From: Lachnospiraceae bacterium
GTDB taxonomy: Bacteria > Bacillota > Clostridia > Lachnospirales > Lachnospiraceae
Length of the DNA stretch: 56,933 nucleotides
Direction: 5' to 3'
Assembly (NCBI GenBank): GCA_017440575.1
Contig: JAFSGY010000092.1
Coordinates: 1 to 56,933 of the forward strand
Below are positions 1-56,933 of the stretch, one piece after another. The notes under the pieces are model-generated. The model was given only the letters and a program-made list of their open reading frames with translations. It searched no databases and was not told the origin of the DNA. Within the stretch, counting starts at the first letter, position 1; every line of letters begins with the position of its first letter. The position numbers and the translations under genes are program-made.

Positions 1-725
1 ATAATCACATCTGCTCTCTTAAGTAATTGCTCCACTTCCGGACTCACTCTCTTTAATACGGTACCCGGTGCAGCATTTCCATTGCCAATACAGGTTACCA
101 TATCTGTTAATCCTACTTCCTTTGCATCTTCCAGTGTTGCATCATTTATCACAGCTTCTCCACGCACAACCACGATAATTTGCAGTTCTGGATTACACTT
201 CTGTAAGCATTTGATAAATAGTTTGTCCAACACAATTTCTCCACAATTATCCGTAAGATACACTAACCTGGATGCCTGCTCCAAATCGTTTCTAAAATGT
301 ACATACTCATCCTCCGGCACACTTTCCTTCTTAGCTCTGTCTAATAGTGTATCGAGCGTCTGCTCATTTACATTTTCTACTGCCGAAAAATCAATATAAT
401 TACCGGCACTAACATACTTAATACATTCTTTTATACAATCATCAGCTTGCTTAATCCTAAACCAGATTTCGCTCTCCTTTGACAAAAGCAGCTGATTATA
501 CTTATGTTTTATCTCTGTGTAATCTTCCTCTTCTCCCCAAAAAGAACGATATAATTGATTGATTCTTTCTGCCAAGGCAGGCGCAGATTCTGATGAACCA
601 TAGTTATCTAGTATTTCCTGCACCTGTTCTATATAGTTTGCCTTTTTATTTGCATCTAAATAATCTGATATTATCTTTTCCTGCTTAGATAATAAGCAAG
701 ATACACACATCGTATTTGCTGTCAT
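1..725 (-). CDS. DUF89 family protein (metal-dependent phosphatase-like), 3' end cut by window edge
   Basis: The reading frame is open from an ATG at 725 to the left edge of the window, about 241 residues, so the C-terminus is missing. The N-terminal part has a Cys pair (MCVSCLL) and a helical region. Around residues 174-188 is YLTDNCGEIVLDKLF, which matches the D-N-x-G-E metal-site motif of the DUF89/ARMT1 fold, and near the edge comes GNGNAAPGTVL followed by KRADVI. In this family the aspartate and asparagine bind a divalent metal, and characterised members are damage-control phosphatases acting on sugar or cofactor phosphates. The substrate here cannot be told. It lies 51 bp downstream of the Fic gene on the same strand and could be co-transcribed with it. 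Confidence 0.8.
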   Translation of the reverse strand, partial: MTANTMCVSCLLSKQEKIISDYLDANKKANYIEQVQEILDNYGSSESAPALAERINQLYRSFWGEEEDYTEIKHKYNQLLLSKESEIWFRIKQADDCIKECIKYVSAGNYIDFSAVENVNEQTLDTLLDRAKKESVPEDEYVHFRNDLEQASRLVYLTDNCGEIVLDKLFIKCLQKCNPELQIIVVVRGEAVINDATLEDAKEVGLTDMVTCIGNGNAAPGTVLKRVSPEVEQLLKRADVI

Positions 726-776
726 TTATGCCTCCAAAACTGTTCTTAATCTATCTTTAAATTTATCTCGTTCTAA

Positions 777-1883
777 CTAATCATTTCTGGTATAGAATGT
801 CGCCTTACCCATACCATGTTTCTCAATTACTCCATCTTCCGTCAATTTCTTCAACGAATTTTCTACAGAAGCCTTACCGATACCTGGTACCAGTTCCATA
901 ATCTCACTCTTAGTAAACTTTCCAATTTTTTCTTTGATTGCAGCTCTAACCTGCTCTATTGCCGGAAGCTTATCGTCTACCAGATTGATACGACTTTCAA
1001 AATCACGATATGCAGCTAATATAATTCCCAACAGATATTTTACAAACGGCATAGGATTCTCCTGTTCTTCATGCCATCCTTGTCCGCACTGTTCAAAAAC
1101 CTCATAATATTTTGTCTTTGTTTTTTCAATCTTACTTTCGATACTAATATATCTTCCTACCACGTATCCTTGTCGATACAATAATAATGTCGTAAGCAAA
1201 CGAGACATACGCCCGTTACCATCATTAAACGGGTGCACACATAAAAAATCGTGAATGAATATTGGAATCAATATCAATGAATCTACTTCACACGAGTCAA
1301 TCACACGATTAAAACTCTCACATATCTCTTCAATCGCATTTGGAGTTTCATACGGTGCCAAAGGTGTAAATATAACTCTTTGTATTCCGTCTTCATGATT
1401 CTCTGCAATCACGTTTTGAGTGTTCTTATATCTTCCACCTATTGCCTTTTCAGAGTATTTATACAAATCTCTGTGTAATTGAAGAATATAAGAAGAACGA
1501 ATAGGGATATACTCATAACTTTCATGTATCGTATTAAGCACGTCACGATATCCCATAATTTCTTCTTCGTCTCTATTGCGAGGTGTAGTTTTATCCATGC
1601 AAAGCTGTTGGATACGTGTCGATGTTGTGACAATTCCTTCAATTTTATTAGATGCTTCCGTACTCTGAATCTTTGCAATCTCTACCAGCTTCTCAAGTGC
1701 CGCCGGCTTCTGCTTCAAATACAACTCCTGACGCCCTTTAAATTCGTGAATCTGTGCCACTAATCCAAGTACTTCTGAATCCCACTGACGTTCTTTTAAT
1801 TTACTATAATCAAAACTTCTCATTCGCCTACCGCCTTCTATTTCTCCTAATTTTACCATACTTTTAGGCGTATTCCAATCCAT
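777..1883 (-). CDS. Fic family protein, class II (N-terminal inhibitory motif), with C-terminal winged helix
   Basis: The 368-residue product carries the Fic active-site motif HPFNDGNGR at residues 217-225; the histidine is the catalytic base and the GNGR part binds the nucleotide phosphates. An inhibitory motif of the S/T-x-x-x-E-G/N type, SNKIEG, lies at residues 78-83, N-terminal to the Fic core, which is the class II arrangement. The last 60 or so residues look like a winged helix (KFTKSEIMELV onward). Fic enzymes usually transfer AMP to Ser/Thr/Tyr hydroxyls of target proteins; the target is unknown. ATG at 1820 (MRSFDYSKL) is an alternative start with an AAGGCGG-like site upstream. The PARG-like gene lies 44 bp upstream on the same strand, suggesting one transcript. 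Confidence 0.9.
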   Translation of the reverse strand: MDWNTPKSMVKLGEIEGGRRMRSFDYSKLKERQWDSEVLGLVAQIHEFKGRQELYLKQKPAALEKLVEIAKIQSTEASNKIEGIVTTSTRIQQLCMDKTTPRNRDEEEIMGYRDVLNTIHESYEYIPIRSSYILQLHRDLYKYSEKAIGGRYKNTQNVIAENHEDGIQRVIFTPLAPYETPNAIEEICESFNRVIDSCEVDSLILIPIFIHDFLCVHPFNDGNGRMSRLLTTLLLYRQGYVVGRYISIESKIEKTKTKYYEVFEQCGQGWHEEQENPMPFVKYLLGIILAAYRDFESRINLVDDKLPAIEQVRAAIKEKIGKFTKSEIMELVPGIGKASVENSLKKLTEDGVIEKHGMGKATFYTRND

Positions 1884-1927
1884 TTAGGAATATATTCCCC
1901 TAATAACATATCAATTTTAGAAGAATT

Positions 1928-2791
1928 TTATTCGAACTTCAACCTCCTGCTAAATACCTCATAATTCTTCATATCTCTCAGTGTACAATATACCGCAAAC
2001 TCAATTACTCTAAAATCATACAAATAATCTTGAATTACTATCGCCATCGCTTCAGAAACAACATACGGTGAATTTGAAAATGCTCCACATCCAAAAGCTC
2101 CCAGAATCACTACATCTTCCTTTTCTTTCTTCGCTATATCAAGAATATGTCTCATTCGCTTCTCATGCAGCACTTTTAAATCTTTATCCTTCATTCTTAC
2201 AGACTTTTTCCCGCTATCCGGATTCATCGGATTACTTGGCATTTCTCTCAGATTTGGTGCAGCACAGGTAATCACATCAACTTGATACCAGTCTGTCTCA
2301 TCCAAAAGCTCCGGTGAATCTGTGTCTGATTTGAATACCACTACTCCTGGTGTATAAATACAATCATCGTTATATGTTGCATCCATTTTATCTGTCTTCA
2401 ACAGCTGACGATGTCTGCTATGAAATCCTTTCACTATATCCGGTTCTGATATATTAAAATACAAAGTACTGCAACGGCAAATAGCTTCCTCCTGTGCACT
2501 TGAGCCATGTGTCACACCTCCACCCGGATTGGTAGCTGACGCAAAATTATGTACACACACCTTCTCCCCTTTGTATGCCCCTGCTGCTTCGAGACTTCTC
2601 TTCTTCGAAACAGCTACTTTTGCTGGTTCTGAAAATCTATGTCCGGATTCAACCTTAACCGCATCACTTTCCTGCACAATATATTGTTTCTCATTGGAAC
2701 TTGCTATTGCTGCCGCAAGCTTTTCGTTTGTTTTACACTGTCGTTCTGTATCCTGAAATATCTCTACATTCCTTGCTCTTCTATCATACAT
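1928..2791 (-). CDS. TIGR02452-type microbial poly(ADP-ribose) glycohydrolase-like protein
   Basis: The 287-residue protein contains NFASATNPGGGVTHGSSAQE followed by another E, at about residues 82-102. This is the GGG-x(n)-QEE signature of the PARG catalytic loop, where the second glutamate is the catalytic residue. Later segments (VITCAAPNL and VILGAFGCGAFSN) match the macrodomain-like fold that binds ADP-ribose. Family members remove ADP-ribose from proteins or process free ADP-ribose derivatives; the real substrate of this protein is not known. There is no signal peptide, so it should be cytoplasmic. It is the first gene of a likely two-gene unit with the class II Fic gene. A purine-rich GGGGGA lies about 10 nt before the ATG. 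Confidence 0.88.
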   Translation of the reverse strand: MYDRRARNVEIFQDTERQCKTNEKLAAAIASSNEKQYIVQESDAVKVESGHRFSEPAKVAVSKKRSLEAAGAYKGEKVCVHNFASATNPGGGVTHGSSAQEEAICRCSTLYFNISEPDIVKGFHSRHRQLLKTDKMDATYNDDCIYTPGVVVFKSDTDSPELLDETDWYQVDVITCAAPNLREMPSNPMNPDSGKKSVRMKDKDLKVLHEKRMRHILDIAKKEKEDVVILGAFGCGAFSNSPYVVSEAMAIVIQDYLYDFRVIEFAVYCTLRDMKNYEVFSRRLKFE

Positions 2792-2887
2792 TTTCCATAT
2801 CCCCCATTCCTAGAAGGTTCATCCAAATTATTATCTCCATTTTCATAAAGTACACGCAAATTCGTTCACTTTTTGTACACCTTACAA

Positions 2888-3079
2888 TTAATATCTTTGC
2901 AAAAGTAAATATACCTTTTCTTTCAAGTCATTACTGAATCCTTCTAAATCATTCCTAGTTATAACGTCTTCTCTGAGTAAATTATAAATCATATCCATAT
3001 ATCTTTCCTGCCACTCAGCGATTTTGCCCTTGAAAAGCTTATCATAACTCCTTGGTTTTATATATAGTGTAACCCTCAT
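2888..3079 (-). CDS. Small helical ORF behind the Fic gene, possibly a frame-shifted remnant
   Basis: The frame encodes about 63 residues ending [19 protein letters not shown]. It overlaps the last 38 bases of the Fic gene in another frame. The C-terminal two thirds look like real protein (amphipathic, balanced charge), but the overlapping N-terminal part reads like a shadow of the Fic sequence. No ribosome binding site precedes ATG 3079 or 3097. At the Fic stop there is an AAGGAG only 2 nt before an ATG in a third frame that soon stops, and an AGGAAAG lies 6 nt before an internal ATG at 2998. It may be a 36-residue protein from 2998, or a small gene with a frameshift. Function unknown. Confidence 0.35.
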
Positions 3080-3647
3080 AATAATAGCTATGGTCAATGC
3101 CTTTCATATAAACTTCCCTATCATCAATCTTTTCAGTCAAAGCTTGCTTTAATATGTGTTTGATTTCTACATCTTTTATCGGGCTTCGCTCCATTGCCAT
3201 TAAATAATCATCTTTGTCAACCAAGCTCCAATCAATTACAACCCGTAATTCTTTTTTCAATATTAAGTCCAGCCAAATTCTTGTACTTCGGCCGTTCCCT
3301 TCACGAAACGGATGTGCAATGTTCATTTCAACATACTTTTCTATGATTTCATCAAAAGTTGACTGAGGCATTTTCTCAACACCTTCTAATGCAGCCTGTA
3401 AATACATAACTGGAGCAAATCTGAAATTTCCTTTTGCAATATTCACAGTTCTTACTTTTCCAGCAAAATCATAAATCTGCTCAAATAAGTATTTGTGTAT
3501 TTCAGCAAGCGTTTTAAAAGTTCCAGCTTCAAGGCTATTTAAATATCCGCTTTCAAAAAGCTCAATAGCTCTCTTTTTACTTACTTTTTCCTCTGTCTTT
3601 GCCAATTCGACAGAATCAGTAATTCCAAGTTTATTTTCTAAAACCAT
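3042..3647 (-). CDS. Fic family protein, class III (C-terminal inhibitory motif)
   Basis: The 201-residue product has the Fic motif HPFREGNGR at residues 112-120. Near the C-terminus SYYYEG (residues 187-192) fits the S/T-x-x-x-E-G/N inhibitory motif, which places it with small class III Fic proteins that restrain themselves with their last helix. The start at 3647 (MVLENKLG) is chosen because GAAAGGAAG stands just upstream; an ATG at 3689 lacks a site. Predicted activity is AMP transfer (AMPylation) or a related nucleotide transfer to a protein target not identifiable here. The XRE regulator gene lies 74 bp upstream on the same strand, so the pair forms a regulator-enzyme operon resembling a toxin-antitoxin layout, although the inhibitory element is built into the enzyme. 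Confidence 0.88.
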
Positions 3648-3721
3648 ACTTCTTTCCTTTCTTAATATGCTAATGATATTTTCAGGCAAATCAATTCAAG
3701 CATTTAACTCAATAACATTTC

Positions 3722-4033
3722 TTACTTCATCGTCTCCTTGTATCTACGCTTGAAATTTATCAGATTCATAATTTCCTTCTTATCTATATCGGAGAGTTCT
3801 GAAAAAGTTCTTGCAAATGCTCTGACTTCATTCTCTTCAGATACATCTCCATATAATAATTCATCCGTAGTTACACCATAAAGTTCTGAAAACTTAGTCA
3901 GTTCATCAGTGGTTACTTTACGTGTACCAGCCTCGATAGCAACTATTGTTGTCCTCGTCATACCTAATTGTGTCGCGACAAATTCCTGAGAAAGTTTTAA
4001 TCCCTTACGCACTTGCTTTAATCTTTCATTCAT
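3722..4033 (-). CDS. XRE/Cro-CI family HTH regulator of the Fic operon
   Basis: The 103-residue protein begins MNERLKQVRKGLKLSQEFVA and has a Cro/CI helix-turn-helix over residues 5-60 (LSQEFVATQLGMTRTTIVAI is the turn region). A short C-terminal tail rich in Glu and Lys follows. Start 4033 is preceded by GGAGAGAGG; the longer ATG at 4114 is not. It is the first gene of an operon with the class III Fic protein. A 35-bp near-perfect palindrome abuts its -35 box, so autorepression is likely. Whether it also binds the Fic protein is unknown. Confidence 0.9.
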   Translation of the reverse strand: MNERLKQVRKGLKLSQEFVATQLGMTRTTIVAIEAGTRKVTTDELTKFSELYGVTTDELLYGDVSEENEVRAFARTFSELSDIDKKEIMNLINFKRRYKETMK

Positions 4034-4065
4034 ATTAACCTCTCTCCTTTCATCAATCTCTATAT

Positions 4066-4094
4066 AATATACTCTTTTTGAAAGAAATACACAA
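4066..4094 (-). promoter_or_regulatory. Promoter of the XRE-Fic operon
   Basis: On the minus strand a -35 TTGTGT (plus 4089-4094) and a -10 TATATT (plus 4066-4071) are separated by 17 nt. The -35 overlaps the end of the palindrome at 4093-4127. Confidence 0.65.
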
Positions 4095-4127
4095 CACATA
4101 ATGTCAGAATTCATGACATTTTGTGTT
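4093..4127. promoter_or_regulatory. 35-bp palindromic operator candidate upstream of the XRE-Fic operon
   Basis: Left arm AACACATAATGTCA and right arm TGACATTTTGTGTT pair at 13 of 14 positions around a 7-nt centre. The palindrome touches the -35 box, the usual place for a Cro/CI-type autorepressor site. Confidence 0.65.
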
Positions 4128-4249
4128 CTTCAAGAATTTTCCAGCTTATTTCATACACTCATTTACACCATTACAGAAAAGATTTCTAAGCGATATCCTC
4201 TTCCCTTTCCTCTTATTTTATTCTTCTAAAAAAATCTTTCCACTGTGCT

Positions 4250-5161
4250 ACAGAAGTCGCCCATTCCATTTTCTATGCCCCAATGTATGTTGCTATTGAG
4301 GAAGGGTACTTTGAAGAAGAAGGTATCAACCTTGAACTTGTAACTGGCTACGGTGCTGATAAAACTATGACTGCACTTCTTAGTGGTGAAGCCGACATCG
4401 GTTTTATGGGCTCCGAAGCCTCTGTTTATACCTATTTACAAGGAGCCGAGGATTATGCTGTCAACTTTGCGCAGCTTACACAACGTGCCGGCAATTTCCT
4501 AGTAAGTCGCGAGCCTATTGAAAATTTTGATTGGAGTATGTTAAAGGACACCTACGTTCTCGGTGGTAGAAAAGGCGGTATGCCACAGATGGTATTTGAA
4601 TACATTCTGAAAAAGAATAATCTCAATCCTGATACAGACTTAAAGATTGATACCAGTATTGATTTTGGCTCTACTGCCGCTGCTTTTTCTGGCGCGAAAG
4701 AAGGCGACACTGGTTATGCTCAGTTTACCGTCGAATTCGAGCCACACGCAACTGCCCTTGAGCAACAGGGCACAGGCTATATTGTAGCATCTCTTGGCAC
4801 AGATTCCGGCTATGTACCTTATACAGCATTTTGTGCAAGAAAAAGCTATTTTGCTGAGAATGGAGATACTCTATTAAGCTTCACAAAAGCTCTCCAAAAA
4901 GGTATGGACTATGTCAATTCTCATACCCCAGAAGAAATAGCAAATGCTATCAAAGAACAATTCCCCGAAACAGATTTAAAAACCATCACTACTATTGTTA
5001 CAAGATACCATGAACAGGACACTTGGAAAACCGATTTGATCTTCTCAGAGGATAGCTTTATGCTGTTGCAGAATATCCTTATGGAAGCTGGTGAATTAGA
5101 GGCTTATGTTCCTTATGATGATTTGGTTGATACGAAATATGCAAGTGAAGTGACTAAATAA
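4250..5161 (+). pseudogene. 5'-truncated ABC substrate-binding protein (NMT1/SsuA-like) remnant
   Basis: Homology-like sequence starts near 4250 (TEVAHSIFYAPMYVAIEEGY) and runs to a stop at 5161. From the first ATG (4283) it would encode 292 residues. NitT/TauT/NMT1-type binding proteins begin with a signal peptide and a first beta strand of about 40 residues; here these are absent. The upstream frame is Ser/Leu/Phe/Lys-rich with no start codon or ribosome binding site. The rest is intact: ALLSGEADIGFMGSEAS (ligand-site loop) and the second lobe to the C-terminus. No permease or ATPase gene is next to it. An unexported product could still be made from 4283, but the gene is best read as a fragment left by a deletion or rearrangement. 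Confidence 0.75.
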
Positions 5162-5180
5162 ATATCATATATAACGAATA

Positions 5181-5208
5181 GAAAGCAGCTCCTCTTGAGC
5201 TGCTTTCT
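5181..5208. terminator. Bidirectional rho-independent terminator
   Basis: GAAAGCAGCTC and GAGCTGCTTTC form an 11-bp stem between the plus-strand binding-protein remnant and the minus-strand gene ending at 5223. Confidence 0.85.
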
Positions 5209-5222
5209 TACATGTCATTAAC

Positions 5223-5648
5223 CTACGTCTTTACGTTCTCAAACACATATTCTATAAATTTCTCTACACCATCTTTTATTCCTGCTTTATATTCCATGCT
5301 GGTTTCTGCATTATCGTCACACTCTTTAAAATATTTCTTAGCTAGCTTTGTCATCTGCTCCTTAGATATATTTATGCTAATGTTCGTTGCTGCATGCACT
5401 GCATCCAACGCTTTGTTATAGCTAAGAAAAAACTGCTTATTAAAAAGTGACTCATGATATTTTATCGTAATACTTGCATCTAATGTACTTACCGTTACTT
5501 CCGAACCATTTACAAGCACACATCGCAGCGTTCTAATACCTAAGCCTTTTTCTTCTTTTACAATATCATATAAAACGCTATTAACGCTTATTGAACTAAA
5601 TGTTGGATTTGTTAAATCTGATAACTTCTTACCAATACTCTTATTCAT
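5223..5648 (-). CDS. Conserved hypothetical protein, 141 aa
   Basis: I do not recognise this family. The protein has a beta-rich N-terminal half (SVLYDIVKEEKGLGIRTLRC then EVTVSTLDASITIKY) and a helical C-terminal half (EQMTKLAKKYFKECDDNAE). No signal peptide or membrane segment is seen. GGGGAAAGGG precedes the ATG at 5648. It is followed by a bidirectional hairpin terminator and lies downstream of, but separated by a terminator from, the L,D-transpeptidase gene, so it probably has its own promoter. Confidence 0.65.
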   Translation of the reverse strand: MNKSIGKKLSDLTNPTFSSISVNSVLYDIVKEEKGLGIRTLRCVLVNGSEVTVSTLDASITIKYHESLFNKQFFLSYNKALDAVHAATNISINISKEQMTKLAKKYFKECDDNAETSMEYKAGIKDGVEKFIEYVFENVKT

Positions 5649-5734
5649 GTTTATTCCCTTTCCCCAACCACATTTTCTATCTTACTTTTATAACTAATTA
5701 TAATCTAATTTTTCTGCCGAGTAAACTATCTTCT

Positions 5735-5783
5735 AAAAAAGCTAATAGCAATTGCGCTATCAAAAAATAACTCAATTGCTATT
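5735..5783 (-). terminator. Terminator of the L,D-transpeptidase gene
   Basis: On the minus strand AATAGCAATTG and CAATTGCTATT (11-bp arms, plus 5744-5754 and 5773-5783) form a stem followed by AGCTTTTTT. It sits 30 bp past the stop at 5816. Confidence 0.75.
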
Positions 5784-5815
5784 CCAACTTTACTATAAAT
5801 CATAGTCTTATATTT

Positions 5816-6703
5816 CTACATATATACAACCGCAAGTATCATTTCCTGCTCTGTCATACGTCCAATTGCATCGATTCCTGTTACCCATACCCTGTAAGCG
5901 CCAAAGGTATTCAAATCATATGTTCCATTCACATAAATCTGATAATCCACGCCACCATAAGGAAGCCCCTGTGCATTACGAAGTCCAATCGCAGCCTTTA
6001 AATCCTCCTGTGTTGCTCCAACCGGAACATAGATAACACCATCTCCCATATCTCTTGTCAGATACAGACGAGGCAGATCATCATTCCAAGGATTTTCTTC
6101 TTTAGTAACATCCGTTGGATCCCAATTCTTGTATGGATGATCAGGCTGAATCTTCATAGCAGATGGTTTCCCAAGAGGACCTGGATTTTCTACATCATCA
6201 TAAACAATAACTGTTGTACCCTTTTCGCAATTCTCATAAATCCACTTAGAATCATTTGCTGTCAATCTAACGCAACCATGTGATGCCGGTTCACCAAGCT
6301 TGTTATATTCCTCTGCCACTAAGGTATCAGGTGCATCAGAAACATATGGTACAGAATGAAATAAGATTCGATTTACAAAACGTACTGCATACTGTCCATA
6401 GGTATTATCTACCATCAGACGCCACTCATAATAATCACTTGTTGAAAAGGTTCCAAGCGGAGTATAATCCAACTCAATGCCACAGGAACATGGCATCGCT
6501 TTAACCGGAACAGTATATGCACCCGTTTCATCCTTTTCATACACAGTTACACAATTTGCGGCTCTGTTCACTCTTATCTCATATCGAGGACCTTCTTCCT
6601 CTGCGTTTACAGTCATACCAACGCCAAAACTAAGCAATACACTCATCACCAAAGCAAGTCCACACAAAACTACTTTTTTTGCTAATTTCATTATTTTGCG
6701 CAT
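5816..6703 (-). CDS. Secreted L,D-transpeptidase (YkuD domain)
   Basis: The 295-residue protein starts at the ATG at 6703 (MRKIMKLAKKVVLCGLALVM), 8 nt after GGAGGA; a TTG at 6718 is a poorer choice. A signal peptide with cleavage near VNAEE opens the protein. The YkuD catalytic motif SHGCVRLTANDSKWIYENC contains the active Cys within HGCVR. The domain spans about residues 40-170. The last 100 residues (VYINGTYDLNTFGAYRVWVT-like region, LYLTRDMGDGVIYV) look like a separate beta-sandwich extension. YkuD enzymes form 3-3 peptide cross-links in peptidoglycan or attach proteins to it outside the membrane. Terminators on both sides make it monocistronic. Confidence 0.92.
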   Translation of the reverse strand: MRKIMKLAKKVVLCGLALVMSVLLSFGVGMTVNAEEEGPRYEIRVNRAANCVTVYEKDETGAYTVPVKAMPCSCGIELDYTPLGTFSTSDYYEWRLMVDNTYGQYAVRFVNRILFHSVPYVSDAPDTLVAEEYNKLGEPASHGCVRLTANDSKWIYENCEKGTTVIVYDDVENPGPLGKPSAMKIQPDHPYKNWDPTDVTKEENPWNDDLPRLYLTRDMGDGVIYVPVGATQEDLKAAIGLRNAQGLPYGGVDYQIYVNGTYDLNTFGAYRVWVTGIDAIGRMTEQEMILAVVYM

Positions 6704-6801
6704 ATCCTGTTCCTCCAAAAATTTCTATTCTTTCATAGTTACATTCTCAAGTTCTTTCATAGACAACAATATCCATTGTACTGAAAAAAAGTAGTTCTGT
6801 A

Positions 6802-6835
6802 AAGAAAAAAAGACCACAGCCCCGCGGTCTTTTTT
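6802..6835. terminator. Hairpin terminator (bidirectional)
   Basis: AAAAAGACC and GGTCTTTTT flank a loop; runs of T follow on both strands. No adjacent gene end explains it on the plus strand, so it may close an untranslated RNA. Confidence 0.65.
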
Positions 6836-6899
6836 GTAAAGATGCTACTACGAATTCCCTTTTACACAAATGAATGAAAGTTGCGCACATTTCATCACC

Positions 6900-6947
6900 A
6901 AATTAATTATCTCTTGACTCCCCAATCAAAGATTACATAATTAATTT
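6900..6947. repeat. Inverted repeat with 11-bp arms
   Basis: AAATTAATTAT (6900-6910) and ATAATTAATTT (6937-6947) are perfect reverse complements around 26 nt containing TTGACT and TCAAAGAT. Role unknown; not followed by a T-run. Confidence 0.5.
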
Positions 6948-7018
6948 CTATAATTATTTTAACAATTAAATTGATTTTTGTAAATAGTCTGACTATTAAT
7001 TTTATAGCATTATTTTGC

Positions 7019-7053
7019 GCAAAAAAGGCACAGTTTTGCTCCTCTGTGCCTTT
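7019..7053 (-). terminator. Terminator of the Gld-type ABC operon
   Basis: On the minus strand AAAAGGCACAG pairs with CTGTGCCTTTT and runs into TTTTTTGCGC, 20 bp past the DUF4340 gene stop. Confidence 0.85.
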
Positions 7054-7070
7054 TATCCTATTTGAAATTA

Positions 7071-7634
7071 TTACTGTACTTCTGTATTAACTGTTTCCAT
7101 TTCTTCCTCCTCAACAATCAAGTCATCAATTCCATTCTTAAAAGATGAAATCTGATAAGAAGTCGTTGTATACACGGTCTCCATATCACTCTCAAGACAT
7201 AGATACTGTGTATAAGTTACCTCATTATAATTACCAATAAATAAAGTATAACTATCTGTACCATCAGACACCAGAATCGTAATCTCAGGCACATCCAAAC
7301 CATATAAAGCCAAGTCCTCTACCTGTTCTATGCAATTCTCAGAAGTCAAATTTCCTACCTTCCCTACCATAGTCTGAACTGCTTCCTCATCTAGATCAAG
7401 TGTCTTATCTCCTTCATAGCTCCAAATACCATCTTGTTTCGTAAGAATATAAGTTCCTGTTTCATTTGTGAATGTCAGTTTATTTACTGCTTCTGCCTCT
7501 AAGTTGGTTACCGTATAGTTCACAGCTTCCTTGCTCTCCTCTTCTTCCGACATTTTCGATACAATGCCAAATGCTGTAACAGCCATAACAAATAAGATAA
7601 TTAATAATATCAACTGTTTTTTCTGTTTATTCAC
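7071..7634 (-). CDS. DUF4340 domain membrane-anchored protein of a Gld-type ABC system
   Basis: The 187-residue protein has an N-terminal membrane anchor (residues 6-24, LILLIILFVMAVTAFGIVSK) followed by an extracytoplasmic beta-rich DUF4340 region with the typical WSYEGDKTLDLDEEAV and ALYGLDVPEITILV segments. The start is a GTG at 7634 placed just after GAGGTGG. It is the third gene of the operon, 11 bp after the permease/GldG fusion. DUF4340 proteins regularly accompany Gld-like ABC exporters and probably act as an outer-face accessory subunit; the substrate is not known. The operon ends at the hairpin at 7019-7053. Confidence 0.85.
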   Translation of the reverse strand: MNKQKKQLILLIILFVMAVTAFGIVSKMSEEEESKEAVNYTVTNLEAEAVNKLTFTNETGTYILTKQDGIWSYEGDKTLDLDEEAVQTMVGKVGNLTSENCIEQVEDLALYGLDVPEITILVSDGTDSYTLFIGNYNEVTYTQYLCLESDMETVYTTTSYQISSFKNGIDDLIVEEEEMETVNTEVQ

Positions 7635-7645
7635 ATTACCACCTC

Positions 7646-9760
7646 TTATTTCTTTCTTCTGTTAAGCCAGATTACCATACCTACTGCAATGAATGATAAC
7701 GGAATCATAACTACCATAATAAGCCCGAAGAAAGCAATGTCTCCAGTAGAAGCTGTCAGGTATTCTGCCTCATATCTCTTTACCGGTATTGCTACGCTGA
7801 CTTCGTGGTTCGCTACGGTTCCCATGATATTAGAAAACAGCTGCTTGTTATTTCCAGATACCGCATTATCCGCATTATCCATAAACATCTGTGCACTTGA
7901 AAATACATATAAAACAGCACTGCCTTCATCTAATGCTTTTTCTGCCTTCACACCAATACATACTGGTCCATCAATGTCTCCTTCTTCCTTTTCAAAGGTT
8001 GTAGATATTGCTACATTAGTCTTTACAATAGACTGCTCGGAACCCGTCAATAGCTTGGTATATGTTATACCTTCTACTTCTTCCTCTGGAACACTGATTC
8101 CCTGCGCATAAGGTGTCAGCAGATAAGTATAAGAACCTGTTAATCCACTTGTTTCTGTTGCATATTCTACATTTGGTAACAGGTAGATAGGGGTCTGATA
8201 ATAATTTCCTTCATTATTATCTACCGCATAGCCTTCCTGTAGTGCCATACCGAATTCTGCTAGAATTCTCTCAAAGTTTGGTAACTCTGTTCCCGCATAT
8301 TCAGCTGTTATAAATACCTTTCCCCCCTGATTCAAATATGCAATTACTTTATCCGCATCATCGCTTGAAAAATCAGTTTCCGGTGCATGAATGATAACAG
8401 CTGCTGCATCCTTCGGAACAGTCTCATAATCCATTAAGTTAATGGTTTCATATTCCACATTTTCCTTTTCGATGGCAGTTAAGAATCCCGAATCCAAGGT
8501 ATATTCATTATGTCCTGCTATCATATAGACCTTCGGCATATCCTCGCTTGTACAATATGCAATGGCACTTGTCAGTTGTCCCTCTGCATCATAGCCGGTT
8601 ACATTCTGCTGATAGGTGGTGTAATCTATTTCTGACTCATATAAATCATTGTAAGAAATAACCTTGAAACGCCTTTCACTTTCTACAATAATACTATTCT
8701 GTGAAATATTACTCGTCGCATACTGGTTCACAAACTGTGGATTTACCAATGGGTCAATATAAGTAACTGTTATATGAGAGGATATATCTTCATAACACTT
8801 TAAGGTCTGATTTACTGTAGTATCTGCCCTATCCTCTGCACTAATCACATAAATTGTTACATCCTCCGTCAGCTTTTCAAGCATTTCCTCTGTCTGCTCT
8901 GTAATCGTATACAATTGATTCGAAGTCACATCAATGTTGGTATATTTTGCAGGCAGTTTTCCAACAATCATATTCACAATAATAGTAAGTGCTACTACAA
9001 TAACAATCGTTATAGAGCTATATGCTCCCATAGAAAGGTTACGTACAGATACACTATATCTGCGTTTTTGTATAGACTGTGTTGTCAGAAACAGTAGTAA
9101 ACATATTACACTAACAAAATAAACAACTGATGTTATATCAAATATTCCATTTATCATGGCAGAGAATCTAATCTGGAAATCAAATACACCTAAAAACTGT
9201 GTTAACAAATTGCCTGTTGATGATATTAAATCCTGAATCCCTGATATCATATATGTTACGAATAAAATACCAAAGGATAATACCGCTGCAATAACCTGAC
9301 TCTCTGTAATACTTGAAACAAATAAACCAACTGCAATGCAAGTAAGTCCATACAATGCAAAAGCTAAAATAGCTGTATAAGCTTCCCCCATCGGTACCGT
9401 ACCGAAATTCTGTAAATACATAGGGAATACACACATTATCAACACTGGAATCATAAAAATAGATACCATCGCAAGATATTTACCAAGTACAATCTTTCCT
9501 ACCGAGATTGGTGCTGTCAAAATCAATTGATCTGTTCTCTGCTTTCTCTCTTCTGCAAGGATTCGCATGGACAAAATCGGTATTGCCAGCAAAAACAGGA
9601 AAATAATCGCACTTAATGTATAAGCTATGTATGGATATCCTGATACCATATGATATGCTGTTGCATACAATGCGAAGAAAAATATCATAACTGCCATGAA
9701 TAAAAATCCTACTACAGAATGCATGTAGGATAGAAATTCCTTTTTAAATATTGCTTTCAT
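7646..9760 (-). CDS. GldF-GldG type fusion: ABC-2 permease plus extracytoplasmic Gld protein
   Basis: The 704-residue protein joins two families. Residues 1-240 form an ABC-2 type permease with six predicted membrane helices and the conserved ILAEERKQRTDQLILTAPIS loop. Residues 245-670 match the GldG-like/ABC-type uncharacterised extracytoplasmic module, beginning with a further membrane helix and continuing with TEDVTIYVISAEDR and YMIAGHNEYTL; a last membrane helix ends in a positive tail (WLNRRKK). In Bacteroidetes the two parts are separate genes of the gliding machinery; in Clostridia they form an uncharacterised exporter. The ATG at 9760 lies inside the ATPase gene (17-bp overlap) after AGGAGG, indicating coupled translation. 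Confidence 0.88.
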   Translation of the reverse strand: MKAIFKKEFLSYMHSVVGFLFMAVMIFFFALYATAYHMVSGYPYIAYTLSAIIFLFLLAIPILSMRILAEERKQRTDQLILTAPISVGKIVLGKYLAMVSIFMIPVLIMCVFPMYLQNFGTVPMGEAYTAILAFALYGLTCIAVGLFVSSITESQVIAAVLSFGILFVTYMISGIQDLISSTGNLLTQFLGVFDFQIRFSAMINGIFDITSVVYFVSVICLLLFLTTQSIQKRRYSVSVRNLSMGAYSSITIVIVVALTIIVNMIVGKLPAKYTNIDVTSNQLYTITEQTEEMLEKLTEDVTIYVISAEDRADTTVNQTLKCYEDISSHITVTYIDPLVNPQFVNQYATSNISQNSIIVESERRFKVISYNDLYESEIDYTTYQQNVTGYDAEGQLTSAIAYCTSEDMPKVYMIAGHNEYTLDSGFLTAIEKENVEYETINLMDYETVPKDAAAVIIHAPETDFSSDDADKVIAYLNQGGKVFITAEYAGTELPNFERILAEFGMALQEGYAVDNNEGNYYQTPIYLLPNVEYATETSGLTGSYTYLLTPYAQGISVPEEEVEGITYTKLLTGSEQSIVKTNVAISTTFEKEEGDIDGPVCIGVKAEKALDEGSAVLYVFSSAQMFMDNADNAVSGNNKQLFSNIMGTVANHEVSVAIPVKRYEAEYLTASTGDIAFFGLIMVVMIPLSFIAVGMVIWLNRRKK

Positions 9761-10757
9761 CCTGCATTTCCTCCTCGCTGTCTGTTTCTTCTTCTACCTC
9801 TTCCATGTCACTCTCTTCTCCAACTTCCTCTCCTGTGAGTTCAAGGAATACATCCTCTAACGACTTTTCAACCACAGTAAGCTCCATAATCGGCATTTTT
9901 GCCTCTGCAAGCCAATAGAATAAATTTTCCCTGATATCCTCTTCGCCTTCTGTATTCAACATCACACAGACAAGATTCTCTTCCGTTGTCTCCTTAAAGG
10001 CATATTCCTTTAACAAAGGCAATCCCTTCAATATCTCCTCAAGCTTCTCTCTCTTTCCTTTGACACTAAGCGTCAGCTGTCGTCCACTCTTCATCATAGT
10101 CATAAGTCCTTCCGGAGTATCACTTGCAACCAGCTTTCCTTTTGAAATAATCATAATATGGTCACATACTGCACTTACCTCTGAAAGAATATGGGAGCTT
10201 AAAATAACCGTATGCTTTTTTGCAAGCTCACGAATTAATTCTCGAATCTCTATAATCTGCTTGGGATCTAGCCCTACTGTCGGCTCATCAAGAATGATTA
10301 CCTCCGGATATCCTATCATCGCCTGTGCCAAACCCACTCTCTGTTTATATCCTTTTGACAGATTCTTAATCAATCTGTCTCTGACATCATCCACTCTCGC
10401 CTGCTTCATAATATCTTCTATCTGTTCCTTACGTTCTCCCTTAGGAACCTTTTTCAGTTCCGATACGAATCTCAAATATTCATAAACCGTCATATCGGTA
10501 TACACTGGAGGAAGTTCCGGTAAATACCCTATTGATTTCTTTGCTTTCTCAGGTTCCTTGAGAATATCATAACCATTTATTTTTACAGTTCCCTCTGTTG
10601 CCGCAATATAACCAGTCATAATATTCATAGTTGTACTCTTACCAGCTCCATTCGGTCCTAAAAAGCCATATATTACACCTCTGTCAATACGAAATGACAA
10701 ATGATCTACTGCTATATGACTACCATACTTTTTTGTGAGATTTTCTACTTCTATCAC
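9744..10757 (-). CDS. ABC transporter ATP-binding protein (GldA/NatA-like)
   Basis: The 337-residue ATPase has Walker A GPNGAGKST (residues 34-42), a Q-loop near YLPELPPVY, signature LSKGYKQRVGLAQ, Walker B VIILDEPTVGLDP and the switch His in LSSHIL. A C-terminal domain of about 90 residues ends in a very acidic tail (EESDMEEVEEETDSEEEM), which is unusual for the family. It drives the fused permease encoded next. The start at 10757 follows AAAGGAGG. The leader upstream carries two copies of an 11-bp repeat. Export of an unknown substrate is inferred. Confidence 0.92.
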   Translation of the reverse strand: MIEVENLTKKYGSHIAVDHLSFRIDRGVIYGFLGPNGAGKSTTMNIMTGYIAATEGTVKINGYDILKEPEKAKKSIGYLPELPPVYTDMTVYEYLRFVSELKKVPKGERKEQIEDIMKQARVDDVRDRLIKNLSKGYKQRVGLAQAMIGYPEVIILDEPTVGLDPKQIIEIRELIRELAKKHTVILSSHILSEVSAVCDHIMIISKGKLVASDTPEGLMTMMKSGRQLTLSVKGKREKLEEILKGLPLLKEYAFKETTEENLVCVMLNTEGEEDIRENLFYWLAEAKMPIMELTVVEKSLEDVFLELTGEEVGEESDMEEVEEETDSEEEMQDESNI

Positions 10758-10778
10758 TTGCGTCAGCCTCCTTTTATG

Positions 10779-10817
10779 TCTGATATATCTGTCCTTTCCA
10801 AGCTTATCTGATATATC
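10779..10817. repeat. Two direct copies of TCTGATATATC in the Gld operon leader
   Basis: Exact 11-bp copies at 10779-10789 and 10807-10817, spaced 28 bp, each with the palindromic core GATATATC. The spacing is close to whole helical turns, so a regulator-binding pair is possible. Confidence 0.5.
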
Positions 10818-10890
10818 CTACATGACATTGTATGAATAAAGTTTGATAAAAATATGGAAAAAGTGTGATAAAAGTGTGTTTTTATTCGCG

Positions 10891-10921
10891 AAAAAAGCAC
10901 GGTACGAAGGTACCGTGCTTC
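10891..10921 (-). terminator. Terminator of the 125-aa hypothetical gene
   Basis: AGCACGGTAC and GTACCGTGCT make a perfect 10-bp stem with a 4-nt loop; on the minus strand six T follow. Confidence 0.9.
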
Positions 10922-10944
10922 TTATTATTTCATATGTTATTCAA

Positions 10945-11322
10945 TTAAAATGGAACAAAACCTCCACCTGTTAGTTGATCCCGCAAGCGATTCTGAAATC
11001 CCATCATACCTATTGTATCATTCAGATATCTTGCATAATTGGCTGTCTGTTCTTCTGCCATCTCATCTGTCATAGCTTCTTCTATCTCCAGAATCTCTGC
11101 AAAATCTCCCACTGCTGTACTGGTGGTTTTCTCCAGCTCTCCAAAATCCTTTATATATAAATCGTCCTTCTTCTCCGCTGAAGCAATAACAAGAGGTCTT
11201 CCGCCTCCTGATGCCTGCTCACCAATTTCTTGTATCGGACTCATACTATATGGATTACCATGTATGGATGATATTCTATATTGTCCCATTCCTGAAAAAG
11301 CTGATATTCCTGAAATAGTCAT
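10945..11322 (-). CDS. Conserved hypothetical protein, 125 aa
   Basis: Family not recognised. The protein starts MTISGISAFSGMGQYRISSI and is Gly/Ser-rich at the N-terminus, with an acidic helical middle (EILEIEEAMTDEMAEEQTAN) and a Gly-rich end (QLTGGGFVPF). No signal peptide or membrane segment is present. AGGAGG precedes the ATG. It has its own terminator 24 bp after the stop and stands alone between the DUF1836 gene and the ABC operon. Confidence 0.7.
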   Translation of the reverse strand: MTISGISAFSGMGQYRISSIHGNPYSMSPIQEIGEQASGGGRPLVIASAEKKDDLYIKDFGELEKTTSTAVGDFAEILEIEEAMTDEMAEEQTANYARYLNDTIGMMGFQNRLRDQLTGGGFVPF

Positions 11323-11392
11323 AAACTGCCTCCTCTCACACTTATACCTCTTTAGTATAATATAATTAACAGTTTATTTCAACCAATGTCAG

Positions 11393-12013
11393 TTATTTTT
11401 CCTCTTTTTTCTTTTCTAATTTTGTATCTCTCAAATCATCAATAAGCTTCTCAATCAACATTTTCTTCATATATACATCAAAACCTAAAAGACAGATAAA
11501 CGAAAATTTCTTTAAAAACTCCTGCTCCTCTTCCGGCACATCTGAAAATGTATCTGATGCTTTTTCGTATTTATCCATGACGTCTTTTTTCAGTACTTCA
11601 ATCTGTTCTGCCTGTAGCTGAAATACCTCTTCATAGATATCTTCTATCTTAAAGTCTTCCCCTGTATGGAAATACTTATCGGTAATCGGCTGTAACAAAG
11701 TCTGAATATCTCCAATAGACAAAAAGCCCTTATAATAATAAATAAAAATCAGCACCAGAATATGCTCCTTGGAATACTTCTTCTTATTTGGCGGAGGCAG
11801 CAAATCATTTTTAGCATAATTATTTATCATAGTTTTGGTCATAACCTTATCCTGTTCAGGGTATCTTGCTCCTTTTCTGAGTCTGCTGTCCATAAAGGTG
11901 GTAACCTGATCCATATACAAATCAATATTCGGAACATCTACTGCCTTAATATAATCCACTCGATCAAAGCTCGCTAAAATACTATTCAATAAATCCTTGG
12001 TATCTATATGCAT
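11393..12013 (-). CDS. DUF1836 domain protein
   Basis: The 206-residue protein has the DUF1836 core MTKTMINNYAKNDLLPPPNK followed by KKYSKEHILVLIFIYYYKGFL, a MerR-like helix-turn-helix region in which a tyrosine/asparagine turn precedes a basic segment. The C-terminal half is coiled and charged. A start at 12013 fits better than 12025: GGAG lies 6 nt upstream of the internal ATG, while AAAGG is almost touching the outer one. It is transcribed divergently from yerC, each with a clear promoter in the shared gap. Probably a DNA-binding regulator, but no target is evident. Confidence 0.85.
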   Translation of the reverse strand: MHIDTKDLLNSILASFDRVDYIKAVDVPNIDLYMDQVTTFMDSRLRKGARYPEQDKVMTKTMINNYAKNDLLPPPNKKKYSKEHILVLIFIYYYKGFLSIGDIQTLLQPITDKYFHTGEDFKIEDIYEEVFQLQAEQIEVLKKDVMDKYEKASDTFSDVPEEEQEFLKKFSFICLLGFDVYMKKMLIEKLIDDLRDTKLEKKKEEK

Positions 12014-12074
12014 ACTAATCTCCATACCTTTCCGCTTTCGTTTTCCTACCTACACGAAATCTCTACTAATCCAT

Positions 12075-12103
12075 AGTATATAGTATTCAAAACTACATAT
12101 CAA
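12075..12103 (-). promoter_or_regulatory. Promoter of the DUF1836 gene
   Basis: Minus strand -35 TTGATA (plus 12098-12103), 17-nt spacer, -10 TATACT (plus 12075-12080). Confidence 0.75.
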
Positions 12104-12127
12104 GTCTCAGGATTATTTTTTTATCCG

Positions 12128-12156
12128 TTTACTTTTTTACTCTAATATGCTAAAAT
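12128..12156 (+). promoter_or_regulatory. Promoter of yerC
   Basis: -35 TTTACT (12128-12133), 17-nt spacer ending in TGC, -10 TAAAAT (12151-12156). Confidence 0.7.
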
Positions 12157-12235
12157 ATTTAAAACTGTGAAGTTTTACCGCATGAAAGTGTTAAATAGAT
12201 TTGTATATAACAATAGAAAGGTTTGGATATTGGGA

Positions 12236-12559
12236 ATGAATAAAAAAATAAAAACAGCAGCTGTAGATCATCTCTTAGATGCTATCCTCTGCCTACAGAC
12301 AAAGGAAGAATGCTATAACTTTTTTGAAGATTTATGTACAGTCAATGAACTCTTATCCTTATCTCAACGTTTTGAGGTTGCAACCATGCTTCGAGATCAT
12401 AAGACTTACCTAGAGATTGCAGAAAAAACAGGAGCTTCTACCGCTACGATTAGCCGTGTAAACCGCTCCCTGAATTATGGAAGTGACGGATATGAGTTAA
12501 TCTTTGAACGCCTTGCTGCTATGGACAAAGCCAAGAGCGACTCTTCTGAAACAGAATAG
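12236..12559 (+). CDS. yerC: YerC/YecD family TrpR-like DNA-binding protein
   Basis: The 107-residue product from ATG 12236 has the size of the YerC family (about 100 residues). It is all-helical, with the TrpR-like motif LSLSQRFEVATMLRDHKTYL then EIAEKTGASTATISRVNRSL, the latter being the helix-turn-helix. A longer frame from 12167 adds 23 residues unlike the family. The ribosome site is weak (GAAAGG 14 nt upstream). The function of YerC is not settled; it is probably a small transcription regulator. It is monocistronic, ending at a double hairpin. Confidence 0.9.
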   Translation: MNKKIKTAAVDHLLDAILCLQTKEECYNFFEDLCTVNELLSLSQRFEVATMLRDHKTYLEIAEKTGASTATISRVNRSLNYGSDGYELIFERLAAMDKAKSDSSETE

Positions 12560-12564
12560 AAAAC

Positions 12565-12582
12565 GTGCGCCGCAAGGCGCAC
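12565..12582 (+). other. Short GC-rich hairpin after yerC
   Basis: GTGCGCC and GGCGCAC with a GCAA tetraloop form a very stable 7-bp GNRA-capped hairpin just before the terminator. Confidence 0.6.
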
Positions 12583-12584
12583 CT

Positions 12585-12621
12585 AAAAAAGCTGTATTCC
12601 TTATGCGAATACAGCTTTTTT
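12585..12621. terminator. Bidirectional terminator between yerC and the LytM-like gene
   Basis: AAAAAAGCTGTATTC and GAATACAGCTTTTTT form a 15-bp stem with T-runs on both strands. Confidence 0.92.
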
Positions 12622-12650
12622 CATTCATACCTATAAAACGAATAATCAAA

Positions 12651-13307
12651 CTAACCATATATTTCCATCAAACTTAATGGGTCAATATAAACATTATTTT
12701 CAATAATCTGATATCCAAGTGTTTCTTTTCCATTCTCTATCTCATATAGTTCCGTTTCTGTTGTTACTGTTTCGCCAACCTCTACCTTCGGCTCTGAACC
12801 ATTTCGATATACTGAAAAATATCCATTTCCATGATCCACCATAATAATATATCCGGCAGAATTATCTCCTGCAATCGATGAAACTGTTCCTTGTGCTGTT
12901 GCAATCACGTTAGTTCCCTGCGCTGCTTCAAATTCCGCAATTGGCTGCTCCTCTAACATTGTATTTTCTTCGTTATAGTTTGCAGTTCCCTTTAGCGGAA
13001 AGCCTGTAGGAATAAACGCCTTTGCAAGCTCTGCTTCACGTTCCTCTTCTGCCTTAACCTTACTGTTCACCGTATCACTGAGAATCAAGACCTTCTCCTT
13101 CAATTCTTCATTCTCATTCGCCAATAAGTCTCTCTGTGTTGTTACCTCTTCTAACTCTACACTCAGTTCCTTATTTTTCTCACTGATATCCAGTACATGG
13201 TTTGTCAGATAATAACAATAGATAATGGCAGCCAAAAAGAGTAATCCGATACCAACCCCTACTGCAATAAACATTTTTTGTTTATCAATCTTCTTTAATA
13301 GTTCCAA
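12651..13307 (-). CDS. Membrane-anchored degenerate LytM/M23-like protein
   Basis: The start is taken as TTG at 13307 (MELLKKIDKQKMFIAVGVGI), 8 nt after GGGAGG; the upstream ATG has no site. The 218-residue protein has one membrane segment (about residues 12-34), a coiled coil (35-95) and a C-terminal LytM-like beta domain with TNVIATAQGTVSSI and GYIIMVDHGNGYFSVYRNGS. The zinc ligands of active M23 enzymes are absent: the H-x3-D site is replaced by a segment reading MLEEQPIAEFEA, and the HxH site by LGYQIIENN. It is therefore probably a non-catalytic scaffold or activator, as for EnvC-like or SpoIIQ-like proteins. Its partner is not in this window. Confidence 0.8.
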   Translation of the reverse strand: MELLKKIDKQKMFIAVGVGIGLLFLAAIIYCYYLTNHVLDISEKNKELSVELEEVTTQRDLLANENEELKEKVLILSDTVNSKVKAEEEREAELAKAFIPTGFPLKGTANYNEENTMLEEQPIAEFEAAQGTNVIATAQGTVSSIAGDNSAGYIIMVDHGNGYFSVYRNGSEPKVEVGETVTTETELYEIENGKETLGYQIIENNVYIDPLSLMEIYG

Positions 13308-13332
13308 CCCGTACACCTCCCATATATTCAAT

Positions 13333-13362
13333 ATCATACCACACAATGTAATATTTGCACAA
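13333..13362 (-). promoter_or_regulatory. Promoter of the LytM-like gene
   Basis: Minus strand -35 TTGTGC (plus 13357-13362), 18-nt spacer, -10 TATGAT (plus 13333-13338). Confidence 0.55.
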
Positions 13363-13444
13363 TGTTTTCTTAACGATATCGTAATAATAGAATATTTTAT
13401 ACAAAATAAATTTGCAGAAAAGTTCGAAAAGTTTACATAAATTA

Positions 13445-13473
13445 TTTACTTTTCTGATTCTCTGTGGTATTCT
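13445..13473 (+). promoter_or_regulatory. Promoter of the cold-shock gene
   Basis: -35 TTTACT (13445-13450), 17-nt spacer, -10 TATTCT (13468-13473), about 50 nt before the ATG. Confidence 0.65.
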
Positions 13474-13522
13474 ATATGTGTTGTGGTACACACAATATTT
13501 AATTTATTTTGGAGGTAGCAAA

Positions 13523-13723
13523 ATGAACAAAGGTACAGTAAAGTGGTTTAACAACCAGAAGGGTTACGGCTTTATCTCTGACGAGGCAGGAAATGATGTA
13601 TTCGTACATTACTCAGGACTGCTTATGGAAGGCTTCAAGTCTTTAGACGAAGGTGCTAATGTAGAATTTGAAGTTGTAAATGGAGAAAAAGGACCTCAGG
13701 CAGTTAACGTAACCAAGTTATAA
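13523..13723 (+). CDS. csp: Cold-shock protein (CspA family)
   Basis: The 66-residue protein starts [20 protein letters not shown] and carries both RNA-binding motifs of the OB fold, KGYGFIS (RNP1) and DVFVHYS (RNP2, usually VFVHFS). GGAGG stands 7 nt before ATG 13523; the frame further upstream is not coding. Cold-shock proteins bind single-stranded RNA or DNA and act as RNA chaperones. It is monocistronic, ending at the hairpin at 13832-13866. Whether this copy is cold-induced cannot be told. Confidence 0.95.
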
Positions 13724-13831
13724 GTCACTTATAGCTCATTTAATCTAGTTTCGATGTGCCTTTCTTTATATTTTTAATAAATTGAAATCAGCTATTGTTT
13801 TACGGGATTAAGATGTACTATGAGGGGAATT

Positions 13832-13866
13832 AAAAAGGCTGTACACATCAGTGTACAGCTTTTTTC
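13832..13866. terminator. Bidirectional terminator between csp and hisA
   Basis: GGCTGTACAC-type arm pairs with GTGTACAGC; A-run before and T-run after serve both strands. Confidence 0.88.
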
Positions 13867-13873
13867 GTTACTT

Positions 13874-14653
13874 TTATGATATTTTTATCCTATCAACTAC
13901 CCTATCAAAATCTAGTTTTCCTCCGAAAATATCAAGTGCACTTCCAATTGTTACATGAATCTTCCCATTTCCAAGCTTTTTCAATTCATCAATATCTTCA
14001 TAGGAATGGACACCACCTGCATAAGTAATCGGTAGCTTATTCCATTTTCCCAATTGTTCTACCAATCGTCCTTCGATTCCCTGAGCCTTTCCTTCTACAT
14101 CAACTGCATGAATCAGAAACTCATCACAATAGTTCATCAACATATCCAGTGTCTTTTCATCCACCTTCTCATCCGTGAACTTCTGCCAGCGGTCTGTTAC
14201 AATATAATAAGCTCCGTCACGATAACGGCAGCTCAAATCCAGTACCAGATGCTCTTTTCCTACCGTATCATACAGCTTTTTCAGATTCTCCATATGAATC
14301 CTTCCATCTTTAAAAACATAGGAAGTGACTATGACATGGGAAGCCCCGGCATCCAGATATTCCTTGGCATTCGTGTCATTAATGCCACCACCTATCTGCA
14401 TCCCCCCCGGATAAACAGCCAATGCCTTTAACGCTTGTTTTTTGGTAGCCTCATAATATTCACTGGTTACCGGATTTAATAGAATAATATGCCCACCTTT
14501 AATACCTCTTTCCTTATAGAGCTTAGCATAATAATCAGCATCCTTAGTTGCTACAAAGTTCTCCTTTGCCTGATCATTTTGATCCGTCAGTGTTCCTCCT
14601 ACAATCTGCTTCACCTGTCCATTATGAATATCTATACATGGTCGAAATTCCAT
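13874..14653 (-). CDS. hisA: Eukaryotic-type HisA (ProFAR isomerase)
   Basis: The 259-residue (beta/alpha)8 protein matches the yeast HIS6 branch (TIGR02129) and not the usual bacterial HisA. Diagnostic stretches are CIDIHNGQVKQIVGGTLTDQ, YYAKLYKERGIKGGH, MQIGGGINDTNAKEYL, HLVLDLSCRYRDG, FLIHAVDVEGKAQGI and GSALDIFGGKLDF. The first-strand Asp (CID) and the Asp in VLDLS are the catalytic acid/base pair of the fold. It catalyses the isomerisation of ProFAR to PRFAR in histidine synthesis. No other his gene is near. It lies after dapB with a terminator between, and AGGAGAAAAG precedes the ATG. Confidence 0.92.
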   Translation of the reverse strand: MEFRPCIDIHNGQVKQIVGGTLTDQNDQAKENFVATKDADYYAKLYKERGIKGGHIILLNPVTSEYYEATKKQALKALAVYPGGMQIGGGINDTNAKEYLDAGASHVIVTSYVFKDGRIHMENLKKLYDTVGKEHLVLDLSCRYRDGAYYIVTDRWQKFTDEKVDEKTLDMLMNYCDEFLIHAVDVEGKAQGIEGRLVEQLGKWNKLPITYAGGVHSYEDIDELKKLGNGKIHVTIGSALDIFGGKLDFDRVVDRIKIS

Positions 14654-14667
14654 AACTTTTCTCCTAT

Positions 14668-14700
14668 CGAAAACGCCACCAGTGTATGCTGATGGCGTTC
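14668..14700 (-). terminator. Terminator after dapB
   Basis: Minus strand AACGCCATCAG pairs with CTGGTGGCGTT (one mismatch/wobble) and ends in TTTTC. It lies directly before the hisA ribosome site, so it could also act as an attenuator of read-through into hisA. Confidence 0.75.
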
Positions 14701-14707
14701 TATTATT

Positions 14708-15463
14708 TTATCCAATTACATCGCTCATTTCATATCTTCCAGCTGGCTTTCCAGCAAGGAACTTTGCTGCCTGAACAGCTCCCTTACCAAATACCGCCTT
14801 AGAGTATGCTCTGTGAGAGAAGGTAATGACCTCATCAATTCCTGCAAAGATAACATCATGGTCACCAACAATCGTACCACCTCTAACAGCACTAATACCG
14901 ATTTCCTTTGACTTTCTCTTCTCGCGAACCTGACTTCTGTCATATACATATTCATAAGAATTGTCAAATTCTTCATTAATAGAGTCAGCGAGTGCAAGTG
15001 CCGTTCCACTTGGCGCATCTACCTTCAGGTTGTGATGCTTCTCTACAATCTCAATATCAAAACCAGCTGGTGCCAACACTGCTGCAGCATCCTTCAGAAG
15101 CTTTAATAATGTATTTACACCCAATGACATATTTGCAGACTTTAAAATTGCAACCTTTTTAGCTGCCTCTTCTACTGCTGCAAGCTGTTCATTCGATAAG
15201 CCTGTTGTACACAATACACATGGAACCTGCTTCTCAACACAATACTCAAGTAATCCATCAATAGCAACTGCTGCTCCAAAATCAATCACAACATCTGCTT
15301 CCACATTACATTCCTTGATGTTTGAAAATACCGGATATGTATTCTGAATATGGTTTGAAATATCAACCCCTGCTACAATTTCAATTTCAGCGTCTTCTGC
15401 AATAATACCGGTAATTGTCTGTCCCATCTTACCGTTGCAGCCATGCATAATAACCTTTATCAT
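14708..15463 (-). CDS. dapB: 4-hydroxy-tetrahydrodipicolinate reductase
   Basis: The 251-residue enzyme starts with the NAD(P)-binding glycine motif HGCNGKMGQTI and contains the substrate-binding signature EKHHNLKVDAPSGTALALAD, in which the His pair and Lys are catalytic. It reduces HTPA to tetrahydrodipicolinate in the lysine/diaminopimelate pathway, feeding both lysine and peptidoglycan. It is 29 bp downstream of dapA on the same strand (GGGAGG before the ATG), so both are under the lysine riboswitch. Confidence 0.96.
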   Translation of the reverse strand: MIKVIMHGCNGKMGQTITGIIAEDAEIEIVAGVDISNHIQNTYPVFSNIKECNVEADVVIDFGAAVAIDGLLEYCVEKQVPCVLCTTGLSNEQLAAVEEAAKKVAILKSANMSLGVNTLLKLLKDAAAVLAPAGFDIEIVEKHHNLKVDAPSGTALALADSINEEFDNSYEYVYDRSQVREKRKSKEIGISAVRGGTIVGDHDVIFAGIDEVITFSHRAYSKAVFGKGAVQAAKFLAGKPAGRYEMSDVIG

Positions 15464-15492
15464 ATGGTACCTCCCAAAGTTTCCATTTATCC

Positions 15493-16377
15493 TTATAAGA
15501 TTCCGTATTCCTTCATTGCCTTTTCAAGCTTTGCTGCATTTACATCTTCCATCTCTGTAAGAGGTCTTCTTAATGGCCCAGCTTCCAATCCAATCAGATT
15601 AACACCTTTCTTAACAGGAATCGGATTCACTTCACAGAATAATGCATCGCAAAGAGGAATCGCTCTAAGCTGCTCCTGCATACTCTTCTCTACTTCACCC
15701 TTGAAATAATATTCACAAATGTCATGAGTCTGCTGTGGTGCTACGTTAGAAAGAACAGAAATTACACCCTTTCCGCCAAGTGACAGAATCGGAACAATCT
15801 GATCATCATTTCCTGAGTATAGGTCAACACAGCCATTTGCCAAGTGCATCAGCTTAGCAACCTGTGAAATATTACCGCTTGCTTCCTTAACACCTACAAT
15901 ATTCTCTACATCCTTGCAAAGACGTACTACTGTCTCCGGAGCCATATTACAGCCTGTTCTACTTGGTACATTATATAAAATGATAGGAACCTTAACAGAA
16001 TCTGCAATTAGCTTAAAATGCTCATAAAGACCATTTTGGGTAGCTTTATTGTAATAAGGAGTTACTACAAGAAGTCCATCAACACCAGACTTTTCAGCCT
16101 CCTGTGACAAATAAATCGCTGTTTCTGTACAGTTTGAACCTGTTCCTGCGATAACCGGTACTCTACCTGCAACCTTTTCCACACAATATTTAATAACGTC
16201 TAAATGCTCTTCATGGCTTAATGTAGAAGCCTCACCTGTCGTACCACATACAATGATAGCATCTGTACTATTCTCAATCTGAAAATCAATTAACTTTGCA
16301 AATGCCTCGTAATTAACCTCTCCGTTATCCTTCATAGGTGTAACAATTGCAACACCAGCGCCTGTAAAAATAGCCAT
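15493..16377 (-). CDS. dapA: 4-hydroxy-tetrahydrodipicolinate synthase
   Basis: The 294-residue enzyme starts at 16377 (MAIFTGAGVAIVTPM) after AGGAGGAG. It shows the Schiff-base region with the catalytic lysine in NIVGVKEASGNI, the tyrosine of ILYNVPSRTG, and CGTTGEASTLSHEEH. It condenses pyruvate with aspartate semialdehyde, the first step of the diaminopimelate/lysine branch. An in-frame extension up to 16587 is excluded: that DNA is the riboswitch. Expression is probably turned off by lysine through premature termination. Confidence 0.96.
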   Translation of the reverse strand: MAIFTGAGVAIVTPMKDNGEVNYEAFAKLIDFQIENSTDAIIVCGTTGEASTLSHEEHLDVIKYCVEKVAGRVPVIAGTGSNCTETAIYLSQEAEKSGVDGLLVVTPYYNKATQNGLYEHFKLIADSVKVPIILYNVPSRTGCNMAPETVVRLCKDVENIVGVKEASGNISQVAKLMHLANGCVDLYSGNDDQIVPILSLGGKGVISVLSNVAPQQTHDICEYYFKGEVEKSMQEQLRAIPLCDALFCEVNPIPVKKGVNLIGLEAGPLRRPLTEMEDVNAAKLEKAMKEYGIL

Positions 16378-16407
16378 AATCTTCTCCTCCTGTGATAAAT
16401 AATAAAT

Positions 16408-16443
16408 AAAAAACCGACCTTCTCTATTATATAGACGGTCGGC
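16408..16443 (-). terminator. Riboswitch expression-platform terminator upstream of dapA
   Basis: Minus strand CCGACC and GGTCGG with a further paired TCT/AGA region form the stem, followed by six T (plus 16408-16413). Confidence 0.85.
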
Positions 16444-16475
16444 GTACACTCCTGCATATAATACATGCATAACCT

Positions 16476-16637
16476 GATAGCTCCCCATCGAAACGATGAC
16501 AGTCATACAGCTCTTAACTATATGCCCAAGATAAAGACCTGTAGGGAATCTTTTCTTTCGGCGTCTTTTCCTTTCCCTTTTAGTCATCAGTGCCTACCAC
16601 CTCGTAAAACGTACTGATAAAAAACGCAACCTCTATC
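16476..16637 (-). ncRNA. Lysine riboswitch (L box) aptamer controlling dapA-dapB
   Basis: The minus-strand leader opens with GATAGAGGTTGCG and closes with GGAGCTATC, which pair to make P1. Between them are the L-box landmarks: ATCAGTA, GAGGTGGTAGG, AAAAGGGAAAGG, ACGCCGAAAG, CTTGGGC and GACTGTCATCG. The aptamer is followed by a terminator hairpin and then the dapA ribosome site. Lysine binding is expected to favour termination. Confidence 0.9.
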
Positions 16638-16663
16638 TTTATAGATATTTATGATGTTAACTT

Positions 16664-16693
16664 ATGATAGCACCATGCTACATACTATGTCAA
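16664..16693 (-). promoter_or_regulatory. Promoter of the L box-dapA-dapB transcript
   Basis: Minus strand -35 TTGACA (plus 16688-16693), 18-nt spacer, -10 TATCAT (plus 16664-16669). Confidence 0.75.
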
Positions 16694-16712
16694 GCATAAA
16701 GCACTAGAATTC

Positions 16713-17210
16713 TTATTCTCCAAATATTTTGTAGTTCATTGCATCAATTTTGGAAATCTCATCTGCAATTTCACATATACGGTCACTTAGATGAATGCCT
16801 GTCAGAATAATACTAACCTCATCCGACTTTGCATCCACAATGTGTTTCAAGTCATCTACGGATATAATTCCATTATCAATCAGTCCTAGTACCTCATCCA
16901 AAATCAAAAGGCTACATTCACCGGTTGTAAGTACCTTCTTGGCAAAATTCAATCCATTCTTTATGTTATATATCTCTTCCTTCTGTCTTTCCTCTGAAAG
17001 CTGGGAAAACTCATCCTCACTTTTCTCAAATCGAAAAATCTTAATCTCGGGCTCTAAACGCTTCATAAATTCTTCATTCTGCGTTCTCTTGAGGAAATTA
17101 ATAATAACCACATTCTTCCCGCTGGCAGCTACCTGAAGTGCCCTGCCTAACGCTGCTGCAGACTTGCCGTGTCCTTCTCCACTATATATCTGTACAACTC
17201 CCTGCTCCAT
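16713..17210 (-). CDS. CobO/BtuR-type corrinoid adenosyltransferase
   Basis: The 165-residue protein starts at 17210 (MEQGVVQIYSGEGHGKSAAA), after GGAGG. GEGHGKSAA is the P-loop variant (usually GDGKGKTTA), and SLLILDEVLGLID carries the Walker B/active-site region of the CobA/CobO family. These enzymes transfer the adenosyl group of ATP to cob(I)alamin or its precursors. The His in place of Lys and Ser for Thr in the P-loop are unusual but common in this Clostridial branch. No other cobalamin genes are nearby. It lies about 106 bp after the OB-fold gene on the same strand. Confidence 0.82.
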   Translation of the reverse strand: MEQGVVQIYSGEGHGKSAAALGRALQVAASGKNVVIINFLKRTQNEEFMKRLEPEIKIFRFEKSEDEFSQLSEERQKEEIYNIKNGLNFAKKVLTTGECSLLILDEVLGLIDNGIISVDDLKHIVDAKSDEVSIILTGIHLSDRICEIADEISKIDAMNYKIFGE

Positions 17211-17316
17211 ATCTATCCTCCATCCATGTGCATGCTTGCGTAATCCGTTTATGAATCCGACATGACTCGCAACTACATACGCAAACATGATAGCACAGAG
17301 TCTTTTTTATTGCAAC

Positions 17317-17955
17317 TTATATATTCTCCTCCTCAGGAAGCTCTAATTTGCTTACAGATACTTCATAAGCAATTCTCTTTTCCAAATCCTCATCTGAAAT
17401 TTTCTTCATATATTCTCTGGACTGAATTCTTCCCCAGACAAGGCATCTCTCTCCTACCTCAAAGCCAGAAGCATATCTTGCATTTCTTCCCCAGCAGATA
17501 CATGGAATATAATCCGACTTACCATATGGTCTGTTCACGGCAAGAAGCAAATCTGCGATTTCTCTTCCAAGAGGAGTCTTACGATAAACCGGCTCTTTAC
17601 AAATATAGCCATCCAAGAAAATCTGATTTGTTTTTACACTTTCATTAATCTCTTCCACAAACTCAATCTCTCTTGCAAAAACAGACAATACCAGCTTATT
17701 CTTTCTCTCTTCATGTCTGTTGTAAGAACGGAACTGTCCGCTAATCACTACGTTATAGCCCTTATAGTCCTCTGTTACATCAATCAGTCTCTCAGACACC
17801 ATAACAGGAATAATATCCATAGAATCCGAAAGTCGTGCCACACGGATATCTACCATATAAAAGCCTTCTCCAAAAATCTCATGGCTGAATGAAAAATCAC
17901 TTACGATTTCTCCCATCACTGTTACCTGATTGTTTTCAATAACCTTATCTGTCAT
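17317..17955 (-). CDS. Double OB-fold single-stranded DNA-binding-like protein
   Basis: The 212-residue protein appears to hold two SSB-like OB folds in tandem: the first from NNQVTVMGEIVSDF to ARE (about residues 6-95), the second from TNQIFLDGYICKEPVY, with CICWGRNARYASGFEVGERC, to the C-terminus. The second half matches SSB best (WGRNA, V-GxRxxVxGRIQSREY). The acidic DDIPF tip of housekeeping SSB is missing, so this is probably an accessory SSB paralogue and not the main one. Start 17955 follows GGGAG at 8 nt. Confidence 0.75.
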   Translation of the reverse strand: MTDKVIENNQVTVMGEIVSDFSFSHEIFGEGFYMVDIRVARLSDSMDIIPVMVSERLIDVTEDYKGYNVVISGQFRSYNRHEERKNKLVLSVFAREIEFVEEINESVKTNQIFLDGYICKEPVYRKTPLGREIADLLLAVNRPYGKSDYIPCICWGRNARYASGFEVGERCLVWGRIQSREYMKKISDEDLEKRIAYEVSVSKLELPEEENI

Positions 17956-18165
17956 AATATGTTCTCCCTTCTTATGCATAACTAAGAATTTACTCTAGTA
18001 TGTATTACATTTATATTCTTTTGTAAAAAGAGTTATTCACGATTTTCCTCTGTTTTCTTAAGAACCGTTCGTGCTATTTAGCCTTTTTCGTTATCTTTCC
18101 AACTTTTCCCGCATTTTTTCTCTTTTTTTCTACATATTTATATATTGTCAATTCCAGTTGAATCA

Positions 18166-18194
18166 TTGCAAAAGCCATGTTCAAGTGCTATACT
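18166..18194 (+). promoter_or_regulatory. Promoter of typA
   Basis: -35 TTGCAA (18166-18171), 17-nt spacer, -10 TATACT (18189-18194), 40 nt before the start codon. Confidence 0.8.
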
Positions 18195-18233
18195 GTTAAA
18201 GTTTGAAAAGATATAAAATAAATGGAGGTTCGT

Positions 18234-20063
18234 ATGAAACAAAAAAGAGAAGATGTCAGAAACGTAGCCATTATTGCCCATGTAGACCATGGTAAGACTA
18301 CTCTCGTAGATGAGCTGTTGAAGCAAAGTGGTGTATTTCGTGAGAATCAGGAAGTTGCAGAACGTGTCATGGACTCAAATGACATCGAGCGTGAACGTGG
18401 AATCACTATTCTTGCTAAAAATACAGCAGTTATGTACAAAGGAACCAAAATTAATATTATAGATACACCGGGACATGCTGATTTCGGTGGTGAAGTAGAA
18501 CGAGTTCTGAAAATGGTAAACGGTGTTATCCTTGTCGTTGACGCCTTTGAAGGAGCTATGCCTCAGACCAAATTCGTTTTGAAAAAGGCATTAGAGTTAA
18601 AGCTCCCTGTTATTGTATGTATCAATAAGATTGACCGTCCTGAGGCAAGAGCCTTAGAAGTAGTTGATGAAGTTCTTGAATTATTCCTTGAGCTTGATGC
18701 GGATGATGCACAGCTTGATTGTCCTTTCATATTTGCCTCTGCCAAGGCTGGTATTGCTTCCCTTGATGAAGATGAAATGGGTAGTGATATGACACCATTA
18801 TTCGAAACGATTCTTGATTATATTCCTGCTCCGGAAGGTGACCCGGAAGCAGGTACACAGGTCCTTATCAGTACGATCGATTATAATGAATATGTTGGTC
18901 GTATCGGTGTAGGTAAGGTTGATAACGGTGTTATTAAGGTAAATCAGGATGTTATCTTGTGTAACCACCATGAACCTGACAAGCAGAAAAAGGTTAAGGT
19001 CAGCAAATTATATGAATATGACGGACTAAATAAGGTAGAAGTAAAGGAAGCCGGAATCGGTGCTATCGTTGCCATTTCCGGTATTGCAGACATTCATATT
19101 GGTGATACACTCTGTTCCGTAGATAATGTAGAGCCGATTCCTTTCCAGAAGATTAGCGAACCTACGATTGCTATGCACTTTATCGTAAATGACTCTCCTC
19201 TTGCAGGTCAGGAAGGAAAGTTCGTAACCAGCCGCCATCTTCGTGAAAGATTATTCCGTGAACTTAATACAGACGTTTCCCTTCGTGTTGAAGAAACAGA
19301 AAATGCCGATTCCTTCAAGGTGTCCGGTCGTGGTGAGCTTCACTTATCTGTTTTAATCGAAAATATGAGACGTGAAGGCTTTGAATTCGCAGTAAGTAAG
19401 GCAGAAGTATTATATAAGGAAGATGAAAATGGTAAGAAGCTTGAGCCAATGGAGCTTGCCTATATTGATGTTCCGGAAGAATTCTCTGGTTCCGTTATTG
19501 AAAAATTAAGCCAGAGAAAGGGCGAGCTTCAGAATATGGGAATGGCAAGCGGCGGTTACTCAAGACTTGAGTTCTCTATTCCATCAAGAGGCTTAATCGG
19601 CTATCGTGGTGAATTCATGACTGATACTAAGGGAAATGGTATCTTAAATACAAGCTTTGACGGCTATGGACCTTTCAAGGGTGAGATTCAGTATCGTAAG
19701 CAGGGTTCTCTGATTGCCTTCGAAGCAGGCGAAGCAATTACCTATGGTCTTTACAATGCACAGGAGCGTGGTACACTTTTCATCGGGCCTGGTGAAAAGG
19801 TTTACTCTGGTATGGTCGTTGGACAGACAGGTAAAGCTGAAGATATCGAAATCAATGTCTGCAAGAAGAAACAGCTTACCAATACCCGTTCTTCCAGTGC
19901 TGACGAAGCACTCCGCTTAACACCTCCAAGAATCCTAAGTCTAGAACAGGCTCTTGACTTTATTGATACCGACGAGTTACTTGAGGTTACACCTACTACC
20001 TTAAGAATCCGTAAGAAGATTCTTGACCCGACTCTTAGAAAGAGAGCCGGATTTAAAAAATAA
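18234..20063 (+). CDS. typA: Ribosome-associated translational GTPase TypA/BipA
   Basis: The 609-residue GTPase has G1 [15 protein letters not shown]2 in [11 protein letters not shown]3 [15 protein letters not shown]4 NKIDRPEA and G5 FASAKAG, followed by EF-G-like domains II, III and V and the BipA-specific C-terminal domain ([20 protein letters not shown]). It binds the ribosome and helps large-subunit assembly and stress adaptation. Start 18234 ([10 protein letters not shown]) follows GGAGG; an ATG at 18222 overlaps that site. Single gene with its own promoter and terminator. Confidence 0.97.
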
Positions 20064-20074
20064 TCTATTATGAC

Positions 20075-20119
20075 AAAAACATCAACTGTTGAATTTCTTC
20101 AAAACAGTTGATGTTTTTT
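20075..20119. terminator. Bidirectional terminator between typA and the MacAB-like operon
   Basis: AAAAACATCAACTGTT and AACAGTTGATGTTTTT form a 16-bp stem, serving both converging transcripts. Confidence 0.93.
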
Positions 20120-20134
20120 CATTTCTTTATACTT

Positions 20135-20809
20135 CTACTGCTCTGCCAAAAGTTCCCCATCGATAATCTTTACAATTCTCTTAGCAGACTTTGCAACATT
20201 CATATCATGTGTAATCATAACGATGGTATTGCCCATTTCATTCAACTCACAAAACAGCTTCAATACCTCCTGACCGCTTGTGGTGTCAAGTGCTCCCGTT
20301 GGCTCATCAGCAAGAAGTATCGACGGCTTAGATGCTAACGCTCTTGCAATGGACACTCGCTGCTTCTGCCCTCCGGAAAGCTCATTCGGGCGATGTCCAA
20401 GTCTGTGGTCAATACCAAGAAGCTTTACAATGTCCTGACACTGTGCCACTGCTTCCTTATGTATCATACCACGCATTAGTAAAGGCATAATAATATTCTG
20501 CATGACGTTATAGGTAGGAATCAGCTGATAATTCTGAAAAATAAATCCAATTTCCTTATTCCTTACCTGCGTCAATTCACTTTCTCTCATTTCATGAATA
20601 GCTCTGCCATTCAGAAAATATTCACCAGAATCCAGAACATCCATACAGCCGATAATATTCATTAATGTAGTCTTACCGGAACCGGAAGGTCCAAGAATTG
20701 CCACGAACTCTCCCTTTTCTACGGTAAAATTGATATCCTTCAATACAGGGACTGTCTCTTCGCCCAGCTTATATCCCTTATTGACATGTTTGATTTCGAT
20801 TAAGCTCAT
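20135..20809 (-). CDS. MacB/LolD-type ABC transporter ATPase
   Basis: The 224-residue ATPase has Walker A GPSGSGKTT, the Q-loop FIFQNYQLIPTYNVMQN, signature LSGGQKQRVSIARAL, Walker B ILLADEPTGALDT and the H-loop MITHD. It pairs with the FtsX-like permease encoded upstream. It is the last gene of a six-gene operon (27537 to 20135). MacB-type transporters use ATP hydrolysis to move or release substrates on the outer face of the membrane and do not pump through a channel. The substrate is unknown. Confidence 0.94.
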   Translation of the reverse strand: MSLIEIKHVNKGYKLGEETVPVLKDINFTVEKGEFVAILGPSGSGKTTLMNIIGCMDVLDSGEYFLNGRAIHEMRESELTQVRNKEIGFIFQNYQLIPTYNVMQNIIMPLLMRGMIHKEAVAQCQDIVKLLGIDHRLGHRPNELSGGQKQRVSIARALASKPSILLADEPTGALDTTSGQEVLKLFCELNEMGNTIVMITHDMNVAKSAKRIVKIIDGELLAEQ

Positions 20810-20847
20810 AATCTATGTACTAACCTTTCTATACCAAGTTTATACGT

Positions 20848-21237
20848 TTACTGCGTAATCCAGATTTTCAAAATATTCCTGTCATCTGCTTCATCCTCCT
20901 GCATTAACATCTGTATGGTATCACCACTGCTCAGTCTTGCAAAAGTCGTTGTCGTTCCAAGCTTCGTTACAATATCAGTTCCAACAGGAATCATCCACGT
21001 TTGTGTTTCTCCCTGCTTGTTTTCCTCTGTAACAATACTGCCTGTCATCTCATTTCCAAGCATTTTCATTATCCTAACATGAATTAGCTCCTGATTCTCC
21101 AACACTACGATTTCTTCCTCTTCTGCCTCCTGCTGTGCCATTACCTGTTGATATCCATAAACGCCACCACCTGCTGCCATAACCAGAATCAGAAGTACAA
21201 GCCATATCCATACTTTGCTTTTTTTCTTTTTATACAT
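20848..21237 (-). CDS. Single-pass membrane protein of the ABC operon, 129 aa
   Basis: A basic N-terminus (MYKKKKSKVW) leads into one membrane segment (residues 10-30), followed by a Glu/Gln-rich linker and an extracytoplasmic domain of about 85 residues with beta character (GSIVTEENKQGETQTWMIPV, TTFARLSSGDTIQMLM). I do not recognise the family. GGAGG precedes the ATG. It sits between permease and ATPase genes of the exporter, so it is probably an accessory subunit of that system. Confidence 0.75.
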   Translation of the reverse strand: MYKKKKSKVWIWLVLLILVMAAGGGVYGYQQVMAQQEAEEEEIVVLENQELIHVRIMKMLGNEMTGSIVTEENKQGETQTWMIPVGTDIVTKLGTTTTFARLSSGDTIQMLMQEDEADDRNILKIWITQ

Positions 21238-21258
21238 TTAACATCCTCCATAATTCTG

Positions 21259-21350
21259 CGAATTTGTGCAATACACAAATTTGCCCCATGAAAAATCTTC
21301 CGCATAAGGATTTTTCTGTGTGAGAAACTTCCGTTTATGGTTTTTCACAC
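21259..21350. repeat. Array of three adjacent hairpins between permease and 129-aa gene
   Basis: Hairpin A (21259-21283) has arms AATTTGTG/CACAAATT; B (21290-21316) GAAAAATC/GATTTTTC; C (21318-21350) GTGTGAGAAAC/GTTTTTCACAC. Loops of B (TTCCGCATAAG) and C (TTCCGTTTATG) agree at 8 of 11 bases. No T-run follows in the operon direction, so it is not a plain terminator. Confidence 0.6.
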
Positions 21351-21353
21351 TGT

Positions 21354-22715
21354 TTACTCCTGATTCAATGCAACAACCGGTATCAGCGTCGAAGCTTTAT
21401 ATGCCGGATAGAATCCGAACACAGAGCCTGTTATGACACCAAATACCACAGAGAGTACAGCTCCCTGCACCGATAATTCCACGCGAACAGAAAAGCTCTC
21501 CACTACCGGAGTAATTCCAAGCGAAACCATAACTCCCAATACCGCACCAAGCATACTGGTAAAGCAAGCCTCCAATAAAAACTCCAATAAAATATCCTTT
21601 TTCGAACACCCAAGAGCCTTCAAAATACCGATTTCGTTTGTTCTTTCCTTCACCGATACAAACAATACATTCATAATACCAATACCACCAACGATAAATA
21701 CAATAACCGCCATAGCTACGAGTAACAGCTGTAAGGTTTCATTTGATTTTGATGCCGCTTCCATCTTAGAGCCTGCATCCGATATCGTAAATTCTGCATT
21801 TGCATAGCTGTCAGATAAAACCGTCTCAATATCGACAATAATCTGCTCCACTAAGTCAACATCATCTGCAATTACGGTAATCGTAGGACTAACATCATCT
21901 CCTGTAATGTACTTAATGCCAGTACTATATGGAATAAATACCGTAGTATCAGGACTAATTCCTGATGCCACGGTTCCCATCTCTTCTAATACACCGCTAA
22001 CCACATAAGGTCTGCTGTCAATATAGATAACTTCCTCATAAGCATCGTAAACACTTCCAAATATCTCCTTCGCTGCAGTAATGCCAAGCACACAGTATTT
22101 TTCTTTATTTTCGTCATTTTCCTCTGATAAAAACTCACCAATCGCCATAGACATATTGCTGATGGTCATATAATTACTCTTTACACCCGCAATCGAATAA
22201 GAACTAGCTTCCTCTAATTCGCCACCTTCTATATCAGAACTTGTCGTATAGGAAATCGTTGCATCGGATATATTTGGTACAAATACAGTCAAATCCTCCA
22301 TATCATCTTCTGAAAGTACGATTTTTTCCTGATTCATACGTTCATCACCACTAAAGCCTGGAACACCACCTCCGTTAAAATCAGGCATACCTCCTCCTGA
22401 AAAATCACCGGCCGGCATTCCACCTGCTGACGGCATACCTCCACCAGGTAAGCCAACACTACCAGACATTCCGCCTCGATTACCACCCATTCCTCTTTCA
22501 AATTCCATCGCATTTACTTCATAGGAAATATCAATCGCACCGGCATTCAGATTCTTGAACTGCTCTGCAACCTCCACCTTTCCTCCAGTTCCAATAGCAA
22601 GCACCAGCATAATCGTTGCTGAACCTACTACAATACCAACAGAGGTTAAGATTACCTTGAATTTATTTTGCGCCAGATTCATAAAAACAAGTCTTAATAA
22701 TTCTGTCATTCTCAT
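21354..22715 (-). CDS. MacB-like ABC transporter permease (FtsX family) with Gly/Met/Pro-rich insert
   Basis: The 453-residue permease follows the MacB plan: one membrane helix at the N-terminus (residues 18-40, FKVILTSVGIVVGSATIMLV), a large extracytoplasmic domain, then three helices in the FtsX domain (MAVIVFIVGGIGIMNVLFVS and onward, with VKERTNEIGILKALGCSKKD). Residues 70-130 are a low-complexity stretch rich in GGM and GGGMP units, not part of standard MacB. Its ATG overlaps the stop of the adaptor gene upstream by 4 bp. It should work with the ATPase at 20135 and the three adaptors. Confidence 0.92.
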   Translation of the reverse strand: MRMTELLRLVFMNLAQNKFKVILTSVGIVVGSATIMLVLAIGTGGKVEVAEQFKNLNAGAIDISYEVNAMEFERGMGGNRGGMSGSVGLPGGGMPSAGGMPAGDFSGGGMPDFNGGGVPGFSGDERMNQEKIVLSEDDMEDLTVFVPNISDATISYTTSSDIEGGELEEASSYSIAGVKSNYMTISNMSMAIGEFLSEENDENKEKYCVLGITAAKEIFGSVYDAYEEVIYIDSRPYVVSGVLEEMGTVASGISPDTTVFIPYSTGIKYITGDDVSPTITVIADDVDLVEQIIVDIETVLSDSYANAEFTISDAGSKMEAASKSNETLQLLLVAMAVIVFIVGGIGIMNVLFVSVKERTNEIGILKALGCSKKDILLEFLLEACFTSMLGAVLGVMVSLGITPVVESFSVRVELSVQGAVLSVVFGVITGSVFGFYPAYKASTLIPVVALNQE

Positions 22716-24352
22716 GCTTCATTCACCTTACTTTCTATCAGGACCACATCACCCTCTGAAAGTCCTTCCACTATCTCTACATTGACACCATCCGAAAAGC
22801 CTGTGACTACATCCTTTTCTTGTACATTTCCTGACTCATCACGCACCTTTACATAAGACCTTGTTCCTTCGCGGAATATTGCTCTGTTGGAAACATATAA
22901 CACAGCCTCTGTTTCTTTCGTTACAAAAGTTACCTCTCCTGTCATCCCCTCATATAAGCCTGAAGTATCTCCTTGCAGTGTTACGGTTATGGTATAATAA
23001 AGCTCACCCGAGCTGCTGTCATATTCTGCATCCGATACCTCACTAATCATGGCATTATATACTTCCTCCGGATATGCGGTAAAACTGACATTTACTTTGC
23101 CATTCCTGTCTACCGCTTCATAATCAGCCTCACTAATACTAATATCCATAGTTACCTCGTCCTGATTATATAAAGACACCAAGACTGTTCCGGTTGTCAT
23201 GTTGTCTTCCTCAGAAAGCATAACCTCTGTAATAACACCTGCATACTCCGAAATCACCTGCGTACCACGAATGTAACTGTCAAAGCTGTTAAGCTTCTCT
23301 ACTGCATTCGCGTAATCGTTATACAACCTCATACTCTCATTATCAAAGCCCTCTCTCTGAATGCTATACCATTCATCTGCAACTTCGGCATAATACTGGT
23401 CTGTTTCCAACGTCTGCTTTGCCTCAAGCTCTCCACTCGCAAGCGCTCTGCACGCCTTGTTCCAGCTTCTGGAAGCTTCTGCTATCTCAGAAAACAAGGT
23501 TGTACTCTGCTCTTCTAATTGCTCCAGCTCTTCCTCGAGGCTTTCTACAATTGTCTTTGCCATATCTCTGGTGTTGCGAAATACTGTATAATAATAGGAA
23601 TCCTTAAAACGATTTTCATAATTCTCAGCTACCGCTGCCTCTGCTTCCTTCAACTCTTGCTTCGCTTCCGCAAGCTCTTCCTGCACCTTGGTTATCTCTT
23701 CCAAACTTTCATTATACTGGTTCTGTTTTTCTAACAGTTGCTCTTCTGCATCCAATACTGCCTGCTTCAACTCTAACATGGTCTGTTCGTATTCCACTGG
23801 TGCAAGCTTGCCATTTACTACATAAGTATTATAGCTCTGCTTTGCTCCTGAACTATCCTCCTGCTGCTCTACCTCAAGCGTTTCAAATTCTGCCAACATA
23901 TCTTCCACATCTGCCTCAAGCTGAGAGCGAATCTCATTCACACTTTCTTCCGATAAAGTATACAACACGTCACCAACAGCAATCTCTTGTCCTACCGTAA
24001 TATGTACCTGCTCTACTACCATTTCTTGTGATTCTGATGCAAACAAATTGCTACCAAAGGAAAAAGACATCATTCCGCCATTTCCCATCTGCATATCCAT
24101 TTCCGCGCCACCAGTATTCCCTTGTGTACTACTAGAATCACTATCTACCAAGGCACTGATATCCAAATCAAAGGTCTGCTCTATCGTCCCGATATTCACT
24201 TTCGAATCCTCGGTAATTCCTACCGTCAGGTCCCCATATTCTACCATTGCTTCACGATACACTACCGTCCCCTCTTCTTCACTGCCACATGCCACCAATA
24301 CCATACTTGCTGTTACAACACAGACCAGTGCCATTTTTTTATCTTGCTTCAT
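22712..24352 (-). CDS. HlyD/MacA-type adaptor lipoprotein (third adaptor of the operon)
   Basis: From ATG 24352 the 546-residue protein has a lipoprotein signal peptide ending in MVLVACGSEEE, so it should be anchored by a lipidated Cys. A barrel-sandwich first half (HITVGQEIAVGDVLYTLSEE) is interrupted by a long coiled-coil hairpin (about residues 135-360), then returns to the lipoyl (VISEYAGVITEVML) and beta-barrel domains, ending with the membrane-proximal VNVEIVEGLSEGDVVLIES. Near residue 85 is a Met/Gly-rich patch (GGAEMDMQMGNGGMMSF). GAGGAGAA before the start lies inside the upstream gene, which overlaps it by 14 bp. Confidence 0.88.
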   Translation of the reverse strand: MKQDKKMALVCVVTASMVLVACGSEEEGTVVYREAMVEYGDLTVGITEDSKVNIGTIEQTFDLDISALVDSDSSSTQGNTGGAEMDMQMGNGGMMSFSFGSNLFASESQEMVVEQVHITVGQEIAVGDVLYTLSEESVNEIRSQLEADVEDMLAEFETLEVEQQEDSSGAKQSYNTYVVNGKLAPVEYEQTMLELKQAVLDAEEQLLEKQNQYNESLEEITKVQEELAEAKQELKEAEAAVAENYENRFKDSYYYTVFRNTRDMAKTIVESLEEELEQLEEQSTTLFSEIAEASRSWNKACRALASGELEAKQTLETDQYYAEVADEWYSIQREGFDNESMRLYNDYANAVEKLNSFDSYIRGTQVISEYAGVITEVMLSEEDNMTTGTVLVSLYNQDEVTMDISISEADYEAVDRNGKVNVSFTAYPEEVYNAMISEVSDAEYDSSSGELYYTITVTLQGDTSGLYEGMTGEVTFVTKETEAVLYVSNRAIFREGTRSYVKVRDESGNVQEKDVVTGFSDGVNVEIVEGLSEGDVVLIESKVNEA

Positions 24353-25925
24353 TATTCTTCTCCTCATTCACAGCCACACTTGCAATATAGTAAATATCAT
24401 TTTCCTGCAATCCACTTACAATTTCCACATTAGCTCCATTCATAAAGCCTGTAGTAACTTCCGAAAGCACATAGGCTTCCCCAGACTTCACATAAACATA
24501 TTCCTTACCATTTTCCTCAACAATTGCTTTTCTTGGCACATAGAGTACCTCTGCTGTTTCTTCCATTACAAAGGTAACATCGGCAGTCATACCTCCATAA
24601 ATCCTAGACGTCTCTCCCAAAATCAAAATGGTAACCGGATAGCTGATTGTTGCGGAATTACGGCTTGTTGCTGTTGTTGTAATAGACTCAATAACACCCT
24701 CATATACATCCTCATATGGCGAAAACTGAATCTCAACCCTGTCACCGACCTTCATGGTCGTAACATCCTCCTGCGATACATCCACCTGTATTGTCATGGC
24801 ATCGCTAACCGCATAGGATAGAAGTATCCCTGCGGAAATAAGCGAAGTCCCCTCTTCATAACCTACTTCTGTAACAAGTCCACTTCCCTTTGCATAGACA
24901 GTACCATCACCTACAAATGCATCAAAGCTTTCCAATCTCTCCGTACACTCCTGCAATTCCTCCTGCGCCTTTGTCAATGTTGTCTCATAACTGCTAAGGC
25001 TGCTACTCTGCTTTACATCAGCAATACTTCCTGCAAGATTCGCTGTTTCCAGCTCCTTACTTGCCAGAATCAGTTCTTTCTCTATCAGAACTTCATAAAA
25101 AGCCATATCTTCCTGAATCTCAGCAATCTGCTCTATCTTATCTGCAATCTGTTTATTCGAATCATCTGCACTTGCCAGAAAAACCTCATAACTCACTTCT
25201 GCATTTCTTAATGCTTCCATTGCCACAACCTGATTCGTTACAAACTTATCACTTGCTTCCTCGACCGCTTCTATTGCTTCCTCATAGGACTCTCTTATAG
25301 CATCCTTCTGCTCCAGATAATCCTCGTCGGTTAATTCGCATTGTATTTTATAAATATCCGCTAGCAGCTGTTCAATTTCCAGATTCTTTGTCGCTATCTC
25401 ATTTGACATTCTTGCGATTTTATTAGTATAGGTTGCCTCCGCCAACGACTGTGTTAACATAGACTCGTCATAGGTAAGCTGCGCTTCTAATACGCCTAGC
25501 TCATATGCCGTCTGTGCTTCTGAAACGGCAATCTGTGCCTCTGTCTTAGCATATTGAAGCTTCTTTCTGACATCAGCTACACTATCCTCTGTAAAACGAT
25601 AAATTGCATCACCCTCTTTTATTCTCTGGCCAACCGCTACATAAACCTCATCTATTTTTAAATAGTTTTCTTCATCATCGTCCTCGGTATCTCCAAGATT
25701 AAGTTCATATTCTTCAGATACAATTCCAAAAGACACAGAACCATTCTCTGTTATTTCATTCCTAAGACTTCCCTTTTGCACGGTATGCTCCTTATATACC
25801 ATAACTACCTGTTCTTCTTTCTGCTTCTCCATCACAGAATAAACAGCAGCCCCCATAATTGCCACCAATACAAGCAGAGCAAACGCACGTTTTCCTATCT
25901 TTTTCCAACTACGTTTTTTATTCAT
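24339..25925 (-). CDS. HlyD/MacA-type adaptor protein (second adaptor)
   Basis: The 528-residue protein has a basic N-terminus and one membrane anchor (residues 13-30, AFALLVLVAIMGAAVYSVME), no lipobox, a lipoyl half-motif (EVYVAVGQRIKEGDAIYRFT), a long coiled-coil hairpin (about 120-345), the second lipoyl half (GSGLVTEVGYEEGTSLISAG), the beta-barrel domain (DVTTMKVGDRVEIQFSPYED) and the membrane-proximal domain. Its start overlaps the end of the first adaptor by 8 bp and follows GGAGGG. Confidence 0.9.
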   Translation of the reverse strand: MNKKRSWKKIGKRAFALLVLVAIMGAAVYSVMEKQKEEQVVMVYKEHTVQKGSLRNEITENGSVSFGIVSEEYELNLGDTEDDDEENYLKIDEVYVAVGQRIKEGDAIYRFTEDSVADVRKKLQYAKTEAQIAVSEAQTAYELGVLEAQLTYDESMLTQSLAEATYTNKIARMSNEIATKNLEIEQLLADIYKIQCELTDEDYLEQKDAIRESYEEAIEAVEEASDKFVTNQVVAMEALRNAEVSYEVFLASADDSNKQIADKIEQIAEIQEDMAFYEVLIEKELILASKELETANLAGSIADVKQSSSLSSYETTLTKAQEELQECTERLESFDAFVGDGTVYAKGSGLVTEVGYEEGTSLISAGILLSYAVSDAMTIQVDVSQEDVTTMKVGDRVEIQFSPYEDVYEGVIESITTTATSRNSATISYPVTILILGETSRIYGGMTADVTFVMEETAEVLYVPRKAIVEENGKEYVYVKSGEAYVLSEVTTGFMNGANVEIVSGLQENDIYYIASVAVNEEKNNEAR

Positions 25926-27537
25926 TTGCTGTTCCCTCCTGCATGTGTAATCCTTTTCCCTTGTCTGACGGGCGCTCCATCCCCCCTGGCATTTCCATTC
26001 CTTCCGGCTTATTCATATTCTGTGGCCTTTCCATCTCGCCAAATATCACTGTCGCTGACAGATTAGCTTCCAACGCTGATACATCGCCTTCAAGATTCAG
26101 CTCCACGGTATAAGAAACCGATGTCCTACTATCCGAAGAAGCAATTGGATTAATCATCGTTACTGTTCCTGTATAATTGCCTACATCAGAAATCATCACT
26201 GTTGCAGTATCTCCTACACTAAGCTCTGCAATATCCTCTTGTGAAACAGCTACCGATACGAAAATCTCTGCCGGATTGCTATAAGCAAACAGCATTTCAT
26301 TTCCTACAAGTGTCTGCCCTTCGTTTGCACGAATCATCAAAATCGTTCCATCTTCTTCTATATAATAATAGCCATCTCCAACCAATTCCTCGAACAAGGT
26401 AAGATTCTCGTCTGCTTCTTCCTTGGCATCCTTGAGCTTTTCTAACGTCTCCTCAAGACTAGCAACCGTCGTGTCATAATCGCTTTGAGCTGTTCCCTGC
26501 TTTGCCGTCGCAAGCTCATAGGTAGTCTTTGCACTTATACTTTCCTTTTGAAATGTCAGATTTGCATCTTCATAGTCCTCTCTTGCTGTTTCCATTTTAT
26601 TCAACAATATTTTCAAATCCAGTTCTGCACTCTCCAAAGCATCCTCATAATCACTCTGTGCCTTTTCATATGCCTGCTCTGCTTCTGCATCTTCTTCTTT
26701 TAAAAGCTGAATCGTCTTAATCACCGAATTCTTATATGCCACTGCTACTGCTGCCTCTTTGTCTACACTTTTTTCCATTTGCGCGCCACCTGCATTCTGC
26801 GCAGTAGTCTTTGTATCAGCCATTCCCTGACTAGTTGATAATGCATCGGAAAGCTCCTCTTCTGTAAGGTCTGACTCGGCAACCATCGTTATGTACATCT
26901 CATGAGCCTCCTGATAGGCTTCCTTTTTCTCATCGACTTCGTATATTTCACGAAGTGTATTGTTTGCTACGGCATCATTCAATTCATTATAAGCCTCCTG
27001 TGCATCTTCATAGACACTCTTAGCTTTATCGACCTTAGCCTGAAGCTCTGCAACCGTATCCTCATACACCTGAGCTGCCTGGCTTGCCTCAAGCATAGCC
27101 TTTTCATAGGTATACTTTGCCTGAATCTTACTTTGATTTGTTGTGATGACACTGCCTCGATATGAAAGCTCTGCATCCTTTGCTGTATTTTCTAATTCTT
27201 CCCTTGCCTCCTCCACACTTTTATTCGTCAGTTTAAAAAGCTTTGTGCCCGCCTCAACAGTATCTCCATTGGAAACATACACCTCTTCCACATAAAGACT
27301 TGTTTCCTCTAAAAAATCTATTGCAAAGGTTACGGCGTCCATTCCAATCGCTGTTGTACCTGATGCCGCAATCATCCCATCCAATCCTGAAAGTCTTTCT
27401 CCTTCACCTCTCGTCATCACCTGCTGCTGTGTCGGTTCTTTACGCATCATAAAGAATACATACAAGCTTCCTACTGCAATCAGAAGAATGATAAGAATAA
27501 TGACAGCAGTTCCCTGTCGTTGCTTCTTTTTGTTCAT
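25918..27537 (-). CDS. HlyD/MacA-type adaptor protein (first adaptor) with Met-rich tail
   Basis: First gene of the operon, 539 residues. It has one N-terminal membrane segment (residues 10-30), lipoyl half-motif EVYVSNGDTVEAGTKLFKLT, a long coiled-coil hairpin (about 120-380) and the second half EDGTILMIRANEGQTLVGNE, then the beta-barrel SVAVSQEDIAELSVGDTATV. The usual last domain is missing; the C-terminus is instead a Met/Pro/Gly/Glu tail (MNKPEGMEMPGGMERPSDKG). GGAGG lies 6 nt before the ATG. Adaptors usually connect MacB-type permeases to other envelope parts; having three different ones in a row is unusual. Confidence 0.88.
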   Translation of the reverse strand: MNKKKQRQGTAVIILIILLIAVGSLYVFFMMRKEPTQQQVMTRGEGERLSGLDGMIAASGTTAIGMDAVTFAIDFLEETSLYVEEVYVSNGDTVEAGTKLFKLTNKSVEEAREELENTAKDAELSYRGSVITTNQSKIQAKYTYEKAMLEASQAAQVYEDTVAELQAKVDKAKSVYEDAQEAYNELNDAVANNTLREIYEVDEKKEAYQEAHEMYITMVAESDLTEEELSDALSTSQGMADTKTTAQNAGGAQMEKSVDKEAAVAVAYKNSVIKTIQLLKEEDAEAEQAYEKAQSDYEDALESAELDLKILLNKMETAREDYEDANLTFQKESISAKTTYELATAKQGTAQSDYDTTVASLEETLEKLKDAKEEADENLTLFEELVGDGYYYIEEDGTILMIRANEGQTLVGNEMLFAYSNPAEIFVSVAVSQEDIAELSVGDTATVMISDVGNYTGTVTMINPIASSDSRTSVSYTVELNLEGDVSALEANLSATVIFGEMERPQNMNKPEGMEMPGGMERPSDKGKGLHMQEGTANE

Positions 27538-27677
27538 TGTCGTCCTCCATCCATTTGAAACTTTTCATAAGCTATCTCTTTTCGCCCGATGAATAGCACA
27601 TATTTACTTTTATCTAGAATAGGAAAAATTTGTTATGAAAAATTGTTTAAACTGTGAAAAAATTGTGTTTTAGGCTA

Positions 27678-27705
27678 TAAAGTTTTTACGCCAGTGTGCC
27701 GATAT
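27678..27705 (+). promoter_or_regulatory. Sigma-D (SigD/FliA)-type promoter
   Basis: TAAA (27678-27681), 16-nt spacer and GCCGATAT (27698-27705) match the Bacillus SigD consensus TAAA-N14-16-GCCGATAT. It drives the gene at 27777, giving a leader of about 65 nt. Confidence 0.75.
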
Positions 27706-27776
27706 ATTTTATGAAAACCAATATTGTACGCAGAAGGATCTGGTATCTTTATCTATAATCAAAGGAGTGATTCAAT

Positions 27777-28190
27777 ATGGCAAATATTTCATGGACTTCC
27801 AATTCGATTAACAACTTTTTTAATACATCACTAGGTAATCCCAAATCTGCTTTTAGTGGAATATACAGTTCCCTGAATGATTCTGCTCTGATTAAGAGTG
27901 GCTCTTATTACAGATTAATGGATTCCTACTATAAAACAGTGAAGTCTTCCGACAAAACCGAATCTGACAAAAAAACCGAATCTACTACTGAAAGTGAATC
28001 CGGTTCAAAAATCAAAAATAAAGTTTTAGACGAATTATTAAGTAAAGAAAAAAAAGAATCTAAGGTGTCTAATAAAATACTAGACGAACTGCTTACCAGT
28101 GAAAAAACAAAATCCACTGCTGCTACCTATGATAATACAGGAAGCAAAACACAAACAGCTGCGTCAACCACCATCGATCAATCAATCTAA
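27777..28190 (+). CDS. Small Ser/Lys-rich protein behind a sigma-D promoter, 137 aa
   Basis: The family is not recognised. The protein starts MANISWTSNSINNFFNTSLG and contains ALIKSGSYYRLMDSYYKTVK, then a low-complexity S/T/K/E region with an internal near-repeat (KVLDELLSKEKKESK then KILDELLTSEKTKS). No signal peptide. AAAGGAG precedes the ATG. The sigma-D type promoter places it with late flagellar or chemotaxis genes, so a motility-linked role is inferred from the promoter alone. Confidence 0.75.
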   Translation: MANISWTSNSINNFFNTSLGNPKSAFSGIYSSLNDSALIKSGSYYRLMDSYYKTVKSSDKTESDKKTESTTESESGSKIKNKVLDELLSKEKKESKVSNKILDELLTSEKTKSTAATYDNTGSKTQTAASTTIDQSI

Positions 28191-28201
28191 TCACCGAATG
28201 C

Positions 28202-28244
28202 AAAATCCCGCATATATTATAAAAAAATATATACGGGGTTTTTT
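28202..28244 (+). terminator. Terminator whose T-run abuts the next start codon
   Basis: Arms AAAATCCCG plus ATATATT pair with AATATAT plus CGGGGTTTT, ending in TTTTTT at 28244; ATG 28245 of the next gene follows directly. Confidence 0.85.
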
Positions 28245-29516
28245 ATGTCCAAATCTCAAATTATATCAGCACAAAACGGCTCTACTAACTCTCCATATAC
28301 AGGTAATCTGACCATTAATGTTACTTCCACACAAGGATTACTTCCTATTCAAAATGCTTCTATCACCATCAGCCTGACGGGTGACCCGGAAAGTGTTGTG
28401 GAAACTGCCACCACAAACGATTCCGGTCAGACACAAAGTATTTCTCTTCCTACTCCTAGCCCTACATACAGTTCAGAACCGGGGCAGCCAATGCCTTATT
28501 CTGAATATAACATTACGGTCACAGCTCCCGGCTATGAGTCCGTCACAGTATCCGGAACCGAGCTGCTTCCGGATGTAACTGCAGTTCAGCCAATTTCCAT
28601 GCGTCCTCTCGACCTGGGCGGACAGGAAAGTCCTATTGTCATTCCTGATCATACTCTGTATGGTGAATATCCGGCAAAAATTCCTGAGGCAGAAATCAAA
28701 CCTATGGATGAGTCCGGCGAAATCGTTCTTAGTCGTGTCGTTTTACCGGAATATGTTGTTGTTCATGACGGTGTTCCTCAGGATTCCACCGCACCCAATT
28801 ATTATGTCCGCTATGCTGACTATATCAAAAATGTGGTTTCCTCCGAAATCTATGCCACATGGCCGGAATCAACGATTTACGCAAACGCTCTTGCTATTAT
28901 GAGCTTCACACTGAACAGAGTTTATACGGAATGGTATCGGAATCAAGGTTATAACTTCACCATTACCTCCTCTACAGCTTACGATCAGAAATGGATTTAC
29001 GGGCGTAATATCTATTCAAACATTAGCCGTATCGTTGATTCTATTATTTCCAATTATCTGTCCCGTCCCGGTGTCAGACAGCCTATTTTCACCTCTTACT
29101 GTGATGGCGACCGCGTATCCTGTACCGGTCTTTCTCAGTGGGGAAGCCGATATCTCGGAGAACAAGGATACACACCAATCGAGATCATTCACTATTATTA
29201 TGGAAATGATATGTTTATTAACTCTACGCAATATATCTCTGGTATTCCTTCTTCTTGGCCTGGCAATAATCTCACTATCGGTTCTTCCGGTCAAAAGGTA
29301 CTGCAATTACAAGATCAGTTGAACCGCATCGCCGAAAATTATCCTGCACTTCCTACAGTTGCTGAAGATGGAATCTATGGAAGTGCCACAGCAAATGCCG
29401 TGCGTGAATTCCAAAGAGTTTTTGGGCTACCTGCAACAGGTGTAGTAGACTTCCCTACATGGTATAAAGTTTCTGCTATCTATGTAGGGGTTACCAGAAT
29501 TTCCGAACCAGATTGA
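28245..29516 (+). CDS. SpoIID/LytB-like protein with C-terminal peptidoglycan-binding domain
   Basis: The 423-residue protein has an N-terminal beta-sandwich of the carboxypeptidase-regulatory type (residues 20-120, GNLTINVTSTQGLLPIQNAS), a central SpoIID-like domain (about 195-340) with YIKNVVSSEIYATWPESTIY, ANALAIMSFTLNRVY and GLSQWGSRYLGEQGYTPIEI, and a PG_binding_1 repeat (GSSGQKVLQLQDQLNRIAEN to FPTWYKVSAIY). SpoIID is a lytic transglycosylase whose Glu lies in the SEIYATWP-like segment. No classical signal peptide is visible. The ATG follows a terminator; the only ribosome-site candidate is the GGGG of its stem. Related proteins are common in Clostridia. Confidence 0.82.
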   Translation: MSKSQIISAQNGSTNSPYTGNLTINVTSTQGLLPIQNASITISLTGDPESVVETATTNDSGQTQSISLPTPSPTYSSEPGQPMPYSEYNITVTAPGYESVTVSGTELLPDVTAVQPISMRPLDLGGQESPIVIPDHTLYGEYPAKIPEAEIKPMDESGEIVLSRVVLPEYVVVHDGVPQDSTAPNYYVRYADYIKNVVSSEIYATWPESTIYANALAIMSFTLNRVYTEWYRNQGYNFTITSSTAYDQKWIYGRNIYSNISRIVDSIISNYLSRPGVRQPIFTSYCDGDRVSCTGLSQWGSRYLGEQGYTPIEIIHYYYGNDMFINSTQYISGIPSSWPGNNLTIGSSGQKVLQLQDQLNRIAENYPALPTVAEDGIYGSATANAVREFQRVFGLPATGVVDFPTWYKVSAIYVGVTRISEPD

Positions 29517-29568
29517 TTTCATACCATACAACATTTTCGTTATTTTTGTTTATTTTCCTCTTTTATGT

Positions 29569-29596
29569 GTGACAATTTTGCAAAATGTGTTACAAT
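29569..29596 (+). promoter_or_regulatory. Promoter of the PilZ gene pair
   Basis: -35 GTGACA (29569-29574), 16-nt spacer containing the palindrome ATTTTGCAAAAT, -10 TACAAT (29591-29596). Confidence 0.55.
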
Positions 29597-29647
29597 TGAT
29601 ATGTATATAGTTATTTATAAATACATATTAGGAGTGATCTATTGGGT

Positions 29648-30256
29648 ATGAAATTATCAGCAATCGAACCAGGAAGTCCAGTCTCCCTGCGTATTAGCGC
29701 TAATGAAAAAAGTATGAGACTAGACGCTATTGTAAAAAAAAATACTAGTGAAAATACTATTGTTATTGCTCTACAATATGACATAAACAAAAAGTTGAAC
29801 TTCAGCAATGTGAAGACAGACTTGGAATTTTATCCCGATGGTAATGTTCCAATCAAATGGTATGATGTCAAGGTAGCAAGTGCAGAGGAAGATTATGTAG
29901 TGCAGGCTTCTGGGGATGGTTCCCGAATGAACCGTCGAAACACCTTCCGTGTCGGAATCTCTGCACCTGCCAAACTGAAAACCTCTATCCCGAACTGTCC
30001 AAGACAAGTGACCATCAGAGATGTCAGTCTGACTGGTTTTTCGATTACTGACCGCAAGCATGAACTTCCTTTTGCAATCGGCAATACTATATCTGTTTCA
30101 TGGGAAGATTTCGGGCATGAACTTGACCTTGCAGGTCGCTTAATCAGAATTGAAAATCGCGATGATGCTACAATCTTTGGTTTTGAAATCTGCAATATTT
30201 GCAAAGATTTATCTTCCTATATTAATACCAAGCAACGTCAACAACGCAAGAAATAA
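29648..30256 (+). CDS. YcgR-like PilZ domain protein, copy 1
   Basis: From ATG 29648 the product has 202 residues; a TTG at 29642 is an alternative start and is better spaced to GGAG. An N-terminal YcgR-N-like beta domain (residues 1-95) is followed by a PilZ domain with the two c-di-GMP motifs intact: RRNTFR (R-x3-R) and DVSLTG (D-x-S-x-x-G). Such proteins bind c-di-GMP and adjust flagellar motor or envelope functions. It lies 31 bp upstream of a close paralogue; even the leader sequences are alike. Confidence 0.9.
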   Translation: MKLSAIEPGSPVSLRISANEKSMRLDAIVKKNTSENTIVIALQYDINKKLNFSNVKTDLEFYPDGNVPIKWYDVKVASAEEDYVVQASGDGSRMNRRNTFRVGISAPAKLKTSIPNCPRQVTIRDVSLTGFSITDRKHELPFAIGNTISVSWEDFGHELDLAGRLIRIENRDDATIFGFEICNICKDLSSYINTKQRQQRKK

Positions 30257-30287
30257 CTCAAAATACATATCAGGAGTGATTTAAGGA

Positions 30288-30893
30288 ATGAAACTATCTG
30301 AATTAGAAGAAGGAAACAAGCTTTCTCTTCGTATTATTACAAAAGATCAAAAAATGCAATTAAATGCCGTGCTAAAAAAACATATTCGTGATGATATCGC
30401 CTTAATTACACTCATGTGTGACACCAGCAGAAAACTAAGCTTTGATAATGTCAGAACAGATATGGAATTTTGTCCAACTGGCGAAGTTCCTCTTATATGG
30501 TATAGTGTCAGAGTGGTTAATTACAAGGATGACGATTATGCTGTTCAAGTATTCTCAGAAGGTGCAAAGCATAACCGCCGTGGTTCCTTCCGCGTCGGTG
30601 TATCCTCTCCTGCCAGAGTAAAAAATGCCCAACCCGGAACCCCTCGTGAAGTTATGATTCGTGATGTCAGCCTGACAGGATTTTCCATATCAGATCGAAA
30701 GGGCGAACTATCATTATCTGCTGGCGATACCCTTTCTGTATATTGGGAAGATTTTGGTCACATTCTTGACCTTACAGGACGTGTTGTCAGAACAGAAGAA
30801 CAGGAAGGTGTAAAAATATTCGGTTTTGAAATTTGTAATGTATGTAAGGACTTAGCTTCTTATATTAATAAAAAACAACGTCAAAAACGATAG
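30288..30893 (+). CDS. YcgR-like PilZ domain protein, copy 2
   Basis: The 201-residue protein is collinear with copy 1 over its whole length (MKLSELEEGNKLSLRI against MKLSAIEPGSPVSLRI). The PilZ motifs RRGSFR and DVSLTG are intact, so both copies should bind c-di-GMP. AAATACATAT and AGGAGTGAT before the ATG repeat the leader of copy 1, showing a tandem duplication including the ribosome site. A strong terminator follows directly. Confidence 0.9.
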   Translation: MKLSELEEGNKLSLRIITKDQKMQLNAVLKKHIRDDIALITLMCDTSRKLSFDNVRTDMEFCPTGEVPLIWYSVRVVNYKDDDYAVQVFSEGAKHNRRGSFRVGVSSPARVKNAQPGTPREVMIRDVSLTGFSISDRKGELSLSAGDTLSVYWEDFGHILDLTGRVVRTEEQEGVKIFGFEICNVCKDLASYINKKQRQKR

Positions 30894-30925
30894 AAAGATG
30901 ATGCCAACCGGCATCATCTTTCTAT
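30892..30925. terminator. Bidirectional terminator between PilZ copy 2 and yigZ
   Basis: AGAAAGATGATGCC and GGCATCATCTTTCT form a perfect 14-bp stem with loop AACC; it overlaps the yigZ stop region. Confidence 0.9.
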
Positions 30926-31564
30926 TTACTCAAAATAATACATTCTTTCCAGCTCTTCCAACCCCGCTCTTGCACTCGTTACTTCCACAAGCTCCTTATA
31001 CAATCGGTCATATTCATCGATTGGAACCATAACCGTCATCTCTACATCTGCCGCATAAACAGAATCCTGTACTGCAATTCCCTTACTTCCCAGCAGATAC
31101 TGAATCTTACCAACACCATTATAGTCCGTTTTGATTTTAAGCTTTACACCAAACTGTTTTCTTGCTGTTTCGCACTCTTCTAGTGCCGCCTTTACTGCCT
31201 GCGTATAAGCTCTTACCAATCCACCCGTTCCTAATAACACACCCCCGAAATATCTAGTAACTACTACCGCAATATTACGAATTTCTGAACCTAACAACAC
31301 CTCCAGCATTGGCCTTCCAGCCGTACCACTTGGCTCTCCATCATCACTGCTCCTTGTAAGCTGTGCCTTTTCACCAATAACAAATGCCGAGCAGTTATGT
31401 CTTGCATCATAATATTTTTTCTTCATTTCTTCTATAAATGCAACCGCTTCCTCTTCTGTTGCAACCGGTCTGATTGTGGCAATAAATCTCGACTTTTTTT
31501 CCACAATTTCAGCTTCTGCCCCCTTAATCAGCACACTGTAATTATCCAACTCTGTATTTCCCAT
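30926..31564 (-). CDS. yigZ: YigZ/IMPACT family protein
   Basis: The 212-residue protein shows the IMPACT signature KAQLTRSSDDGEPSGTAGRP, then VVVTRYFGGVLLGTGGLVRA, and a C-terminal DUF1949 (EF-G V-like) domain. Bacterial YigZ has been linked to peptidase-like or translation-linked roles without a firm reaction. The ribosome site before ATG 31564 is weak (AAGG 13 nt upstream). Single gene, divergent from the PBP gene. Confidence 0.92.
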   Translation of the reverse strand: MGNTELDNYSVLIKGAEAEIVEKKSRFIATIRPVATEEEAVAFIEEMKKKYYDARHNCSAFVIGEKAQLTRSSDDGEPSGTAGRPMLEVLLGSEIRNIAVVVTRYFGGVLLGTGGLVRAYTQAVKAALEECETARKQFGVKLKIKTDYNGVGKIQYLLGSKGIAVQDSVYAADVEMTVMVPIDEYDRLYKELVEVTSARAGLEELERMYYFE

Positions 31565-31702
31565 GAATCAACCATGCCTTTCCTCATATCGCCCATTACA
31601 TATGCCTAAATTGTAACACATGACCGCATAAAAGGTAAAGAATATGTCAACAATTAACATAAGATACACAGAAAAAACCTTTATAAATATTATATTTTTT
31701 GC

Positions 31703-31708
31703 TATAAT
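31703..31708 (+). promoter_or_regulatory. Extended -10 of the PBP1A promoter
   Basis: TATAAT preceded by TGC; the -35 (TTATAA, 17 nt upstream) is weak, as is usual with an extended -10. Confidence 0.6.
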
Positions 31709-31787
31709 GAAAATACTAATGCCCATTTGATAAAATGCACATTAGCTGTTTATATAAAAAATCGAATAAAAACGCGGAGGTGACACT

Positions 31788-34553
31788 ATGAATTATGGGA
31801 AGAAAGGAATCACTAAGATTCAGAAATCCCTGACTTCCAAATCAGTCAAGCTCAAGAAAATGTGTTGTATTTCTGCTTTGAAACTGATTCTTATTTCCTT
31901 GCTTGCGTTCTGTATTATTGGTGCATGTCTTGGTATTGGTATGTTTAAAGGTATCCTTTATTCTGCACCTGCCATCAATAATTTGAGCGTTATTCCAACA
32001 GGCTATGCAACCGTTGTATACGATTCCGAAGGAAACGAAATGACTAAGCTGGTTGCTGCTGACTCAAACCGTAGTTGGGAAAAAATGAGTAAAATCCCAG
32101 AAGACCTTGCTCATGCTTTCGTTGCCATTGAAGACGAACGTTTCTACGATCATAATGGTATTGATCTTAAAGGAATCGTCCGTGCAGCTGTGGATGCCGT
32201 TCAGCATGGTGAGCTCACTCAAGGCGCTTCTACCATTACACAGCAGCTTTTGAAAAACAATGTATTCGAAAACTGGACAAATGAAAGCACCATCCAAAAA
32301 ATCAAGCGTAAGATTCAGGAACAGTATCTTGCTATTGAACTGGAAAAAACAATGGAAAAGGATGAAATTCTGGAAATCTATATGAATTCCATCAACCTTG
32401 GACAGAATTCTTTGGGTGTTAAGGCAGCTGCACAGCGCTATTTCAACAAACCAACCTATCAGTTGACCTTATCTGAATGTGCTGTTATTGCCAGCATTAC
32501 CCAGAACCCATCCAGATTTAATCCAATTTCTCATCCTGAAAAGAATGCAGAACGTCGTGCCAAAGTTCTTAGAAACATGTTAGAACAGGGCTACATCTCT
32601 AAAGCCGAACATGACGAAGCATTGGCTGATGATGTATACAGCAGAATTGCAACTGTAAACGAAGAAACAAAGAATAATTCCGTCTATACATATTTTGTAG
32701 ACGAAGTAACCGAGCAGGTTCTTTCTGACTTGATGGAAATCAAAGGATATGACGAAAGACAAGCCTATAATCTTCTATACAGTGGTGGTCTTGGCATCTT
32801 TACAACACAGGATCCTAAGATTCAGGCAATCTGTGATGAAGTATTTGGAAATGAAGAAAATTATCCGGAAAATACCAAGTGGTATCTGAACTATGTACTG
32901 ACTGTAAAAAAAGCGAATGGTGATAAAGAAAACCATAGTACCGAAATGTTTCGTGCCCACTTTAGACAGTTTGATTCATCCTTCAATCTGCTCTATTCCT
33001 CCAAGGAAGATGCTTATGCAGCCATTGAAGAATACAAGGCTGCAGTTATGGCCGAAGGTGATACCGTTGAAGGCGAAAGAGTTACTCTTACACCACAGCC
33101 ACAAGTTTCTATTACCATTGAGGATCAAGCAACCGGACATGTTGTTGCTATGGTCGGCGGACGTGGCACCAAGGAAGCCAGCAGAACCTTAAATCGTGCT
33201 ACCAACACTACAAGACAGCCTGGTTCTACCTTCAAGACACTCTCAACCTATGCTCCGGCGCTTGACAGCGCAGGACTTACTCTTGCAGATGTTCAGAATG
33301 ATGCGCCTTACAATTACGCAAGTGGAAGACCTGTTTCCAACTGGTGGGGTAACAGCGAATACCGAGGTCTATTAACCTTACGATATGGTATCGCACAGTC
33401 TGCTAATATCGTTGCTGTAAAAACCATGACACAGATTACTCCACAACTAGGATTTGATTATCTGTTAAACTTTGGTTTCACTACTTTGGTTGACAGACGA
33501 GTGGAGAAAGATGGAACTGTCGTATCTGATATTGGACAGCCACTGGCACTTGGTGGAATCACCGATGGTGTAACCAATATGGAATTAAATGCTGCTTACG
33601 CTGCTATAGCAAACCAAGGCAATTACGTTCAGCCTAAGCTTTATACTAAGATTGTTGACCACAATGGCAATGTTCTGATTGATAATACGACTCCTGTTAA
33701 AAAACAGGTTATTAAGGAAACTACTGCATGGCTTCTTACAAACGCCATGGAAGATGTTGTAAACGGCCGTGGTACTGGCGGTTCTGCCAACTTCGGAAAT
33801 AGGGCGATTGCCGGAAAGACCGGTACTACAACCGACTATAAAGACGTATGGTTCTCAGGATATACCCCATATTATACCGCTACCGTTTGGACAGGATATG
33901 ACAATAACGTAAGCTTAAAGAGTTCTGCTGAAAAGAATCTATCTAAAACTCTTTGGAAAGAGGTTATGGGAAAAATACATGAAGATCTTGAATACCGCTC
34001 TTTCCCGATGGCAAGTGGTATCGTGACGGCTGCTGTTTGTTCAAAATCTGGCAAGCTTCCAATTGAAGGTGTTTGTGACGGCTGTGTAATCGCAGAATAT
34101 TTTGCAGAAGGCACGGTTCCTACGACTACTTGTGACGTTCATTATTACTCTAACGTCTGTGCTTACACAGGACTTACTGCCACGGAAGAATGTCCATTCA
34201 AGCAGGCTTCTATCGTTGAAAAAATACCTGACCGCTTACAAGATACTTCTCTTGCCAGCAGCTTGCTAACTGATGTGCAGAATCCCGATTCTTCACTTCT
34301 AACCGAAGAAACAACTGACAATACTGTTGTCGGACCGGATGGACAGCCTATACAACCGGCAACATCTACAGAGATTTTGCAGATGTGCCCTCATAACAGC
34401 GCTTTCTTTGCATCTCCAAATGCAAATGCTGTTATCGAACTGCAAAGGCAACAATTATTGCAGATGATTCAGGCAGGAATCGACCCTTTACAAAATCCAG
34501 CTGCCACACAAGATACCGTACAGGATACCACACAGGTTCCTGTCACACCATAA
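31788..34553 (+). CDS. Class A penicillin-binding protein 1A (transglycosylase/transpeptidase)
   Basis: The 921-residue protein has a basic cytoplasmic tail, one membrane helix (about residues 32-55), a GT51 transglycosylase domain with EDERFYDHNGID and GASTITQQLLKNN, and a transpeptidase domain with the SxxK motif STFK (Ser480), SAN in AQSANIVAVK and KTGTT (Lys677). It polymerises glycan strands and cross-links peptides on the outer face. The C-terminal 170 residues contain a Cys-rich patch (CDGC, CDVHYYSNVC, TEEC) and a Thr/Gln-rich tail. GGAGGTGA precedes the ATG. Confidence 0.95.
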   Translation: MNYGKKGITKIQKSLTSKSVKLKKMCCISALKLILISLLAFCIIGACLGIGMFKGILYSAPAINNLSVIPTGYATVVYDSEGNEMTKLVAADSNRSWEKMSKIPEDLAHAFVAIEDERFYDHNGIDLKGIVRAAVDAVQHGELTQGASTITQQLLKNNVFENWTNESTIQKIKRKIQEQYLAIELEKTMEKDEILEIYMNSINLGQNSLGVKAAAQRYFNKPTYQLTLSECAVIASITQNPSRFNPISHPEKNAERRAKVLRNMLEQGYISKAEHDEALADDVYSRIATVNEETKNNSVYTYFVDEVTEQVLSDLMEIKGYDERQAYNLLYSGGLGIFTTQDPKIQAICDEVFGNEENYPENTKWYLNYVLTVKKANGDKENHSTEMFRAHFRQFDSSFNLLYSSKEDAYAAIEEYKAAVMAEGDTVEGERVTLTPQPQVSITIEDQATGHVVAMVGGRGTKEASRTLNRATNTTRQPGSTFKTLSTYAPALDSAGLTLADVQNDAPYNYASGRPVSNWWGNSEYRGLLTLRYGIAQSANIVAVKTMTQITPQLGFDYLLNFGFTTLVDRRVEKDGTVVSDIGQPLALGGITDGVTNMELNAAYAAIANQGNYVQPKLYTKIVDHNGNVLIDNTTPVKKQVIKETTAWLLTNAMEDVVNGRGTGGSANFGNRAIAGKTGTTTDYKDVWFSGYTPYYTATVWTGYDNNVSLKSSAEKNLSKTLWKEVMGKIHEDLEYRSFPMASGIVTAAVCSKSGKLPIEGVCDGCVIAEYFAEGTVPTTTCDVHYYSNVCAYTGLTATEECPFKQASIVEKIPDRLQDTSLASSLLTDVQNPDSSLLTEETTDNTVVGPDGQPIQPATSTEILQMCPHNSAFFASPNANAVIELQRQQLLQMIQAGIDPLQNPAATQDTVQDTTQVPVTP

Positions 34554-34558
34554 AATAC

Positions 34559-34592
34559 AAAACTCCTGACTATCACCGGCCAGGAGTTTTTA
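34559..34592 (+). terminator. Terminator of the PBP1A gene
   Basis: AAAACTCCTG and CAGGAGTTTT pair across a 14-nt loop and end in a T-run. Confidence 0.88.
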
Positions 34593-34616
34593 TATTACAA
34601 TATATTATAGTCAAAG

Positions 34617-34646
34617 AAAAAAGCCTTGAAAATCAAGGCTTTTAAA
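34617..34646 (-). terminator. Terminator of tRNA-Thr
   Basis: Minus strand AAAGCCTTG pairs with CAAGGCTTT and ends in six T, directly after the tRNA 3' end. Confidence 0.88.
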
Positions 34647-34647
34647 A

Positions 34648-34720
34648 AGCTGATAACGGGAATCGAACCCGTGACCTCCGCCTTACCAAGGCGACGCTCT
34701 ACCGACTGAGCCATATCAGC
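34648..34720 (-). tRNA. tRNA-Thr (GGT anticodon)
   Basis: The minus strand folds into a 73-nt cloverleaf: acceptor GCTGATA/TATCAGC, D arm GGCTCAGTCGGTAGAGC, anticodon loop TTGGTAA (anticodon GGT) and T arm ACGGGTTCGAATCCCGT. CCA is not encoded. It is a single tRNA gene between PBP1A and an SH3 gene. Confidence 0.96.
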
Positions 34721-34915
34721 TTGTATCAACACTATATCGCTGTCAACGAATAAAATGATAACATATTATTATAGTTTTTGTCAATTCTTTTTTTCAATTT
34801 TCTAGAGTCTTTTATATAAAATACAACTTATGCACAATTATGCATATCAATCTTAACACCTTTTGTGCACATATATTAAGATATTGTTACAGTATTATTA
34901 GATTTTTACGATTTC

Positions 34916-34944
34916 TTGCCAATTAACATAATGTCCGTTATAAT
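34916..34944 (+). promoter_or_regulatory. Promoter of the small SH3 gene
   Basis: -35 TTGCCA (34916-34921), 17-nt spacer, consensus -10 TATAAT (34939-34944). Confidence 0.85.
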
Positions 34945-34981
34945 ATGTGCATAATAAGTTTTACGTTATAAAGAGGATAAT

Positions 34982-35398
34982 ATGAAGAAACGAACCATCA
35001 ATATAATATTAATGAGCATCATCGGTTTACTTATTGTGGCTATTTGTGTCTTGATTGTCCAAATTTTGAACAGACCAAGATACACTGCTTCCACCGAACC
35101 ACAGACCACTGTTATTACAGAAATACCGCATAGCGAGGCGGTTTCTAACATGCAGGAATCACAGCCTGTTAAACCTGAGGTAAATGAGCTAGAACAGTCT
35201 TCCATCTCACGCGGCAAGACCTCTACTAAGGTAAATATACGCGAGCTCCCAAGCGAAGATGCACGCGTATTAGAAACTGTTGAAGCAGGAACTGAATTTG
35301 ACATCATCGAAATCCTTGATTCTGGTTGGACAATGATACAATATCAGGAAGATATGGAAGCATATATCTCCTCCTCCTATGTTATTCCGATTCCTTAA
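34982..35398 (+). CDS. Membrane-anchored SH3b domain protein, 138 aa
   Basis: A basic N-terminus and one membrane helix (residues 7-29) anchor the protein. A short linker leads to one bacterial SH3 domain (residues 75-137) with KVNIRELPSEDARVLETVEA and SGWTMIQYQEDMEAYISSSY. SH3b domains bind peptidoglycan or other envelope peptides. GAGGATA precedes the ATG. It is a single gene between its own promoter and a 20-bp stem terminator. Confidence 0.85.
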   Translation: MKKRTINIILMSIIGLLIVAICVLIVQILNRPRYTASTEPQTTVITEIPHSEAVSNMQESQPVKPEVNELEQSSISRGKTSTKVNIRELPSEDARVLETVEAGTEFDIIEILDSGWTMIQYQEDMEAYISSSYVIPIP

Positions 35399-35430
35399 TA
35401 AAATAGTTATACTCTATAACACACTCTCTC

Positions 35431-35475
35431 ATAAATAGAAAAAACGAGCTTTTACAGCTCGTTTTTTCTATTTAT
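35431..35475. terminator. Long-stem bidirectional terminator
   Basis: Two 20-nt arms (35431-35450 and 35456-35475) are perfectly complementary with a 5-nt loop; it contains the stop codon of the GH43 gene on the minus strand. Confidence 0.9.
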
Positions 35476-36391
35476 GATAATATTCCTTTAATCGCTTATA
35501 CTCTTCACCCGTAAGCTTCAAGACACCGCCATGACGCTTTCGATTACTTCCCATATCAAACTCATCGTCTGTAAGAATACGAAACTCTCCGCTTGCAAGG
35601 TTCTCTGTTACTAATGGCAAATATCCTTTTCCTTCCATGAAACGGTCTACAATAAGACACCACTTACCTTCTTCAGGTAGCGGATAAATCTCAGGTCCCT
35701 CTACACCAAACAGCTGTGCCAGCGTTTCCGATTCAATAGGCTTAAATTCCGCCGCTTCCAAATCATCTGCAACATCAATATCAATATGCTTTGATGTTTC
35801 ATTTTTTGAATATCGATAATATAAGCCCTCATGCTCAATAATGGTGGTATCAATGACATGATTATCTCTTTCTATGTATTTTTTTGTTTCACTGAAATGC
35901 TCAAAATCTTTTGTTCTGGTAAAATAAATACGTTGTTTTGCCTCATCCTCTCCCTTTTCTTTTACATTAGAAGCAAAGAAAATAAAGTAATCCTCACGTT
36001 TTCTATCATACACAACCTCTGGAGCCCATACACAACCAGCTTCCGGAATGCCAACTTCTACTAATCGTGGCTCGTTCCAGTTTATCAAATCCTCTGATTT
36101 CCATATCAAAATGGAACGACTTCCATTAATAACCGAATCAGTCCATCCCTTACCTGTTGCAATTCTTAAATCTGTCGCTATCAGGTAATATCCGTTACCA
36201 TGCACATCTCTGACAATAAATGGGTCTCTTGCTCCCTTTTCCCCAAGCTCTGTACGCAATACAGGCTGCTCCTTCTCTGTACAGTCTGACCAATGCAGAC
36301 CATCCTCACTGATTGCAAAATAAATCTGTTCTCCCTCCGGAGTATTCTCACCTGTAAAATGAACAAATAAATATCCTGCCTGTTGACTCAT
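35468..36391 (-). CDS. Glycoside hydrolase family 43-like protein, cytoplasmic
   Basis: The 307-residue protein is a single five-bladed propeller of the GH43 type: YFAISEDGLHWS, GARDPFIVRDVHGNGYYLIA, VWAPEVVYDRKREDYFIFFA, HVIDTTIIEHEGLYYRYSKN and GVEGPEIYPLPEEGKWCLIV. Likely acidic residues are the Asp of GARDPF, the Asp of HVIDTT and the Glu of EGPE, following the family layout. Such enzymes remove arabinose or xylose from plant polysaccharides. There is no signal peptide, so it should act on imported oligosaccharides. The exact specificity cannot be read from sequence. No sugar transporter is adjacent. Confidence 0.85.
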   Translation of the reverse strand: MSQQAGYLFVHFTGENTPEGEQIYFAISEDGLHWSDCTEKEQPVLRTELGEKGARDPFIVRDVHGNGYYLIATDLRIATGKGWTDSVINGSRSILIWKSEDLINWNEPRLVEVGIPEAGCVWAPEVVYDRKREDYFIFFASNVKEKGEDEAKQRIYFTRTKDFEHFSETKKYIERDNHVIDTTIIEHEGLYYRYSKNETSKHIDIDVADDLEAAEFKPIESETLAQLFGVEGPEIYPLPEEGKWCLIVDRFMEGKGYLPLVTENLASGEFRILTDDEFDMGSNRKRHGGVLKLTGEEYKRLKEYYHK

Positions 36392-36429
36392 CCTTCTCTA
36401 CCGCCTTTTCCTTTTCTGTCTTTTGCGGA

Positions 36430-36627
36430 TTAACCAACATTACGTCCCTGTTCCATTTCCTGCTTCTCCTCGAAGCGCCTTTCGGATTCACTCAATAAAT
36501 CTTCCAGTTCAATAGCTTCATCCAGAACGTAATCATCATATCCACATTTTACCCATTCCATTTCCAGTTCTTCGTCTGAAAGCTTGTCCCAACACTTCAC
36601 TCTGTTGCCACAAAATGCACACATCAT
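36430..36627 (-). CDS. Small acidic CxxC protein, 65 aa
   Basis: Unrecognised. The N-terminus MMCAFCGNRVKCW has a C-x2-C plus a third Cys, and the rest is acidic and helical (SDEELEMEW, LEDLLSESERRFEEKQEMEQ). Two in-frame ATG codons (36627, 36624) follow GGGGGAAATGGAG. It lies 29 bp downstream of the CheC-like gene on the same strand and could be co-transcribed. Confidence 0.6.
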   Translation of the reverse strand: MMCAFCGNRVKCWDKLSDEELEMEWVKCGYDDYVLDEAIELEDLLSESERRFEEKQEMEQGRNVG

Positions 36628-36656
36628 ACTCCATTTCCCCCTTATATATACTTTAC

Positions 36657-37286
36657 TTAGGCTTCTCCCCTTGCCGCCTTTTCTTTTGCTTTCTTAATCA
36701 GGAATAAATCACTGATTGCCTTACCCAGATTGTGCGGATAAAGCTGTACAATTGGACTATCGATAACCCCTTCAACTGTTAATCGAAATCCTACCTTCAC
36801 AAACTTATCATCATTCGGAAACGTATATGCCATATACTGTCCATTATCCATATACTGTGTATCCGGTGTTGAGATATCTGTCTTTCTGTCCAACATGATA
36901 CTCATGGATGTCGCTGCTGCCCCCATCATCTGATTCATCGCCTCAGATACTGCACTTAAATGTAACTCGCCAAGCTCCATTTTTGCAAAATCTCCATGTC
37001 CGTCACTGCCCATCATCAAGTCCGCGATAGCTTTGGCATCCTGCTCCTCCAACATGAAAATACTACAGCCTTGAACACCCTCCACATAGTTTACCTTTAC
37101 GAATACCTTCTTGGTGGATACATCTTTAATATATTCGCTTTTTTCAATAATTTCAACTCTTGGCGGAGTAATATCTACCGTCTGCCTAACCAGCATGCTT
37201 AATGTAGAAGCCGAATTCCCCAAGCAGATATTGGAGATTTCCCCAATTGCATCCATTTCCATTTCTGTGAAAAAATATTCGCCCAT
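36657..37286 (-). CDS. CheC-like chemotaxis phosphatase
   Basis: The 209-residue protein has two copies of the CheC/FliY phosphatase helix: DAIGEISN (D-x3-E-x2-N, residues 12-19) with a following Pro pair, and SAVSEAMN (S-x3-E-x2-N, about residue 112), each followed by a NxxxxxA-type helix. This predicts dephosphorylation of CheY-P. It could be a free CheC or a FliY-N-like protein lacking the FliN part. GGAGG precedes the ATG. It is far from any chemotaxis cluster in this window. Confidence 0.88.
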   Translation of the reverse strand: MGEYFFTEMEMDAIGEISNICLGNSASTLSMLVRQTVDITPPRVEIIEKSEYIKDVSTKKVFVKVNYVEGVQGCSIFMLEEQDAKAIADLMMGSDGHGDFAKMELGELHLSAVSEAMNQMMGAAATSMSIMLDRKTDISTPDTQYMDNGQYMAYTFPNDDKFVKVGFRLTVEGVIDSPIVQLYPHNLGKAISDLFLIKKAKEKAARGEA

Positions 37287-37316
37287 ATAAATCCTCCGTT
37301 TTTCTAAAAGAGTTTA

Positions 37317-37820
37317 TTATAAAATAAGTTCTTCTGGTTCACATTCCAACGCTCTCGCAAGCCTTCTCACTAATTCCTCTGGCTGCCTCCTCAAATCACA
37401 GAAAAATTCCTCACAGTTTTGTACCGTTGAAGTGCTATACCCCATTCGTTCAGCTACCTGCTTCTGCGATTTTCCCAATTCAAATCTACGCATCTTTGCC
37501 GGTGAAATCCTTGCAAAATGAATATACAAATTCTTTCCGTCATAATTTACAGAATTCACAAGCTCGATTAACTCACCATAATTACTTACCGCATCCTTAT
37601 CTAGCTTATATATTGACACCATTGCTGTCATCATTTTCCTCATCAGCTGTTCTTCATCATAATGAGACAGATTTTCCTCTGGAATATATTTCTCTATATA
37701 TAAATCCATAAGTTCTCTTACCTGTTCCTCATTTAGCTTTAAAATATAATTATTCTCTCTAGCTGATGGATACATTTCCAATATCTTAATCCAAAATTCA
37801 TCTCTGTCAAATCCCGGCAT
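37317..37820 (-). CDS. Protein with C-terminal HTH_XRE-like domain, 167 aa
   Basis: The N-terminal 100 residues are helical and unrecognised (MPGFDRDEFWIKILEMYPSA). The C-terminal 60 residues resemble a Cro/CI helix-turn-helix (FELGKSQKQVAERMGYSTST, then VQNCEEFFCDLR), ending ECEPEELIL. An HTH at the C-terminus is the reverse of the usual order. GGGGGC precedes the ATG. It is 30 bp upstream of the CheC-like gene on the same strand, so it may regulate or travel with it. Confidence 0.7.
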   Translation of the reverse strand: MPGFDRDEFWIKILEMYPSARENNYILKLNEEQVRELMDLYIEKYIPEENLSHYDEEQLMRKMMTAMVSIYKLDKDAVSNYGELIELVNSVNYDGKNLYIHFARISPAKMRRFELGKSQKQVAERMGYSTSTVQNCEEFFCDLRRQPEELVRRLARALECEPEELIL

Positions 37821-37975
37821 AATATGCCCCCTTTGATTACACTTATTATCCCTACAACAAACGGCATTATATACTAATATTATACGCTCGCATCACATTA
37901 CTGTCAATCAATTCGCTCAATACGATTTTATTTTCGCGCAAAATGTATTCATTACTCTTTTTTAGAAAATAAATA

Positions 37976-38002
37976 AAGGAAGAGCCGATTCACTCTTCCT
38001 TC
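37976..38002 (-). terminator. Terminator of the PadR operon
   Basis: AAGGAAGAG and CTCTTCCTT pair across 9 nt; minus-strand tail is TTTATTTATTTT. Confidence 0.7.
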
Positions 38003-38019
38003 TTATTAGCTATTCTTAT

Positions 38020-38763
38020 TTATATATCATTGATTGAAATATCTCCCACATCTCCGCGAGCCGTAATACTTCCATTCTTTCCTGACTGATAATATTTTCT
38101 ACCATATTCACCTTCTCCAACCTCAACTTCACCTACATCAGTTTTCAAGTCAAAGGCATAACCGGATATATCAATGCTGCTATCCACCTCAATATCTCCA
38201 ACATCAGACGAAATATCCAGCATTACAAAACTACAGTTATCAACATCAATATCACCGGTATCGCTGCTTAAAATCACATTCTCTAAGGCGGCATTCTCAA
38301 TTGTTACATCTCCAACATCACTTTCTGCACCTAATAGTTTCACATCAACGCCTTCGACATCAATATCCCCCACATCTACCTTGATATTCATTTTTTCAAG
38401 CTGTGCGTCCTTAGGCACAGTCAGAATAAGTGTTGCATTATTAATTCCTATAAGATTTCCATTTTTTCTCTGGATTACTACCAGCTCTTCCTTTTCAATT
38501 CGATATGTGATTTCCAGCTTTTCCGTTCCTTTATAATCCAGAGAATAATCTGTTCCTTCTACTATCGTCAAATCCATAACAGCAGCATCCACTGCAATAC
38601 TATGAAACTCTTCCAGTGTTGCACTTTCCTCTATACTATACTTTCTCTCATCCTTTCCAAAGGAAAAATGAATTCCATTTCCACCATACCATTCGTTTAC
38701 GCCAATCAGTACACACACAATAGTAATTAGAGTAATGACTGCCAGATAAATTGTTTTCTTCAT
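38020..38763 (-). CDS. DUF4097 beta-strand repeat protein
   Basis: The 247-residue protein starts with a membrane anchor or signal (MKKTIYLAVITLITIVCVLI) followed by a parallel beta solenoid of the DUF4097 type: repeated D-V-G-D-I/V units such as DVGDIDVEGVD, DVGDVTIEN, DTGDIDVDN, DVGDIEVDS. Members are envelope proteins often linked to stress sensing (as LiaX). It is the last gene of the PadR operon, 14 bp after the membrane protein gene. Confidence 0.88.
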   Translation of the reverse strand: MKKTIYLAVITLITIVCVLIGVNEWYGGNGIHFSFGKDERKYSIEESATLEEFHSIAVDAAVMDLTIVEGTDYSLDYKGTEKLEITYRIEKEELVVIQRKNGNLIGINNATLILTVPKDAQLEKMNIKVDVGDIDVEGVDVKLLGAESDVGDVTIENAALENVILSSDTGDIDVDNCSFVMLDISSDVGDIEVDSSIDISGYAFDLKTDVGEVEVGEGEYGRKYYQSGKNGSITARGDVGDISINDI

Positions 38764-38777
38764 ACACTCTCCCTCTC

Positions 38778-39746
38778 TTATTCACGAAATGCATTCTTAA
38801 TAAAGTTCTCTACCAAAGAAGCAATAACCCATATAATCCATGTAATATGCCAATCTGCACTTAAAAAGCTCCAGCTAATGTAGATACAGGTTACTGTCGG
38901 CCAATACACAGACATTACTGCTGCCACTATTTTATTCGTATAACGGTAAACCTCCTTCTGGGAAGCTACAAAGCTAGCGCCCATCGTTCCTCTTTCATTC
39001 AGTTTTAGTATGGTCTCATAAGCTGAGTTTCTGTATGATGCTGCAATCAAGAAATAAACACCAATTCCTACAAATAGAAACAGAATAACAACTCCAATAC
39101 CTTCAAACAGATTACCCACACCAAGCTCATCCATAATCACTAATGGAATAAAACAGCAACAACAAAATATAACTCCAACGGTATTCATCATTGCATTTGT
39201 CATTCTATAGTTTTCCCTTTGACCATGTACATATTCTGCCGTCGAAAAATCAATACTGCATGGCTGATTCTGCAGATAACTCCATTTTTCCATCATTGCT
39301 CCTGCAAAAATAAAAAGTCCTACTGCAAGTGCAATAAACGCAAACAAAAATAATATTCCAACAAAATCAAACCAACCAATATAATCAGATAATAAAGCAC
39401 CACAAGGACTACAAATACACAGCAGTACACCAAGACCAATCATATAACCGGAACGAATCTTATCCTTCAGATAATCCTTTACCTCTGCCAACGTTACCTG
39501 CTTTCCTGCCATATTATTATTCGGATTCATATATCCGCTAATCCCCAAATCAACAGCCAATTCATCCAGATTACCAAATTCCGAAATCACAATACCAATT
39601 GCTTCGTTTTCTGATTTTCCTTCATTCTTCAGCTCTGTGTACTTATCCTCCATCATCTGCCCAAGCTCAAACTTTGCCCTTTGTACTTCTGCTGTATTTG
39701 GCAGTTTCTGAAACATCGACTCCAAATAATTTCTAATTGTTTCCAT
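38778..39746 (-). CDS. Permease prefix-domain membrane protein
   Basis: From ATG 39746 (METIRNYLESMFQKLPNTAE) the 322-residue protein has a cytoplasmic four-helix prefix domain (residues 1-75, with FELGQMMEDKYTELKNEGKS and EAIGIVISEFGNLDEL) and about six membrane helices. The prefix domain occurs in DUF1700/permease-prefix proteins that sit with PadR regulators and DUF4097 proteins, as here. GAGGAGG before the start lies within the padR gene (14-bp overlap). Confidence 0.88.
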   Translation of the reverse strand: METIRNYLESMFQKLPNTAEVQRAKFELGQMMEDKYTELKNEGKSENEAIGIVISEFGNLDELAVDLGISGYMNPNNNMAGKQVTLAEVKDYLKDKIRSGYMIGLGVLLCICSPCGALLSDYIGWFDFVGILFLFAFIALAVGLFIFAGAMMEKWSYLQNQPCSIDFSTAEYVHGQRENYRMTNAMMNTVGVIFCCCCFIPLVIMDELGVGNLFEGIGVVILFLFVGIGVYFLIAASYRNSAYETILKLNERGTMGASFVASQKEVYRYTNKIVAAVMSVYWPTVTCIYISWSFLSADWHITWIIWVIASLVENFIKNAFRE

Positions 39747-40086
39747 TACCCTTCTCCTCCTCAATAAACCTTTCCACGACTTCCTTTGTAAGCTTCCACT
39801 CAGCACACTTATCTGTGTAATACTGCCTGCCGGCTTCTGTAATACGATAATAAGTTCTTCTCTTACCATTACTCATATCTTCATCAAAAAAGGATTCAAT
39901 GTAGCCATTTTTCTCCATTCTGGTAAAGGCTGAATAAAGCGTCGTTTCCTTAATCACATATTTTTCTTTCGACAACGTCTTAATTTGCTTGGATATCTCA
40001 TATCCATATGATGGCTTATCCAGCAGCAAATACAGGATAATCGTGTCATTATAACCACGAATCACATCACTACTAATACTTACCAT
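39733..40086 (-). CDS. PadR family transcription regulator
   Basis: The 117-residue protein has the PadR winged helix: ILYLLLDKPSYGYEISKQIK, then TLYSAFTRMEKNGYIESFFD and GKRRTYYRITEAGRQYYTDK. It is the first gene of a three-gene operon with membrane targets, preceded by a palindrome-rich operator at 40130-40193, so it probably represses its own operon. AGGAGG precedes the ATG. Confidence 0.93.
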   Translation of the reverse strand: MVSISSDVIRGYNDTIILYLLLDKPSYGYEISKQIKTLSKEKYVIKETTLYSAFTRMEKNGYIESFFDEDMSNGKRRTYYRITEAGRQYYTDKCAEWKLTKEVVERFIEEEKGNGNN

Positions 40087-40129
40087 GTTAAAGCCTCCTA
40101 CTTGTTTTATTTTGCCATGCCTTCTCCTT

Positions 40130-40193
40130 TACTACGCCTGACAATACAACGGCTGACGTTGTTACGACTGTCGTACCACGCCTGTCGTAGTAT
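40130..40193. promoter_or_regulatory. Palindrome cluster upstream of padR (operator candidate)
   Basis: Contains TACGAC/GTCGTA around one base, ACAACG/CGTTGT around GCTGA, and outer arms TACTACG/CGTAGTA. It lies downstream of the -10, an ideal position for a repressor. Confidence 0.65.
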
Positions 40194-40194
40194 T

Positions 40195-40223
40195 AAAATA
40201 ACATATCTGTTTTTATACGTCAA
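40195..40223 (-). promoter_or_regulatory. Promoter of the PadR operon
   Basis: Minus strand -35 TTGACG (plus 40218-40223), 17-nt spacer, -10 TATTTT (plus 40195-40200). Confidence 0.65.
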
Positions 40224-40284
40224 TATGTTTTCATATTTTTTTCTTAATTTTATTTAATGAATGAACTATTTACAAAATATTTGC

Positions 40285-40321
40285 AAAAAAATAAAGCTTT
40301 GTTTCATTTTCAAAGCTTTAC
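40285..40321 (-). terminator. Terminator of the NimA-like gene
   Basis: AAAGCTTTG and CAAAGCTTT with a 9-nt loop; minus-strand tail TATTTTTTT. Confidence 0.75.
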
Positions 40322-40359
40322 TTTTCTTTCCTCTATTTGAATATATAATGAAACTGCAT

Positions 40360-40836
40360 TTAAGCTTCTGTAACCAATTTCCCACAAATGTGCTCCGGTG
40401 TAAGCTGCAACAAAAGAGTATTGTATCCAGATACTTCAATTTCCTTTTTTATATATTCTTCATCCTGCGTAAATTTGTAACTGAGCTTAGTGGTAATATC
40501 AGCAATTTTATCCATATCCTCTATTATCTCAATCTTGCCAAAGACAATAACACTCTTTACATTCCATGCCCATTCTCCTTCCTTACGATAGCCCTTATCA
40601 TAAGTACAAAACGATACCTTATCATGCTTCTTAAGTGCATCTAGCCTATGTCCCATCTTACCACAATGAAAATAAATCTTACCATCATCTTCATCATACC
40701 AGTGATTCATTGGCATTCCATAAGGATAATCTTCATCACCAAGTACGGATAGAACTCCACGATTCTCCGTCTTTAATATTTCAATGCATTCCTCCATGGA
40801 AAGCATTTTATTTTTTCTTACTAATTCTCTGAACAT
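40360..40836 (-). CDS. NimA-like pyridoxamine 5'-phosphate oxidase family flavoprotein
   Basis: The 158-residue split-barrel protein has the pattern RGVLSVLGDEDYPYGMPMNH, KIYFHCGKMGHRLDAL (flavin phosphate site) and VIVFGKIEIIED. Related proteins bind FMN and some reduce 5-nitroimidazoles, but most are uncharacterised. Resistance cannot be claimed from the family alone. Divergent from padR; GGGGAAACAGG precedes the ATG. Confidence 0.85.
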   Translation of the reverse strand: MFRELVRKNKMLSMEECIEILKTENRGVLSVLGDEDYPYGMPMNHWYDEDDGKIYFHCGKMGHRLDALKKHDKVSFCTYDKGYRKEGEWAWNVKSVIVFGKIEIIEDMDKIADITTKLSYKFTQDEEYIKKEIEVSGYNTLLLQLTPEHICGKLVTEA

Positions 40837-40859
40837 CCTGTTTCCCCGTTTCTGTATCG

Positions 40860-42560
40860 TTATTGAAAGCTTCTAACCCAACTCACAAGAGAGCCATGGT
40901 GTGTGTTTTCCCTAACTGTTCCCAGCATATACTCTGTTACCGGACCATTGTGTCTCATTTTTTCAAGAATTGCTTCCTGAAGTTCTTCTACGGACATTTC
41001 TTCATATGTTTTGTTCCAGTCTACGACTACTTTTTCAGGTGTTTCCGGTTTTGTTTCAGCCTTCATTTCTTCCTTCTTCGATTCTTCTTTAGGCTGTTCC
41101 ACTGATTTTGCAGTTTCTACTACCTCTGAAACTTCCTGTTCTGGTTCTTCAATCACTTTCACAGGTTCCGGAGCTTTTTCGATTTCTACTGTTTTAATCG
41201 GCGCAAAGCTTTCACTGCAAAGTTCTTCCGGAATCCAAATTTCCCCAAAGTTTGCAGGTACTCTGACCTGAATTCTTCCACCGTTTACGGACACCCTTTC
41301 TCCTGTCAGAGCACCAACATATTCTGGCGAATACCCTGCCTCTAGATTCATAGATACATCATTATCTCCATTATTTAATGTGATAATAACTGTTTTCCCT
41401 TCATATGTCCTTGCATATGCATAATGAGTGGTCTGCAACACTAATTCCTTATAATCACCATAGCAAAGTGCTGGTGTATTCTGACGAATCTTGCCAAGAG
41501 CAGCAATCAGCTTTGTACAAGGATTGTTTTCCACTGCCTCTTTATAGTCTTCATAATTTAACGCAGGTCTTAAAGAATCATCTGAAAAACGTTCTTTTCT
41601 TCCTTCGATGCCAAACTCTGAACCATAGTAGATCGACGGAACTCCCGGTAATGTATACAGCATAACATGTACCGGATGGAAATGATCCTTATTAGTCAGC
41701 TTCGTATAAATACGCTCTACATCATGATTATCAACAAAGCTGTAAAGCTTCAGATTATTTCCTACCATACCGCTAACATATTTTATCGTATGTGCAATTT
41801 CAAAATAATTATGGTCATTGTGACCTGAATACAAAGCTTTATGAAGCATGTAGTTTGTTACGGAATGAAGTGTTCCATCATTTGCCCAACGGGAATAATT
41901 TCCATGAATTACTTCCCCCATAAGCCAGAAATCCGGTTTTACTTCATTCGCTACATGCCTAAGTGCCTTCATGTATTCAAAGTCTAAAACATCTGCGGCA
42001 TCCAAACGGATTCCATCAATATCAAACTCGCTTACCCAGAAACGAATCACATCACAGATGTAATCCCTGACTGCCGGATTGTGCTGGTTCAATTTTACAA
42101 GGAGGTCATATCCCCCCCAGTTTTCATAAGAAAATCCATCATTGAATGAATTATTCCCTCCAAAATTCACATTACAATACCAGTCTTTATACTGTGAGTT
42201 TTCTCTATTCTGTTTTATGTCCTGAAATGCAAAGAAATCACGCCCCGTGTGATTAAACACTCCATCCAAAATTACTCGAATCCCCTGTTTATGGCATTCT
42301 GCCACAAAATTTGTCAAATCCTCGTTTGTTCCAAGTCTGCTGTCCAGTTTTTTATAATCTGTTGTTTCATATCCATGTCCTACCGATTCGAAAAGAGGTC
42401 CTATGTAAATTGCATTACATCCAATCTCCTTAATATGAGGAATCCATGGAAATATTGTATTCAACCGATGTGCCGGCTCTCCATAAGAATTCTGTTTTGG
42501 TGCTCCCGTAAGCCCCAATGGATAAATATGATAAAATACCGCCTCTTCATACCATGGCAT
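40860..42560 (-). CDS. GH13 alpha-amylase family protein with a charged C-terminal extension
   Basis: The 566-residue protein begins directly with the (beta/alpha)8 barrel. Conserved regions are VILDGVFNHTG (I), DIDGIRLDAADVLD (II, nucleophile Asp), LMGEVIHG (III, acid Glu) and FVDNHDVERI (IV, third Asp). It lacks the N-terminal domain of neopullulanases and any signal peptide, so it probably degrades imported malto-oligosaccharides in the cytoplasm. After the beta domain (about residue 435) comes a Glu/Lys/Pro-rich linker and a 55-residue helical end (TYEEMSVEELQEAILEKMRH), not part of standard GH13 enzymes. GGGGGAAG precedes the ATG. Confidence 0.9.
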   Translation of the reverse strand: MPWYEEAVFYHIYPLGLTGAPKQNSYGEPAHRLNTIFPWIPHIKEIGCNAIYIGPLFESVGHGYETTDYKKLDSRLGTNEDLTNFVAECHKQGIRVILDGVFNHTGRDFFAFQDIKQNRENSQYKDWYCNVNFGGNNSFNDGFSYENWGGYDLLVKLNQHNPAVRDYICDVIRFWVSEFDIDGIRLDAADVLDFEYMKALRHVANEVKPDFWLMGEVIHGNYSRWANDGTLHSVTNYMLHKALYSGHNDHNYFEIAHTIKYVSGMVGNNLKLYSFVDNHDVERIYTKLTNKDHFHPVHVMLYTLPGVPSIYYGSEFGIEGRKERFSDDSLRPALNYEDYKEAVENNPCTKLIAALGKIRQNTPALCYGDYKELVLQTTHYAYARTYEGKTVIITLNNGDNDVSMNLEAGYSPEYVGALTGERVSVNGGRIQVRVPANFGEIWIPEELCSESFAPIKTVEIEKAPEPVKVIEEPEQEVSEVVETAKSVEQPKEESKKEEMKAETKPETPEKVVVDWNKTYEEMSVEELQEAILEKMRHNGPVTEYMLGTVRENTHHGSLVSWVRSFQ

Positions 42561-42630
42561 ATTTTCTTCCCCCTGATTTCACAAAAATATAATCGTTTTA
42601 TAAACCAAACAATCTTTTTACTAAAAATCC

Positions 42631-42849
42631 TTAAAATAACTTTTTAAATTTACCCGCAACATCGGACAAAGTATCAATGGTTAATTTTGCCTTTACACCC
42701 TCGATAATCTTTTCTACAACATCATCCGGCAAATCCATACCTATCATTTTCTCAATCACTTTAACAGGCTCTTTTTCGAACTGTTCTTTAATATCCGGTT
42801 CTGCCATAATCCTTTTTACTACTTCTTCAATCTTTTCTTTAATATCCAT
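42631..42849 (-). CDS. Small charged helical protein, 72 aa
   Basis: Starts at 42849 (MDIKEKIEEVVKRIMAEPDI) after GGAGGG; a longer frame has no site. The protein is helical, with KVIEKMIGMDLPDDVVEKII and a basic end (KLTIDTLSDVAGKFKKLF). Function unknown. The layout (helical, with a short DLPDDV turn) recalls Nif11/NHLP-type leaders, but no modification enzyme is near and no core peptide is evident. Single gene between GH13 and tRNA-Trp. Confidence 0.75.
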   Translation of the reverse strand: MDIKEKIEEVVKRIMAEPDIKEQFEKEPVKVIEKMIGMDLPDDVVEKIIEGVKAKLTIDTLSDVAGKFKKLF

Positions 42850-42989
42850 GTTTATCCCTCCACACATTTTTATACACAATAATATTACAATATTATTCTG
42901 ACAATTGCAAGAATTGTCCCCCTGATAAAGTTGGAACCATTTCCTTCTCCGCATTCTAGTTACTATCATTGTATACCCATCTACAAACG

Positions 42990-43036
42990 AAAGAAAAGAC
43001 CATATTTCAAGGTTTTCCCTAAAACATGATCTTTTC
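42990..43036 (-). terminator. Terminator of tRNA-Trp
   Basis: Minus strand AGAAAAGATCATG pairs imperfectly with ATATGGTCTTTTCT and ends in TTTC. The stem has mismatches, so strength is uncertain. Confidence 0.5.
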
Positions 43037-43044
43037 TATAATAG

Positions 43045-43115
43045 CAGGGGCAGTAGGAATCGAACCCACGTTAACGGTTTTGGAGACCGCTGTTCTACCG
43101 CTGAACTATGCCCCT
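43045..43115 (-). tRNA. tRNA-Trp (CCA anticodon)
   Basis: The minus strand folds to a 71-nt cloverleaf: acceptor AGGGGCA/TGCCCCT, D arm GTTCAGCGGTAGAAC, anticodon loop CTCCAAA (anticodon CCA) and T arm GTGGGTTCGATTCCTAC with a G-T pair. Discriminator G; CCA tail not encoded. Confidence 0.95.
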
Positions 43116-43240
43116 AGAGCCTATATTATGTAACTCAGCTCTCGCTGACGAAGATTATAATATCATACCCTTTGCAAAAATGCAAGCACTATTTTTAATT
43201 TTTTAGTATTTATTTTTATGTACCATATCCATTACGATAC

Positions 43241-43465
43241 CTACACCCTATCCTTATTAGCCGCCTTTTTTAACTGATCCTGCACAATATATCTTCTTAC
43301 AGTTCGCTCTGTATGGGAAAAAACCGCATACATAATTTCATCAAGCTCCATACCTTCCTCGAAAGCCTTATGAAGAGCTTCATCCATTCCACATTGTGTT
43401 AGTTCCGCATCCAATGCTGTAGCCGCCACATTTAATGTCGCTCTATCGTCATTAAAAATACTCAT
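43241..43465 (-). CDS. Conserved hypothetical protein, 74 aa
   Basis: Unrecognised, all-helical, acidic in the middle (MDEALHKAFEEGMELDEIMY) and basic at the end (QLKKAANKDRV). GGTGGGAAAG precedes ATG 43465. Single gene with no clear neighbours in function. Confidence 0.6.
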   Translation of the reverse strand: MSIFNDDRATLNVAATALDAELTQCGMDEALHKAFEEGMELDEIMYAVFSHTERTVRRYIVQDQLKKAANKDRV

Positions 43466-43551
43466 TGCTTTCCCACCTTCTCTTTACAGTTATATTTAAT
43501 ATATTATAGCAAGAACACTTAGTATCGTCAATCAAAAGCCTTCCATTATTT

Positions 43552-43593
43552 AAAAAGAGCAGTATTAATGTGTTTTTAACGCAAAAATACTGC
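43552..43593 (-). terminator. Terminator of the esterase gene
   Basis: GCAGTATT and AATACTGC pair; the minus strand continues TCTTTTTAAA. Confidence 0.75.
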
Positions 43594-43623
43594 CATTTAC
43601 AATAAATCAAAATTAAGAAAAGA

Positions 43624-44556
43624 CTATTCAAATACTAACTGTGCAAAATTATAATATCCAAGATACCATATATTAAAATCATGTCCTCCTGGCAATGTCT
43701 GCCAAATAAAATTTTCACCATCTGCCAATTTATCCGTTTTATCTGTCAAACCGTTTACCGCAGCTTCTGCACTTCTTAACGCAATACTGTCTTCAGTACC
43801 ACACACACCATAATAATAGTGAATATCATATTCTGCGAAGTTCTTTAAACACTCTGCAATCTTAGTCGAGTCATACGTCGTAGGAGCCGCCGAAAAAGCT
43901 CCAAAGTAACTGATAATATCCAAGCATTCACACATACCAATATTTGTTGTCTGCATGCCTCCCATCGACAAACCAGCCATTGCCCGATGATCACGAGCAT
44001 CTGTCAAATCATACCCATCTTGATTATATTCTGCATAAGTCGAATAATTTGCATCTATATAAGGAATTAAGTCATTTCTTAATTCCTCACCAAACTTATA
44101 GAATGCATTAAAATCTGCATTCGTATTTGCAAAATCGGCACTGGAGCGACCATTTGGGGCTACGATAATAAATGGCTCTATTTTTTCATCCTGTATTAAA
44201 TGATCCATCATCGCTTTTACCTTGGAATTGCTATCATACATTCCCCATTCTCTTTCGTTTCCGCCAATACCGTGCATTAGATATAAAACATTGTATTGCT
44301 TTGTTTCATCATAGCCATATGGCAGATATACAAAAGCTTTCTTAGTTAATTCTGCACCATCACCATAATAATCTTTTGTCGTATAAGAAATTTCTTCTAT
44401 CGTTCCACACTCTGTATAAACTGGAAGCACATCCGCCACCGGTATCTCATCCACTACACATTTCGGTTCATTTAAATTCTCTATATTTCCACACCCCGTT
44501 TTCATAGACATTAAGATTACAATTGCTAATATTGTCATTACTTTCCTTTTCTTCAT
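43624..44556 (-). CDS. Secreted CE1-type esterase (feruloyl/acetyl-xylan esterase-like)
   Basis: The 310-residue protein opens with a signal (MKKRKVMTILAIVILMSMKT) followed by GCGN, a possible lipobox with an unusual Lys at -3. The alpha/beta-hydrolase fold has VLYLMHGIGGNEREWGMYDS (oxyanion region), the nucleophile elbow AMAGLSMGGMQT and the catalytic His in LPGGHDFNIWYLGYYNF. This is the esterase D/CE1 family, which removes feruloyl or acetyl groups from xylan. GAGGAGAAGG precedes the ATG. Substrate specificity cannot be set from sequence. Confidence 0.87.
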   Translation of the reverse strand: MKKRKVMTILAIVILMSMKTGCGNIENLNEPKCVVDEIPVADVLPVYTECGTIEEISYTTKDYYGDGAELTKKAFVYLPYGYDETKQYNVLYLMHGIGGNEREWGMYDSNSKVKAMMDHLIQDEKIEPFIIVAPNGRSSADFANTNADFNAFYKFGEELRNDLIPYIDANYSTYAEYNQDGYDLTDARDHRAMAGLSMGGMQTTNIGMCECLDIISYFGAFSAAPTTYDSTKIAECLKNFAEYDIHYYYGVCGTEDSIALRSAEAAVNGLTDKTDKLADGENFIWQTLPGGHDFNIWYLGYYNFAQLVFE

Positions 44557-44660
44557 TACCCTTCTCCTCTCTTACTCAAAAATAACATAAGGTAACTCCG
44601 AAAACTAATCATAAAAAAACAAACTCCATGCATATATTGCTTAATTTTGATTTATTACAC

Positions 44661-44690
44661 AAAAAAACACCAGATATTCTCTGGTGTTTT
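44661..44690 (-). terminator. Terminator of the SleB-like gene
   Basis: AACACCAGA and TCTGGTGTT pair; minus-strand tail TTTTTTTGTG. Lies 5 bp past the stop at 44695. Confidence 0.88.
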
Positions 44691-44694
44691 CAGG

Positions 44695-45339
44695 CTATGC
44701 TGCTGAGAAATATAAATCTCCTATTTTAAATGCCTGATTGTGGAATGTATGGTAATGTGAACTTCTAAACCACAATACATCCTCATCCACTGTGTTATTA
44801 TCCAAAGCTTTTGCTACTGCCTGCTCCACGCTTTCAGTAATAGGAACATTATTAATGATTCCATTACCAACACATGTGAACTGGCCGCTCTGCCTTACAA
44901 CCCCTTCTAAAGTGTCTGGGAAGATTGGTGACTCCATTCTATTCAGAATAACACACGCAACGGTATACTGTGCTTCCGGGCTCTCTCCCCGTGATTCTGC
45001 TGAAACCACTTTCTGCATAAGCAGTATTTCTTCGTCTGTTAATGTTGTCTTTCTCTTCGTAGATTCTACAACATTAGCTACCAACGGCATTGATGCATCA
45101 TGAAGCTGTGCCTGTTCATCCGCAATTACACGAATACTCAGTTCACCAAGCATCTGAACTGCTGTTGCTTCCTTTTGATTTACTCCGTTTCTCTCTACAA
45201 GCATTTCTGTTGCCTGCGTTGTATCAAGAACCTTCGTAAGTTCCCCTATTCGAGGATCGTTTTCTTGTGGATATCCCATACCGAGTGCACTAAAAGTAAC
45301 GGTCATCACGGTTACGGCTCCCACGATTCTTTTCATCAT
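44695..45339 (-). CDS. SleB-type cell wall hydrolase, secreted
   Basis: From ATG 45339 (MMKRIVGAVTVMTVTFSALG) the 214-residue protein has a signal peptide and a C-terminal Hydrolase_2 (SleB) domain from about residue 97: LMQKVVSAESRGESPEAQYT with the catalytic Glu in SAESRGE, VACVILNRMESPIF, then SGQFTCVGNGIINNV and VLWFRSSHYHTFH. SleB domains are lytic transglycosylases active on peptidoglycan. GGAGG lies 11 nt upstream; a start at 45357 has none. The 160-nt leader contains structured elements. Confidence 0.9.
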   Translation of the reverse strand: MMKRIVGAVTVMTVTFSALGMGYPQENDPRIGELTKVLDTTQATEMLVERNGVNQKEATAVQMLGELSIRVIADEQAQLHDASMPLVANVVESTKRKTTLTDEEILLMQKVVSAESRGESPEAQYTVACVILNRMESPIFPDTLEGVVRQSGQFTCVGNGIINNVPITESVEQAVAKALDNNTVDEDVLWFRSSHYHTFHNQAFKIGDLYFSAA

Positions 45340-45505
45340 ATTACTTGTTACCTCCATCTACCGATTGTGTTTTCCACATTCGGTGGCCAAAAGCCTCTGT
45401 TTCATTGACGCCTACTTTTACTAATTCATTTAAAAAGAAATATGAATTAAACAATTTTGAAATCATCGCTTAACAAAGTAGTAACATTTTCGAATACAAG
45501 AACCT

Positions 45506-45533
45506 ATTATAACAATGACTGACCAAAAATCAA
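45506..45533 (-). promoter_or_regulatory. Promoter of the SleB-like gene
   Basis: Minus strand -35 TTGATT (plus 45528-45533), 16-nt spacer, -10 TATAAT (plus 45506-45511). Confidence 0.75.
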
Positions 45534-45541
45534 CCCATTTT

Positions 45542-45561
45542 TTGTACTTATTCAAGTACAA
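45542..45561. promoter_or_regulatory. Palindrome just upstream of the SleB-like promoter
   Basis: TTGTACTT and AAGTACAA (8-bp arms) around ATTC, 8 bp beyond the -35. Likely a regulator site. Confidence 0.55.
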
Positions 45562-45721
45562 TGTCAGTTTTTTTTATATTTTGTTGACTATTTCCACTCT
45601 ATATTTAATACTGTCTGTGTTTTGTGCATCTAGCACACATATATCTCACATGAGAAACTCTTGCATTACCTTACATTTGTTAGAACTTAACAATAGTATT
45701 TAGTAATTTTTATGAATACCA

Positions 45722-47020
45722 TCATGCAAAAAAGTTTTTCGCAAGTCTAATCAGATATTCCATATCCTTCACTCCTGCCGTCTCATATGCTGAATGCATA
45801 GCAAATTGAGGTAAGCCAATATCAGCTGCCGGCATAGAGACTTGCGCCATTGCCAGATTTCCTAGTGTAGAGCCTCCAGCAATATCAGAACGGTTTGCAT
45901 AAGTCTGAACCGGCACATCATATTTTTCACACAAAAGCTTCACAAAGGCTGCTGAATAGGCATCCGTCGCATACTTCTGGCTTCCATGATATTTTAAAAC
46001 AATTCCTTTATTTAAAAAAGGTTTATTCGTCGGGTCTGCCTTTCCTGGTTGATTCGGGTGGCATGCGTGTGCATTATCTGCACTCAGCAAAAAACTTCCC
46101 GCTATCCATGTCCGTAAAATTGCAGAATTCACATCCAGCCCTGTCGCAATATTATCTAAGGTATCTCTTAAAAAGGTAGAATCCGCACCTTGTCTAGTGA
46201 GACTTCCCACCTCTTCATTATCAAAAATAGCAAGGACATTGATATGTTTTGCTGATTTTGCATTCAGCATCCCTTTTAAGCCTCCATAAACGCAACCCAG
46301 ATCATCATATCTTGGTGTCATAATAAATTCCTGCTCTACACCTGCAAGAACAGCTTTTTCACAGTTTTCCACAAACAAATCACTACCAAGAATATCTTTC
46401 TCCTGAATTGTTTCACCCAAATCTTTACTTAGTACTTCAGCAACCATCCCTTTAAGTGTCTTATATCCCTGTTCGCCCTGCTTCATAGTATAAAGTGGCA
46501 GCATATCAATCTGTGGATTAAGCGCTACTCCATTATTCATATCCCGATTCATATGAATTGCCAGATTTGGAATCATACAGATATTATCTGCAAGCTTTAT
46601 TGGATAAGAAACAATCTCACCATCTCTGCCAAGGCATACTCTTCCTGCTATCGTAAGAGGTCTGTCCATCCATGTAGAAAGTATCATTCCTCCATACTTC
46701 TCTGTATTCAGCACTACATAGTTTCCTTCCTTTTCCATTTCAGCACTTTCCTTAATCTTAAAGGCAGGAGAATCCGTATGTGCTGCAAAAATACGAAAAC
46801 CTTCTATCTCAGAAACTTTACAGTCAGGCACACGAAAAGCCATAAGAGAAGAATCATTACGGATTACATAGTATGCCTTTCCCGACTCCAATTTCCATAT
46901 TTTCTTCTCACTTAATGACTCAAACCCACCCTTTTTTAGTTGTTTTTCGACTTCACGAACTGCATGATAGCTTGTTAAGCTATTATCTAAAAATTGCATC
47001 AATTCCTGCATTTCTTGCAT
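45722..47020 (-). CDS. M18 family aminopeptidase
   Basis: From ATG 47020 the product has 432 residues. Metal and catalytic motifs of M18 are present: FAAHTDSPAFKIK (His-x-Asp), AIFDNEEVGSLTRQGADSTF (Glu pair), DNAHACHPNQPGKADPTNKP and a C-terminal MHSAYETAGVKD (His). It removes N-terminal acidic residues in related enzymes and forms tetrahedral dodecamers in the cytoplasm. The GTG at 47029 is a poorer start; AGAGG lies 8 nt before ATG 47020. Confidence 0.94.
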   Translation of the reverse strand: MQEMQELMQFLDNSLTSYHAVREVEKQLKKGGFESLSEKKIWKLESGKAYYVIRNDSSLMAFRVPDCKVSEIEGFRIFAAHTDSPAFKIKESAEMEKEGNYVVLNTEKYGGMILSTWMDRPLTIAGRVCLGRDGEIVSYPIKLADNICMIPNLAIHMNRDMNNGVALNPQIDMLPLYTMKQGEQGYKTLKGMVAEVLSKDLGETIQEKDILGSDLFVENCEKAVLAGVEQEFIMTPRYDDLGCVYGGLKGMLNAKSAKHINVLAIFDNEEVGSLTRQGADSTFLRDTLDNIATGLDVNSAILRTWIAGSFLLSADNAHACHPNQPGKADPTNKPFLNKGIVLKYHGSQKYATDAYSAAFVKLLCEKYDVPVQTYANRSDIAGGSTLGNLAMAQVSMPAADIGLPQFAMHSAYETAGVKDMEYLIRLAKNFFA

Positions 47021-47127
47021 AATATACACCTCTTCTCATTCATTTCCTGCATTTTCCATGCATGCATACTGTATACAATAACATCTGTTTTATGTAAAGC
47101 ACATGCTATTTTATGCATAAAAAATTG

Positions 47128-48501
47128 CTATAATAAATCTATGGCTTCTCCAATTCCTGATATACCAATCATTCGGATACCCGGAATCGGCTCAAGTCCT
47201 TCCATGGAAACTTTTGGTAATACAATTGTTTCATATCCTAGTTTCCTTGCTTCCAGCACCCTTTGTTCCACCTGACTGACAGCTCTTACTTCACCACTTA
47301 AGCCAACCTCACCAAAACATATCGTCTTTTCATCAATAGGACGATTCTTGAAGCTGGATACAATCGCAAGTACAATGCCTAAGTCTAACGCAGGTTCATT
47401 GATTTTCATACCACCTGCAATATTCACATAGGCATCGCAATCACCAATCTGCATTCCTGCTCTCTTTTCTAAAACTGCCATCAGCAGGTTCACCCTGTTA
47501 AAATCAGTTCCTGTTGTCTGTCTTCTTGGAATTCCAAAATTCGTTCTACAAACAAGTGCCTGTATCTCGATTAATATTGGTCTGGTTCCTTCTATCGAGC
47601 ACACAACCACAGAACCACTTGCCCCCACAGGTTTTCCATTCAACATGAATTCCGACGGATTTGCTACCTCTACCAAGCCTTCCTTTCGCATCTCAAAGAC
47701 ACCAATTTCATTGGTAGAGCCGAATCGATTCTTAACACCTCGAAGGATTCGATAGGAAGCATGTCTGTCCCCCTCAAAGTACAATACAGTATCAACCATA
47801 TGTTCCAGCACTCTAGGTCCAGCCACGGTTCCTTCCTTTGTAACATGCCCTACAATGAAAATAGATATTCCCAAGCCCTTTGCAAGTTGCATAAACACAT
47901 TCGTTGCTTCTCTTACCTGTGATACGCTTCCCGGCGCAGAGCCAACCTCCTCCTGATACATCGTCTGTATCGAATCTATGATTACCACTTCCGGTGCTGT
48001 TCGCTTAATAGATTCCTCTATCAAACCAAGATTGGTTTCACACAGCAGCAGCATATTGTCCTTAAACTCTCCAATTCGATTCGCACGAAGCTTAATCTGC
48101 TTTAAGGATTCCTCACCCGAAATATATAATACCTTATGTCCTGCACTAGACAGATTCCTACATACCTGCAATAAAAGAGTTGATTTTCCAATGCCTGGAT
48201 CACCGCCAACCAGAGTCAGAGAGCCTTGAATAATGCCACCTCCAAGCACCCTGTCTAATTCCTCAATCTTAGTTGAAATACGGTCACTTTCCTCCATAGA
48301 AATCGAACTAATCTCTACCGGCTTTGGTGCCTCCTTATGTGCAATCGTCTTTGCACTACCTCCCATTCCACTTCCGGTTACACTTACCTTTTCTTCTACA
48401 AGAGTATTCCACTGCTTGCATCCCGGACACTGCCCCATCCACTTTGATGTTTCATACCCGCATTCCTGACAGAAAAATACCGTTGTTACCTTTTTCGCCA
48501 T
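47128..48501 (-). CDS. radA: DNA repair ATPase RadA/Sms
   Basis: The 457-residue protein has the N-terminal zinc finger CQECGYETSKWMGQCPGC, a RecA-like domain with Walker A GGDPGIGKSTLL and the RadA motif KNRFGSTNEIG, and a C-terminal Lon-like domain (AGGMKINEPALDLGIVLAIV). It drives branch migration in recombination. GGAGTGA lies upstream of the ATG. It is close to clpC, as in many Firmicutes. Confidence 0.96.
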   Translation of the reverse strand: MAKKVTTVFFCQECGYETSKWMGQCPGCKQWNTLVEEKVSVTGSGMGGSAKTIAHKEAPKPVEISSISMEESDRISTKIEELDRVLGGGIIQGSLTLVGGDPGIGKSTLLLQVCRNLSSAGHKVLYISGEESLKQIKLRANRIGEFKDNMLLLCETNLGLIEESIKRTAPEVVIIDSIQTMYQEEVGSAPGSVSQVREATNVFMQLAKGLGISIFIVGHVTKEGTVAGPRVLEHMVDTVLYFEGDRHASYRILRGVKNRFGSTNEIGVFEMRKEGLVEVANPSEFMLNGKPVGASGSVVVCSIEGTRPILIEIQALVCRTNFGIPRRQTTGTDFNRVNLLMAVLEKRAGMQIGDCDAYVNIAGGMKINEPALDLGIVLAIVSSFKNRPIDEKTICFGEVGLSGEVRAVSQVEQRVLEARKLGYETIVLPKVSMEGLEPIPGIRMIGISGIGEAIDLL

Positions 48502-48588
48502 ATTCTGATTTCACTCCAATCTTATGCGACATTTACCTTACTTTTGCGTGCGCATAAATTTGTTATTTGCTCACAAATAATAAATGCC

Positions 48589-48612
48589 TTCTCATACGAG
48601 AAGGCATTCCTA
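48589..48612 (-). terminator. Terminator after the 138-aa gene
   Basis: AATGCCTTCTC and GAGAAGGCATT with loop ATAC; minus strand tail TATTATTT. Confidence 0.7.
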
Positions 48613-48630
48613 CTTACATCCTTATGTTCC

Positions 48631-49047
48631 TTAAACCTGTTTTACCAGCTTTACCTCAACCTCTCCAATGCCTTCCAGCTCTACGCTAAGATTCAGCTTT
48701 CCGGAAAGATTTGTTTTCATTGTACCGATGCTTTCACCAGCTACAATTACTTGATATTCGGAGTCGTCCTCAAGCCCGATAGTTATCTGAGCATCCTGCT
48801 CTCCTTCTACCATAAACGAAACACCCTCTGCACTCTCGTCAAAGTTAAGAACAGAAGTTCCCGGAACAGATTCATACAAGAATAATCCGTTCTTTTCCAG
48901 CTTCGTCATCGCATTGAAGGTCTTTACCTTATACATATCTCCTTCATGCTCATAATCTTCCTTCTTAGCCTTCTGTGCTAACTGATGATTTCCAAAGCTG
49001 ATTGTTCCATTGCTCTCGGAGCGTAGTAATTCTTCAACTACTGCCAT
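48631..49047 (-). CDS. Conserved Lachnospiraceae protein, 138 aa (sometimes labelled endosialidase)
   Basis: The protein starts MAVVEELLRSESNGTISFGN and has LAQKAKKEDYEHEGDMYKVK, TKLEKNGLFLYESVPGTSVL, then beta strands to the end (GKLNLSVELEGIGEVEVKLV). Similar proteins are widespread in Lachnospiraceae and databases sometimes call them endosialidase; nothing here supports a sialidase. AGGAGG precedes the ATG. It lies between radA and clpC. Confidence 0.75.
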   Translation of the reverse strand: MAVVEELLRSESNGTISFGNHQLAQKAKKEDYEHEGDMYKVKTFNAMTKLEKNGLFLYESVPGTSVLNFDESAEGVSFMVEGEQDAQITIGLEDDSEYQVIVAGESIGTMKTNLSGKLNLSVELEGIGEVEVKLVKQV

Positions 49048-49129
49048 TTCTTTCGTCCTCCTAAAAACTCTATTGTAATCTCCATATGAAATTTTACTAA
49101 AAGATCAAGTAACTATTCAGCAGGCATAC

Positions 49130-49215
49130 GCATTCACCGCGAATGCCGTGAAAAAACGTAAATTATGTAAGCAAAAATCCTATTGCAAAGCAATTTAAGA
49201 CGGATTTTTGCATAG
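49130..49215. repeat. Structured intergenic element between clpC and the 138-aa gene
   Basis: GCATTC/GAATGC hairpin, then GCAAAAATCC/GGATTTTTGC arms enclosing ATTGC/GCAAT. It lies in the direction of clpC transcription but has no T-run. Confidence 0.5.
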
Positions 49216-49291
49216 TAATTATGAAGGCACTGAATAATTTCTATTATCTACAGTATATACTAAACGCTTCTCTTTTTCCACTGTTAAAAAA

Positions 49292-51739
49292 TTATTTTTT
49301 CACAGTAAAAGTTACCTTCTCATTCTTGACACCTGCCTGCACAGTATCACCACGCTTTACTCTACCTTCCAGAATCGCTGTAGCAAGTTCATCCTCTACA
49401 ACATTCTGTACTGCACGCTTTAATGGTCTTGCTCCCATCTTCAGGTCAGAATATTTCTTAACAAGATGTTCTTTTAGTGAATTGGTAAAGGTTAATTCAA
49501 TCTCCATTTGTTCCATGCATCTATCACACAGATTTTTAGATAACAAAGTAATAATCTGCTTCATATCCTTATCTGTTAATGGATGGAATACCATAATTTC
49601 ATCAATTCTATTGATAAATTCTGGTTTAAATAATCGCTTTACCTCTTCCATAACATTCGATTTCATCTTATTATAATCTGCCGCTTCATCCTTTTTCGAT
49701 GCAAAACCAAGGTTCTTCGGGTCTATGATTCTCTGTGCTCCTGCATTTGATGTCATAATTAGAACGGTATTCTTAAAGCTTACCTTACGTCCCTTAGAAT
49801 CCGTAATATGACCATCATCCAGCACCTGTAACAGAATATTAAACACATCCGGCTGTGCTTTCTCAATCTCATCAAAAAGAACAACCGAATAAGGATTGCG
49901 TCTTACCTTCTAACTTAATTGACCACCTTCCTCAAAACCAACATAGCCTGGCGGTGAACCAATCATCTTAGATACCGAATGTGACTCCATATATTCAGAC
50001 ATATCTACACGGATAAGCGCATTTTCAGATCCAAACATAGCTTCTGCCAAAGCCTTAGATAACTCTGTCTTACCTACACCGGTCGGTCCTAAGAAAAGGA
50101 AGGAACCAATTGGTCTGTTTGGATCCTGTAAACCAACACGTCCTCGCTTCATAGCTCTTGCAACAGCACTCACTGCTTCTTCCTGTCCAATCACACGCTT
50201 ATGCAAAACTGCTTCCAGCTTTAACAGCTTCTCACTTTCCTTCTGTGCAAGCTTCTGCACTGGAATCTTCGTCCAGTTAGATACCACATCTGCAATATCA
50301 TTCTCTGTTACGATAAGATTCTTCTCCGCCTGTGTCTTTTCATATTTACTAACGGCCTTCTGGTACTTCTTTATCAAAGCTTCCTGATTCTGTCGAATCT
50401 CTGCTGCCTGTGTAAATGCTTCTATTCGAATAGAACGTTCAATTTGAAGCTCCATCTTCTTTATCTCGTCAGACATTGTTTTCAGATTCTCAGGCACATT
50501 CATGTTTTTGAGTCTGATTGCAGCAGCTGCCTCATCAATCAAATCAATCGCTTTATCCGGAAGATTTCTGTCATTGATATAACGATCAGAAAACTTAACA
50601 GCCGCTTCTATCGCTTCCGGTGTAATCGTAACCTTATGATGCTCCTCATATTTATAAGCAACCCCGCTTAAGATGCCAATTGCTTCTTCTACTGAAGGCT
50701 CTTCTACCGATACTGGTTGGAAACGTCTCTCAAGAGCGGCATCCTTCTCAATATATTTACGATATTCTGCAATCGTTGTTGCTCCAATCAGCTGAATCTC
50801 GCCTCTAGATAAGGATGGCTTCAAAATATTCGAAGCGTCAATGGCTCCCTCTGCTCCACCTGCTCCAATTAAGGTATGAAGTTCATCAAGAAACAGATAA
50901 ATATTGCCTGCTTCAATCACTTCCCTGATAACCTTCTTAATTCTTTCTTCAAATTCACCTCGGTACTTAGAGCCTGCTACCATACCGGATAAATCCAGCG
51001 TAACTACTCGCTTATTCTTCACGGTATCAGGTACATCACCGTTTACAATACGAAGTGCCAGTCCTTCTGCAATCGCTGTTTTTCCAACTCCCGGTTCTCC
51101 TATCAGACAAGGATTATTCTTCGTTCTTCTCGACAGAATCTGTACCACACGCATAATTTCCGTTTCTCTTCCAATAACCGGATCAAGTTTTCCCTCACGT
51201 GCCAATGCTGTCAAATCTCTACTGTACTGATTCAGTGTTGCCGTTGTTCCTTCTTTTTTCTTCTTATTTCGATTCTTAGTCAGATCATCTTTATGCTGAG
51301 TTGCATCCTCACCCATTGCAATCAAAGTATCCATATACAACTTCTGTATATTAATACCAATTGTATTCAACAATCTAAGACCTACATTCTCACCCTCACG
51401 GATAATAGCCAATAAAATATGCTCGGTTCCGGTCATAGAACTATGATGTTTTTCCGCCAACTTATGGCTGTCTTCCAAAATCTTAGCCGCTCTTGGCGAA
51501 TAACCATCTCTTTCTTCAATTGTCAGATTCCCCTCTGGTGCAATCAGATCCTTAATCATACTGTTCAATTGAATCTCATCCACACCATTTTCTAAAAGCA
51601 CCTTAGCCGCAACGCCTGTTCTTTCCTTTGCCAGACCTACAAGCAAGTGCTCACTACCTACATAATTCTGATGCAGATCCTTTGCCGCTTTTGTTGCCAA
51701 ATGCAACGCAGTTTTTGCCTTATCTGTAAATTGCATCAT
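49292..51739 (-). pseudogene. clpC: ClpC ATPase with an in-frame amber codon at codon 610
   Basis: The frame 51739-49292 would encode 815 residues with the full ClpC plan: Clp N-domain (residues 1-145), D1 AAA+ with Walker [15 protein letters not shown] and Walker [15 protein letters not shown], a middle coiled coil (about 400-480), D2 with Walker [15 protein letters not shown], and the C-terminal ClpB-D2-small domain. At 49910-49912 the codon is TAG where ClpC has Glu (GGQLSEKVRR), a one-base change from GAG. The N-part (609 residues) has no D2 Walker B (VVLFDEIEKA lies after the stop). The rest from ATG 49846 has no good ribosome site. No frameshift is seen, so the fault is a single nonsense change, a sequencing error or read-through. 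Confidence 0.88.
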
Positions 51740-52122
51740 TTCATGCCTCCATTACCATCATAATTTTGATAAATTTCATCAATTAATGCATGTACTTCTT
51801 CCCTCGAAATCCTCTTACATCTGCTCTTGGCAAGCAATACCTGCATATCCTTTTTCAGCTCTTCCATAGCCTGCAGCTTGTCAATATCGATGGCAACCAC
51901 TGCACCCCTTCTACGGTCAACCTTAACAAAGCCCTCCTGCCGCAAAACGGAATAAGCCTTATTTACTGTATGCATGTTAATTCCTATGGTATCTGCAAGC
52001 TGTCTCACAGAAGGTAGCGTATCTCCTTCCTGATACTGAGACGTAGCAATTCCGATTATAATCTGATTCCTTAGCTGTAGATACAATGCCTCATCACTAT
52101 TAAAATCAATCTCTATATACAT
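51736..52122 (-). CDS. GntR (YtrA-like) transcription regulator upstream of clpC
   Basis: The 128-residue protein has the GntR winged helix: [40 protein letters not shown] and [20 protein letters not shown], with a short helical tail and no large effector domain, typical of the YtrA group. It overlaps clpC by 4 bp (ATGA). CtsR/McsAB genes that usually regulate clpC are not here, so this GntR protein probably regulates the operon. The leader has a perfect hairpin at 52145-52172. Confidence 0.92.
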
Positions 52123-52144
52123 GTTATAACCGTGCCTTTCCTAC

Positions 52145-52172
52145 GCTACTGCTACACATTCTTCGCAGTAGC
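52145..52172. promoter_or_regulatory. Inverted repeat in the GntR-clpC leader
   Basis: GCTACTGC and GCAGTAGC are 8-bp perfect arms around a 12-nt centre, between transcription start and the gntR ribosome site. Confidence 0.55.
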
Positions 52173-52203
52173 TTTCCTTCTTCTGTTTCGGGCTGTTATA
52201 TAA

Positions 52204-52232
52204 ATTGTAGCACACTGATATATGGTATACAA
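52204..52232 (-). promoter_or_regulatory. Promoter of the gntR-clpC operon
   Basis: Minus strand -35 TTGTAT (plus 52227-52232), 17-nt spacer ending in TGC, -10 TACAAT (plus 52204-52209). Confidence 0.75.
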
Positions 52233-52282
52233 GTTAAAGATTTATTAACTAACACTACGTTACAGCTATTTCCCAATATATA

Positions 52283-52325
52283 AAAAAGGAGCTCTATCCA
52301 TTTTTACGGATAATGCTCCTCTTTT
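52283..52325 (-). terminator. Terminator of the SH3 repeat-tail gene
   Basis: AGGAGC/GCTCCT with inner ATCC/GGAT; minus strand runs into TTTTTT. Confidence 0.85.
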
Positions 52326-52340
52326 GTTTGTCATAACTGA

Positions 52341-54011
52341 TTAAATATCAATAAATTCCATATCGTCATCTTCTGCATCCAAGAAATTCTTAGCCTTGCG
52401 TCCATTCTGCAACTGCTGATTTCCCTTTGTTGGACGATTCTGCTGCTGCGTTGGTCTCTTAGGCTGTTCTCCCGGCTGACGTCTTGGAGGCTGACCGTTT
52501 CCTCCCTGCTGTGGGCGTCTTGCCTGCGGTCTGTTTTCCTGTTGCTGCGGTCTCTCCGGCTGCTCTCCCGGCTGACGTCTTGGAGGCTGACCGTTTCCTC
52601 CCTGCTGTGGACGTCTTACTGGCTCTCCACCTTCCTGCTGTGGACGTCTTGGCGACTGACCGTTTCCATTCTGCTGTGGTCTTTTTGTTTGTTCTACAGG
52701 TTGACGTCTCGGTGGCTGCTGTCCTCCATTCTGCTGTGGACGATTCTGTGGCTGTGGTCTTTCAGGACGCTTCATAGGCTTTTGAGTAGTCTCTTCCTCT
52801 TCCAGTTCTTCCTCCTCTAGCTCATCATCCTCGTCCTCGTCTTCCTCATCCTCTTCGTCATACTCATCATCATAATACTCTGCTGTATATTCTCTAAGCT
52901 TCAAGAACATGAGGCCAATCACAAGCAATAAAATAACAATTACTACAACCAAAATAATAACTGGCAACATACTTCCGGATAATGCACTATTCTCTGGAAT
53001 TACTGCATCTGCGGTATCATATACATATCTCTGATATACACCCTTTTCAGAGTCGTATAAATGCCATCCTGTTTCGCCATTCTGCTTTTGTGCATAGAAC
53101 AAATAAAACTTACCGTTCTTAAATGCATTGATATCCTGATCCTGCCACTTTAAAATGATAGGAGTGAATTCTGGTAATACATATACCTCTTCCTCCACAT
53201 TCATCAGAATAATATTAGCATTCTCATCCTCCGGTTCCGGCTGTGGCTCTGGTTCCGGCTGTGGCTGTTCCTCAGTCATAGGCTCTGTTGCTACTTCTGT
53301 TGTTTCCTCCGGTGTTTCTTCTGTACCAGTAATCTCTGAAACTGCAGTATCTGCCGGTACATTATCAAAAGTAACAAGGTCAGAACGAATAAAACCTGTT
53401 ATTTCTTTATTATTATAGGAAAATGATACCTGATACCATGTCTTTCCATCACTACCTGCTGCTTCTCCAGTAATAGTAAGAACCATACCTCTGTTAGCAG
53501 TTGCTACCACATCATGCTGCGTAGAAGCACCCTTTCTAATACGAACTCCGTTCGTAGTAACCGTTGCACTCTTTTTCTCCACAGCAGTTGCCTGTGTGTC
53601 TGTCGTATTCGTTGTTGTTGTGCTTGTATTCGCATTCTGATTCGGAACTGTTGAGATGTTTCCATTTGTGTTCTTCTGAATCAAGTCTGAACGGATAAAA
53701 CCCTTTGTATCTGCATCTACATATACCTGATACCATACATTTCCATCTACACCTGTTGTCTGTCCACAAATAGATAATGTGTCTCCACTCTTAACACCAG
53801 CCAGCGCCTCGCTGGATGTATCTGCTGTTGCTCGAATCTTTGCCCCGGCTACAATTACAGTTGCCGGCACTTCATCTGCAAAAACAACGGTTCCAATACT
53901 TAGAACCATACAGAAAAGCATTACTGCAAGTGTGTGAATCCATTTCCCTCTTCTTACACTTATGGTATTTTCTGCCTTTCCTGCCTTATCATTCTGTCTG
54001 TAAATACTCAT
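52341..54011 (-). CDS. Double SH3b membrane protein with Pro/Gln/Arg-rich repeat tail
   Basis: From ATG 54011 (8 nt after GGAGA) the product has 556 residues. A signal/anchor (WIHTLAVMLFCMVLSIGTVV) precedes two SH3b domains (about 48-112 and 148-218, each ending in GFIRSDL), then a Pro/Glu linker, a beta region, and a second membrane helix (about residues 348-372). The cytoplasmic tail starts with a very acidic run and continues with Arg/Pro/Gln repeats of 32 residues (RRPQQGGNGQPPRRQPGEQP). Two copies are nearly identical in DNA. It follows purD by 32 bp. Function unknown; the topology suggests outside binding and an inside scaffold. Confidence 0.85.
   Translation of the reverse strand: MSIYRQNDKAGKAENTISVRRGKWIHTLAVMLFCMVLSIGTVVFADEVPATVIVAGAKIRATADTSSEALAGVKSGDTLSICGQTTGVDGNVWYQVYVDADTKGFIRSDLIQKNTNGNISTVPNQNANTSTTTTNTTDTQATAVEKKSATVTTNGVRIRKGASTQHDVVATANRGMVLTITGEAAGSDGKTWYQVSFSYNNKEITGFIRSDLVTFDNVPADTAVSEITGTEETPEETTEVATEPMTEEQPQPEPEPQPEPEDENANIILMNVEEEVYVLPEFTPIILKWQDQDINAFKNGKFYLFYAQKQNGETGWHLYDSEKGVYQRYVYDTADAVIPENSALSGSMLPVIILVVVIVILLLVIGLMFLKLREYTAEYYDDEYDEEDEEDEDEDDELEEEELEEEETTQKPMKRPERPQPQNRPQQNGGQQPPRRQPVEQTKRPQQNGNGQSPRRPQQEGGEPVRRPQQGGNGQPPRRQPGEQPERPQQQENRPQARRPQQGGNGQPPRRQPGEQPKRPTQQQNRPTKGNQQLQNGRKAKNFLDAEDDDMEFIDI
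52471..52660. repeat. 96-bp tandem coding repeats in the SH3 gene tail
   Basis: The segment starting CCCGGCTGACGTCTTGGAGG at 52471 recurs at 52567 with one difference over about 50 bp; weaker copies follow toward 52740. Confidence 0.7.
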
Positions 54012-54043
54012 TTGCATTCTCCTTGTGTTCCCCTAGATATTAC

Positions 54044-55315
54044 CTATGCTTCATCAATTGCTTTTCCAATATCATGACGCATATACTTATTATCAAAGTC
54101 AATCCATTCAGTCGCTGCATATGCATTTGCTCTTGCTTCCTTTAAGTCTGCACCCTTTGCTGTGATACCAAGTACACGGCCACCGTTTGTTACAATCTTA
54201 CCGTTCTCTTCCTTGGTTCCCGCATGGAAGCAATAGTAGCCATCCTTACCATCAAAGTTCTCAAGCCCTCTGATTTCTAACCCTTTATCATATTTTACAG
54301 GATATCCGTCAGATGCTAATACAACGCAAACAGCTGCATTATCCTCAAATTGAAGATCTACCTCATCAAGCTTACCGTCGATACAAGCCTCCATTACCTC
54401 GATAATATCATTCTTCATACGTGGAAGTACTACCTGTGCCTCCGGATCACCGAATCTCGCATTGTATTCCAATACTCTTGGTCCCTTTGGTGTCAGCATA
54501 AGTCCGAAGAAAATAATTCCCTTAAACTCTCTTCCCTCTGCTGCCATTGCGTCAACCGTTGCCTGATAGATATACTTCTTACAGAACTCATCTACTTCTT
54601 CTGTATAGAATGGGCTTGGAGAGAAGGTTCCCATACCACCGGTATTCAAGCCCTGATCTCCGTCCATCGCTCTCTTATGATCCTGCGCAGATGTCATGGT
54701 CTTAATCGTCTTACCATCTACATAAGATAATACAGATACCTCACGTCCGGTCATGAACTCTTCAATAACCATACGGTTACCAGCCGTACCAAACTGCTTA
54801 TCAAGCATAATAGACTTTACGCCCTCTTTTGCTTCTTCAAAATCATTACAAATTAAAACACCCTTACCAAGTGCCAAACCATCTGCCTTTAATACGATAG
54901 GATACTCTGACGTTTCCAGATACTTAATTGCATCTTCCGCATTGTCAAAATTCTCATACGCAGCAGTAGGAATATTGTATTTCTTCATTAAATCCTTAGA
55001 GAATGCCTTAGAACCTTCTAGAATGGCCGCATTCTTTCTAGGGCCAAATGCTCTTAAGCCTTCCTTCTCTAATTCATCAATTAAACCACCTACTAAAGGA
55101 TCATCCATACCAACGATAGTAAGGTCAATCTCCTTCTCCTTAGCAAACGCTACAATCTTATCGAATTCCATAGCACCAATTGGTACACATTCTGCAATCA
55201 TACCAATTCCTGCATTACCCGGTGCACAATATATCTTATCAACCTTTGGGCTCTTAGCTACGCTTGTTGCAATCGCATGCTCTCTTCCGCCGCTTCCAAC
55301 GATTAATACTTTCAT
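54044..55315 (-). CDS. purD: Phosphoribosylamine-glycine ligase
   Basis: The 423-residue enzyme has the N-terminal PurD motif MKVLIVGSGGREHAIA, the ATP-grasp core with PIVLKADGLALGKGV, AGNRMVIEEFMTGREVSVLS, and NTGGMGTFSPSPFY and EYNARFGDPEAQ. It joins glycine to phosphoribosylamine in purine synthesis. It is 13 bp after purN; GGAGG precedes the ATG. Confidence 0.97.
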   Translation of the reverse strand: MKVLIVGSGGREHAIATSVAKSPKVDKIYCAPGNAGIGMIAECVPIGAMEFDKIVAFAKEKEIDLTIVGMDDPLVGGLIDELEKEGLRAFGPRKNAAILEGSKAFSKDLMKKYNIPTAAYENFDNAEDAIKYLETSEYPIVLKADGLALGKGVLICNDFEEAKEGVKSIMLDKQFGTAGNRMVIEEFMTGREVSVLSYVDGKTIKTMTSAQDHKRAMDGDQGLNTGGMGTFSPSPFYTEEVDEFCKKYIYQATVDAMAAEGREFKGIIFFGLMLTPKGPRVLEYNARFGDPEAQVVLPRMKNDIIEVMEACIDGKLDEVDLQFEDNAAVCVVLASDGYPVKYDKGLEIRGLENFDGKDGYYCFHAGTKEENGKIVTNGGRVLGITAKGADLKEARANAYAATEWIDFDNKYMRHDIGKAIDEA

Positions 55316-55328
55316 GTTAAGCCTCCAC

Positions 55329-55925
55329 TTATTTCAACTCGCCATTTGCGATTAAATTTATTGCCTGTGGTAAAATCTTCCACTCAGCCTCTTCCATAAC
55401 TCTCTGCTGCAATGCCTTCGGTGTATCTCCCGGCAATACCTCAACAGCCTTCTGCAAGATAATAGGACCTGTATCCGTACCTTCATCTACGAAATGAACG
55501 GTTGCTCCTGTTACCTTAACACCTCTTTCCAATGCCGCCTCATGAACTCTCAAACCATAATATCCTGTTCCACAGAAAGAAGGAATCAGAGATGGATGAA
55601 TATTGATAATCCGATTACAATATTTCTGAATCAGCTTAGTAGGCAATACTACAAGGAATCCTGCAAGGACTACTAAGTCAGGTTCTACTTCATCAATTGC
55701 AGCAAGAAGAGCCTCATTAAAAAGCTCTCTTGTCTCATAATCCTTAGGTGACACAGCCACTGCATCAATATTATGCTTCTGCGCTCTTTCTAACGCAAAA
55801 ACACCCTTGTTATTGCTAATTACCCTTACAATTTCTGCATTTGTAATCGTTCCATTATCAATCGCATCTATAATTGCCTGTAAATTCGTACCACCACCTG
55901 ATACGCACACGCATATCTTTAGCAT
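55329..55925 (-). CDS. purN: Phosphoribosylglycinamide formyltransferase
   Basis: The 198-residue enzyme shows CVSGGGTNLQAIIDAID, catalytic INIHPSLIPSF (Asn and His) and DEGTDTGPIILQKAV (Asp). It uses 10-formyl-THF to formylate GAR. Its ATG overlaps the end of purM by 7 bp, with AGGAG inside purM. Confidence 0.97.
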   Translation of the reverse strand: MLKICVCVSGGGTNLQAIIDAIDNGTITNAEIVRVISNNKGVFALERAQKHNIDAVAVSPKDYETRELFNEALLAAIDEVEPDLVVLAGFLVVLPTKLIQKYCNRIINIHPSLIPSFCGTGYYGLRVHEAALERGVKVTGATVHFVDEGTDTGPIILQKAVEVLPGDTPKALQQRVMEEAEWKILPQAINLIANGELK

Positions 55926-56933
55926 AATGTTACTCCTTTTTCACCAGCCTGAATATTACCGACAACGTAAGCTGTATCTCCGGCTGCCTTGATTGCTTCC
56001 ATAGCCTTATCTACATCAGCAGGGTCTACTGCCACGATCATACCAAGTCCCATGTTGAAGGTGTTATACATCATCTGCTCTTCGATATTACCAGTCTTCT
56101 GCATTAACTTGAAGATTGCAGGAACTTCATAGCTATCCTTCTTTACAACTGCATGCATTCCTTCCGGAAGCATTCTTGGGATATTCTCATAGAAGCCACC
56201 ACCTGTGATATGGCTACATGCCTTCACACGAATTCCAGCTTCCTTTACATTCTTAAGCGCCTGTACATAGATTCTTGTAGGAGCGATTAATGCTTCACCA
56301 AGAGTCTTTCCTAATTCATCATAATATGTATCAAGACTTTCCTTAGTCATTTCAAATACTTTTCTAACTAAGGAGAATCCGTTGCTATGTACACCACTTG
56401 AAGCGATACCGATTAATACATCGCCATCCTTTAAGTCTTCACCTGTGATAAGATCCTTCTTATCAACAACACCTACTGCAAAACCAGCTAAATCATAATC
56501 ATCCTCTGGCATTAATCCAGGATGCTCTGCTGTCTCACCACCTACTAAGGCAGCTCCGGACTGCTTACAGCCCTCAGCAACACCAGAAACGATTGTAGCA
56601 ATCTTTTCAGGATAGTTCTTACCACATGCGATGTAGTCAAGGAAGAATAAAGGCTCTCCACCTGCACATGCAACGTCATTTACACACATAGCCACACAAT
56701 CAATACCAATGGTATCATGCTTGTCCATAATAAAAGCAAGCTTAACCTTTGTTCCACATCCATCTGTTCCTGATAAAAGAACAGGGTCTTCCATTTCCTT
56801 AATCTTTGCTAAAGAAAATGCACCAGAGAATCCGCCAAGTCCACCAAGAACTTCTTCTCTCATAGTTTCCTTAACATGCTTCTTCATTAACTCTACTGAC
56901 TTGTATCCAGCTTCAATATCTACACCAGCGTTC
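55919..56933 (-). CDS. purM: Phosphoribosylformylglycinamidine cyclo-ligase, 5' end cut by window edge
   Basis: The frame continues without a start to the right edge (NAGVDIEAGYKSVELMKKHV), so the N-terminus lies outside; only a few residues are missing. Motifs: EEVLGGLGGFSGAFSL, LLSGTDGCGTKVKLAF, GETAEHPGLMPEDDYDLAGF and CSHITGGGFYENIPRM. PurM closes the imidazole ring of AIR with ATP. It is the first visible gene of purM-purN-purD. Confidence 0.97.
   Translation of the reverse strand, partial: NAGVDIEAGYKSVELMKKHVKETMREEVLGGLGGFSGAFSLAKIKEMEDPVLLSGTDGCGTKVKLAFIMDKHDTIGIDCVAMCVNDVACAGGEPLFFLDYIACGKNYPEKIATIVSGVAEGCKQSGAALVGGETAEHPGLMPEDDYDLAGFAVGVVDKKDLITGEDLKDGDVLIGIASSGVHSNGFSLVRKVFEMTKESLDTYYDELGKTLGEALIAPTRIYVQALKNVKEAGIRVKACSHITGGGFYENIPRMLPEGMHAVVKKDSYEVPAIFKLMQKTGNIEEQMMYNTFNMGLGMIVAVDPADVDKAMEAIKAAGDTAYVVGNIQAGEKGVTLC

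Follow-up and report, generated by a model that had tools for sequence, protein, structure and literature searches.

A single in-frame TAG in clpC of a Lachnospiraceae draft genome: a probable base-level fault of the assembly

ClpC is a two-domain AAA+ unfoldase of the Clp/Hsp100 group, and the frame described here has the domain order of such a protein (Clp_N, D1, lid, D2, D2-small) but differs in carrying one in-frame stop in the D2 module of its assembled sequence. Single-base nonsense artefacts are a known class in draft or metagenome-assembled genomes. The stretch of DNA that we analysed (the window, 56,933 nucleotides) makes up all of contig C48 in a Lachnospiraceae draft genome (G000) that comprises 2,827,604 bases in 122 contigs, with a completeness of 78.38% and a contamination of 1.72. 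From its 122 contigs, its 78% completeness and the runs of N in some contigs, we infer that this genome is a metagenome bin. We think it probable that the TAG in clpC is a base-level fault of the draft, either an error in the consensus or a base contributed by a minor strain of a mixed population, and that clpC is intact in the real population; in other words, we infer a cause in sequence quality rather than in mutation.

The clpC frame and its neighbours

On the minus strand of the window, an open reading frame of 609 amino acids (49910-51739) is terminated by a TAG at 49910-49912. Past this codon the same frame is open for another 205 codons, to a stop at 49292, and over its whole length (51739-49292, minus strand) it is collinear with ClpC, with a single TAG in frame. 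The features of the region are as follows.

49913..51739, minus strand: clpC upstream piece, 609 codons, with the N domain, D1 and the start of D2 including Walker A (Pfam; collinear with 109 relatives)
49910..49912, minus strand: in-frame TAG, residue 610; an acidic residue (Glu or Asp) in all 108 relatives covering the site
49853..49855, minus strand: ClpC residue 629, Gln; His in 107 of 108 relatives and Tyr in one (alignment of relatives)
49292..49909, minus strand: clpC downstream piece, 205 codons and the terminal stop, with the remainder of D2 (from Walker B on) and D2-small (Pfam, tblastn)
51736..52122, minus strand: GntR-family regulator that overlaps the clpC start (GntR/MocR-type model matches, all below cut-off)
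48631..49047, minus strand: conserved gene downstream of clpC, 138 amino acids, without a Pfam match; conserved in the relatives G013 and G017
47128..48501, minus strand: radA-like gene, 457 amino acids (Pfam domains); the name RadA is presumed from these domains

When the two pieces of clpC were scanned apart against Pfam, the upstream piece matched Clp_N, AAA (D1), the AAA lid and positions 1-67 of the 166 positions of AAA_2 (D2), and the downstream piece matched positions 70-166 of AAA_2 together with ClpB_D2-small. The ClpC domain set (N domain, two AAA+ modules and D2-small) is complete in one collinear frame that carries one stop. The context of the TAG is EEGGQLS(stop)KVRRNP; it lies 3′ of GPTGVGKT and 5′ of VVLFDEIE, which we take to be the Walker A and Walker B motifs of D2. 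Judged from the sequence, chance is excluded as the source of a 205-codon collinear continuation in a gene that is 97.5% identical overall to its nearest relative. The original prediction had placed the TAG inside D2, between Walker A and Walker B, in a frame collinear with ClpC on either side. Both points hold: the reading frame ends at 49910-49912 with AAA_2 split at 67/70, and the domain matches and the tblastn alignments to relatives agree upstream and downstream of the stop. The downstream frame is also listed apart as an ORF of 184 amino acids with a GTG start (49292-49846), beginning 3′ of Walker B; because its start falls after that motif, it is not plausible as a gene of its own, and a restart product was rejected on the same observation. 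Scanned for promoters and terminators, the clpC region gave values near those of shuffled sequences.

When the ORFs of two relatives, G013 and G017, were compared with the window, a stop fell inside the body of the matching gene for clpC only; by eye, the others lay in shadow frames or 5′ of start codons. The nonsynonymous share, counted over 15 genes of the window, is not raised on the branch leading to our genome (61 of 631 polarised codons, against 67 of 654 on the G013 branch).

clpC in related genomes

Relatives were retained at 60% identity or more, with the genome's own copies and its own ClpB left out. The resulting 109 sequences, from Lachnospiraceae and other Clostridia-type genomes, are 60-98% identical to the window ClpC; one (L118) ends before the site, leaving 108, a number that does not count independent species, as the set was drawn from two collections in which the same species may occur twice. 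A comparison with close relatives at 49910-49912, which the original prediction had proposed, found a sense codon in every one of these 108 sequences (Glu in 104, Asp in 4). A search for a second clpC or clpE, likewise proposed, found that only the window copy is ClpC-like among eight AAA_2 matches in this 78% complete genome; the other strong AAA_2 match is ClpB, over its cut-off.

The nearest relative, G013 (L010), has a clpC of 87% DNA identity and 97.5% protein identity. With G013 and G017 as references, our own branch carries 74 synonymous and 2 nonsynonymous codon changes before the TAG, against 60 and 5 on the G013 branch; beyond it the corresponding counts are 30 and 4 for our branch, and 28 and 1 for that of G013. 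From these counts our clpC does not look decayed, and the TAG would therefore either have arisen very recently, or do no harm to expression, or not be real. The Gln at residue 629, 19 codons past the TAG, is the second unusual residue in this ClpC.

We also considered, and rejected, a recurrent loss of clpC across the genus. The genomes G009, G032 and G036 have no strong match to clpC, but neither have they one to the radA-like gene beside it, so the sequence is likely to be missing from them, and the apparently broken clpC of G005 (L160:4980-5267 and 5572-5863, contig C107) is a scaffolding artefact, with two runs of N and 24-base duplications flanking each.

Other interrupted genes in the same assembly

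We sampled 60 further stretches of the genome which, with the window, make 1,064,250 bases, and scanned them for coding stretches in the same frame split by one stop; candidates were then checked against relatives. The scan is incomplete, and the homoserine dehydrogenase below was listed by some runs and missed by others. Four single in-frame stops were verified (TAG, TAG, TGA and TAA), in four unrelated genes, so that at least three genes besides clpC are interrupted in the 1.06 Mb sampled.

L165:17855-19072, contig C15, minus strand: homoserine dehydrogenase, in-frame TAG at 18626-18628; Gln in 29 of 29 relatives examined
L271:4211-5764, contig C14, plus strand: GMP synthase, in-frame TGA at 5408-5410; Gly in 9 of 9 relatives examined
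L276:15211-17010, contig C6, minus strand: extracellular solute-binding protein, in-frame TAA at 16204-16206; uninterrupted in the nearest relative (L334)

The two pieces of the homoserine dehydrogenase match one NCBIfam model, at positions 2-148 and 151-367, and a match to this enzyme is present in all 38 genomes of the genus. Stop aside, our copy departs from none of the 186 columns that are invariant among its 29 relatives. In one relative (L196) the homoserine dehydrogenase alignment shows one stop, yet an open frame of 401 codons is also reported there. The GMP synthase pieces match model positions 1-393 and 395-512, again with no departure, the stop aside, from 349 columns invariant among nine relatives; in a search of ten genomes for this gene, G013 gave only weaker, partial matches. 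For the solute-binding protein, the relative in G022 (L334) has a single Tyr codon between the two aligned pieces, in an open frame of 591 codons.

Several candidates were set aside. A TAG at L232:1518 was not counted, being flanked by a pair of short ORFs without an NCBIfam or Pfam match; the pair (L232:1368-1745, plus strand, contig C17) consists of 50 and 75 codons in one frame with the TAG between them, and the second part resembles a recombinase tail by eye. Those at L243:6102, L298:8034, L300:12111, L278:1691 and L276:18008 are ordinary gene boundaries, with a different or whole Pfam domain on each side or one side unmatched, and the remaining candidates, several of them in G002, are ordinary gene boundaries by eye. 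The same scan over 307 kb of G013 and 400 kb of G002 (707 kb) yielded no accepted case, its candidates having been judged partly by Pfam and otherwise by eye; at our genome's rate the chance of such a zero is 0.07 (four cases) or 0.14 (the three listed by the same scan), a statistically weak difference. When G013 and G017 ORFs were compared with the whole sample, 100 of 306 found a counterpart at 78% identity or above; clpC was again the sole clear interruption. Judged by eye, the remaining stops there lay in shadow frames or at ends, and no frameshift was conspicuous.

Four stops in about 1 Mb correspond, very roughly, to one wrong base per 10 kb, by arithmetic that assumes about 85% coding sequence and the 4.6% share of stop codons among all possible single substitutions in clpC. 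At one fault per 10 kb, tens of silent or missense faults would lie unseen in the sample, and Gln629 may be one of them; a rate this low would not show in the 15-gene nonsynonymous comparison. Real mutations and a large number of minor strain variants would leave the same picture in the assembly.

Weighing the explanations

A sequence-level cause becomes the more likely one because single stops (TAG, TGA and TAA) interrupt at least three further conserved genes, a pattern that points away from amber suppression, recoding or an event specific to ClpC. A wrong or minor-strain base would enter the consensus and place a TAG in a clpC that is otherwise intact in the population; such a TAG would have no biological effect. 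The chief competitor, which we regard as unlikely, is a real and recent nonsense mutation that would leave a 609-residue ClpC lacking most of D2 and doing no unfoldase work for ClpP. The TAG base is, after all, present in the assembly, and the Gln in place of a near-invariant His at residue 629, together with the four nonsynonymous changes after the TAG against two before it on our own branch, would fit an early relaxation of constraint, although the numbers are small. But several fresh nonsense mutations, one of them in GMP synthase, are not to be expected in an undecayed genome, and the apparent clpC losses in G009, G032, G036 and G005 dissolve. The original prediction of a lost ClpC or a D1-only product, made on condition that the base is real, is not upheld in view of these further interruptions by stops of every kind. 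That all these stops are real, with fresh nonsense codons of every kind in clpC, homoserine dehydrogenase and GMP synthase, as under generally leaky translation termination, or in a lineage that is decaying and is nourished by its community, strikes us as very improbable. A short product or pair of pieces with a function of its own, that is, a split or D1-only ClpC, is the least credible of all; the N domain and D1 are whole in the upstream piece, but the stop is shared by none of the 108 relatives that cover the site, and the only internal starts listed give an ORF 3′ of Walker B, without an obvious ribosome site (by eye).

Suppression or stop-codon readthrough yielding full-length ClpC is also highly unlikely. 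The 205 codons 3′ of the TAG are still conserved, and the 101 bases that begin 18 before the stop fold with a z of -2.26 (6 of 200 shuffles were at least as good), but this fold is unseen in four relatives (z of -0.05, 1.00, 0.05 and 0.34), and a stimulatory RNA structure 3′ of the stop was rejected on that account. All three stop codons interrupt genes, for which one suppressor tRNA is insufficient; an amber suppressor or recoding seemed to fit while the first cases were all TAG, and was dropped when the next sample brought the TGA of GMP synthase and the TAA of the solute-binding protein. The earlier judgement that global recoding is improbable stands, TAG being common as a terminal stop (it ends 157 of 572 long coding-like stop-ended ORFs in our sample) and the genome having two release-factor genes of the RF-1 family with open frames. 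None of its 34 tRNA matches (33 from ARAGORN; the last, cut by a contig end, is Lys CTT by eye) has a CTA anticodon, a weak absence in a draft 78% complete in which tRNAs for several amino acids are unseen (e.g., Tyr, Ala, Ile, Phe, His). A CTA-tRNA pattern gave one match in the genome, which is not a tRNA, and a control pattern also matched; a slightly narrower pattern gave 34 matches in the genus, and the 11 loci read by ARAGORN comprise 4 Arg (TCT) tRNAs and 7 without a tRNA. Matches to PylS in our genome fall below the cut-off, as they do in 12 of the 13 control genomes with matches.

One observation on the tRNA genes may be recorded separately. A cluster of six (Pro-Gly-Arg-His-Gln-Lys) is shared in the genus (G013:C99, G017:C239 and G002:C1; L322, L326 and L315). 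In our draft its tRNAs lie on two contig ends, with Pro and Gly at the end of C13 and Gln and Lys at the end of C15; Arg (TCT) and His are unseen.

If the stop were nevertheless real, we would have a strain from nature in which the D2 of ClpC does not work and in which genes of purine and amino-acid synthesis are lost as well. The base-level fault that we favour carries instead a caution: in judging a single in-frame stop in a core gene, one should ask how often the same fragmentary draft interrupts other conserved genes. Amber suppression and TAG recoding resemble the present case in the presence of a TAG inside a conserved frame; the case departs from them in its additional TGA and TAA, in the CTA tRNA and PylS for which searches of our draft found nothing acceptable, and in the frequent use of TAG as a terminal stop. 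From the nonsense artefacts of drafts and metagenomes it differs in that the fault is here read from the assembled sequence alone and in that the excess over related genomes is statistically weak; it is like them in its isolated stops of all three kinds, in conserved genes, within a fragmentary draft.
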